Source of the DNA: Calocera cornea HHB12733
Taxonomy: Eukaryota; Basidiomycota; Dacrymycetes; Dacrymycetales; Dacrymycetaceae
DNA length: 48,820 nucleotides
Direction: 5' to 3'
NCBI GenBank assembly: GCA_001632435.1
Contig: KV423917.1
Location: 359,574-408,393 of the forward strand
Shown here: positions 1 to 48,820 of the stretch, in pieces
Position numbering within the stretch: the first letter of the stretch is position 1
Layout: each line of letters starts with the position of its first letter
The notes under the pieces: generated by a model
Database searches by the model: none
What the model saw: only the letters and a program-made list of their open reading frames with translations
What the model was told of the DNA's origin: nothing
Made by a program: the position numbers and the translations under genes

Positions 1-268
1 GTGGGAGGGGTGCGGGGGTGCGAGAGGGGGCGGTGAGCCGTCGAGTAGCCAGCAGCAGTAGTAGTAGTAGTGTAGTGTGTCGATGGGTGCCCGCGCTGTG
101 CAGGTTTCCGACCGGGACTGAGGGGAGAGGGTGCTGCTTACGTCATCCAGGGTCGTTGGGTGTGGTATGTGGCTGTGCTGGGGGTCGATGTAGTTTTTCC
201 TTTGCGGTGGTGAGTGGAGAGTGCACGCCTGCTCCCTCTGCGTCGGCGGGCCGCCGGTGTGCTCTGCC

Positions 269-2878
269 ATGTCCACTCTCGCCTTGCTATGCCCGACGCT
301 GCACCGGGGCAGAGCGCGCGCCCACGCCGCCCGGGCCCTCACCACCGCCGCCCCGCTGGCCCCCTCAGAGTCGTCCACCCAGGGCCGCGCCCGGGAGCGC
401 CGGCTGCTCACCGCCCTCCGCTCCTTCCGAAAGTCACACGCAAAGCTCATCCCCTCCGCCGGCCCACCCGCACCCCGACCGCACACACACACCGCACCCA
501 CCCTCCGCCCAGACTACTTCTCCCACCCCATCACCCGCTCAGACGCCTACACCCAGACATTCCTATACCGCCGCCTCGCAGCCGCACTCGACAGCCCCTA
601 CGCCGGAAACGACTGGGCACGCATGGCCGCACACCACGACATCCTCTGGGACAGCTACACCGCCCTCTGCCACGCCGTCTCAGCACGCGCACTCCCCCCG
701 CTCCTCCACCGCCGCGTCCTCCTCGCACTCATCCCCAACCAGGGGCCCTGGGGGGACAACCTCCTCCGCCTCGGCGCAGCCCCAGCCGGGCCCACCGCCG
801 CCGCCACCCGCATCCTCCACACCCTCGACCACCGCCTCCTCGCCCTCCTCGCACGCATGCGCGACGCCGCCACCCCGCAGACAGAGGACTACAACGCCGC
901 CCTCTGGGTCTGCCGCTTCACAGGCCGCTACCACACCGCCCTCGCCCTCCGCGACGCCATGCGCCGCGACGCCGTCCCCCCGGACGAGGCCACCTTCTCC
1001 CACCTCCTCGACGCCTTCTTCTCCCGCCACGCCGGCGCACCCCCCGTCCGCCCCGCCCACGAGTCACACCACATCGCCCCGCTCGTCCACACCATCCTCG
1101 CAGACATGTCCGCGCTCGGCCGCGCCCTCGCCCCGACCCTGCTGGACCGCATCGCCCGCCTCCTGCGCGAGCTCGACGCCCGCACAGAGCTCGACACCCT
1201 CTTCCGCGAGCACTACGGCTTCGACCTCCGCCACCCGGACCGCGTCGCCCACGAGTTCTGGAAGAACAAGCCCCCAGACGCACAGCTCCCCGGCGTCAGC
1301 AGCAACGCCCTCAACCAGCTCCTCTTCGCCTACTCCTGGAGGCGCGAGCCCTGGAACGCCCTCGTCGCCTTCGAGGTCCTCTCCGGGCCTCTCCCGCCCC
1401 GCCCCGCCCTCGCTCCCCGCAGCACGGGCGACCCCGGCACTGGCCCAGCCTACGAGGAGGACGACGAGGAGGACGAGGACGGGGACGAGCCCGCCGCGCG
1501 GGGCCCGGTGGTCACCGAGCACCCGCTCGTCAAGCGGCGTGCCTGGCCGACGGTCATCACCTACGACACGCTCCTCGCGAGCGCGACGTTTGCGCAGGAC
1601 GTCTTGCTCACCCTGCACTTCCTGTGCACGACCCTCTCGGACGAGCGGCGCGTGCACGCGCGCGCCCTCGCGCGCTTCCGCACCACCGGCCGGCTGACGA
1701 TCCCGCGCATGCGCCTGAGCACGTGGGGCGCCCGCAAGGCCGCCGAGCTCCTGGCGAACAAGCACCGCGCGGCGGACCTGCGCTGGCTGCAGGACGCGCT
1801 GGCCCAGCTCGTCCGCGACCGCTGGCGCCGCGCGAGGGAGTGGGCAGAGGCCGGCGTCGACCGCGGCGTCCTCGTCGGCGACGCCCGCCGCGCCGCCCTC
1901 AGCGCGGTCCGCGAGGCCGAGCGCACCGCCGCTGAGCAGGCAAGGCGCGAGGAGCGCCGGCACGCTGCTCAGCCCGACGACCTCGACGAGTTGCTCAGCG
2001 GACCCGGCACGCAGCACCTTCACTATGCCGACCCGGCCGACGCCGCCGCCTCCGGAGCCGAAGCAGACGCAGACGCAGACGCAGAGGCAGAGGCCGACCG
2101 GGCCCTCGCCCAGCAGCTCGAGTTCCAGCAGCACCTGCGCGACTCCGAGGCCGAGGCGATGCGCGCTGTGCAGGCTGGGGGCGCCGGGCGGGCGCAGGCG
2201 CTGTGGGCCGAGCAGGAGCAGGAGGAGGAGCCGCAGGCCTTCCGCCCCGCCGCCCCGCCGCCGCTGAGCGCCAGCGCGTGGGCGGCCGTGGTGCGCCCCG
2301 AGCCGCCGGGCATGCGGGGCGGGGAGGCGCAGGCGCCTGCGCACGCGACGGGCACGCCCCCGCTGGGCGGGGCGGGCGATGCCCCGCCCCTTGCCGGAGG
2401 TCGGGGGCACCCTGGTGAGGGGTTGGCCCAGCCCCCCGCGCTCGCCTCCTCACCCTCACCCTCACCCGATGGCGACATCGACATCGACCCGTTCCACGCG
2501 CCTCCCCACGCGCGGCAGTTCCGGCCCTCGCCCTACTTCCCGCGGACAGAGTCGGACATGGCCACGCAGCTGTACATGCACCTGCGGGTGATGCAGAAGC
2601 AGACGGGCGAGCTGCAGCAGTTCCTCGACTCGGCCCTCCCCCCGCTCATCAGCAACGAGACGCGCTGGGCGATCCGGCGCGACCAGCGGCACCGCGCGCG
2701 GCGCACCGCCCAGGGCTGGGAGGAGCTCATGCGCGCCGTCAGGGACAAGATGCCCGGCCATAAGGACGCCAACGACTTCCTCAACGCGCTCGGCGAAGTC
2801 GCCGGCGACCGCCCAGCCAAGACCGTCCCGGACACTGCCTTCAAGTTCCACAACCCGGCAAAGTCGGACGGGCGCTAG
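269..2878 (+). CDS. PPR-type mitochondrial protein (869 aa, single exon)
   Basis: Unspliced 869-codon frame. I start at the ATG at 269 rather than the in-frame ATG at 221, because 269 opens a basic Ala/Arg-rich stretch with few acidic residues that looks like a mitochondrial presequence. Residues about 205-250 (TEDYNAALWVCRFTGRY and the following segment ending in DEATFSHLL) read as one pentatricopeptide helix pair, and ITYDTLLASATF near residue 430 resembles another. Acidic low-complexity runs sit near 396-408 and 590-610, followed by a Pro/Ala-rich stretch and a conserved-looking charged C-terminus. PPR proteins bind organellar RNA; a role in mitochondrial RNA processing or translation is inferred. 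The gene is convergent with the methyltransferase gene 80 bp downstream. The exact orthologue is not recognised. Confidence 0.75.
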   Translation: MSTLALLCPTLHRGRARAHAARALTTAAPLAPSESSTQGRARERRLLTALRSFRKSHAKLIPSAGPPAPRPHTHTAPTLRPDYFSHPITRSDAYTQTFLYRRLAAALDSPYAGNDWARMAAHHDILWDSYTALCHAVSARALPPLLHRRVLLALIPNQGPWGDNLLRLGAAPAGPTAAATRILHTLDHRLLALLARMRDAATPQTEDYNAALWVCRFTGRYHTALALRDAMRRDAVPPDEATFSHLLDAFFSRHAGAPPVRPAHESHHIAPLVHTILADMSALGRALAPTLLDRIARLLRELDARTELDTLFREHYGFDLRHPDRVAHEFWKNKPPDAQLPGVSSNALNQLLFAYSWRREPWNALVAFEVLSGPLPPRPALAPRSTGDPGTGPAYEEDDEEDEDGDEPAARGPVVTEHPLVKRRAWPTVITYDTLLASATFAQDVLLTLHFLCTTLSDERRVHARALARFRTTGRLTIPRMRLSTWGARKAAELLANKHRAADLRWLQDALAQLVRDRWRRAREWAEAGVDRGVLVGDARRAALSAVREAERTAAEQARREERRHAAQPDDLDELLSGPGTQHLHYADPADAAASGAEADADADAEAEADRALAQQLEFQQHLRDSEAEAMRAVQAGGAGRAQALWAEQEQEEEPQAFRPAAPPPLSASAWAAVVRPEPPGMRGGEAQAPAHATGTPPLGGAGDAPPLAGGRGHPGEGLAQPPALASSPSPSPDGDIDIDPFHAPPHARQFRPSPYFPRTESDMATQLYMHLRVMQKQTGELQQFLDSALPPLISNETRWAIRRDQRHRARRTAQGWEELMRAVRDKMPGHKDANDFLNALGEVAGDRPAKTVPDTAFKFHNPAKSDGR

Positions 2879-2958
2879 CCGCATTGCAGGAGTGGGGCGG
2901 ACGCTCGGGCGTTGTGCATATTGTTTGGGGGGACAGCTACGGCTACGTACGGCGACGA

Positions 2959-3966
2959 CTACATGTGCGCCCCGCCCTCGCGCTTCCACACGACGACGCG
3001 CTCCCTGCCCTTGTGCATGTCGCTCGTGCTCAGCTCCGACGCGCGGTCGACGACCTTGCTCCATTTCCCCTCCGCGACGCCCAGCACCTCCTCGTACGCG
3101 TCCACGTCGACGGAGTACGGCGGTCCCCCGGGGCGCGCCCCGTCGATCGGCCACACGACCGCGACCAGGTACCCGCCGGGCGGCACGAGCTCGGCCATGC
3201 GCGCGCCCCAGTCCGCGCGCAGGGCAGGGGGGATCGCGCAGAAGAAGGTGTAGTCGTACGCGAGGGCGAAGCCGCCCGCGGGGACGGGGAACTTGAAGAA
3301 GTCGGCCGCTTTGAACAGCACCCCAGGAGGGGGGGAGGGCTGCGCTTGCAGGAAACTAGATAAACATAATCAACGGTCAGAGGGGACCGGTGTGAATAGC
3401 ATTGATTGGCGCGCAACGCACGCTTCGGCCGCGTCGACCGCCGTCTGTGACACGTCGATGCCCCAGGCCTCGAGCCCCAGCCGGCCGAGGTAGACCGTAT
3501 CGAAGCCCTGAGGATCCATGCGGCAGCGTTAACGCAGGCCCGGAAGCGCGGAAGCGCGCACGCACCCGCCCGCAGCCGGGGACGATCGCGCGCCCGGACT
3601 TGGGCACGGGGAACTCGCCGCGGTCGATGACCTCCTTGAGCAGCGGGCGGACGCCGTCGGCCGTGCGGTCATGCCCTTCCCAGGGCGTCACGCCTTCCTC
3701 CCTACATTCCGCGCGCGCATATCAGTGACTCGAGCGGGGGTGATCGCGTGCGCCCGGCAATGGCGTGCTGCTCACCAGGCCTTGTCCCATCCGGCTACAG
3801 CAGTGAAAGCGTGCCACAGTCAGCGGATCTCGCTCCAGACCGGACACGGACGAGGCGGGATGGATGAGCGAAAGCGAAAGCGCGCACCGTCCTCCCCGTT
3901 CTCCTTGATGATCTCGCGCAGCCGCAGGACGGCGGCGTCGGGCTTCGGCGCTCCGCTTGTGGTCAT
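2959..3966 (-). CDS. TPMT-family thiol/thiopurine S-methyltransferase
   Basis: Five exons: complement(join(2959..3355,3422..3507,3566..3701,3776..3794,3888..3966)), 238 aa. The SAM-dependent methyltransferase fold is clear. Residues 28-45 carry the family signature W-D-K-A-W-E-E-G-V-T-P-W, 73-78 VPGCGR is the SAM-binding loop, then GFDTVYLGRLGLEAWGIDVS, and YDYTFFC at 140-146 is the family's substrate-side motif, followed by GGPPYSV. The second exon is only 19 nt but is needed to complete the W..W signature and keep frame. Family members methylate thiols, sulfide or halide ions; the substrate here cannot be told. No targeting signal is seen, so a cytosolic location is inferred. All splice borders are GT-AG. 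Confidence 0.88.
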
Positions 3967-4916
3967 TTCAGAGTAGTTCCTCACAGATGCGATCCTGGTG
4001 GGCAAGGCAGCAGCTCGGTATAAGGCTTTGTCGAGCACCGACAGTCGCACGGATGGCCCAGAGAGTGGCTTAGTAAGGCAACGGAGTGGTGGGCGCATCC
4101 AGTGAGGAGGGCCGGGGTTCCCCCGTTGCCCAAAGCCAGTCATGCAAGCACCGTAAGCCCAGCACCGCCACCCATTGTCGGACCGCACTAAGCAATGATG
4201 ATGCCCGGTGACCTAGCGCATTGTCGACGACAATCTTTCAGACGATGATGGTCGAAAGCCGTTCAGCAGGCGCTCATGTCCCCCGCAGCGCATGGAACGC
4301 GCGCATGCTGAACGGCGGTCGGCGCTGCGCCCGCCGTGTTGTACTCCGGGTGCGGAGGGCGATGATGCAATGTCGGGGCCATATCGCCGTGCGCATCTGT
4401 TGATGGGTGAACCGCGCCCTCTTCTCTTACCTGCCCTTCTCGGCCAATGCGCAGCGCTGCTTCGCTTCTCCCGTGCCGAGCGCCGGTTGGAAGCGGCCTT
4501 CTTTCCTCATGCTCTTTCGGGGCGACCTTCACACGTTCCCCGCTGGCACGCTTCGCTCATTACGCCATCGGGAAATCCATGACAGCCTGTTCTCATGCGT
4601 CGGCTCTGCTCACTCCTGTCTCCGAGGGATAAGGAAGAACTGCCCTCCCACCAGGTCTCTCGCTCGAAGTAACAGCGAAAAAAGAAACTATGATATTGGG
4701 ACACAAGATGGGTGCTGGGGGCTGTTGAAGCTGGGCTCCGGCAGCGCAGGCGGCATAGGGTACGAATACGGTACACAAACGAGACGCTACGGCGGGGTGG
4801 ACGGTGCGTGAGTGAGTGCGCGCACCCCGTCCGCCCGCAGCGGGGAGCGCGACTCCGAAATCGAACGTCCATGAGATGAGCTAGATCTGGTCGGCGCTCG
4901 ATCGCCGCGACGCCCT
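3967..4916. other. Intergenic, no gene seen
   Basis: Lies between the start of the methyltransferase gene and the 3' end of the repeat peptide gene. Open frames here are short, overlap on both strands and show no recognisable motif or consistent splicing. It should hold the methyltransferase promoter at its left and the peptide gene's 3' UTR at its right. Confidence 0.6.
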
Positions 4917-5641
4917 CTACTGCTCCTCGACAGACCGCCTGCCCTCGCCCTCCCATCTGCGAGGCTGATCAGCAAAGAGGACAGTACGCCGTGCGGACGA
5001 GGTGCTCACCGTGCGCCGTAGAAGCCGTCCGCGATCGGGGGTGCGCGCTCGGCGAGCTCAGCGTCGCGCTTGCCTTCACCCATCCAGCTACGCCTGTGGT
5101 CAGATGGGAAACAACGTCGCCGCTGGCGTGCTTACGGGTCGCCGAAGAAACCGTCAGAAGTCGGGGGTACGCGCTCGGCGAGCACGTCGCGCTTACCGCT
5201 GCCGAAGTTGCTGATGGGACGTCAGCGCAGGCCAGCATCAAGGAATGGATGTCACTCACGCCGGGCCAAAGAAACCGCCGTCAGCCTTCGGGGGAACACG
5301 CTCGGCAAGCTCGTCACGCCTGCCACTGCCGAAGTTGCTGTACGAGGTCAGCGAGTGCAACCCCAACGACATGGTCGTGCTCACTTGGGCCCGAAGAAAC
5401 CGCCATCAGCCTTGGGGGGAACGCGCTCGGCCAGCTCGTCGCGCTTGCCACTACCGTAGTTGCTGTACGGGGGTCAGCGAGGGCAACACCAACGGCACGG
5501 CCGTGCTCACTTGGGGCCGAAGAAACCGCCGTCAGCCTTGGGGGGAACGCGCTCAGCCAGCTCGGCGTCCCGTGGGACAGGTGCGGCCAGGGCGACGCCG
5601 AGGAGAGCAGAGCAGATAGCGAAAAGGGTGGTGAACTTCAT
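4917..5641 (-). CDS. Secreted Kex2-processed repeat peptide precursor
   Basis: Six exons: complement(join(4917..4956,5010..5087,5136..5210,5260..5337,5385..5462,5511..5641)), 159 aa. Residues 1-19 (MKFTTLFAICSALLGVALA) form a signal peptide. Five units follow, of the form D(E/AE)LAER-(V/A)-PP..DGGFFGP-N-(Y/F)-G-S-G, each closed by KR or RR, the dibasic site of the Golgi protease Kex2; the short tail is SVEEQ. Every intron is 47-53 nt, phase 2 and falls just after the aromatic-Gly core (FFGP or its variants), so exons 2-5 each encode one repeat and are multiples of three. Units 2 and 3 are nearly identical; 4 and 5 diverge (FFGDPWMGEG, FYGARWEGEG). The layout matches fungal Kex2-processed repeat proteins (pheromone-like, repellent-like or RiPP precursors). 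No modifying enzyme gene lies next to it. The activity is unknown. Confidence 0.88.
5010..5641 (-). repeat. Exon-coded tandem repeat array (5 units)
   Basis: Five copies of a roughly 125-bp unit made of a 75-78 nt coding repeat plus its 47-53 nt intron (the last intron ends just outside, at 4957). Introns 1 and 2 are themselves clearly alike (both begin GTGAGCACG, share GTTG, CTCGCTGACC and GTACAG), which points to duplication of whole exon-intron blocks rather than convergence of the peptide alone. Confidence 0.8.
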
Positions 5642-5835
5642 TTTTGGGTATGTTCCGGTGTTGAAGGAGTGTATGATGTTGACGTTTTTCAGACCAGGTA
5701 GGGGAGATACAATTCAAAGCGATCGGTTACGCTTGGGGAGTGGGTAGATGGAAAGGGAACAGAGGCAAGGTAAACCGGGGGGATGAAATCGCTCGAAGTT
5801 CTGACGGGCATTGGCTGCCGAGAGGAGCATGCGGC

Positions 5836-5843
5836 CTATATAG
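5836..5843 (-). promoter_or_regulatory. TATA box of the repeat peptide gene
   Basis: On the minus strand the sequence reads CTATATAGG about 195 nt upstream of the ATG at 5641. It is the only strong TATA element in this upstream region, and a TATA promoter fits a small secreted, regulated product. Confidence 0.5.
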
Positions 5844-5849
5844 ATTGCC

Positions 5850-7851
5850 GGGTGCGTCAGGGCGACGGTCGAAAACGAAGGATCGTTCGGATCGCACATG
5901 ACAATGCTTCTTCAGGGACGAGGTCATGCTAGGCACGGCACCCACCGCCCACTCCGCGCCTCATGTTCGCTTTGCCCGCCAGCCCGCTGGCTTCTTTTTC
6001 GGCGGAAACAGGACCGTCGATCAATTTGGGGCGCGTGCAGGGGGGCGGTGCCCGTGCCCATGGCGTATGGCGTGAGCATCCCTTCCCCACCGGAGCGAGT
6101 GAGTATAAAGCAAAGCAACACTCTGTAAGCGCTCCACGGCACCCCCGGCCAAGAGCGCGGGCAGCGCAACACCCCCGTCAGAGGCATTGACGACCAGTGC
6201 GGTCAATGGCAGCTCCCGTCCGCTACCAATAGAAATGCGTGACGCTGTTTGCATGCGGGCGCGTGCGCGCGACGACGGGTCGCCGGGGGAATTTCCATTC
6301 GGTTGTGTGTTGACCGCGCGACCAGATTAGCGTCGCAGCGCGCGGGGAGGGGGCTCCTGATGCTGTAGCGCAGCCCAACCGAATCCATTCATTATTGTGC
6401 GATTGCGCCCGCTTTCCTGCCTTTGGCCGGCCCTCGGCAGCTGCGCCCTCGGCATTCATTTTGAGGCCCTGATAATCACCTCCCTGAGCTTAGAGACACC
6501 ATCAAAATGTAATTATATAACCAATTACTGCGCTTGAAAGGCACCCTGTGCCGCCTTTTGACATCTGCATTCCTCGCGCGTGTTGCCTATCCGAGCCACA
6601 ATACCGGTCCAGTCCGCAATTTGTCCAGCGGGGCCTGGCCGCGCCGCGCACCCCGTCGCACGTTCCTCGTCCACAAGCCCGACCTCACTCGGCCGTGCCG
6701 TACTCCCCATCAGCAGAATGGCATCACTACGAAAACAGCGTGTGGCCAGATAAAGCCGACGGGACCCTGTCGCACTTGTGATAGAGCGTGCAGAACGTTC
6801 AGGAGCGTGCGGGATACTTCCCTCGGAGATTGCGGGCCCTCCTCCAGCGCTCTGTCGCCCTTTGCGCAGGGCGCCAGCGTGCACAATGGCCGGCCTCCCG
6901 GAACCTTCCAGGCCGTCCCTTTCCGCTTTCGAGGCCGAACGAACCGGCGCAGGTTGAGCCGCACGCACAGGCTGGAGATCATAGCCGGATGCGGTAAGCA
7001 CCACTAGCCGCCCGGCGCACACAGCACAACCCGGGGCGGCTCGATCATGACGTCAGCCGGGGCGCGGCGCATCATTGTATGCCCTGGCCGTTCCTGTACC
7101 TTTTCAGCCGATCACACTCGCACCCAGCGCGGGGATACGCAGAGGCGCGGAGGCCGATGTTTCGGCTCCCTTTGTGAGCACGGTCGATCGGCTCGGCGCT
7201 ACGCACGGCGAAAAGGCGCCTCCACCCCATTGTACGAGAATGGTACGAGAAGCCTCATTGTCCAATTCGCGCATCGTATGCAGTGTGCTCGCTGGGCGCG
7301 TGCAGCGCTGTTCCACGCCGGGCCCGGACCATCAGCTGACGGCATCCGCGTCGGTCGACATGCCCGCCGGAGCTCGGCCTGGGGCAGCTCGACAGCGAAG
7401 CAGGCAGAGAAGCACTCTTCAGGGTACACAGTTCTCTACATAGTCTATACGGGGTGCAGGGTCTGGCTCATAATGAAACCTTGATACCGCCGAAACGGGC
7501 TACCGATGACGCTGTCGCTTTGCCGCGTTCGGGGAGGAACGTGCAGCTGGCCGTGCCATTACGAAACTGTGGGAGTCAGGGAAGTGCCATGGTGGGAAAA
7601 GCAGGCGATAGACGCGGATAGTTGTTGTTGTTGATGGAGGAGGGAGGGTGCTGAGCGCGGGCCCGAGGAAAAGCGGCGCCACAACCCTGCCGCGCTGATG
7701 CTGACTGCTCCCGCAACGCCACTTTCCTGCACTTTCCGCACTTGCCAGGCCTGCTCTCCACTCTCCATCCTCCTGCGCGCCAACTCACAAGGTGTGCACC
7801 GGAAGTGTCGTCCGCACCCCCATTCACTCACCATCGATCGTGCTCCTGCAG
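5850..7851. other. Long intergenic region, no gene seen
   Basis: About 2 kb between the repeat peptide promoter and uS14m. Both strands carry open frames of 120-170 codons around 6525-7480, but these overlap one another in antisense, lack motifs and are expected by chance in GC-rich DNA. A GAGTATAAAG element occurs near 6100 with no gene to match it. Confidence 0.55.
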
Positions 7852-8216
7852 ATGCCAAACATCCGTATCCTACGAGACGTGGCCGTGCGCAAAGGCGTAA
7901 AGGCGCACGAAGTCGCCCGCCGCGCCTACCTCGCCTGCGCGCGCAACCAGGCGCTCGAGCCGGCCGTCCGGTATCAAGCCCAGCTGCAGCTGAACAACTT
8001 TGGCCGGTACACCCGGCCGACCGTCGTACGGAACCGGTGCACCGTCTCGGGCAAGGGGAGGGGTGTGATTGGCGAGTTTGGGCTGAGCAGGGTACATCCT
8101 ATCTTCCTCTTTCTTCAGGACAAGTACGGTGGGCTGATTTTATGGACGTGCAGTACCAGTTCAGGCTGGCTGCGCTCGCGGGCCAGCTGCCGGGCGTGCA
8201 GAAGGCCTCGTGGTAG
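7852..8216 (+). CDS. MRP2: Mitochondrial ribosomal protein uS14m
   Basis: Two exons, join(7852..8091,8154..8216), 100 aa. It starts PNIRILRDVAVRK, carries the family core NRCTVSGKGRGV near residue 62 and ends YQFRLAALAGQLPGVQKASW, the hallmark C-terminus of mitochondrial S14. The intron (GTACAT...TGCAG, with a CTGAT branch site) splits the GLSR|YQFR junction. The start at 7852 lies right after CTGCAG, so a 5' UTR intron or an upstream coding exon is possible; an upstream ATG at 7698 does not join in frame. The protein is part of the small mitoribosomal subunit head near the decoding region. It is convergent with the HAD phosphatase gene 104 bp downstream. Confidence 0.92.
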
Positions 8217-8320
8217 TGGACGACTGGAGAGGTCTAGACGATACATTGCATGCTTTACTGTAATGCTACACTGGATTCAGTGGCCAGGGCAGTCCCGGCC
8301 GCAATGATCTGATCACTCAA

Positions 8321-9412
8321 TCACCCCTCGAGCAGCAGCTCCACAAACTCTGCAAAGCTGTCCACCACCATGTCGGGTGGCTTGTCCCCTTTGTGCTCGT
8401 CCCCTTCCCTGTATTTGCCCGTCTTGACTGTTTCGCGCACGAACGGTAAGTGTATGCTCGTCCTCACTGGTGGGAAACGCACCCAGCACGCGTAAAAACC
8501 CGCACTCGACCGCCCCCTGCCCCAGGTCGCTCCTCACGTCATCCCCAACCATCGCGACCTCCTCATTCGCCCCCTCTCTCCCCAAGCCCTCCAAGGAGAG
8601 CTCATAAAACACCCGACTAGGCTTGCCCACAATCTCCGCCTTCACATCGGCTGCCTCTTCCAAGGCACTGATGAACGGCCCAGGCCCGAGAGAGAGCGCG
8701 CCGTCCGTGTCGGCAAAGTAGCGCGCGCGGTGGGTGGCGATCAGCGCGGGTTTCGGGAGGTCCTGAGCTTTGACATTGAGAGGCGCTGGGGTGGGAGAGG
8801 ACGGACGCTCGCGCGCGAGGATCCGGAAAGCTTCGTTCAGCCGCGGGTAGGAGAGCTCGGCGGGGGCGAGCCCGACGACGACACAGTCGTGCTCGCCCTC
8901 TCCCGGTGGGAACGTCGCCTTCGCACTCTCAGAGAGCAACAGCAGCGGGTTCCTATCCTCCATTATTCAGCACGCCGCGCTTCGAGCAGCTGGGCGGACG
9001 CACTTGTACCCGCGCTCCTGCACCAGCTGCCGCGCAGCCATCAGGCTCGTGAGCACCTCATGCCCCTCCACGCGAAAGCCGATCCTCTTCAGCCTCTCCA
9101 GCAAGTCCGTCTCCGACTCCTTAGTAGTGTTCGAGCTGCCCATATCAAATCAGCCCAACAACCCACCCTCGCACAGCCTGGCCCTGGAACATACATACCA
9201 TAGCCGGAAGGGCACCCCGGCTGTGCGGAGCCTGTCGAGCGCGTCCGCCGCGCGTGGGGTCGGCTCGTCGCCGACGTGCAGCGTGCCGGAGAGGTCTATG
9301 AGCAGCGCTTTGATATGCTTCAAGCTGCATGTAGCATGGCCCAGTCAGCCGACTCGCCACGCGCGCGGAAGGAGGAAGCTGGAGACCTTGGGCGAGGCAC
9401 GGAGGACGACAT
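8321..9412 (-). CDS. HDHD2-like HAD-superfamily phosphatase
   Basis: Five exons: complement(join(8321..8427,8483..8952,9004..9135,9199..9324,9387..9412)), 286 aa. Motif I is IDLSGTLHVGDEPTP at 18-32, with Ser in the +2 position as is typical of HDHD2 proteins. Motif II is in FRLCSNTTKES (about 48-58), the motif III lysine is in EIVGKPSRVFYEL, and motif IV is VGDDVRSDLG. It ends in the family's TGKYREGDE...PPDMVVDSFAEFVELL. Exon 1 is short and its GTCTCC donor is weak, so the first eight residues are the least certain part. HDHD2 relatives are Mg-dependent phosphohydrolases of unsettled substrate; a soluble cytosolic enzyme is inferred. Confidence 0.9.
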
Positions 9413-10747
9413 GGCGCGTCGGGCTTGCCGGAGAAGCATGTACAGTACTAGTACAGCCAACCAGCCGACGCGGACGGTTGGCCCAGGGTAACCGGCCGGC
9501 TCAGCCAGAAGCGGCGGCGGCTTCCTGGTACGACAACAGGCACAGAGAAGCAGCTCGGCAGCTCAGAGGCTCGCAGCGTCGCACAGCACAGGAAGCGGTG
9601 TGACTATGATAGCACGGGAGCCACCTAAGTTCAGGCACGACCAGGGGAGCGTGGACGACGCGCCTCGAGATGATGTGCCCCGGTGGCAGCCGGCGCGGAA
9701 GGGTTCCGTGGCTGCAACCGAACTTGCCAGTGCTGCGTAGGCAACAATCATGCAGTGAATCACGACATGGATCATGAATCATGAATCATGAATCATGAAT
9801 CATGGATGATATCAGCGGGTCGTTCTGACAATCATGATCACAATCGCGTCGCGTTGCGTTGTGCGGGATTACGGAACTGCCAGTAGGTGGAACTGCTGAA
9901 GCGTGTGGAACATTGTGCAATGTGCACTTAAGGGGCAATATCAATATCCAATGTGCGCTCCGGCTGCGGAGTTGAGTCAGGCGGCGGTGTCATGCGGACG
10001 GTTGGCCGGTGCATACTCGTGCCGCCACGGTGCCCATGAGATCGCAGTAGGCATTCCTCACATTCCTGCGCTGCGGGGGGGAAGGGCGCGGGCTGCGCAG
10101 CTTGGGCGGAGGTGGTTACCTCCCACTGGCAAGGCAACCGTCACTGGCGTCCGGTGCTCGTTCTCAACCGTGACTGCAGCCACGCGATAGCATAGCAGGG
10201 CGGGTAACCAACCCCAATGCATGTTCCCGCTGCTGCTTGCGCTGGCTAGCTGCTGTCAGACCGGTCCTGGCGCTGGCGCTCGGGTGCTTGTATTGCTACT
10301 AACAATAAAGCGTCTGGAATAGGTCGTCTATGGGCCACATACGGGAGACCTGAGGGGGGGAGGGGGGGGGGATAACGACTTCGAAATCTCGGGAATCTCG
10401 GGGACTTCGGCATGTCCAACAACTTGGATCAGAAGGAGGATGGGACTGCTAGGGAGTGAGGGGTAGCGGCCGGCGGGTGCCCAACAAGAAGAGAGGAGAG
10501 GAGAGGAGACGGCAGACTTTAGCCAAGAGACAAGAGGCGGTTGCTGGAGTGCAGAACAGAAAGCATGAGGTATGAGGAATACAGCGGGATATCACGGATT
10601 TGAGATTGGGAGATGACACGAGGGGAGAGAAAGACACGGAATAGGCTGAGCGACAGAGTGAGGAAGAAAACGAGAAACGACGAAGTCCCTGTGAGTGTAA
10701 GCATAGCAAACGCCAGACGCACGGATGCCCAGAGCGGGTCCCCGGGC
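9413..10747. other. Intergenic region with short repeats
   Basis: Holds the phosphatase promoter at its left and the 3' flank of the Ser/Pro-rich gene at its right. No convincing gene is present. It contains the 7-bp tandem repeat at 9771-9805, a G-run at 10354-10371 and a GAGGA-rich purine tract near 10490-10510. Confidence 0.55.
9771..9805. repeat. 7-bp tandem repeat, ATCATGA x5
   Basis: Four exact copies of ATCATGA followed by ATCATGG, with further partial ATCATG copies on either side. It is a simple minisatellite in non-coding DNA. Confidence 0.85.
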
Positions 10748-11776
10748 TCAGAGGGCGGCGGCGGCGGCGGCACCAGCCGGGGTGACCGCCTCCGCTCCGC
10801 CCAGCCCGCCCAGCCCTACCGGTGCCCGCGGCCCAGCGACGTCCCTCCTGCTATACGCCTCCTTATTGAACTGTGCCGAGATGGGGGAAATGGGCAGGTT
10901 GGGCGGGAGCGTCGGTATGGACACTGGGGTCATTGGGTGCCTGGGGCTGCGCGGGGCGTGCGGCACCTGCGCGTGGCCTGAGATCCTGGGTGAAGCTGTG
11001 TGCGGCGCCAGACCCGAGCTTGAGCCGGAGCCCGAGTCGGTGGTGGGATTGGAGCTGGAGTTGGAGCGGGCGATGTGCGCGCGCAGGAGGGCCGAGATGG
11101 GTGCGGGGGCGATGTCGGGGTTCGATGTGCGGGGCGCGAGGGCGAGCGGCTGGGGCCTGTTGGCGCGCCGGAGGGACTGGGAGATTGGGGGGGTTGGGAG
11201 CGCCTGCGAAGAACGGGGGAAGTGAGTAAGGGTGTAGATAAGCTTTGCGAGGCGCGCAGGGGGACACACCTTCTCGGCCGCCTTGTTGGCTTTGTCGATG
11301 TTGATCGAGGGGACGCCGGTGCCGCGCTGCGCACCCAGCCGGATCAGTATGCGTGACCAGGATGACGGGCAAGTGGGAAGGGGACGCACGCCCTGGTACG
11401 GTGCGAACCTGTGCCTGCCTGCGTTCTCCTTGCTCGCGGAGCCCGAGGGGGAGCGGGAGGCCTTGCGGACGCGGGGGTGGTGGGGGTGGTCTGAGTCGAG
11501 CGGGCGTGTGGCGGGGATGACGGGGCTGGCGCGGGTGGAGCGGGAGGAGGTGGTGCTCCGCGTGTCGGACGCGGCGTCCTCGTCGATCACGGGCTGGGGG
11601 TTGCGCCATGCGCTTGCTGCGCCCGAGAGGGATGAGGAGGAGGAGGAGGAGGATGAGCTGGACATGGACGTAGGCGTGGGTAGGGAGAGTGTGGACGCGC
11701 GGGTGTGGTCTTCTGGGTGGCCGAGGGACTCCATGAGCTGGGGGAAGGAGGGGAGGGATTCGGTGACAGCGAGCAT
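10748..11776 (-). CDS. Ser/Pro-rich protein of unknown function
   Basis: Three exons: complement(join(10748..11203,11270..11326,11390..11776)), 299 aa, both introns phase 0 and GT-AG. The N-terminus MLAVTESLPSFPQLMESLGHP may be a short conserved element. A poly-Ser run of 11 follows near residue 40, then basic Ser-rich sequence. The 19-residue middle exon reads RGTGVPSINIDKANKAAEK and looks more conserved than its surroundings. The C-terminal half is Pro/Ser-rich and ends in poly-Ala. No signal peptide or membrane span is seen. It is probably intrinsically disordered. Function and family are not recognised; a regulatory or scaffold protein is only a guess. Confidence 0.65.
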   Translation of the reverse strand: MLAVTESLPSFPQLMESLGHPEDHTRASTLSLPTPTSMSSSSSSSSSSSLSGAASAWRNPQPVIDEDAASDTRSTTSSRSTRASPVIPATRPLDSDHPHHPRVRKASRSPSGSASKENAGRHRFAPYQGVRPLPTCPSSWSRILIRLGAQRGTGVPSINIDKANKAAEKVCPPARLAKLIYTLTHFPRSSQALPTPPISQSLRRANRPQPLALAPRTSNPDIAPAPISALLRAHIARSNSSSNPTTDSGSGSSSGLAPHTASPRISGHAQVPHAPRSPRHPMTPVSIPTLPPNLPISPISAQFNKEAYSRRDVAGPRAPVGLGGLGGAEAVTPAGAAAAAAL

Positions 11777-12751
11777 TTATGGCGCGCTGGGGTGGCGCGT
11801 GGGAGGGGAGGGGAAGGGAGGGGGGCCTGAGCGGGGAGGTGGCGGGCAGGGACAGGGGCAGTTGCAGTTGCGATGCGCTGGACAGAAGGCGATGGCTGTG
11901 GGTTTGCGTGCGAGGGTCGAGCAGCGTGAACACAGCGAGCGGGAACGAGAGAGGAGGAGGGAGAAGGGGAGGCGACCAAGTGCCGTGCAGGGTGTTCAAA
12001 TACGGCCCCTTGTCCCCGTGTGCGTCTCTGTGGATGTGGATATAATGGGCGAATGGAAAGCGCAACTCGAAGAGATGGGAAACGGCACCGCGCTGCGACG
12101 GCGACGGGTGGCGCGCGCCTGAACCTGAAGCTTGCACGGGGCGCTGGGCCCGTCGTCAAGGTGAGCCCACGACCAGGCTGCTTCCGAGTCCGCATCATCT
12201 CAACCCTCAGATGCATCATGTGCATGCCCCATCACCATCCCACTCAGCACCCATCATCACCGTGACCGATCCACGCAACACTGGCCTATTCCACCACACC
12301 CATCAACCACAGCACAGTCCTTTCCATGTACCATGAGACGACCTCGCTATCGCTATTCGCGGCCCTAGAACAGCGACACAACCACATTCCACATAGAACA
12401 GCACATCCATGACAATAATCATGACATAACAGGGGACAACTACAGCAACTAAGTCTCCCAGGCCACCGTCGCCCGTCGCCCGTCTCCAGCTCCACCTTCC
12501 ATATTCCATATTCCAGATCCTGCAGTCCCAAGCAAGCATCGGAGCGCCCTCCGACTGCCCATAGAAAAACGCAAGTGCGACGAGAACAAAAGCCAGCCCG
12601 AAAGCCCCCGGGACCGCCGGGCGGCAACAACACGCCTTGTCTTCGATACACAATGCCGTACGCCGGTGCCGAGTCCCGGCGGCGGCCGTCCGCGTCCGCG
12701 TCCGCGTCCCCATCCCATCCCACCCCGTCCCCAATGATCCCCAAGCAGCGG
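11777..12751. other. Intergenic region upstream of the Ser/Pro-rich gene
   Basis: About 1 kb between two minus-strand genes. It should contain the promoter of the Ser/Pro-rich gene (purine-rich tracts at 11790-11970) and the 3' UTR of the cystinosin gene. The overlapping open frames here show no motifs. Confidence 0.55.
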
Positions 12752-14244
12752 CTACGCCCGCAACAAAGGCGTCTGTTCCGTCCGCTCCTGTTCGTCGTCA
12801 TGTGGATGTCTCTCAGTCGCCCCTCCCACCACCCCCTGCCCCTCCGCGCCCAGCTCCGCTGATGCTGATGCTGGTGGCGCCCCAATCTCCGCGTCCGGCT
12901 TCTCCCGCGCATGCCGGTAGAGCACGTAGTGCTGCACCATGAATAGGACGTCGAACAGGATTGAGAGGAGGGAGAGGCCGCTGTGGGGAGCCAGTCATTG
13001 CATCAGTATCGGTATCGGTATAAGTATCAGATCAGCGTATAACATCGGCAACAGGAGGATGATCAAGATGAGATCGCATCATCATCCAGAACCGCAATGG
13101 CCGCAACGGCAGCACGGGCAATGACGTGATTCTGGGAGATCGTGTGGCGAAGGAAGGAATCGACGCGAGCAAGGCAAGGCAGGAAAGAGGCTCACAATTT
13201 CACCGGGTTGCCCGTGACGCTCGTCCAGTCCTGGGCGAGCCACGAGTCCAAGAACAGCTGGGCCCTACACGTCCGTAAATCCTAGTCCTAATCCCATTGC
13301 CGTGTCCGGCAGGGCAAGGCACTCACAAGGAGAGGATCCCGCCGCTGAAGTCCTGCATACGGTGCGGTGGTTAGCCGGGGGGGAGGGGGGGGGGGGGCGG
13401 GGAGCGGGCGTACCAGGAGGATGTTGACGATGCTCCAGCCTACGGTGCTGCGCCGTTCGTAGTTGAGCCATGCCTGCCCAATGTCTATCAGAACCCTTTC
13501 CGCGCGCGCTCTGCCAGCCGGGGAACGACGCACCTGCGGCACATACTTGGCGATCGACACGTAGAGCTTGAAGTACGACAGGTGGTACAGGAAGGGCAGC
13601 ACTTTCTCGGCTGCGGCGAGCACGAGCGTGAGGTCCAAGATGCAGAATAGGGAGAAGGCCACGAGGAGGACGCGGTTGAAGTTGGAGAGGAGCTGGCCGG
13701 GGGCACGCTACCGAGGGGCGGGTCAGTGGGACTGGGGGACGGAAGGAGAGCGGAAGGGGCCGTACGGGGTACCAGAATGTCTGCAGGAGGGTGAACGTCG
13801 CCAGGGTGAACGCCTGCTTCGCATCAGCCCTCCCTCCTCCCTCTTCCCCTCACATAAAACCACGCACATGCACAGCGAACGCCACGTCGTTCCCCCGCAC
13901 CGAGCTGTCGTGCCCGCCATTACGCTCCCGGTACTGCTCACGGACAGAGGCGGAGAAGAACATGGCGCTCGTGAAGACGGCGTAGGAGCCGTGTCCGTAC
14001 ACGTTCAGCCAGGCAAAGTCCATCGACAGGCCGTCCACGCTGTGCGGTCAACCCATGGTCAGCTCCTGTTGGACTCGGGCTGCCGGCGCTCCGCTGGAGG
14101 CGCTGGAGCTGAGAGGGCACGGGGAAGGGGGACGCACCGCTTGCGCCGGTAGTTGAGCAGCACCTGGCCATAGAATGAGAAGCTCCAAAGGAAGAAGTAC
14201 GTCCAGCCTATGACGGCGGAGAGGACTTCTAGCGGGGCGAGCAT
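12752..14244 (-). CDS. Cystinosin-like PQ-loop lysosomal/vacuolar transporter
   Basis: Eight exons: complement(join(12752..12980,13196..13264,13327..13352,13414..13473,13534..13707,13766..13813,13868..14039,14138..14244)), 294 aa. Seven hydrophobic segments. The first loop region reads SFSFYGQVLLNYRRKRVDGLSMDFAWLN in pieces (about 21-46) and matches cystinosin except that Gly26 replaces the Pro of the first PQ motif. The second motif is intact (YVPQAWLNYERRSTVGWS, 164-181) and is followed by LLDFSGG with Asp188 at the position of the proton-coupling Asp of human cystinosin. The acidic C-terminal tail ends TEQTPLLRA, where the LL could be a vacuolar sorting signal. Expected role: proton-driven export of cystine from the vacuole. 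The last intron is unusually long (215 nt) and carries GTATCG/GTATAA-like repeats. Confidence 0.9.
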
Positions 14245-14592
14245 AGTGCACTCTAGTCTCCTGCACTACTTCCTTCTGCCGGGATTTCTACGGGCTGCAC
14301 TGGCGGTTGCGGTCGCGGTCGCGGTTGCACGGGTGGGGTGTCGCTGGTGGGCGGGGGAGTGGGAGTGGGAGGGCGGTAGAGTTTGGCCATCTGGGCTCTG
14401 TCTGGGTGGATAGGTGAGCCTGCTGGGAGGCGCCCGATGGCGCGACCGCGATCCCGCGCCCTCCCATCTCAGGGTGGCGCGCCCTGACCATGCAACCGTT
14501 CATAATTTTCGCCACCCTCTGGTGTCAACCACCAGCGCGTCTCTCCTTCCCGCCCAACGTCGAAGTCCGAAGTACCAAGTACACACCATACC
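14245..14592. promoter_or_regulatory. Divergent promoter, cystinosin-like / RPB12
   Basis: The 348 bp between the two divergent ATGs must carry both promoters. No clear TATA box is seen. A GGTCGCGGTC-type short repeat lies near 14307-14320 and a pyrimidine-rich stretch precedes the RPB12 ATG. Confidence 0.55.
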
Positions 14593-14986
14593 ATGGACCA
14601 GGGCGACCCCAACCGGCAAGCGCGCGCCGAGGCGCACCAAGAGCAGATCCAGCGCGAGCGGGCCGAGCTCGAGTACCTCTGCGCGGACTGCGGGGCGAAG
14701 AACCATATCTTGCCCCGGCAGCCGATCAAGTGCATGGAGTGCGGGCATAGGATTATGGTGCGTCTCTCTGTCCTATAGCTGCTGTTGGTGTGATGGGAAG
14801 CTGACTCGTGGGGAGTAGTATAAGAAGAGGACAAAGAAGAGTGAGTGCTATCTGCTCCCAGAGGAGGATGAGCTGACATGAGCGACCTTGCGTTCGATGA
14901 CTTAGTGGTACGTCCTCTCCCTCCCTCCCACACCTCGTTTCTGCCAGATGCTAATTCAATTCCAGGTGCAATTCGAGGCCCGATAG
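14593..14986 (+). CDS. RPB12: RNA polymerase I/II/III subunit RPABC4 (Rpb12)
   Basis: Modelled as join(14593..14757,14819..14840,14906..14907,14966..14986), 69 aa. The zinc ribbon is C30-x2-C33 ... C47-x2-C50 (YLCADCG and IKCMECGHRIM), followed by YKKRTKK and the invariant C-terminus MVQFEAR. To reach VQFEAR in frame from the exon ending AAG-AAG-A, two bases are needed. The only GT-AG solution I find is a 2-nt exon TG at 14906-14907 flanked by CTTAG and GTACGT, giving an ATG codon (Met, as in other fungal Rpb12 proteins). Direct joining to the last exon would destroy the conserved end. The subunit is shared by all three nuclear RNA polymerases and helps assemble the Rpb2-Rpb3 interface. Confidence 0.9.
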
Positions 14987-16084
14987 AGCCTCCCGCTGTC
15001 GCACGACCGGGTTTATAGCCCACGCTTGTCGGCGATCGTCGTCCCTGTCGACTCGACTTCGACCTCGCCATCCCTTTCCTTGGTTGCTACCTCGGCTTAC
15101 ACATCCATGTTTGTACTTCATACACTGAACGCTAATTGTACGACGTTATGTCTTTTCACGTGATAGGCTGGGCGGTGGGTCGAACGGTACTCTACATGCT
15201 GATTCTCGTCGGTGTGGAGCCCCGCTTTCTCGTCAGCTGCACTCTCGGTCTCGGCGCACTCGCGGATGGCCTCGAGCCTCGAGCTGCCATGGGTTTGTCT
15301 ATGCACCGCCGCAGAGGCAGACACCGAACAGTAGAGAACGCCTACACAACTATCGCAGACCAAATCTGACAACTTGAACCGGCCCCTACTTCGAGTCCGA
15401 CCCTACCGGCGCCCGATGTGCCACCTTCTCAGGTTAGTACGCCAACCGCAGCCACGCCTGGCTGTCCCGCCAGGCACAACAATCACGATCCCACCCCAGA
15501 GAGTCATGGGAGCGGTACTACGGCACCGAGCTGTCAGGTGCCCCGGCCGCGGCGCAGCCGGCTGTTCCACGTCGAGTCGGGGATGCACCAACGCGCGTCG
15601 ACGTAAGCGGGCTGAGGTTTTACGACGCGTCGGTCTGCGCATCCTGTACTGCCCTAGTCGTTCGTCCCGGCTTGGCACCCGAGGATTGTGCTCAGCTCGG
15701 CGCCGCCTCCCGCCGGGGTAACCGCCGCTGACTTGCAGACCGCGCCCTCGCGAGCCGTGGGGGATCATGTTTCATTAGTAGTCACTGTCCAGACCCTTTC
15801 CAAATGTAATGCAAATGCGCAGACGTCATAGCAGTTCATCACACCCCGTTGCTGCGCCACCGGCCCCGGGCAACAGAAGAAGCGAAGCGTAAATGCGCGT
15901 CGGTCGGCCAAGAAATCATCCATCGCTGCTGCACCGCACCTCCTTCGTGCCAACCACCATACCCCCTCCCCCTGCGCATCCAAGCACACACCGGCTCATA
16001 AGCCTGTCAGGCTGATCATAACTTGTTCTTGGCTGCATACAAACGCGCGTACAACGAGCTAGTACCCTCGGGAACAATCGAGCA
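14987..16084. other. Intergenic, no gene seen
   Basis: About 1.1 kb between RPB12 and the sterol acyltransferase gene. Open frames at 15374-15721 (+) and 15403-15768 (-) are antisense to each other and lack motifs. The right part should contain the acyltransferase promoter; no TATA box is obvious. Confidence 0.55.
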
Positions 16085-18288
16085 ATGAGCAAGCCATTGC
16101 ACGGAACTGAGTGCGCTGTTCTGGCTGCGCAGGGGAGAGAGAGAGAGAGCTGACGAGCTGCGCAGGCTGTCCTCAGTGCCCGTCATCCAAGTGTCCGACG
16201 AGCCGCCCAAGGAGAACGGCCATGCGCACCACTCCCGCACCACGCCCCCAGCGGCACAGGGGCACACGGACGTGCGCATGGCGGCCATCTCCTCCAAGGG
16301 CAGCAAGATCGAGACTGCAGAGGGGACGATCCATGTGCAGCCGTTCCGGCCGCGCGGGTCGAAGCACCTGCGCGCCGTCGTCAGCTTCACACCGAGGATA
16401 TCGGCGTTCGATAGGGAGAACGAGACGAGCGGGCAGGACCAGTTCAGGGGGTTCTACACCCTCTTCTGGATCGCCATGTTCCTGCTCATCCTGCGGACGT
16501 TCGTCACGAGGTGCGCACCCATACCCCACACCCACGGGCTTGAAAGAGCCCTGTGCTGACGCTGACACTGCCCGGTCCGGTCGCAGCTACGACCAAAATG
16601 GCTACCCGCTCTCCCTGGCGTTCGCCAGCCTCTTCTCCCGCGACGCAAAGACACTCGCACTCAGCGACGGCCTCATGGTCCTGAGCACGGGGCTCTGCGT
16701 GCCGTTCATGAAGGTCATCAAGCGCGGGTGGATCCCCTACTGGCCCGTGGGCGCTCTGCTCCAGTATTTCTGGCTCACGCTCACTATGGTCGGCGCGATT
16801 ATGTGGACGTTCAACCGGTGAGTGCAGTCCCTCCGTCGACGTGAGGTGGAAGAGATGGCTGATGGGGTTTGGCAGGCAATGGCCTTGGGTGCAATCTGGC
16901 TTCCTCACCCTTCACGCGATGGTCCTGTGCATGAAGACGCACTCGTACCTGGCCGTGAACGGCTACCTGTCTGACGTGCACCTGCAGGCAGAGAAGCTCG
17001 AGAAGCGGCTGCGCGCGGCGTGTGAAGCGGAGGGCGGCGGGTGGGAGAAGGCGATGGAGGACGCGGCGCGGGTGCGCGAGAAGCACGAGACGAGCACCGA
17101 GGGCTCGCCCGTTGGCACGCCTGCGCTCGTTCCCGAGGGGGCGACGACCAAGGGGTATGCGGGCGGGAACCCAATTGCCGAGGGTCTTCGCCCGCGCCTC
17201 ATGGCCGTCGTCGAGGGCACCCCGGCCGCCTCGCGCGCGGCGACCCCGCCGGCCGAGACGTCCAAGCTGGAGAAGAAGGCGTACTTCCCGCCGATCGAGC
17301 CGCACCAGCACCCATTGGCGGACCACCCGAGCGAGAAGATCGCGCAGCTCGCTGAGGAGCTTGGCTCGCTCGAGCAGGAGCTGACGAGCGTCGGCCCGCG
17401 GCGCGTGCGCTGGCCAGCCAACGTCACCTTTGTCAATTTCGCAGACTATATGCTCATCCCGACCCTCGTGTACGAGCTCGAGTACCCGCGCACGGACCGC
17501 ATCCGCCCAATCTACCTCTTCGAAAAGGTCGTCGCGACGTTCGGCACCTTCACCCTGCTCTACACGGTCACGGAGCACTACATCATGCCCCTGACGCCGC
17601 GGCCGGACCAGTCGTTCTTCCGCTCGCTCATCGACCTGGCGTTGCCATTCATGGTAAGCCCAAGCTTCCCCCCGCCGCCCCTCACTTGGCGCTGACACAC
17701 CCAAACAGCTCTGCTACATCATCCTCTTTTACCTCATCTTCGAGTGCATCTGTAACGGCTTTGCAGAGCTCTCCCGCTTCGCCGACCGGCAGTTCTACGA
17801 CGATTGGTAAGTGCCCTTCGCTTCCTCAGCACCCAACGCCGCGGTCCCTGATTGCGGCCCGCTGTGCCTACGTAGGTGGAACTCGGTCACGTGGGACGAG
17901 TTTGCGCGCAAGTGGAACAAGCCCGTCCACACCTTCCTCCTAAGGCATGTCTATGCGAGCTCGATCTCGAGCTACAAGATCTCCAAAACGAGCGCAATGT
18001 GGATCACCTTCCTCGTCTCGGCGGTCATGCACGAGCTCGTCATGGCCGTCGTGACCAAAAAGTTCCGGTGCGTACTTCGCCGCCACACTCGTGCACTCGG
18101 GGACGCGGCTGACGGGGCTCTCTGGCCGCAGGATGTACCTCTTCATGATGCAGATGTGCCAGATCCCAATGATCTTCCTCGGGCGCATCCCCGCCGTGCG
18201 CAGGAACAAGACCCTCGGCAACGTCGTCTTCTGGATGGGGCTCATGGCCGGCTTCCCCCTGCTGTGCGTCGCGTACGTCGCGTACTAG
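16085..18288 (+). CDS. ARE2: Sterol O-acyltransferase (MBOAT family)
   Basis: Seven exons: join(16085..16110,16166..16510,16587..16817,16876..17653,17709..17806,17876..18067,18132..18288), 608 aa. A short first exon (MSKPLHGTE) is needed because the long second exon has no ATG at its head. The protein has several hydrophobic spans, a long charged Ala/Glu-rich insert (about 230-375) and the diagnostic block FYDDWWN at 489-495 followed by WDEFARKWNKPVHTFLLRHVY. His545 in VMHELVM is the predicted catalytic residue. ARE/ACAT enzymes esterify sterols with acyl-CoA at the ER for storage in lipid droplets. The length and order of elements match yeast Are1/Are2. The first 26-nt exon is the least certain part. 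Confidence 0.92.
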
Positions 18289-19368
18289 AGCACGGGCCCT
18301 GGCGCATTTCATATGCCGTATCACTATTGCCTGTTTGAGAGCCGAGAGTTGAGAGTTGAGTTGGAGAGAAAAGGAGGGAAAGACCCGCAGCACGGATGTA
18401 CATTGTATTCATATCCCTATTCTAGTCACGTCTTGCTCAGTCTAGGATACCCTTATCGCATGCATCTTTTTGTATCATCTGTCGGACGTGTTCGGTCTCC
18501 GACGTTGGGCGCGGTGAGAGACAGCAGCATGGCGGCGAGAAGAGGGGTGGAGATGGTTGCGGCGAGAATAGAACAGTACAGTAGTGTATGTTTCGGAGGG
18601 CGAATCCCAGACAATTCAGTCGAGTCTGCAGGGTCTACAGGGACCGTCAGATGACAGGCGAGTAATTCTGTGAGCCTCAGCTTCCTAGGCAGCTTACAAC
18701 CCGGGTAAGGATTGCTAACCGCGCTGGTGGTGCTATAACGGGACTCAGTCAGCAGGTCGAATAACACTTCTCGTCAACCTGCTTAGGCCGTCCCGTTCCT
18801 TCGCTGATCGAGCGCCGTTGCGCCATCGTGCCTTTTGAACGCCAGAATACTGTACAGCGATGTCGCCGTGCGCGGGCGTGTGAACCCAGATTCCACGTTT
18901 GGCCACGATGACGAATCCGCCTAAGGAAGCGCGTGGCGTGGGGGGGCTTACCAAGCGCGCCTGCCCAGCGGTGGCTGAGCCCCGGTGCGCCGCACACGGC
19001 ACGAGCGCGATTCGGTGGGGAGTGCAAACCCACCGTCGCCGTTCCGGGCGCTCCGAGCGCAGACTGGGGCCGATCGAGCCCTTCGAATGGCCGGATAAGG
19101 AAACGCAGTCCCCACGCCGGTGTCAGCGGCGATGCGTCAGCGCTGCTCAGCGCTCAGCAAAGCCAGGGAGGGTGGGCTTGCGCTTCCCGATCGGGCACAC
19201 GCTCTCGACCGGGCTCGATCCTTTGCTTTAGGCAGCCGCTTCCCACACACTCGGGCAGCGCATATATAGCAGCGAGCAACCCCCGACTGGCCGCCCCTCA
19301 CCAGTCAACGCCCTTTCCTCTCCTCACCACCACACCCTAGACCTCCACCCTCTCCCAGTCCATCCACA
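18289..19368. other. Intergenic region with quinone reductase promoter
   Basis: About 1.1 kb. The left part is the acyltransferase 3' flank. The right end holds a TATA box and a long C/T-rich leader (CACC/CCTC runs) directly before the ATG at 19369, a common feature of strongly expressed fungal genes. No coding sequence is recognised. Confidence 0.6.
19263..19269 (+). promoter_or_regulatory. TATA box of the quinone reductase gene
   Basis: TATATAG stands about 106 nt upstream of the ATG at 19369 and just upstream of the pyrimidine-rich leader. Confidence 0.6.
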
Positions 19369-20449
19369 ATGCCGGCTAAGATCGCAGTCATCTACTACTC
19401 GTGAGTCGCAGCGCATACACTATGCCCGCGGTGCAGGTGGCTGACCAGGCCCTCGCCGCATAGGATGTACGGGCACATCAAGACGCTCGCGACCAAGGCT
19501 GCTGAGGCTGCCAAGGCCACCGGCGCCGAGGTCGACCTGCTCCAGTTCCCCGAGACCCTCTCGGACGACATCCTCGCCAAGATGCACTCTCCGCCCAAGG
19601 ACGCCGCCGTCCCCTTTGTTACCCCCACCGATCTGCCCAAGTACGATGGCATCATCTTCGCCTTCCCCACCCGTTACGGCCGCGCCGTCGCCCAGGTGTC
19701 CGCCTTCTTCGATGCCACCGGTTCCCTCTGGGCCACCGGCGCCCTCACCGGCAAGTTCGCCTCCACCATCACCTCGTCTGCGAGCCAGAACGGTGGCCAG
19801 GAGACCACCCACCTCACGACGTAAGTCTGCTCCCTGCTACGGCGCTATCAACGACATGCTGACCCGAGCGCCACAGCATCCCCTACTTCACCCACCAGGG
19901 CATGATCTACGTCCCCATCGGTTATGGCGACCAGGCCCTGCTCGGCCTGGGCGAGATCCACGGTGGCTCCCCGTGGGGCGCGTCGACGCTCGCGGCCGGT
20001 GATGGCTGTACGTCCCAACCTCCCCCATACATCCATGATTCGCAACTGACACCCGCACAGCCCGCCAGCCCAGCGAGCTCGAGACGGGCGTTGCCGCCTA
20101 CCAGGGCAAGTACTTCGCCGGGATCGTCAACACGTTCGTTGCCGGGAAGGCCGCCCAGTGAGCGTGGGTTAGCTAGAGAAATGTAAACAGTCCTGACCAT
20201 GAACATGTGCTCTTTGAATTCAATGCAATGCTCTGCCCGTGAAGACCAAAGACCGCTACGCTCGAAGTCCCCGCCTCGGCCCAAGCGAAGCCCGCCGCGG
20301 CCGAGCAACCGAAGAAGGAGGAGGGCGGGTACAACCTGGATCAGCACGCGCCTGCCGCCCCAGCCAAGCCTGCTGCGCCGGCCGCACCGAAGAAGGAGGA
20401 GGACGGCCCGCAAGAGCAGGCGGGGTGGAAGAAGTACCTCTGCTGCTGA
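19369..20449 (+). CDS. WrbA/Ycp4-type flavodoxin-like NAD(P)H:quinone oxidoreductase
   Basis: Modelled as join(19369..19400,19464..19820,19877..20007,20061..20157,20245..20449), 273 aa. The flavodoxin fold is clear: the FMN phosphate loop YYSMYGH at 9-15, FAFPTRYGRAVAQVSAFFD for the second FMN loop, and later YVPIGYGDQ and GGSPWGASTLAAGDG. Catalytic part ends AAYQGKYFAGIVNTFVAGKAAQ. If the last intron is retained, translation stops at 20161 after residue 206. If it is spliced (donor CA|GTGAGC, acceptor GTGAAG), a linker rich in Ala, Pro, Lys and Glu follows and ends WKKYLCC. Yeast Ycp4 has a comparable Cys-rich, palmitoylated tail, so a membrane-anchored form is likely. Role: two-electron reduction of quinones, useful in lignin or aromatic breakdown and oxidative stress. 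Confidence 0.88.
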
Positions 20450-21706
20450 TCACTCCTTTCAGCTGCACTGAACGACCCGACGATTCAAAAATGCCTGATC
20501 TCTCCACGTTGTATCTGCATGGCATGCTCTTCATTCATCTTCTGTTGTACAGCTCGGCGCTCGCCCGTCTAATACATGGATATATAGTTTCTGCCCTCCC
20601 CGGGGCATAGTTAATACCATTTTATTACTTTTCTCGGTTTCCGGACCCCGCGCCCTAGCCCGGGGGAGTCGATCACGGCAATGTGAAACACGGCCACGTC
20701 CCCGGATGGGAGATAATGTTCCCACGCTGGGAGGGAGCGTCCGTTCAGGGAAGGGAAGCCCCAGCGCGGATTAGCAATACTGCACAGTGACTTATTCACG
20801 CAATCGTCAGTGATCAGTTGCTGACTGCCGACTGCCGACAGCCGACCACCGAAGTGTTCGGCCAGCGTCGGCCAATGAGATTGATATTCGGGTAACGTGA
20901 CCGGACGCGAGCGCGGTCGGTGGTGCAGAAGATGGCCGTGATGGCTCGGGACTTTGGTCGCCTGGGTGCGTGCGGAGAACATGCCGGAGCCGAGGTCATT
21001 TATCTCCGACATTCCGGCTTGGGGCACATTCCAGTCCTCCTTCGGTACACTCTCGCTCAACCTCCTGGGCCTTCAGCTTTATCTGGCTCCAACGTCGGCC
21101 ACACAACCGCAAAAGCCAGCGTAACTGACACCATCTCCGTCTGCTCAACATCTCCTCACGTGGACGCCACGCCACCGCCATCAATGAACCGCGTGGGAAG
21201 CAGCTGACATCCGCCTCCGTCCCAGCTTCGCCCGACTACTTACGTCGCTTCAACATCGCCGGTGCCCGGCTCAGGGACCAACATCCCTGCGGCGCCTGCA
21301 GCAAGCAGCCAGGCTGGGCGCTGGTTTACCCTTGTGCAGCGGCTGTGTGCTCGTCTGCTGCGGCCAGCGACGACCTCGACCTCGACCTCGGCGCTACTAG
21401 TGTTACTCTTCGCTTCACCTGCCGCTGCTGCCGCTACTGAAGGGCCGGGCGGTTCCTTTCCTGGATTTGGGTGTTCAGTAGGGGATCGGCTGGGATCTTC
21501 TGTCGCGCGGTGCGACGGGTGGTAGCTGCACCCTCGTGCGAGGCACAAGGCTCGAGCTATTGCACATCACAAAGCTACCGAGGGGGATGCGGCGCCTCGC
21601 ACCACCATTGCCCCCTCACATCATCCCCTGCTTCCCGACCACCTTTCGCTACTCAACGACACCCGCGACCCCGGCCCCGACGCCAACCTAACCCGCCCAA
21701 CGCACG
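20450..21706. other. Intergenic, no gene seen
   Basis: About 1.25 kb between the quinone reductase 3' end and the modular Arg/Ser-rich gene. Only short overlapping open frames. CTGCCGACTGCCGACAGCC-like short direct repeats occur near 20823-20845. The promoter of the downstream gene should be here; no TATA box stands out. Confidence 0.55.
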
Positions 21707-24700
21707 ATGTTCGCCCGCCTCCGCCCGCGCCGGCAGAACAGCGGCCTCGCCCGGCTCGAGCCGGTGGTGTTCGACGACCCGGAGGACGTAGCGGCGATGC
21801 GCTCCACTGGCCGGTCGAGCGAGGGGCGCAACTTCATGGGCCGCCTGCGGGGTGCGCGGGTCGAGCGCGACACACCCCGCGCGAGCGAGGACACGGTGCG
21901 GGAAATGGCGCCTACGTTGCAGTCGTCGCATTTTATCGAGGACGCCCCTCAGCAAGAACAGCAGCGGCCCGGCTGGCGCACACGCTTTCGCCTCCCCAGC
22001 GTCTCCCGAGTGCAGGCTATGCCCCCCGAGCCGCCGGACGACGTGGTCCCCATGACGCCTGTCGCTGGCCAACCTCCCGGCAAGCCCCTCGTCCTCCGCA
22101 AGAGCCGCAAGCGCTTCCCGCTCGACGACGACGAGGCATACTTTCCACAGGGGGCGACCGCAGAGGACGCGGAGGCGATGCGCTACGAGGCTGGGCCGAG
22201 CGGCGTCCCCCACAGCGACAGGGGGAGCGTAGCGGACCGGCCTGTGAGTCTGCAGCAGTCCAACAGGGAAGGGTCTGTCCAGCACTCCCGGCGCAGCTCG
22301 CTCAGAATGGTCAACGACCCGCCGGGCCCGCCGGCCATGGTCCAGTTCCCCGGCGGGGAGGAGGACCACCCGGCTGCGGCGGAGTACCCGCCTATCAGCC
22401 AGATCGAGCCGAGGTTTAGGAGGCTGAGCGGGGGAAAGCTGGTCAAGAGGCGGAGGGCGAATACGTTGGTGCGCATATATGCTGCCTTTCAGTGTCATTT
22501 CAATTTCTGACAGCACTGCAGGAGGGACCGGAGGTCATCCCCGCCGAACAGCCTACGGTGCGGCAAGTCCTGCCAGCTCGCGAGCTGCCACCAACAACCG
22601 ACGCCCCGCGTACCCGCCGCCGTCTCTGGTCGGGCGGCTTCCGGCGTCGCTCCGGCACAGGCCCCGAGCCCATGGCCGATGCTCCTCCCCCGGTCCCGCC
22701 GCACGACGAACCTGCACAGCAGCGCTTCTCCTTCGAGCAGGAGCACCCGATGATCGCCACGCAGCTCGTCCAGTCGCCCGTCCAGTCGCGCACTGCCAGC
22801 CGCGCGCCCAGCGTGGCCGAGCGCCATGTATCGCTGGTACAAACTGGGAGTAGGGAGCCGAGCATCGCAGACCGCCGCGTGTCCCTCCAGCGTAGTACGG
22901 CGAGCCGCGAGCCGAGCCTGGCCGAACGGCGCGTATCCCTCCCGCACAGCGGGAGCCGAGCACCCAGCATGACGGACCGCCGCGTCTCCGACCCGCGCAG
23001 TGCCACCTCTGGCGGAACCCGCTCGCGCAGGCAGTCGGACGTGCCCTTTCCTACGCAAGCGGAGGACCCCGGTTACCCCGCGGAGATGTACCACGACCAG
23101 ACTGTCTTCCGCGAGGGATCGAGCATCGCCCCGACCATGGAGCGCGGTGCGCCATCCCTGCACGAACAGCGCAATCTGCATAAGAAGGTACTCACCAGAC
23201 GGTCGGCGAGGAGGTCCACGCCCAGCGGGGCGACAAGGGACGAGGGGGCCAGCGCGCGGGGGAGCGAGGGCGGGAGGAGCGGCAGTCAGAGGGGCTCTGC
23301 CGGCCGAGGATCGGGCGAGCACAATGGGGGTGGGCATGCACCGACTATCCATTCGCCGGAAGAGACGCCTGGTGGGGAAAGGGCGGACCCGTTCCAGCGG
23401 CATGAGGGGTTGGACGACCCGGAGGCGGATACTACTATTGGTCGAAGGAGGGGAGTGCTGAGGTTCTTGCCTACGTTCGGGAGGACGAGAGAAGTGAGTT
23501 GTCTGTCCATGCATGCCAGTACGGGGGTTTACACTAATACGCAGGAGATGGAGAGTCCGATAGAAGAGCGGGCGGAGTCAGACTATGGCCGTGCTCAAGA
23601 GCGTATGGCACAGGGCGAGCAGGATGTACGGAATCGCAGGCCGAGTATCCTGGGCCGAATGCTGAGGCGGAAAAGTGTGAGTTATAATGCTGGTCATTCG
23701 CACATGTATGCTGAAACCCATTTAGACAGAAGGGCCGTCTGTGGCGGAGGGTTCGGTGGCCGGAGGAGGCAGCGAAGCCGACGGCAGATCTCAACAGGGC
23801 ACGCGGGGGCGGAGGAGCAGCCTGCTCCGGACGTTCACCCGCAGAGTCGAGGTTGGTCCCGTTGACCGAAGGGGCAATCACGCGTCTAAATTTGGAAAAA
23901 CTTACAGGATGGACCAACCGAAGTCATCGGCGAGTCACCGCAAGTCTTGTCCGAAACCGGCTCGCAGCAGGGGAGCCGCGGCCGAAAGAGCAGCCTGCTC
24001 GGCTTATTCCGCCGCAGCAGTAGGGAGGAGGTGCGTTCACCCTTTGTTTCCTACGTCTTCCAATCACGAAGGAGGCGTACACGTGTTGGGCGCGTGTTTG
24101 CTCATTTAAATGACGTTAGCCGCTTGAGGAACAGCCCGCATGGGATACTGTCCAGGACGAAGGCAGTCGCACTGGCACTCAGCGGTCCCGCTCATCCAGA
24201 CGTCGCAGAGGCAGTTTACTCTCCAGATTCCGTCGTGATAGAATGGTGCGTTTCATGCTCCTGACAGCGTTGGTATCCTCATTGCTGGTACAGGAGGAAC
24301 CCGAGGGCAGCGTGGTCGCCGAACAGCCGGAGTTCCATGACGAAGGTGGCCAGCACTACGAGGAGGCAGGGCCGCATGAGTATGGTGGCGACGGTGGCGG
24401 CGAAGGGGAGACGCACTTGCACATGCATCTGCACGTGCCAGAGAACGTCCATGTGGAGGTTGAGGTACGTTCGGCAACGACAACCCATTCCGCTCCCATT
24501 GACAGATAGCCTAGCCGGAACATCAAGCCCATGTACTCGAAGAGGCGCATGCTGATGAACCGCAATGGCCGGAGCATGCTGTTGTGGCAGACGCTCCCGC
24601 CGCGCCTGAGCCGGAGGGCGTACCAGTCATAGCGCGCAGCGTCCGTAGCGTTCCCCCTGAGCTGCCGGTAAGCCGCATTAGTGACTGAATGCGCACATGT

Positions 24701-25094
24701 ACTGATACCTCTCTGCATAGGCCGAGGGTGCCGCTGCGCAAGAGCCGCTCTACTACCAAGTGCCGCCGCTTGACCCTTCAGCCCCCGTGGTCGATGCCAC
24801 AACGTTCGGCATGGCAGCTCCCGGCACCAGGGTCAAGAAAGAAGCATTGTTCGATGGCGCTCTGGTTTTGTACATCGATGAGGAGGCGAAGGTCGACGTG
24901 AGTGTGCTACATGCGCATATATGCTGAATGGCATCCGCGCCTACTTACCGCAGGGATCAATGCTAACATGCTGCGCTCAGGTGGGCAAGCTGACGCCAGA
25001 CGGACAAGTCATATTCGACAACCCCGTGCCGGAGGGGTGGAAGATCGACGCCATCATCACGTTCCCAGCTGGTCTGGCACTGAACCCGGCGTAA
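21707..25094 (+). CDS. Modular Arg/Ser-rich protein, unknown function (951 aa)
   Basis: Ten exons: join(21707..22468,22522..23493,23545..23676,23726..23851,23908..24030,24120..24245,24294..24464,24515..24667,24721..24897,24981..25094). All nine introns are phase 0, so every exon is a multiple of three. Several exons end in a basic Ser-Leu motif: RRPSILGRMLRRKS, RGRRSSLLRTFTRRVE, RGRKSSLLGLFRRSSREE and RRRRGSLLSRFRRDRM. Exon 2 also carries four tandem copies of a roughly 20-residue unit SR(A/E)PS-x-A/T-(E/D)-R-R-V-S-L (residues about 347-412). A His/Glu-rich exon 7 follows, and a final folded-looking segment contains ALVLYIDEEAKVD and FDNPVPEGWKIDAII. There is no signal peptide or membrane span. 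The many RRxS sites suggest a kinase-regulated scaffold, but no family is recognised. Confidence 0.72.
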
Positions 25095-25713
25095 CAATAA
25101 GGACTCTCAGGGACACTGGTTGCGTCCGTTTCACCGAGGGCTGGACCCGCCTGTATATAGTCGTTTCGGCGTTTCACACACCGTGTTGTCTTACATAGGT
25201 AGCTGTTGTACCTTTACGTAGTAGCTCACTCAATGCCATCCATCCAGTAGCATATTCGCACGCGCCGCGGGACGCGGAAACCGGTTTCGAGGGCGGAAAA
25301 GGAAATGCATAAACTTTTTTTCGCATCGAAGAGAATAGAGGTATGTGGCAATGCCTGCCCGGCGACTCGCGCGGGACAGTGATCTGTATTGTGTAGTCGT
25401 AAAGAAGGTAGAGAACAGGATGATGGACACGAGACCAGGGGGACGGACACGGTCCAGTCCTCACCCGCTGTGCCACGCATCCTCCAACCGCCTTCATGCA
25501 GGAATCTAGCCAGGGAAAGAGGAGCTATGATATTGGAGGCGGAGGGCGAAGGGATGGAGGAGGTGCAAAGCGAGATGTGAGAGCCGGCGCTGCCGGTACA
25601 TGCAAGAACTTGAAATTGCCATAGAGATAGGAGATCCGGGTGACAAAGGGAGAACGAAGCGGTCCGTTCGGGTATAGTGAGCGGATTGTGCGTGCTCGAC
25701 GCATGTGCCACGC
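25095..25713. other. Convergent 3' flanks, no gene seen
   Basis: 619 bp between the 3' ends of the modular protein gene (+) and the GH128 gene (-). No coding sequence is supported; it should contain both polyadenylation regions. Confidence 0.6.
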
Positions 25714-26760
25714 TCAGCTGGAGACGTATTGCCAGCCGAGCGAGGAGAGGGAGCCGTCCTGGTTCATCAGACCATCTGCGGGGTTGACACCCTCTGCACA
25801 GCATCATCAGCGACCCCGCCAACGCCCGACAAGGGAATAACTTACGCATGTCGCGCATCATGCCGAACCAGGCGTGGTGCTCAACGAAGTCCTGCGAGTC
25901 GAGCCATGCAACAGCACCGGCCATGAAGCCGGGAACGTCGTCGCACTGCTGGTCGAGGTTCACAAAGTTCTGGCAGGCGAACTCGGAGACCCAGATGTTG
26001 CGGTTGTAGGTCGTGTGCCAGAGGTTGACGTAGGTGGTGAAGTCATCGACGGTTGTACCGTACCAGTGAAGGCACATGAAGTCAATCTGTAGAGATAACG
26101 TGGGTGACTCGTCAGGCGAATCAAGCAACAACTTACGGTGCAGTCAGGGCAGGCCTGCATGAAGGTGTTTGTCCAGTCAATGCCGTTGGGGTTGGAAGAG
26201 GTAGCAGCAGAGCCGAGACGGAATCCGTGCTGGTCCTTCAGGTACTGCATGTGTGTCCTCCAGTAGGGAACCGCAGAGAGGGCGTCGATGTTCGACTGCT
26301 CAGGCTCCTGGGGCTCGTTGAAGAACATGGCGATGTTGGTGCCGGCGTTGAGGATGTTTGCGTCCCACTCATCGGCCTTGTCTGGGCCCCAGAAGACAGC
26401 AGCGAATTGAAGCGCGCTACCGACGTTGACGGGGAAGACAGACCAAGTGTGGTACCACGAGCACTGGCCGCTGCAGCTCAGAATCGTGCCATCGTCACCG
26501 TTGGGCCAGCCTAGACCGCACTTGTCCCCTCCACCTCCGGAGCTTCCCTGAGGAGTGGATACTGCCACAGCAGAGCTGGAGGTGCTGGTAGGCTGGCTGT
26601 CGTCGGTGCTGCTTGTCGTCGTGGTAGATGTAGACGTGGCGGATTTGGGCCTGCAGTTACCGCGCTTCTTGTGAGCTGCACGGTCCATCGCGCCATGGGC
26701 CTGGGCGGATGCCAGGAGGGCAAGAGAGAAGAGGGAGATGAGGAGAGAAAGGCGAGCCAT
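25714..26760 (-). CDS. Secreted GH128 glycoside hydrolase (beta-1,3-glucanase type)
   Basis: Three exons: complement(join(25714..25793,25846..26086,26137..26760)), 314 aa. Signal peptide at about 1-20 (MARLSLLISLFSLALLASAQ), a basic pro-segment with KKR, a Ser/Thr linker (about 41-75), then the Asl1/GH128 catalytic domain starting KCGLGWPNGDDG. The acid/base candidate is Glu149 in MFFNEPQEPEQSN and the nucleophile candidate is Glu243 in IWVSEFAC. LGSAATSSNPNGIDW and LHWYGTTVDDF are also family landmarks. GH128 enzymes cut beta-1,3-glucan of fungal walls, so a role in wall remodelling or self-lysis is likely. Introns are GT-AG. A TTTATAT element about 65 nt upstream of the ATG may act as a TATA box. 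Confidence 0.9.
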
Positions 26761-29498
26761 TGTTGGTGCTGGAGTTGGTTCGGTGTTGGGGCGGGATGCA
26801 AGGTTGCCAGAAATGACGGTGTCGATATAAACGAGTGGTGGGGGGTTAAAGAGAGTTAGTAACAGCTGTCCCGAAGCGGGCAGGCTACAGCGAGGATTGG
26901 GGGGAAGGGAGGGGGGCGAGGAGGAGGGGCAGTCACGGACGTCGAGGAGGAAGAGAGGGTGAGAAAGAGCAAAGGAAGGGTGAAAAGAGACGGGAGCGGG
27001 TGCTTGTGTGTGTGTGCCAAGCGGGTCTGGCGCGTTGCGAAGGTGTTCCAAACGAAGGAATTACTTCCGCGTCCATACTCGCGTGTCAACCGCTCCGGCG
27101 CGTGCTCTCGGCATTGCGCCCCTAGCCACCGCTCCCCGTGTCCCTATACTGCACATCCATTCGTCACAGACCGAGAGCGCACCACTCAAGCGCAATAATA
27201 ATAAGGACATGCCTCGTCCACGCCTATCGTCATGGCCCAGTCCCCTCCTCTATCATTTGTTTACTCCAAGACAGTCCCCCTGACGTAAGTTAATTGCCAC
27301 GCCCATCTTTCATTCATACCAACCCGCCCGGATCGCCGTACCTGAATCAATCAATGGACGACGGCTGAACCCCTTTTATCCTGTGGCTCTCGCACTCAAT
27401 GCACACTTACGTCCCCTTGCAACGTGTGCCCCGCCGCCCAGCACGGACGTAGCCCAGGAAACTGCCCGAGCGTTACCCTCGTGTTTCTCCCCCTTGCCTC
27501 ACGGACGGTGCCAGCACACGGGCCAGAACGCCCCCCTTCCGCGTCCAACGATCGGCTCCGCAGCACCCGTCGTCACGACCGATCAAACTTTACGGCGGGA
27601 CAGCTATTTGCGGCGGGGCTATTCTCGGCCTACTTCCTCGCTTTCCGCCATCGAAACGAACGCGCTAGACGCGTCGCGTCTCGTTTCTCCATTCTTCATT
27701 CTCTGTACGGCGTTCGTATGCTCAGGAAACGTTACACTTCCAAATAGTTCAATCGCTGTGAAACTCGTTGAAAAGCCGGAGCCGCGCGTTCACCACGCGT
27801 AAACAGCCCATTTCCAGCCTGTCTTTCTGGGGTGCCTTCTACAGCCTTCCGTTTCTCCTGCGGTATCGCCCATCTCCGACATCCAGGACACGGACAAACC
27901 CTGGATGAGATGACGGAGGTCTGTCCCTCCTTCCGGACAGGACAGTCCCATATTTCCAGTCTTCCGTCCCGGATTCCTTGAGGTCAGTATTACGTCCTCC
28001 CAACGAAACGGGCGTAAGCATCCAGCATCCACTTTACCATAAGCACCAGGCACCAGCATCCAGCATCCAAGTTCCCGCTCCCCCGTCCATCCCGTTCACG
28101 GGCGATAACGTGCGCCTAGTTCGGGTGGGGATTGACCACCCCGAAGGTTGGTGATGCGGAACGTGGCGATCGAGCACTGGGAGTGACGGGGGTTCGGGGC
28201 CTCGCCGGTTCGGTCCTTCGAAGGGGTTCCGATCGGCGCCTCTGGGGGGCGGGGGATCATTGTCGGCAGCCTCGGGGAGAGGATGATGATATGGAGAGCG
28301 GGGAATGCCGGGGGTGTTGCGGGTGAATGCGAGCTGCGGGAGGGGAGCGGGGAGGGGCGGGGTTACGTGCAAGTGAGCAATGACGGTTTAGTGTGCGCTG
28401 GGAGGTATCACAGCGTAATAACCGATTTCATGTGTGAAGGAGCCTGACGTCAACGGGACAAGAAAAGGCCGATTCAACGTGTTTTATCGAGGACAACCAA
28501 AACAATCGCTCTTTGAATTCGTGGTGTGTACAGTATCGGTCCGGACAACTGTTCGGTCATGCACTGATCGTTGTACTAATAAACGACCTTTGACTGTCCT
28601 CCTGACTGGCGAGTCTGTCATGGCACCGCCTTTCTGCATACTGTCAGCGCCACCGGCGAGGGCGGAAAGTGCAAACCCGGATAACTATAACAATTGAGCG
28701 TCGTTATAATGAAATAGCAGTTCAATCGTGCCCATGTGGGCCGGACTGTTCGAGCTTGTGATGCTCGTTGGACCGAACATGATTTGCTTTTACTTTTCGG
28801 TACCCGACTCCAGCTGCGGACGTCATTGTCACCGCCTTCCTGCACAATAGTTTCCACCCCACGGTGAGCGAACACTGATAATTGTATCTTTCTCTAGAAG
28901 TACCAGGACAGTGCAGTATGTCGACTGTCATCTCAGCTCTCTTTGTCGTTTACTACGGCAGTTGTTCGACTGAGCGGCGATACATCGCAAACCGAAGTCC
29001 GTCGTTTACGCCGCGCAGTCACCGATCGCGAAACTTCCATCGGCGGGGGGCCAATCACGCGGACCATTGTGCGAAACGCGAGCGGCGGCAAGGTCGCGTG
29101 CCTATGCGTCCTGACACAGAACGACTCTTCTCTTCCCTGTGCAGCGCATAGTCAGACATGTACCAAGCATCACCGACTCCGTGCGAAAAATAAATGCAGT
29201 CCATTGCCGTTGCCGAAGTGTGCGAGCGGGCGGGCAGACAAAGAGCAGCGGCGGCGGGGAGGAGCGGACTGGCCCAAAGTCGTGTGATTCGTACGCCATT
29301 CTGGCTCCGCGCGACTCCTTCCCCGTGCCTAAAAGTCGCAGGCCCTCTCATCGCCACCCTTCCTTTTCTCTCATCGTTCACCATCACCTGTCCTCAAGAG
29401 CGAACGAGCGCAAGCAACCAACGCGTCCTCGACGTACAAAATCCAACCACCCCACCCGGCCTCTCAACGCACCGTCCGCTTCCACCCAGTCCTGCACA
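26761..29498. other. Long intergenic region, no gene seen
   Basis: About 2.7 kb between the divergent GH128 and RRM genes. The GH128 promoter lies at the left edge, and a C/T-rich leader precedes the RRM gene ATG at the right. Short CATCCAGCATCCA-type direct repeats occur near 28018-28072. Open frames are short, two-stranded and motif-free. I searched by eye for tRNA B-box sequences and found none that fold. Confidence 0.55.
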
Positions 29499-30781
29499 AT
29501 GTCTGAGCCCACCGCCCCCGCCCCTCAGCTCGCTTCCACCACCACGGACGCTGTGCCCGCTCCCGCCGACTCTGTCAAGCCTCAGGAGAGCGGAGAAGCA
29601 AAGGTCAACGGTGCTGCTGTGGAGGAGCCTGCCGGCCCCAAGGTGAGCTTTTTTTACGCTGCATATATGCGCCCTCCTCGCGCCGTTTAGCACGCTCAAT
29701 GCTGACCACTCTCCCCTGACAGGTCTTTGCGGGCAACCTCTCCTACGGAACCACGGAGGAGAGCCTGCGCGGCTTCTTCAAGGAGTTTGAGGCGGACATG
29801 TACGTATATGCGCGTGTTTCCACGCGTCCGACCTGCTAAAGTCGCTCTTTGCTCCCAGTGTCCATGTCAACCTCGTCCACCGCGGCCCCCGCCCTGCCGG
29901 TTATGCCTTCGTGACCTTCCCCGCGCTTGAACGTGCCCAGGCGGCCGTGACCGCGCTCAACGACAAGGAGCTCGATGGCCGCAAGGTTGCTATCGAGATT
30001 GCCAAGCCCGCGGAGGAGAAGGAACGCAAGCCCAAGAAGAAGAAGGCGAGGGCGACTCCCAAGAGGGTTGGCGAGGTCACCGAGGAGGAGGCGGAGGGTG
30101 AAGGCGCTGAGACTGCGCCTGGTACCGAGGCCAGGATCGATGTGCCCGACACCGTCGCTGCTGACGCAAAGGACGCGCCCAAGAGGAAGAAGACGGCGGT
30201 GAGTTCGGATCTTACCCGCTAGAGTTCGCCTCCTGACTCTCATTCTCGCGTAGCGCAAGCCGAAGCCCCGTCGTGTCAAGTCCAACGCTGATGCTGCTGC
30301 TCCTGGTGAGACCGATCCCGCTGAGGGCGCGAAGCCTGAGGCGACCAAGGCCGAGCCTGGTGCCGAGAAAACCCCTCGTGTCAAGAAGCCCCGCGCGCCT
30401 CCTCGTCCCCGCCGTCCGGCTGGGGAAGACCCTGTCGGCAGCCTTTCGCCCAACATGCTCTTCGTCGCCAACCTTCCCTTCACTGTGACCGACCAGACGC
30501 TTGCCGAGCTCTTCACCTCTGCGAACGTCAATGTCGTTTCTGCTCGTGTTGTCAGGCGCCGCTGGCCTCCTCGCAGGAGCAAGGGCTACGGTTTTGTTGA
30601 CGTCGGTGACGAAGCCGCGCAGAAGAAGGGCATTGAAGCTGTCAACGGGAAGGAGATCGAGGGGAGGGAGGTGGCGGTCAAGGTGGCGGTCAACACTCAG
30701 CTGGAGGATGCGGAGAAGGAGGAAAAGGAGGGAGCTGCGCAGGAGGGAAGCAGCCCAGAGGCGACCGTCCTGGCCACTTGA
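29499..30781 (+). CDS. Two-RRM RNA-binding protein
   Basis: Four exons: join(29499..29642,29723..29799,29859..30198,30254..30781), 362 aa. The N-terminus is Pro/Ala-rich. RRM1 starts with RNP2 VFAGNLSY at 49-56 and has RNP1 RPAGYAFVTF at 85-94. A Lys/Arg/Glu-rich linker follows with many KKKK and PRRP stretches (nuclear localisation likely). RRM2 has RNP2 MLFVANLPF starting at 255 and RNP1 SKGYGFVDV near 296. The C-terminal tail is acidic and Ser-rich. It resembles fungal RNP-type proteins with two RRMs; the specific orthologue and RNA target cannot be named. The ATG is preceded by a C/T-rich leader, typical of strongly expressed fungal genes. Confidence 0.88.
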
Positions 30782-31777
30782 AGGGAATGAGGGTCCAAAT
30801 ACCCCCTGCAATGCGCCCTGTCCGCTCATTCATTCGAAGCCAACCCGACTCATGTCTATCGTTTGCGTTCGTCCCGTGCCGTGACCCCCCTTCACACTCG
30901 TTCCAAAAGGCGTCGCTACTCTAGTCGTTCCCCTGTGTTGCTAGTCACAGTCATTATCATACACAAACGATGTCGTTGCGACTTTTGTCGCTGTCATGCC
31001 ACATACCTGTTCCAGCCTTCGAGAGCTCACCGGGTCGTCTGTCGAACTTCTACCTTCTGCTCACTCAGATGGAATCCTGAAGAAGCCGCGGATCATTGTG
31101 CGGCTTTGTGTTCGGTGACTATTGTCTTCGCCAGGTCGATCTCCGACTGCTTGGGGAGCTAGTGCTTGTATTCCACCCAACTCGGATGTCGCCAGAGCGG
31201 CCGGATGCTTCTCCTGATCCGCCCAAGCCGCATAGGATTCGAGAAGCAGATCCATATCCGTCGGGCGCCAGAATAGGCTATGCTTGAACCCACGGCACCA
31301 GACGAACAGAATACGCACAGATCCCTTTCGCGCAGCGCGATAAGGAGTTCCCATGGGATCGTGTACTACCATGGTGCGCATTCCTTCCATACATCACGGG
31401 GATTATGCGCGTTTCCCGCCGGGACGGAACGGGCCACGTCAGAAGATACCCGTGGAGTCCCAGCATGCTCCGCGTGCCAAAGAGGCATAACCACCAATGA
31501 GTTGACACTGTCCTTTAGGCAAAATTGGAACAATCTTGTATATTCAGGCATCTCTGAGGTGAAGCAACCGAAAAAAGTCCTGGCGCCCTCAGACTGGAGG
31601 CGTCTGAATGTAGAGGGAAGAAACAAGTGTTTCATTTTGGGGTTGAGATACAAGGATCGAGGATGCGCTATCCTCGAAACCTGAAAGGTGACGGGAAGAC
31701 TGCGGGAAGAAGGAAGAGGTGTCAGATGTTGAACGAGAGCCAGTCTACGTGTCATCTGTTCTACAGCTATGCAACGA
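30782..31777. other. Intergenic, no clear gene
   Basis: 1 kb between the convergent RRM and DUF6593 genes. Minus-strand open frames at 31061-31390 and 31366-31755 reach about 110-130 codons but show no motif I trust and no splice plan joining them. They could be decayed sequence. Base composition drops towards AT from about here rightwards. Confidence 0.5.
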
Positions 31778-32562
31778 TCAGTTGAATGCAGAGCTAGTTG
31801 GTTGAAGGCCTACTCCACGCTGGACCGAAAAGCGATACAACATGGCGGTGATCACGATCATGTCCATCTGTGCACGTTCCGTGGTCAGCCACATTCGATG
31901 ATCAAATCAGTGACGAACCAGGGGAGGGTGAAGAACGATGCCGCCATCCTTGGGGAGGATGTGCAGTTCGCCGCACACCTCTTGCCCCATATATCGAAGA
32001 GTAGACTTCACCATCCTGTAGAAGGCGATCTTGAAACCGGTGGGATCCAGGAGATGCAGCTCCCCATTAGCAGCCGTGGTCCACATGTACTGCAACGACA
32101 TCTGTGCTAAGTTTTCTTGGCAAGGGCGACTATAGGTCACTCACGATGTATCCATCTGGGCCTGTGAACAGGCGATCCCTGGTGGCTGAAGTTAGGCGCC
32201 TAATCAAGAAAACACGGAAACAACACGAAACCAGTCACCATAGCCTTCGCGACGCATCATATCGGCCATGGGCATGGACAAACGGCCCATGACGGCGCGA
32301 CCCCAGCCGTCGTTGCCGCTCCATTCAAGACGAGCAATGCGATCCTCCTTGTTGTTACGGATACCCTTCAGAATGGTCGTAACAGTCTCTCCACAGTGGT
32401 CCTCGGTGATGAAGCGATAGGTCATCGCATAGCTGGATGGGAACAAGGCCGAGTCACGCGGATCACGCGAAGTCCTGAATTATGGTCGCCGCAGTTAGTT
32501 TGGCTCATTATGGGGACCAAGGGGGTGATGTACCAGTTGAACGTTGTAGGTATGCCCGTCAT
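31778..32562 (-). CDS. DUF6593 protein
   Basis: Five exons: complement(join(31778..31867,31919..32089,32145..32185,32227..32474,32534..32562)), 192 aa. The frame carries the DUF6593 pattern: TYRFITEDHCGETVTTILKG, then IARLEWSG, the core RDRLFTGPDGYIY followed by MW, HLLDPTGFKIAFYRM, and a final MDMIVITAMLYRF that corresponds to the family's hydrophobic C-terminal helix. Intron 2 as drawn is only 41 nt; a donor 12 nt upstream would give a more usual 53 nt, so that junction is uncertain. DUF6593 proteins are numerous in Agaricomycetes and of unknown function. A TATA box precedes the gene. Confidence 0.75.
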
Positions 32563-34865
32563 TGTGACACGTGTTGCTGCAGCGAGGTAGTGAGTGAAAT
32601 CTAAAGCACAGAGGAGACGTTGGTAGGTTGCTGTACCATGTCTGCTAAGGCAGGAGCACGTCTTATATACCGTCCCGTAGGGTGTCGTAGGGTGTCACAG
32701 TCAAAGAACTCGCCATGCTGCTGCCTTCTTCTGTGTCGCTAATGTTCTGAACGGCTCCCGAGTTTAGAAGGTGCAGCGTGCTAAACACTGCCACTGTAGT
32801 TCATGCTCCTCTCCACACGCGCCAACTGGCAGGACACATTGAACGCCGAGGGGTTAGCATTGCTGGGAAGGCGTGGCTACCCAGGCAGAGAGGCCAGACT
32901 TCTGTAGAGCAAACGGAGACGAAGCCTGATGACCACGTAAAAGAAAGGCATTCCGGGCTTACGCCGCTCAGGTCCGCGTCAATCCGATATGAATGACAGG
33001 ACGCGAGACGCCGAGAATCTGCTCGGAGAATCGGACTGGGGCCTGGAAGCTATGCGATCCCTGTGATACGGTTGTCCTACAACGTGGGCGAAGCAGCGAT
33101 GTCTCGGGATCCGTTGATGAGCATCTCGGCATTTAGCCAAGAGCGGCTGCAATCGAGATTACCTCCAATCCTATGCGACAGGTCAGCAGGGACGTGCCCG
33201 AGCCGATATGCCGGTTCCAGCGAATAAAGGCCGATCACTCTTGCGGTTGGAGACGCGCTGAAAGGGCAAATCCCCTTGTGATCACATTGTATGGCTGGAC
33301 CCCATTCGTTGTGCGACGCGCAAAATGCACGACAACCAGGTGCTGAAGACGCGGCAGAACACGCGTCAAAGCAAGAATGCTGTCAAGGCTGATTGTAGTT
33401 GACCCGAAATCCGACATAGGGGAGCTGAACGTATCATCGTTCGACAGCAAAGGTATGCAAGCTCCCAGCCCTGACCCACGCGTCAACCGACCCCTGAAAG
33501 TCGCTCCCCACCAATTGCCGCATCCGCATCTCACTCCACTTCCGACGCAATCTCAGGACATCCACTCGTGAAAGCAAAGCTTAAAGCCTTAAGCTATGTA
33601 CACCAGGTCTGTTTCAGGCTTCTTGCCAGAAATAAGCATCGCGCCCCCAGTATGAGCGCTTCACATGGTCTCGATCCCTACAGCTGCTGGACATCCGAAG
33701 GCGAGACCTCCATGTTCGCTGGCGAGTCAATGTGACTTGCAGTCCTTATCTGACGCCAATCCATCGGCACGATCAGACAATCCCACCGACTTCCACCTAT
33801 AGTCCACCTTTGACAGGAATCGCCGCACCCGGTCCACCCGCCGAGTACATCCTGGTGGCCGATGCCAAAGTAGGCCACATTTTCAACTTAAGATGCGAGG
33901 AGAACCAGCCGCGAGGCGAATGAAGGGGAGCGACAAGCGCCGAAGAACATAGCGTGGTGCCCCGGAATGCCGACGTTCCGCGGGCACGTGCAATGCCACC
34001 TGTAAAAGTAGCTTACATACCCCCCTTCGCGTCCGACCCCTTCGTTCTCAGCTAGGCAGAACCATCGGATGTGGCGTGGCCCGTGCCGTTGCCCGATGGG
34101 AACAGCCAGCTCACCCGCATTATGGCTCAAATGGAACGACATTGAGGATGGCAGCCTCGTGTCTGGCAAGGCGAATTCGCATGTTCTAGCCTTTGTGTGG
34201 TTAGATGGGCCACAGAGTCGTAAAGTAGGTATATCGTCATAATTGGTTTAGTGACCAGAGCCTTCCGAAATATAGGGATTGGCCGACATGGGGTGGCCCC
34301 AGATAGCGGTTCCACCGCAGGGTGCAACGGCCGAGGCGCAGCAACCGCCGATACGTGTTCGGGTTCCTGCACGGTCCTCGGGAAAGATCTTCCATTCTCG
34401 CTCCCTGAACGAAGTCAAAAGAAGCATGCCACGTCGCCGAGGGCGAAGACATCAGATGACGGCGAGTTGGGCCCGACAGTGGGATCCCGGGGCTCATGCG
34501 AGTTGCCAGCGCAGGATCAATTTGCAGTTGTGAAGCACCACGAAGTGATTCATGAGCGGGAATGGAGGCCGAAACTCACAGAAGCCAACATATATTACAA
34601 GCGTCCTCCTATTTCTTCTCTTCCCACACCTCTCCGGTATAGTCCGGATTGTCGCAATCGGCCAGTACCTTCGCAATTCCTCGACAATTTGCCGTCGCCT
34701 CTTCCAATCGTCAACAGTAAATTTGACTCGGTGCCGGAAACAGATCAGCAAGATGTCGTCTGCCGTGTGGGGTTGACCCACGACACCACGCTCTCTAAGC
34801 AAGAAATGAGCTTTGAAAATGAGAGCGGTCTGTGACGGGAACGAACCTGCCCTCTCGCCCTCATG
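32563..34865. other. Gene-poor region, possible decayed gene on the minus strand
   Basis: About 2.3 kb. A minus-strand stretch at 33235-33450 reads STTISLDSILALTRVLPRLQHLVVVHF, which resembles a leucine-rich segment of fungal F-box-like proteins, but its flanks contain stops and I cannot build an intact model. Another minus frame at 34494-34802 (with KFTVDDWKRRRQIVEELRRYW) looks protein-like but is isolated. It is best read as remnants or an unresolved gene. The left edge also carries the DUF6593 promoter. Confidence 0.35.
32662..32669 (-). promoter_or_regulatory. TATA box of the DUF6593 gene
   Basis: TATATAAG on the minus strand, about 100 nt upstream of the ATG at 32562, in the usual fungal spacing. 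Confidence 0.55.
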
Positions 34866-35360
34866 CTATGGAATGACCGCTACAGCGTTGTTCTTCGCAG
34901 TCGCGATGATAGTTTTAGCGATGGCTTCGAGGGGGATGTTAGACGCATGTTCGTCCATGGCCTTGATTTTCGCGATTTCGTAGATGTGCTTGAGGGAGAT
35001 CGTCCCAATTGGCTGGTCATGCTTCCCATTGCCCTTCTCAATGCCGACGATCCTCTTGAGGAAGAACGCTGTTGGCGGGGTTTTGATTTGAAACGAGAAG
35101 GTCCGGTCTGGATTGACGTTGATTTGGGTTGGTATCGGAACGCCAAGCTCAATATGCGATGTTCGCGCGTTGAACTCCTTGCAGAAATCCATCGACTTTA
35201 CACCCCTCGCACCGAGAGCAGGACCGACAGGCGGCGTGGGTGCTGCTTTGCCAGCGGGCACCAGCAGCCGCTGCGCATTCACATCGCGATTAACATCGTG
35301 TCAGAGGCCATGAGAAGATATACTCACAACAAAAGAACCCTTTGCAGCTTTGGAAGCCAT
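34866..35360 (-). CDS. MRPL19: Mitochondrial ribosomal protein uL11m
   Basis: Two exons: complement(join(34866..35270,35328..35360)), 145 aa. The short first exon gives MASKAAKGSFV, then RLLVPAGKAAPTPPVGPALG (the invariant L11 signature, start of the thiostrepton-binding region) and GVKSMDFCKEFNART. The C-terminal RNA-binding half contains SFQIKTPPTAFFLKR and IPLEAIAKTIIATAKNNAVAV. Size and both domains match mitochondrial L11. It forms the base of the L7/L12 stalk of the mitoribosome. Its ATG is 247 bp from that of the divergent aminopeptidase gene. Confidence 0.93.
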
Positions 35361-35607
35361 TGCTGAAAGAGACTTGGTTTGGCTTGCGCCGAGGAGGAGG
35401 AAGGAGAAGAGACGCAAAACCACGGGCTTGAGCAGAGGGGATGAAAGGGTTGCTGACATAATCATTCACGTGGGCGATCGGCGGCTGGCATGCGCGGCGC
35501 GCGATCGTGAGCGTCGTCACCCCCCCCAGCCCCGCGTTGGGTCGTTCTACGTTCTGCTGCGCCGACCTCGTCCTCTTCAACTATTACCACCACTGACTTT
35601 GGCAACA
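35361..35607. promoter_or_regulatory. Divergent promoter, uL11m / aminopeptidase
   Basis: The 247 bp between the two divergent ATGs must serve both genes. No TATA box is evident. A CCCCCCCAGCCCC-like C-run lies near 35520 on the aminopeptidase side. Confidence 0.5.
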
Positions 35608-37580
35608 ATGCTTTCCGCGATCGCATCTCTGCTTTGTGTCACGCTTCTCGGGCTGCAGGCCGGCGCCCTGCCGGTCGACGACTTCAGTGTCACCAGCCAG
35701 AAGTTCCTTTCCGGGGAGGTCCCTGCCGGGTTCAGCATCAATCTGGATGAGGAGCGCCTGGTCCAGTTCTCAGAGGATGAGACCCCGGTATGGATGACCG
35801 AGCGTGAGAAGGTACGCCTAGGGATATTCTCTCTTCCCGAACCCAGCTGACATGTATTTGCTAGATCCGAGCCAAGGCGTTGGGTCGGAAGGTCAGTGTT
35901 CAGTTAATCAACACATGGATCCTACCCCTCATGTTTGCTTGCTATCGCCGCCGTGCAGTTCTTCGACATGTGAGTCTAACGCCACCGCGCTGAGGTGCTT
36001 TCGATTCGAACGATTCTTCTAGAACCGATACGCCGACTTTCATGCCGGCTCCCGCGTCCCTTGCCGCTCTCAAGGGTGAGCTTGTTTGGTCACCGGATCC
36101 AGAACTGCCTTGTTCATGTCACTCCACAGCCTACCCGAAGGTCAACAAACAGGGTCTGGTTAAGCCGGTTATCGCCAACTTGACCGTGGATGGCATGATT
36201 ACCAACTTGCAGAAGTTCACGAGTTTCCGCACCAGATGTATGCGCTCCAGAAGCTCTATGCACGCGGTCGTATGCTCACATATATCCCTGCCAAGACTAC
36301 CGAAGCGAGACCGGCAAGCAAAGTCAGCAGTGGCTGGTTCAGCGCATAGGCGAGGTAAGGCGGAGCCTTCCGGACGGTGTCATGGGATCTGACATCTGTT
36401 ATGTACAGATTACGGAGCAGTATGCCTCAACAGACCTGGCCGACCTGATCACCATCACCGAATTCACACACCCATGGGGCCAGAACTCGGTCGTGAGTGT
36501 TCTGTAACATATACGGCATGAAAATTTCTAATCAAACCGTGATGTGGGGTAGATCCTTCGGATCAAGGGTGCTTCTGAGGAGGCTACAGCCCAGAATGGC
36601 ACCGTTCTCATCGGCGCGCACCAGGATTCCGCCAACATGATCCCCTTCCTACCGGCGCCTGGCGCCGACGATGATGGCAAGTCTGTTTGAACGGACCGTT
36701 ACTCCGTTGTATGTCTAATCGCTGCATGTAGGTTCAGGAAGTGTGACCATTCTCGAGGCGTACCGGGGTGGGTTGTCCTCCCTTTGCAATTCGGCCTTAT
36801 TCAGACTCCTCTCAGGGCTTTTGGCATCCAATTACACGCCAGTTCAGGATGTTGAGTTCCACTGGTATTCCGCGGAGGTACGCGTTTACAGAGTACCGGG
36901 GAACTTCGAAGCCCTAAATATGGAAATAGGAAGGTGGCCTCCTGGGGTCTCAGGCAGTGGCGTCAACATATGCACAGCGCGGCATTAATATCCACTCTAT
37001 GATCCAACTCGATATGACCGCGTGGGTGAAGAAGGGCACGCGGGAAGAGATTGGGATAGTGACTGACTACGTCGATGCCGAGTAAGCCCGGGGTAACTGT
37101 GCTTCGTTTCTCTTTACTGATATCTTCCACCAATCCAGTCTCACCCAATTCATCCGGACCCTTGTGGACGCGTATTGTAGCATCCCTTCGGTGGACACTC
37201 AGTGCGGATATGCTTGCTCAGATCATGCCTCGTGGTCAAAGGTTGGGTATCGCTCGGCGTTCGCCATCGGTGAGTCGGGATTCCGGCTCCTGCTTAGGCC
37301 TGAGGACTGATCATCCCGTGCAGAGAGCACTTTCGAGAACTCGGATAAGGTAAGATTCTTTGACACCGCAAGATTATCATAAGTTGCTGACGGCCCGCTT
37401 TTACTCAGAACGTCCATAGCACGAACGAGTGAGTGCACTTTCGGATTGATTGATATGCTAAGCTAACAACGCTGTTTTAGTCGCCTGGACATTTCGCCCG
37501 AGTTCGATTTCAACCACATGCTCGAGTTCTCCAAGCTCACCGTTGGGTACATCGTTGAGACCGCGGGCTGGGCCAAATAG
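35608..37580 (+). CDS. Secreted M28 leucine aminopeptidase (LAP1-like)
   Basis: Fourteen exons: join(35608..35811,35865..35891,35959..35969,36023..36237,36296..36354,36409..36492,36553..36676,36732..36767,36816..36877,36930..37081,37139..37269,37324..37349,37409..37428,37481..37580), 416 aa. Signal peptide about 1-20, then a propeptide. [21 protein letters not shown] is the M28E landmark. Zinc-site residues: His223 (GAHQDS), an Asp of ADDDGSGS (239-241), the catalytic Glu pair 274-275 (SAEEGGLLGS), the Asp of QLDMTAW and the His of CSDHASW. All are present, so the enzyme looks active. Exon 3 is 11 nt, exon 13 is 20 nt, and the intron after 36676 has a GC-AG border. Role: removal of N-terminal residues from peptides outside the cell for nitrogen supply. 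Confidence 0.92.
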
Positions 37581-38972
37581 TCGGGATAGCAGGAACACTT
37601 GATCCTACATGCATTAGCTATGCGCGAATATGATTACCGATCGACTGATAGTGGCTCATCGGCTTCCCAAGATCTGAGCGGGTGCATCGGGCCCTTACTG
37701 TTTCTAGCCACGAAGCACTGCCCGCAGACCCATCCAGGATTTGCACAACAAGACGCGGAGCTACTTGTCTGTAAAATCCGCGCCCCCTCTGCCTTCGTTG
37801 GACAGAAGCGCACAATTGGCGCTGCATCAGGCAAGACCCCGCTGAAGGATAAGCAGGGGGCATTGATCGGACGTTTCCACGCGAACGTTCCGCCGTAGCG
37901 ATGTCCGGTGATCCCATTGCAGCCGCTCGCAATTCCAGTTGGGGGCACCATTCCTTCCCAGTCTACACCCGCGCCGGAGTATCAAACAGTGGAGAACGGG
38001 CGGTGCCCTAGATCATGGGCCGATTTTGCACTACTCGGTCTGGGGTTGATGGGCGGCACCAATATAAGCAATGAATGAATTTGCACCTTATCGATAAGCC
38101 AATTACAAAGCGGCCATAAAGGTGTTGAACAAGGCAGGGATTTGCAACTCAAAAGCCGCGATGCCACCTTCGTATGTTCGATTAGGCGAGCAAGAATGTA
38201 AACGGTGCGATTGTGTCCTCTTTCTTTCTAACGAAGGCGGGCCTTCCTGGCCCGTTGACTATACATGTGAAAAACACCCGAAGCAGGACGGGTCCCTTTG
38301 CTTTTCAGACTGGGACACAAGGCAATTCGCAGGCTGGGCTGTAAGGGCCCACATGCGTGCTTTCCCTTTTGGGGAGCGTCTCTACGCCGGCGGAAGCAAC
38401 AACTCGGCCATACACGATTGCGACATCTTGAAAAGGAAATCTTCGCCCGTGCAAGCGTGTTTTATGACGCCCGCTCAGGGAGCTATGTGTTCCCGAAACA
38501 GAGTCCCAAGCGGCACGTGTGGCCCAGCGGAATGGAAGCCTGGTACCTGGTATCCGCATTTGGACCGAGGGACGGCTTGATGTGAAACCAAGGTCTATGT
38601 GCGATGGGCCAGAGCACACCCACGAGAGGACTGATCACATTCAACTGCGAGACACATCTGCGTCGGGGCTTCTCGCCGTTCTTGTGAGAAAAGCGCGCAA
38701 CAACTGCCTTGTCCGACCACTTCAGTGATCCGTAGCCGCATGACAAGGTCGCTAAGCCGGAGCCTTAGCCATCTATCATTGTTGTCGACAGCCGAGACCA
38801 GCAGCCACGAAAAAGATCACTTTGGGATGTGTGTGTCAATACCTACCCCGACTTCGCGACTGTGTATATATAGAGCTCCGTTCTGGCTCCTGTCTTTCAG
38901 GACAACGATTCAACCTCAAGCTTCATCATACCCTCACATTACGTCTTCAATACCCTCTTACATTCAAACACC
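37581..38972. other. Intergenic region with metallothionein-like promoter
   Basis: 1.4 kb. A plus-strand frame at 38122-38580 (152 codons, nine or more Cys) has no recognised motif and no clear start context, so I do not call it a gene. The right end holds a TATA box and a T/C-rich leader for the next gene. Confidence 0.5.
38865..38873 (+). promoter_or_regulatory. TATA box of the Cys-rich small protein gene
   Basis: TATATATAG about 108 nt before the ATG at 38973. Its spacing and strength fit a highly inducible small gene. Confidence 0.6.
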
Positions 38973-39185
38973 ATGATTGCCAACCTTGTCATCGTCGACT
39001 GCCGCACTGGCATGACACCCCTCGTTGACGGAGCTGTCGCAGACGTGCCCATGCCTCATGATCTCCACTGTGGCTCCGCTCTTTGCGGTTGCACCGCGAG
39101 GTACGTGATAGCTGGTGGACGCAATATTGAGCTTGATCTTCTCCCCAGTTGCGGTTGCGAATTTAACCAGTGCAGGTGCAAGTGA
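38973..39185 (+). CDS. Metallothionein-like Cys-rich small protein
   Basis: Two exons: join(38973..39100,39149..39185), 54 aa. Eight Cys, seven of them in the last 22 residues, arranged as C33-x4-C38-x-C40-x3-C44-x-C46-x4-C51-x-C53. Three C-x-C pairs and a basic C-terminal Lys are typical of fungal copper metallothioneins. The N-terminal 30 residues (with MTPLVDGAVADVPMPHD) have no Cys beyond C10 and no signal peptide. The 48-nt intron (GTACGT...CCCCAG) contains no stop and keeps frame, so a retained-intron 70-residue form is possible; splicing brings the Cys clusters together and is favoured. Likely role: binding Cu, Zn or Cd in the cytosol. The identification rests on composition and spacing only. 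Confidence 0.65.
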   Translation: MIANLVIVDCRTGMTPLVDGAVADVPMPHDLHCGSALCGCTARYVIAGGRNIELDLLPSCGCEFNQCRCK

Positions 39186-39597
39186 TGGCGCTTGTATCGA
39201 CCAATACAGCGCTATACCGACTATCGTTTTTCCTTCGAAGGCGGCGAACATGGTTGGTGGAAAGGCAATGGGGTCGGGTTCATGTGGCGTCGGTGAAGTG
39301 TTGTTCGTACATGTACATCGAGCTGTGTAGCCCGAAGTGGCAAAAGCTCGGTTTCCCGTCCAATGTCAATCTTGTTCCGCGTCCAGACCATGACAGCATG
39401 AGGGAAGCCGATTCCAGATTGAGATTAGCATTAGTCAATTCTAGACGACGCAGAAAGCCGCAAGAATGAAATTGTCCTGAGCGGGGAGGTGTGGCTTCGC
39501 GAAGTCAATACGTAACATCAAGGTCTGGTATCGTATCAATCATTGTGCGATTGCCATTCAGGCCATATGGATGAAGTCCCCGCTTCTTGGCCACGGT
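39186..39597. other. Convergent 3' flanks, no gene seen
   Basis: 412 bp between the 3' ends of the metallothionein-like gene (+) and the DUF7719-like gene (-). No coding signal. Confidence 0.6.
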
Positions 39598-40402
39598 TTA
39601 AAAAGTAATCTTGAGGTTGTTTATCTTCACGTAGACACCGATGACGCAGAGACTGATCATCGCAGGTATCAGATGTAGCTGCACTATGCCATAGATCCAG
39701 ATGGTGCTCAGTGGTGCAGCCTTCACATCCGAGGTCAGCAGACAAACGCAATTTCCGAAGAAGGTACATACTTGGCGCATGACACTTGTCCAGGTCCCTT
39801 TATTGACAACCCAGAAGAGGCGCATGCCACTGGCACAGGTAAGAAGAGTCAAGAACCCTTGGACCCATCGCCGTGCTTTGTGACGGTTCGCTTGAAGATC
39901 TTCAGTGATGACGACCTCCGATATCAAAATTTCCAACATACTGTAGAAGATAAAGACGGCTAAGACTTATGAGAGGAATGTGTCAGCAGATCCAGGGCGC
40001 GGGTCTCGTCCAGCGATACTTACTTGGCACTGCTTCGATCAGCTTGCGAGCTTCGCCGTAGAAGGTTACTTCCTGACGGTACTGCTGATGGACTAATCTT
40101 CTCTCCGAGGTCAGCGACTGGTCGTATACGCGCATGTCACTCGCTCACATATCCATCAAAGCGTATAGAGATGAAAAGGGGATGAGGTACACGAGACACT
40201 GAAAGATATCGTCGTTTTCGGCCTGCGCAGCAAGTTCAGATGTTGCTTCTGGAGGTTCTTCCGGCGTTCTCGTGGGTATCTGTTCGAGAATGCCAGATTC
40301 TTGGACTAGCCTCCATTGTTCATCCTCCGGGATCTCGTCTGTGATATTCGGAGGGGTCGATATTTTCGCCGGTCTTCGTTTGTTGCGCGTACTGGAAGGC
40401 AT
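39598..40402 (-). CDS. DUF7719-like multi-pass membrane protein
   Basis: Five exons: complement(join(39598..39720,39772..39890,39942..39965,40024..40097,40149..40402)), 197 aa. A basic, hydrophilic N-terminus (MPSSTRNKRRPAKIS) is followed by an acidic stretch and four hydrophobic segments: CLVYLIPFSSLYALMDILV, AVPILAVFIFYT, VQGFLTLLTCASGMRLFWVVN and IWIYGIVQLHLIPAMISLCV. HQQYRQEVTFYGEA, NKGTWTSVMRQ and PLSTIWIYGIVQL match what I recall of this fungal family. All four introns end in AAG rather than YAG; each was needed to keep the conserved frame. Function is unknown; an ER or other endomembrane location is inferred. Divergent from FAF1 with 216 bp between the ATGs. Confidence 0.72.
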
Positions 40403-40618
40403 GCCGAGTAGTGTGGCGGAGACCAAGTGTTGTAAGTGGTACGCGCCCGCCTTCGGACCCTTGGGCGGAGTCAATCACGTAACGCGACTTTTCGGTAGAG
40501 CGCGATGGTCCCCTGCCGACCGACCGTGCTCCTTCCTTACCCACCGTCTGCTCACTTTACCCACATCTTATCTCCTTGGGTTATCTTCTGTATACCCCTA
40601 TCTATCACAGAGGGTCTC
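40403..40618. promoter_or_regulatory. Divergent promoter, DUF7719-like / FAF1-like
   Basis: 216 bp shared upstream region. The FAF1 side is pyrimidine-rich (CACTTTACCCAC near 40553). No TATA box is seen. Confidence 0.5.
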
Positions 40619-41776
40619 ATGTCGGACGAGGACTTCGATGACCGTGACGCGATGCTGGCCGCACTAGAAGCCCATGGCCGAGCATTTCTGCAGTCGTTTC
40701 CGGCGTCAGCAAATCCGATGCGCGGGATCAAGAGAAAGCGAGACGCACCGATAGACTCTCATGCCAGTAGCCCGGAGTCTTCCACCCTATCGCAGTCCGA
40801 CGTGGAGGGCGAAGAGTGGCAAGGCTTTCCAGGTGACGAGGATGACAACGATCAGACCACATTGGGTGCGTCGTTCTATTATCCTATCCGTATTCTATCT
40901 AAATATCTCTTGGACGGGCCCAGGTGCTTCTAAATCGGATGAACGGAGAACGGACCGGTCGGATGCCGAAAGACTGGGGAAAGCACCGGTGGTCGTTGAC
41001 TTTTCTCATACTGTACGCCTACAGCAGAAGGTTGGTACCGTGCGACTGGATAAGACATTCATGGTGCGCATGCCCTGTTCATATTGCCTGCTAATGCTTA
41101 TGTTTCCAAGTCATCTAAAGTATCCAAAGTGAGGAAGGATACCTCGACCTCTGCAGACACTAAGGTTGCGCCTGGTGAAGATGCGGAGCAGCAGATGTAT
41201 GCCGTGAGAGTCGAGTGTTCGCAAATAGATCGCTGACGTGGCTGCAGATCTGATCTCCGGAACGACGCAGAATTACACCGACTGATACACACGCAACTAC
41301 TGTCCGGCTCACTGGATCCCATGATGGATTTAAAACCATCCCAAAAACGGAAGGCTATGGCTGGCCGGGTATTAGAAGCCGCTGGCAAAGTGAAGCTCGG
41401 GGTCGGCGAGAATGATGTCCGGAAGGAGGAGCGCAATAAGGCAGCAAAGCGGATAAGGGAAGGCATCAACAGGAAGGAAAAAGAAAGGGCGCACAGGGAC
41501 CTTGAGGAGGTATTTGATCGGATCCCCTGCTCTTATACATTGCTGATCTTGCTTGCTTAGGCGAAACAATTGGGCAATTACCACCCGACCATCAAGCGCC
41601 TATTTGCTGCGTCCTCACAGTCGTCCGAAACCGGCAAACGTGCGCGCGGTATCGGATCCGGAGTGGGCAGATTTGTTGGTGGTGCCTTGAAGCTCAGTCA
41701 GACTGAGATAGCCAGTGTACAAGGGCCGAGCGGTGGTCCGCAAGCTCGGCGAGCTAGTAAGAATGGTAAACGGTGA
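40619..41776 (+). CDS. FAF1: FAF1-like small-subunit rRNA maturation factor
   Basis: Five exons: join(40619..40865,40924..41063,41111..41196,41248..41509,41561..41776), 316 aa. The acidic start MSDEDFDDRDAMLAALEAHG, the EEWQGFPGDEDD patch (about 66-77), VVVDFSHTVRLQQ, and a basic coiled segment KKAKR-like (RKEERNKAAKRIREGINRKE) followed by AKQLGNYHPTIKRL fit the organisation of yeast Faf1, a nucleolar 40S assembly factor. The C-terminal tail is Gly/Ser/Lys-rich, suited to nuclear import. Exon 3 uses a CCAAG acceptor. Family assignment is from motif order and composition; catalytic residues are not expected. Confidence 0.62.
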
Positions 41777-42006
41777 TGAGCGCAAGTGGGATAGCCGACC
41801 GATCTCGCCGTTGTATTCATCAATCGTCGGATACCGTACTATGTATGTGTACATGCCGTTATAAGCCTTGATATGACCGCATACACTACACGTATATGAA
41901 AGGCGGTATTAGTCGCGGGTTGCTTTGGGTGTCTTCTGAGCATGCCGGCCCTGACTTGGTCTCCTCAAAGTTCACCCGCTGAGAAGGACTTCATCGGTGC
42001 CGCGGC

Positions 42007-43173
42007 ATGGTTCTGCGGACAGCACAACTATTCTCGAAGTGAGCAACAGGCTGCCGACCACGCTGGCCATCAATAGCCCGGACGCGGATAGACTCGCGGC
42101 CGATTCTGCAGACCTCGACTTGGACGACGATATGGCATCCAAGATCAGCAAGCTTCCGGCCGCGCTCAAGGCCGCGCTGCAGCTGCGCAACCCCAACTCG
42201 GCCACAGGACCGAACATCGACGTCCTCCAAGGTGTGCTCCTTCGCACCAGGAGCGTTGCGCGGTCAAAGGGTGCGGAGGAAGGATGGCTGGCGGTGTCGG
42301 TGAGTGAGTAATATCACCTCATAGCCGATGTGCTCATATGCCTGTAGACCGCGACGTTCTTGACGAAGAACTGCCCACCGGCCCTCGCATGCCTCTACGC
42401 GTTCGCCACACGCCAGGATTCGCCAGGCAAGGGCGATTCTCTACCCATTGAGCGGCGAATACGGGTAGCGGCGTTGATGCGGGAGACGACGATCAAGGGA
42501 TGCGTGTTCGTTGGGGTACCAAAGGTGCGCATACATGCGCTACTATCTCGTACTACATCCAATATCCCTAGGTCATCAACTGTCTTGCGGGCTTGACGGG
42601 CGGCCTTGATGCTGATGTCAAAGAGGCGCTGGACAAGAAGTCGTACCGGTCGGTGAACAATCATCAGTGTGCTCGGGGCTATGACCGAGATGCTCTGCTA
42701 CAGTGATGCCGAGCAAAACGACATCCCACCCATCCTCGAACGGGGCATGAAGCTGTTCAGATCGGTATACGACCCGCATACCGAAAAGCTTCTGACCAAG
42801 CTCGGCACCTATCACCCCGACTTTCCCGGTATGCGCTCTCTCGTTTTGTCTGCCTGCTGGATCTAACTGCTGGCAAGGCTTTATCATCCGGAGCGAATAC
42901 GGCCCACTGCTCCAGGCTCCACCGGAGATGCCCAAGGAGTATCAGATCAGCCGGGCACTCACTTCGGCCATGGGTGTGGCGTGTCTTCGGGCCGCAGGTG
43001 GGGTTGGGCCACAGCTCACGAGCCACGTGTACGGGCTGCTCAAGGCGCAAGGCTGGGAAGGGGAGTCGGAGGAGGACAAGTGGTTGGCCACCGAGGATGG
43101 TGCTCAATGGGTTATCGAGCTGACAGACGAGCTGTCCGACGTCATCGATCAGGGGGAGAAGGCGAAGTTATGA
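42007..43173 (+). CDS. AhpD/carboxymuconolactone decarboxylase-like protein
   Basis: Six exons: join(42007..42038,42077..42299,42348..42524,42572..42648,42704..42828,42878..43173), 309 aa. The core reads RRIRVAALMRETTIKGCVF, then VGVPKVINCLAGL, the pattern of fungal AhpD-like helical proteins, followed by ILERGMKLFRSVYDPHTEKL, TYHPDFPGFIIRSEYGPLL and a C-terminal helical domain. The usual C-x2-C redox pair of true AhpD is not seen, so peroxidase activity is doubtful. The first exon (MVLRTAQLFSN) is inferred from frame: the long second exon has no ATG at its head and a 38-nt intron is short, so the start is uncertain; Met codons later in exon 2 are alternatives. No signal peptide. Function unknown. 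Confidence 0.62.
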
Positions 43174-44604
43174 GCTGGTTGTCAACACAGCTCTATTATT
43201 GTCAGGAAGGTCTAGGAACAACCATTTGGTCATAACATCGTCCGTGGAGAATATATACATGTGCGACGAGCCATTCATTCGTGCGAGCACGTCAGGATTA
43301 GGAAACCATGGCTCCCTGTTTAGCGAGCTCAGGGCAAGGGCAGATCCCGGCGACAAGGCGTCTTGTCCCTTCACGACAGTTAGTATTATTTCCTTCTTTG
43401 GCAGGAAAGCCTATGACGCAAAATATGGGACAAAACTGCATCCGCAAGTACGAAAGTACCGGAATCACGCGATTCCCATTCATTTCACACTCACACATTC
43501 AGTTTGCAACCTATCCATCCACGCCACATTCTCTGCACTGATCACCCACTCATCTTGCACTCCATTCTGCTTCATCACTTGCTTTGCACTATGTCTACAC
43601 TGGCCTTGCACCGGATGGACATTTGAGTCTGTCACTCAGCTTGCACTACTTCGCCATTCATACCTTTTCAGATGACGCACTGCCTCAGGGTCCCGAGTGA
43701 TTTGCATTCAGTCTGCACTGCGATATTGGTCAACCCTCATTCTCCTTGCACTCGGTAACCATTTGCAGCTCCAAAGGAGCCATCCCTGAAAGTATCGAGA
43801 GACCATTCTGTGGTGAAAGACGTTCTGTTCTCATGGCAGGTACTTCAGAGGTCCGGGCGTCAGTTCCAGTATCTCGTTGCTCCGCGGCCGCGGATTATTT
43901 TCCCTGGCTGGCTTCTATGGGGTTCTCCATCAACTCGGCCATGCAACAGATGCGTGGCACCATCGTAACTGATCAACGGCCGGATCCCCTTCTCGATTGC
44001 TGAAAATATGAGCAGTTTGTCCCCGTGACTGTAAACAGCGCGCTTGCTGGCACAAGCCCAGTGTGTGCACCCGCGATTCGAGCCCGCACCTTCTTTCCGC
44101 TCTTATCCATTCTGGGCTTGCCAGCTTTCCGTCTCTCCCTTCTGTCTTCCCCAGTCCCCGTAGACATCCTTACACCTTCATACCACTGGAGGAACCTTTA
44201 TTTACATACACCATCAACACCGAGCGGAAACCCTTCCATGTCGACTCTATCCCGACCACCCCTGTCGTGCTCAAATTGCAGCCAGTGTCTCAGTTTCATT
44301 TCTCACGTGCGCAATAATCTACAATGGTCTCATTCCAGTATACTCACTACCTCATAGGATACTCCAGAGCCCCATGCTTTTGATCCCCAGACAAGGTGCT
44401 TCTGCGGGTGCCCCCTGGAGCATCATTATCATCCTCGCCCTCTACGCTTCGGATGTCCGCGTACAGGATGCAAATATTACTTCTCCGTGCGTTGTTCCAT
44501 TTTACGTTATTCAACCCCATCTGAGGCGGGAAAATTAGACTTCCGATACCTGGCTTAACACTACACCGTGTGAAAACCAGCTGATTGGCGGCACTCCTTG
44601 CAGT
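43174..44604. other. Intergenic region with short-motif cluster
   Basis: 1.4 kb between the AhpD-like and HECT-like genes, pyrimidine-rich on the plus strand. Apart from the TGCACT cluster at 43533-43752 I see no gene. Open frames at 43199-43675 and 44025-44357 are low-complexity readings of T/C-rich DNA. Confidence 0.5.
43533..43752 (+). repeat. Cluster of (C/T)TGCAC(T/C) motifs
   Basis: Seven copies within 220 bp at about 43533, 43555, 43584, 43606, 43641, 43713 and 43746, irregularly spaced and all in the same orientation. They are separated by C/T-rich sequence. Confidence 0.6.
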
Positions 44605-47600
44605 ATGCCATATATACTTCACGTACCCCACGTCCCTTCTCTTCCGGCACATACATCTTCTTCGCTCTCTGATCGCCAACCGGATCGACTTACAACACTT
44701 CCCTCTTCATCCCCGTCTGGGCCGGAGGCTAATCAATGGGCTACCCGTGGTGGGTCTAGCACAGCTGCACTCGATCAGGCCACCCCTCTTCGTGTACCCT
44801 TGGTGCAGCCCGCTTTTGACCCTGTGCAACTTCTTCAATATTTGCCCGGTATTCCAATGCGGTCGACAACCTTCCTGGAGCAATTGCGGGGAAATGAGTC
44901 GTCCAATGCCAATCTGAACCGTCTCTCAGCATCGGCCCGTCATTCTCCCATGCGCTCTGGGCCCTCGATCATTAGCACACACGCTCGCCGGGGCCGCGGT
45001 CGCGGGTCTCGAGGAGCACGGTTTCAGCATGGCCGTAGCTCTGCCATCCAAGCCTCAGAGGAAGCTGTGACAAGAGTTGAACCGATCCTTTCTCCTCCCA
45101 CCGCACTCTCGGCTGCCCCATCTGGAAATCCACCAAGTAGTGGTCGTCGTCAAGTTGTTGTTACAGTGGTGGTTTTGCCATGTCCGGTCCGTTGCCGACA
45201 GTTCTCCTCATACATTTGATTCTGATGCCAACTTGTCGTAGCTTGGAGGTATACCGGACGTTTTCCCGCTTTCAGACAACCCTGGTCCCAGGCTTTTTGG
45301 TGGGCTGGATAACGATCGCATTCGCATATTATTGGCACGATTTGGGCCTCTTGGCCTTCTTTATCGTATCGACCCCTCCGTTTCCACCCTAAGTCAACTG
45401 GACGAAGGCCTGCGATCGCACCTCGCCCGCCATAGGCTTCAATTTCCTCTCCCGCCTCTGCCACATACTTCGGAAGGTCGTTCGCGTAGTCCACAGCGAT
45501 CACTAGCTTCATCATCCCACGGTGAGTATCATTGGCAATTCGTGCGTCCTGGCCCATCAAGCGGAGACTATCCCGGGCCCTACCAGCCTATTGATATCGA
45601 TCATGCGAGACCACTTGTCCAGCAGCTCAAGACCAGATACGCCCAATGGCGTAATCCCGATCAAACATACGCCCGTGACGTATTGGCCTTTGTCGGTGAG
45701 ATGATATCGTTACCTATCTGCATATGTCAGAGGCTGACCATATCATGATGCATCTTTCCAGTGCCCCGGTTTGGCGGCATACCTGGATACCTCCCTCTGG
45801 CAGCCAACCGAGCTCCGGGTATGCATCGTTGTTTCGTTCGACACGCGCTATACAACATATCCCATAGCGTTCCTGGCTACTCGCATCCTGACGACTCGTG
45901 CTTGGGCCCATCGAGTTGTCTTGTGCCTTCCATAAGTGCCCCGCTCGACGCTCGGACGGATGTCGCTTCTGAAACAACCCCTAGCCAGAGTATGATCCCC
46001 ACGCGTCGTCCTCATAGTGCGGTAAGCTACCACTCATTTTCCTTCTGAACAGGGGAGGGTATTCAGCTTCGCATTTCTGTAGAGCCCGCCGTCTTCTGTC
46101 CTGCTTCCTCCACGCCCCATTACACGTCCTCGTCTTTCAATATTCAGTACATCGCCCATATCGCAAGAAGAAGATCCTTTTCACGTCGACCCGCCTTCTT
46201 CTCCCACTCCCGGGCACATGAATGCTTCAGCAATTGGTCGACCCTATGAGTCGAATACTGAGCAGCGCGCTTCGCTGTCCCCCTTTGCTAGCGATGGTTT
46301 TATCCTCCCACACGCGATTCCGACCCAAAATGGGAACCGCTCATCTGCTGAGAGCCCCGGTGCAGCACTGTCGTTGCATTCTGGGATGCCTGAGTCACCA
46401 TCCCTAAATGCCACCTTTCGTGCATCGCTTTCTCCTCCGAGCACCATAGAAATCATCGACCTCACCCGCGGAAATGATTCTGATTCTTCGGAGTGCATCG
46501 TGCTTGGAGGCTTCACCATTGATGCCTGTTCTGATGACGATTCAGATGATGATGGTCTGGGTACGTGTCATATTCAACATCATCGAGCCAATGTCTTACT
46601 CCCGCCCACAGCTTGGCAACCCAAAACCCTTGGTAATCTGGAATACCGCAGTCAGGTGTCCTGCTGGCAAATGCAGGCTCGCCGAGAACTGCCAGAGCTG
46701 CCCAGTGAGATGGATGTCGCATTCACTGCGGAACTATACCCTGGTCAGCCTGATACGCATACCGAATCCGCAATCGATAGTCTCTCCATGGAGATCACTG
46801 CTACGTTTTGGAAACTTCTGCGCATTGCCTACCCTCCTAGCCCCACCAACAGGTGCGATTCTCAGGATGCCATTGTGGCCTTGCGCAACTTTGCGAGACG
46901 CCTAGCAGGAGAAGAGTTCCGTGTTCTTATGTAACCGTCTCGTTGTGTCGTTGTCTACTGTTTCTCATGATAAAACAGTTTCGGTTGGAGGAGAACTGCA
47001 GCGAGTATCCAACACATTCTTACTCACGGCAGGGGCCCCTCTGTCGTCACGCTCTCGCTCGCTCTGCAGAACTATCTCACTTACAAGCCACAAGCATTCT
47101 GCACTACTCCGGATGGGTATATTGGCATCAATCCGTCATCAGGTTATCACCCGACGGAGAGGCTATTCTGGCGTGGAGTCGGCATCTTGTGCTCCATCTG
47201 GATTTTGCATGCAGCATCACCCCCTTTTTCCATATCGCCTTTTCTTTGTCTTGTAGCGTTATCCGATGATCCCAATGAGGCGGCTCAGCACTATCAAGCA
47301 ATGTCTTATGTCCGTACCTTTGCACCCAAGGCTGCCGACCTCATCGTGTCCTGGGATCGCCTCGCGCCTTTTCATGTTTCGGAGGCCCCGTCAGTGCGGA
47401 CCAAACACTGGCCTCCTCCAAAGTATAAGATGGCTACCTTTCGTCCTCACCTTGAAGCCTTAGACATTGTGAGCAACTTACAGCACACGTATCAAGGAGA
47501 CGCTAATTCTCTTAGGATATCTCGGCATCTACGTCAGAGAATATGGAGGACTTCAAATTGACACGAAATGAACACTCCCGTATCCGATCTCTCCTGCTTT

Positions 47601-48381
47601 GTTCCTTCTTGTTTGGACATCCGACATGCATCCAAAGTGAACAATTCTCCGCATTTGTCGAAGGGTGGAACTTCTTCGATGATCTCCGCTTCGTAAGCCA
47701 ATCTTGTCACACTGCCCAACTAATTTATTAATTGCATCACAGTTCTACGCCAATTCTGCCTTCCCGGACATTCCAACCCTTGTCTATGTGGTCTGGCGTG
47801 ATATTACCATCAACCCAACGACATTCCTTCAACAACGAATACAGTGGGCGCCACCTGATGAGGGGGCTAACAGCTCGGACTGGCTGAGTGTCAAAAAAGC
47901 CTTCTCTCGTTTTCTTGAGCGAGACGGCGCTCCTCGACTCAGTGATTCTGCTGCATCCGATGCCCTTCGAGCGCTGTATCCTGTGTTTGATATCGATCCG
48001 GATGCGAATCCCACACCCTCCGGGATCAACCAACCGCACATTCGCCGGATTTTGCTCAATCGGCTTGTCCTTGGGGTGGACCGGCCTCCGGCAGATGCGA
48101 AAATCAAGGTTTCAAATTTCAGTCTCGTTAATGGAACAGACGAACTCACCTGAATTCAATAGGTCACAATACGGCCCAACTTCAGTCATCGCCCTCGGCA
48201 AGCAAGTGGGGATGCCTCTGATCACACTCTACTCACCGCCCGTGTTTGTTTTGGCACATTAGCCATTGAGTACAGTCCTGTTTTGTTGCGCCTAGCCCTT
48301 GCTGATGACGGTGGATGTGAGTTTGACCATGTGATGATGGCCCACCTTCTATCCTCTGCGCATGATTTCAATATAAACTAA
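44605..48381 (+). CDS. HECT-like E3 ubiquitin ligase candidate (1114 aa)
   Basis: Nine exons: join(44605..45186,45242..45695,45762..46021,46083..46560,46612..46930,46979..47468,47516..47692,47743..48108,48163..48381). The N-terminal half is Ser/Pro-rich and disordered (with RRGRGRGSRGARF near 131), and SPPSTIEIIDLTRGNDSDSSE near residue 560 looks like a SUMO-interacting motif (IEIIDL followed by acidic residues). The C-terminal half has a HECT-like order: GYIGINPSSGYHP, FWRGVGILCSIWILH, SISPFL, and finally TARVCFGTLAIEYS, where Cys1071, 43 residues from the end, sits like the catalytic HECT Cys (usual context TCFN.L). The match is weak and from memory of the family. Introns 44-62 nt, GT-AG. 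The start codon and the 46561-46611 intron are uncertain. Confidence 0.55.
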
Positions 48382-48820
48382 GAGCCCTTCTTTACCTTCA
48401 ACACCTATTTGCTGTTATTTTTACCACCGATTAATAACACATACTGAAAATATATTGAACTGTGGTACATATGAGAAGACAAAAGACGGTCAAGAAGGTT
48501 TTCTTTCAGATTGATCACCAAGGGACATGTCCAGAATGATATGATCATCTTTGTGCACGGGCACATGGATCAATCAATTTTTAATCCCCGTCCATCCTGT
48601 GCCTTTGCCAGTCGGCCACCGTCCGTCGGCCTCGCCAAATCGTACATTATTCTTTACGCACAGTGGTCCTTGCTAACCGGCGGTTAACAGCCGTTAACAG
48701 CCGTTAATAAGGGGTCAACGGCGGGTAACGAAAGAAGATGTATGGTACAATCATGCATTGTTCCATATCGTACAGTGGTCCTTGCTAACCGGCGGTTAAC
48801 AGCCGTTAACAGCCGTTAAT
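48382..48820. other. Right-edge non-coding region
   Basis: 439 bp after the HECT-like stop codon, AT-richer than the rest, without coding signal. It contains the direct repeat at 48660-48820. Confidence 0.6.
48660..48820. repeat. 49-bp direct repeat, 112-bp period
   Basis: Identical 49-bp copies at 48660-48708 and 48772-48820, both beginning ACAGTGGTCC. Inside each copy AACCGGCGGTTAAC forms an imperfect inverted repeat and CAGCCGTTAA is iterated. The second copy runs into the window edge, so the array may continue. Confidence 0.85.

Follow-up and report, generated by a model that had tools for sequence, protein, structure and literature searches.

A minus-strand gene in a 48,820-nt stretch of the genome of Calocera cornea HHB12733, a jelly fungus that decays wood (the stretch is called the window), is best read, with a probability of roughly 0.78, as encoding a KEX2-processed repeat protein (KEP). 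Its precursor would yield five linear peptides of 17-19 residues that act outside the cell without modification, while the DxLAER between them would be discarded. The gene and two relatives in the same 32.1-Mb assembly (here named C4, C9 and C13 after their contigs) appear to form a new family of this described class in Dacrymycetes. Judged from the sequences, C4 is the longest of the three related genes and C13 the most weakly linked. An earlier interpretation of the DNA (the sequence-only reading) had looked to the Agaricomycetes, a placement that does not hold, as the host belongs to the class Dacrymycetes.

Read and spliced on the minus strand (Table 1), the C4 locus gives a precursor of 161 residues, instead of the 159 counted previously. 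All five introns are 42-53 nt long, have GT...AG borders and lie in phase 2, and each contains a single match to the branch site CTRAY with the branch A 6-12 nt ahead of the intron end. Without splicing, the frame runs into stops within the introns. These features fit the six exons and five introns that had been claimed, and all five introns are probably spliced in vivo. One repeat per exon, as had been proposed, is the right number but the wrong register: every intron interrupts a unit, following GFFGP or the corresponding residues, so that exons 2-5 each join the end of one peptide to the start of the next. Five units, each closed by a dibasic pair as had been described, are borne out in the spliced frame (KR, RR, KR, KR and RR for units 1-5). 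LAER occurs in 5/5 units, its codons vary at synonymous positions, and no C4 unit reaches PP without it. No XA/XP run follows KR or RR; DEL, DVL or DAEL is found instead. The protein ends in SVEEQ, and its sole cysteine (residue 10) lies within the signal-like stretch. By eye, the N-terminus does look like the signal peptide that had been claimed, and the precursor is presumably secreted. A TATA-type box also precedes the C9 gene (at -263), while no match to the pattern TATAWA was found within 400 nt upstream of the C13 ATG.

Table 1. Features of the C4 gene, its surroundings and related loci (window positions unless a contig is given)
Feature	Position	Strand	Description
Window	G000:C4:359574-408393		
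C4 gene locus	5641-4917	-	6 exons, 5 introns, 486 nt spliced
TATATA box	5837..5842	-	201 nt upstream of the C4 ATG
Signal-like peptide	5641-5585	-	MKFTTLFAICSALLGVALA, read by eye
Exon 1	5511..5641	-	ATG, signal-like MKFTTLFAICSALLGVALA, then the short pro-region APVPRDAELAER; opens unit 1
Intron 1	5463..5510	-	48 nt, GTGAGC...CTGAC...CAG, phase 2
Exon 2	5385..5462	-	Closes unit 1 (NYGSGKR) and opens unit 2
Intron 2	5338..5384	-	47 nt, phase 2, 85% identity to intron 1
Exon 3	5260..5337	-	Closes unit 2 (NFGSGRR) and opens unit 3
Intron 3	5211..5259	-	49 nt, phase 2
Exon 4	5136..5210	-	Closes unit 3 (NFGSGKR) and opens unit 4
Intron 4	5094..5135	-	42 nt, phase 2
Exon 5	5010..5093	-	Closes unit 4 (RSWMGEGKR) and opens unit 5
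Intron 5	4957..5009	-	53 nt, phase 2
Exon 6	4917..4956	-	Closes unit 5 (WEGEGRR); tail SVEEQ, stop
Unit 1 core	5441..5548	-	VPPKADGGFFGPNNYGSG-KR, spanning the V that follows LAER through KR, with intron 1; start at V predicted
Unit 2	5316..5440	-	DELAER / VPPKADGGFFGPNNFGSG-RR, intron 2 included
Unit 3	5189..5315	-	DELAER / VPPKADGGFFGPANFGSG-KR, intron 3 included
Unit 4	5066..5188	-	DVLAER / VPPTSDGFFGDPRSWMGEG-KR, intron 4 included
Unit 5	4935..5065	-	DAELAER / APPIADGFYGARWEGEG-RR, intron 5 included
PPR_2	194-2875	+	25 bits, below the cut-off of 30
Ribosomal S14	7635-8304	+	Pfam
HAD hydrolase	8316-8966	-	Pfam
CATGAAT array	9766-9804		5.6 copies
Glycosyl hydrolase catalytic core gene (PF11790)	25700-27060	-	E 3e-25 and 2.1e-22, two frames
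GTTAACAGCC array	48683-48707, 48795-48819		Short, two copies; the window end is the end of contig C4
C9 paralog (P0001, CALCODRAFT_366257)	G000:C9, L005 1501-1938	-	Calocera cornea HHB12733
C13 gene	C13, from 211521		Single exon, 96 residues, three IYGPSW units closed by KR
UstYa match	G000:C16:276888-277109		L015, L031; only UstYa match in the genome

The locus is very probably a gene, and a chance repeat was set aside. Tandem Repeats Finder reports an array at 5163-5564 (period 126 nt, 3.2 copies, score 518). Within a 51-nt stretch of units 1-3, ELAERVPPKADGGFFGP, the pairwise differences are synonymous in the called frame in 3/3, 6/6 and 7/7 cases; these 16 differences come from three units, and the counts are thus not independent. 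Across the 75-nt units, 5/7, 9/12 and 10/13 differences are synonymous, compared with 1.4, 2.1 and 2.3 expected if they were placed at random (P 0.0036, then 0/5000 twice). One antisense frame comes close in the 51-nt stretch, with 12 of 14 changed codons synonymous, and an antisense frame at 4880-5701 (plus strand, 273 aa from stop to stop) is also open, as might be seen in a GC-rich tandem repeat with fortuitous frames and no gene. We consider such a repeat highly improbable, since the called frame alone has all 16 differences synonymous, five GT-AG introns with branch sites share a single phase behind a TATA box, and the C9 and C13 relatives have the same layout.

The introns also bear on how the repeat arose. 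Introns 1 and 2 share 85% identity (z 12.3, 100 shuffles), which suggests that exon and intron were duplicated together. Seven of the ten intron pairs lie above their shuffles by at least 3.9 sd and the pair 4-5 by 3.8 sd; the pairs 3-5 (2.4 sd) and 3-4 (1.1 sd) do not stand out.

The closest relative, the C9 paralog, was recovered both in the genome search (E 2e-10) and in the protein search (E 3e-11, with 48% identity across 80% of the query). The encoded protein has 127 residues; of its four cores, one is APPSSDGFFGPSWGGGG, one GPPTSDGFFGSSWGGSG and two are APPKPDCGFFGPCWYGGG. With C4 the paralog shares the core APPKPDCGFFGPCWYGGG-KR, a DLAER spacer and the genome; unlike C4 it has four units, two of them with two cysteines, and one phase-0 intron located elsewhere (PDC/GFFG). 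What precedes the C9 cores differs from unit to unit: (i) AP-IA after the signal part; (ii) KR, followed directly by GPP; (iii) LAER; and (iv) a Ste13-type run, EA-AP-EP-VA-AP-EP-VP-VA-EP-EA. In the database entry P0001, some 160 additional residues stand ahead of the signal-like start, and the dipeptide ladder encoded in the genome is missing. As deposited, the protein could be missed by a survey requiring an N-terminal signal.

Smith-Waterman scores calculated without the signal parts were 206 for C4-C9 against a shuffle maximum of 82, 99 against 60 for C9-C13, and 69 against 51 for C4-C13 (0/2000 shuffles in each case). At the level of single units, both C9 units tested against one C13 unit beat 20000/20000 shuffles, and C4 against C13 was weak, 588/20000 shuffles reaching the score; the units were picked after the searches, and all these figures therefore overstate certainty. 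C13 is accordingly linked to the family through C9. An alignment of the 12 units of the three genes leaves one P and one G invariant. X-P-P opens the nine cores of C4 and C9, and in the three units of C13 one Pro stands at this place. Pfam gave nothing above its cut-off for the C4, C9 or C13 proteins; the best hit for the C4 precursor was a sub-threshold match to MF_alpha_N (E 0.088, residues 1-40).

Conservation in relatives, a test set beforehand, was found within the genome (C9 and C13), and no other species came up. With the full precursor as query, P0001 was the only match at E <=1 among the best 7998 candidates by shared words (about 88-282 aa). Signal-trimmed sequences gave no match among the best 7993 candidates, whose length limits left out even P0001, and a narrower search of 13 candidates gave no relative from another species. 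The entry of the C4 gene itself was absent among the proteins of about 88-282 aa that were scored; the gene seems to be unannotated, or annotated at another length. At the DNA level, the genome search returned the window's own copy only. Three weak genome matches (L020-L022) were dropped, as their three-frame reading shows no signal-plus-repeat layout. When segments preceding KR/RR were scanned for similarity, C9 and C13 were recovered and the C4 gene was missed, because introns split its units; the four rows obtained within the window are chance antisense or unrelated segments.

According to the proposed scheme, the precursor would enter the secretory pathway, where Kex2 would cut after the KR or RR closing each unit and, we infer, also at an LxxR-type site, the LAER that directly precedes every core. 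The terminal KR/RR would then be taken off by a Kex1-type carboxypeptidase. The five products would be similar in sequence, [V/A]PPxxD(G)GF(F/Y)G...G(S/E)G, with DxLAER thrown away as a spacer; for VPPKADGGFFGPNNYGSG the computed average mass is 1780.9. Starting with X-Pro-Pro, the peptides would be protected from further trimming by Ste13/DPPIV-type enzymes, and most likely they would act unmodified outside the cell, toward other organisms or the fungus's own hyphae. Each cleavage, the mature ends and the function are predictions from the sequence. The genome contains a kexin candidate, a P_proprotein (P-domain) match at G000:C88:9394-9702 (E 4.9e-21; frames read by eye). DPPIV_N matches, which are candidates for Ste13, are strong on C31 (E 3.9e-42) and weaker on C45 and C82.

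The sequence-only reading had the peptides begin at DELAER, with 23-25 residues. Such products, for example DELAERVPPKADGGFFGPNNFGSG, would arise if the precursor were cut at KR/RR alone. Dibasic pairs are the classical Kex2 sites, and LAER persists in 5/5 C4 units through synonymous changes in its codons, as part of a product could. Three of the four C9 units, however, reach PP without LAER, and one begins with GPP straight after KR, aligned to the residue following LAER. LAER also matches the expanded Kex2 motif LxxR, Glu being among the residues tolerated at P2 (PMC8528282). On these two grounds a start at [V/A]PP is likely and the longer peptides are unlikely, though they keep a real share of the probability. 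When Coprinopsis cinerea KEPs were made in Pichia, their products were apparently cut after a single Arg (PMC9769878).

Taking C4 and C9 together, three maturation routes may converge on a common N-terminus, [V/A/G]-P-P: an LxxR site (LAER), a plain KR, and a Ste13 ladder, with Pro-Pro as the stop for dipeptidyl aminopeptidase and the C4 units carried on duplicated phase-2 exon-intron modules. We advance this combined scheme tentatively, at somewhat less than even odds. With human DPP4, a Pro in the P1' position can cancel what Pro or Ala contributes at P1 (PMC11612144); if Ste13 acts like human DPP4, X-Pro-Pro would be a ladder stop.

A cyclic or modified RiPP of the ustiloxin/dikaritin kind, its aromatics cross-linked by UstYa-type enzymes, would suit the aromatic core of the units; ustiloxin-type dikaritins likewise come from a Kex2 repeat precursor with an aromatic core, and one UstYa match (PF11807, E 7.1e-12) is present in the genome. 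This sole match, however, lies on contig C16, with none on C4, C9 or C13, in agreement with the earlier remark that no UstY/DUF3328-type enzyme is adjacent, and C4 thus differs from the dikaritins in having no linked UstYa. The window has 81 open frames of at least 100 aa that start before 17 kb, and intron-broken frames may escape this list; in 20 of them Pfam matched only PPR_2, ribosomal S14 and a HAD hydrolase, and no tailoring enzyme. A crude scan, blind to intron-split units, found no intron-free repeat precursor in 9.5 kb around the C16 UstYa. Cross-linked products are therefore improbable, and unmodified linear peptides most likely.

A pheromone-like signal had also been considered, and as a mating pheromone it is not favoured: the C4 protein has no CaaX end, and STE3 lies on another contig. 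In basidiomycetes, a-type mating pheromones have a C-terminal CaaX prenylation motif, which the C4 protein with its end in SVEEQ lacks. An alpha-factor type would share the layout of C4, the Ste13-like ladder in unit 4 of the C9 paralog and the weak MF_alpha_N match, and alpha-type KEPs have been published in Basidiomycota (main text of PMC6339444). According to the same text, however, the sexual pheromones of basidiomycetes all belong to the a-type, STE3 is on C41 and unlinked to C4, and no XA/XP run follows KR/RR in C4; STE2 had no match in the genome, although control genomes were silent too. We give an alpha-type pheromone little chance. Similarly small is the chance of surface-active repellents like Ustilago Rep1, which forms fibrils on aerial hyphae. 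Their precursor layout is the same (PMC8528282, on Rep1), but the hydropathy of eight 17-19-residue peptides from C4 and C9 lies on the hydrophilic side (-0.68 to -0.13), so that the repellent role proposed before is not favoured either.

Further along the window, the PF11790 gene has a signal-like start followed by HGAMDRAAHKKR, a stretch that is possibly a pro-peptide released by Kex2. The arrangement recalls a C. cinerea GH128 protein with a Kex2-released peptide, as described in the main text of PMC9769878.

Compared with published KEPs (Le Marquer 2019, PMC6339444; Umemura 2020, PMC7329392; Vogt 2022, PMC9769878), as their main texts present them, linear 17-19-residue peptides from C4 would come from a precursor alike in its signal-like N-terminus and its repeats separated by KR/RR. 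Some published KEPs carry Ste13 dipeptides, as does the C9 paralog. C4 differs by the phase-2 intron that interrupts every unit and by the LxxR site that likely precedes the core. The words exon and intron are absent from the main texts of PMC6339444 and PMC7329392, and intron occurs once in that of PMC9769878, on cDNA cloning; Dacrymycetes are unmentioned in the main texts of PMC7329392 and PMC9769878. The C4 repeat was not found in the main texts of the KEP papers; the supplements of the KEP surveys may already list the C9 protein. Within the published literature searched, the claim that the peptide family was undescribed stands. Two Coprinopsis cinerea KEPs in the main text of PMC9769878, 490115 (which has a Ste13 motif) and 447393, give the peptides QYKAPSW and GPPAPSW, which share PSW with the GPSW of C9 and C13. 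Their Trp is C-terminal, unlike in C9 and C13, and the likeness is a lead at most.

According to PMC7329392, KEPs were detected in 1345 of 1461 fungal strains, and the KEP type G-1 spans 49 genera. The peptides themselves have seldom been observed, and little is known of what they do; in C. cinerea, six kep knockouts grew and fruited normally, and the synthetic KEP peptides tested had no antibacterial activity (main text of PMC9769878). The authors of that study suggest a role in the biotic environment, and such a role is our best guess for the C4 peptides as well.

If the combined scheme is true, the phase-2 modules would let units be gained, lost or skipped while the frame is kept. The findings also suggest that mature peptides can be wrongly predicted when surveys cut at KR/RR/KK alone, and that KEP genes rich in introns can go unnoticed where a survey relies on annotated proteins. 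With their differing spacers, the related genes of Calocera cornea offer a testable case for how the N-terminus of secreted fungal peptides is set.
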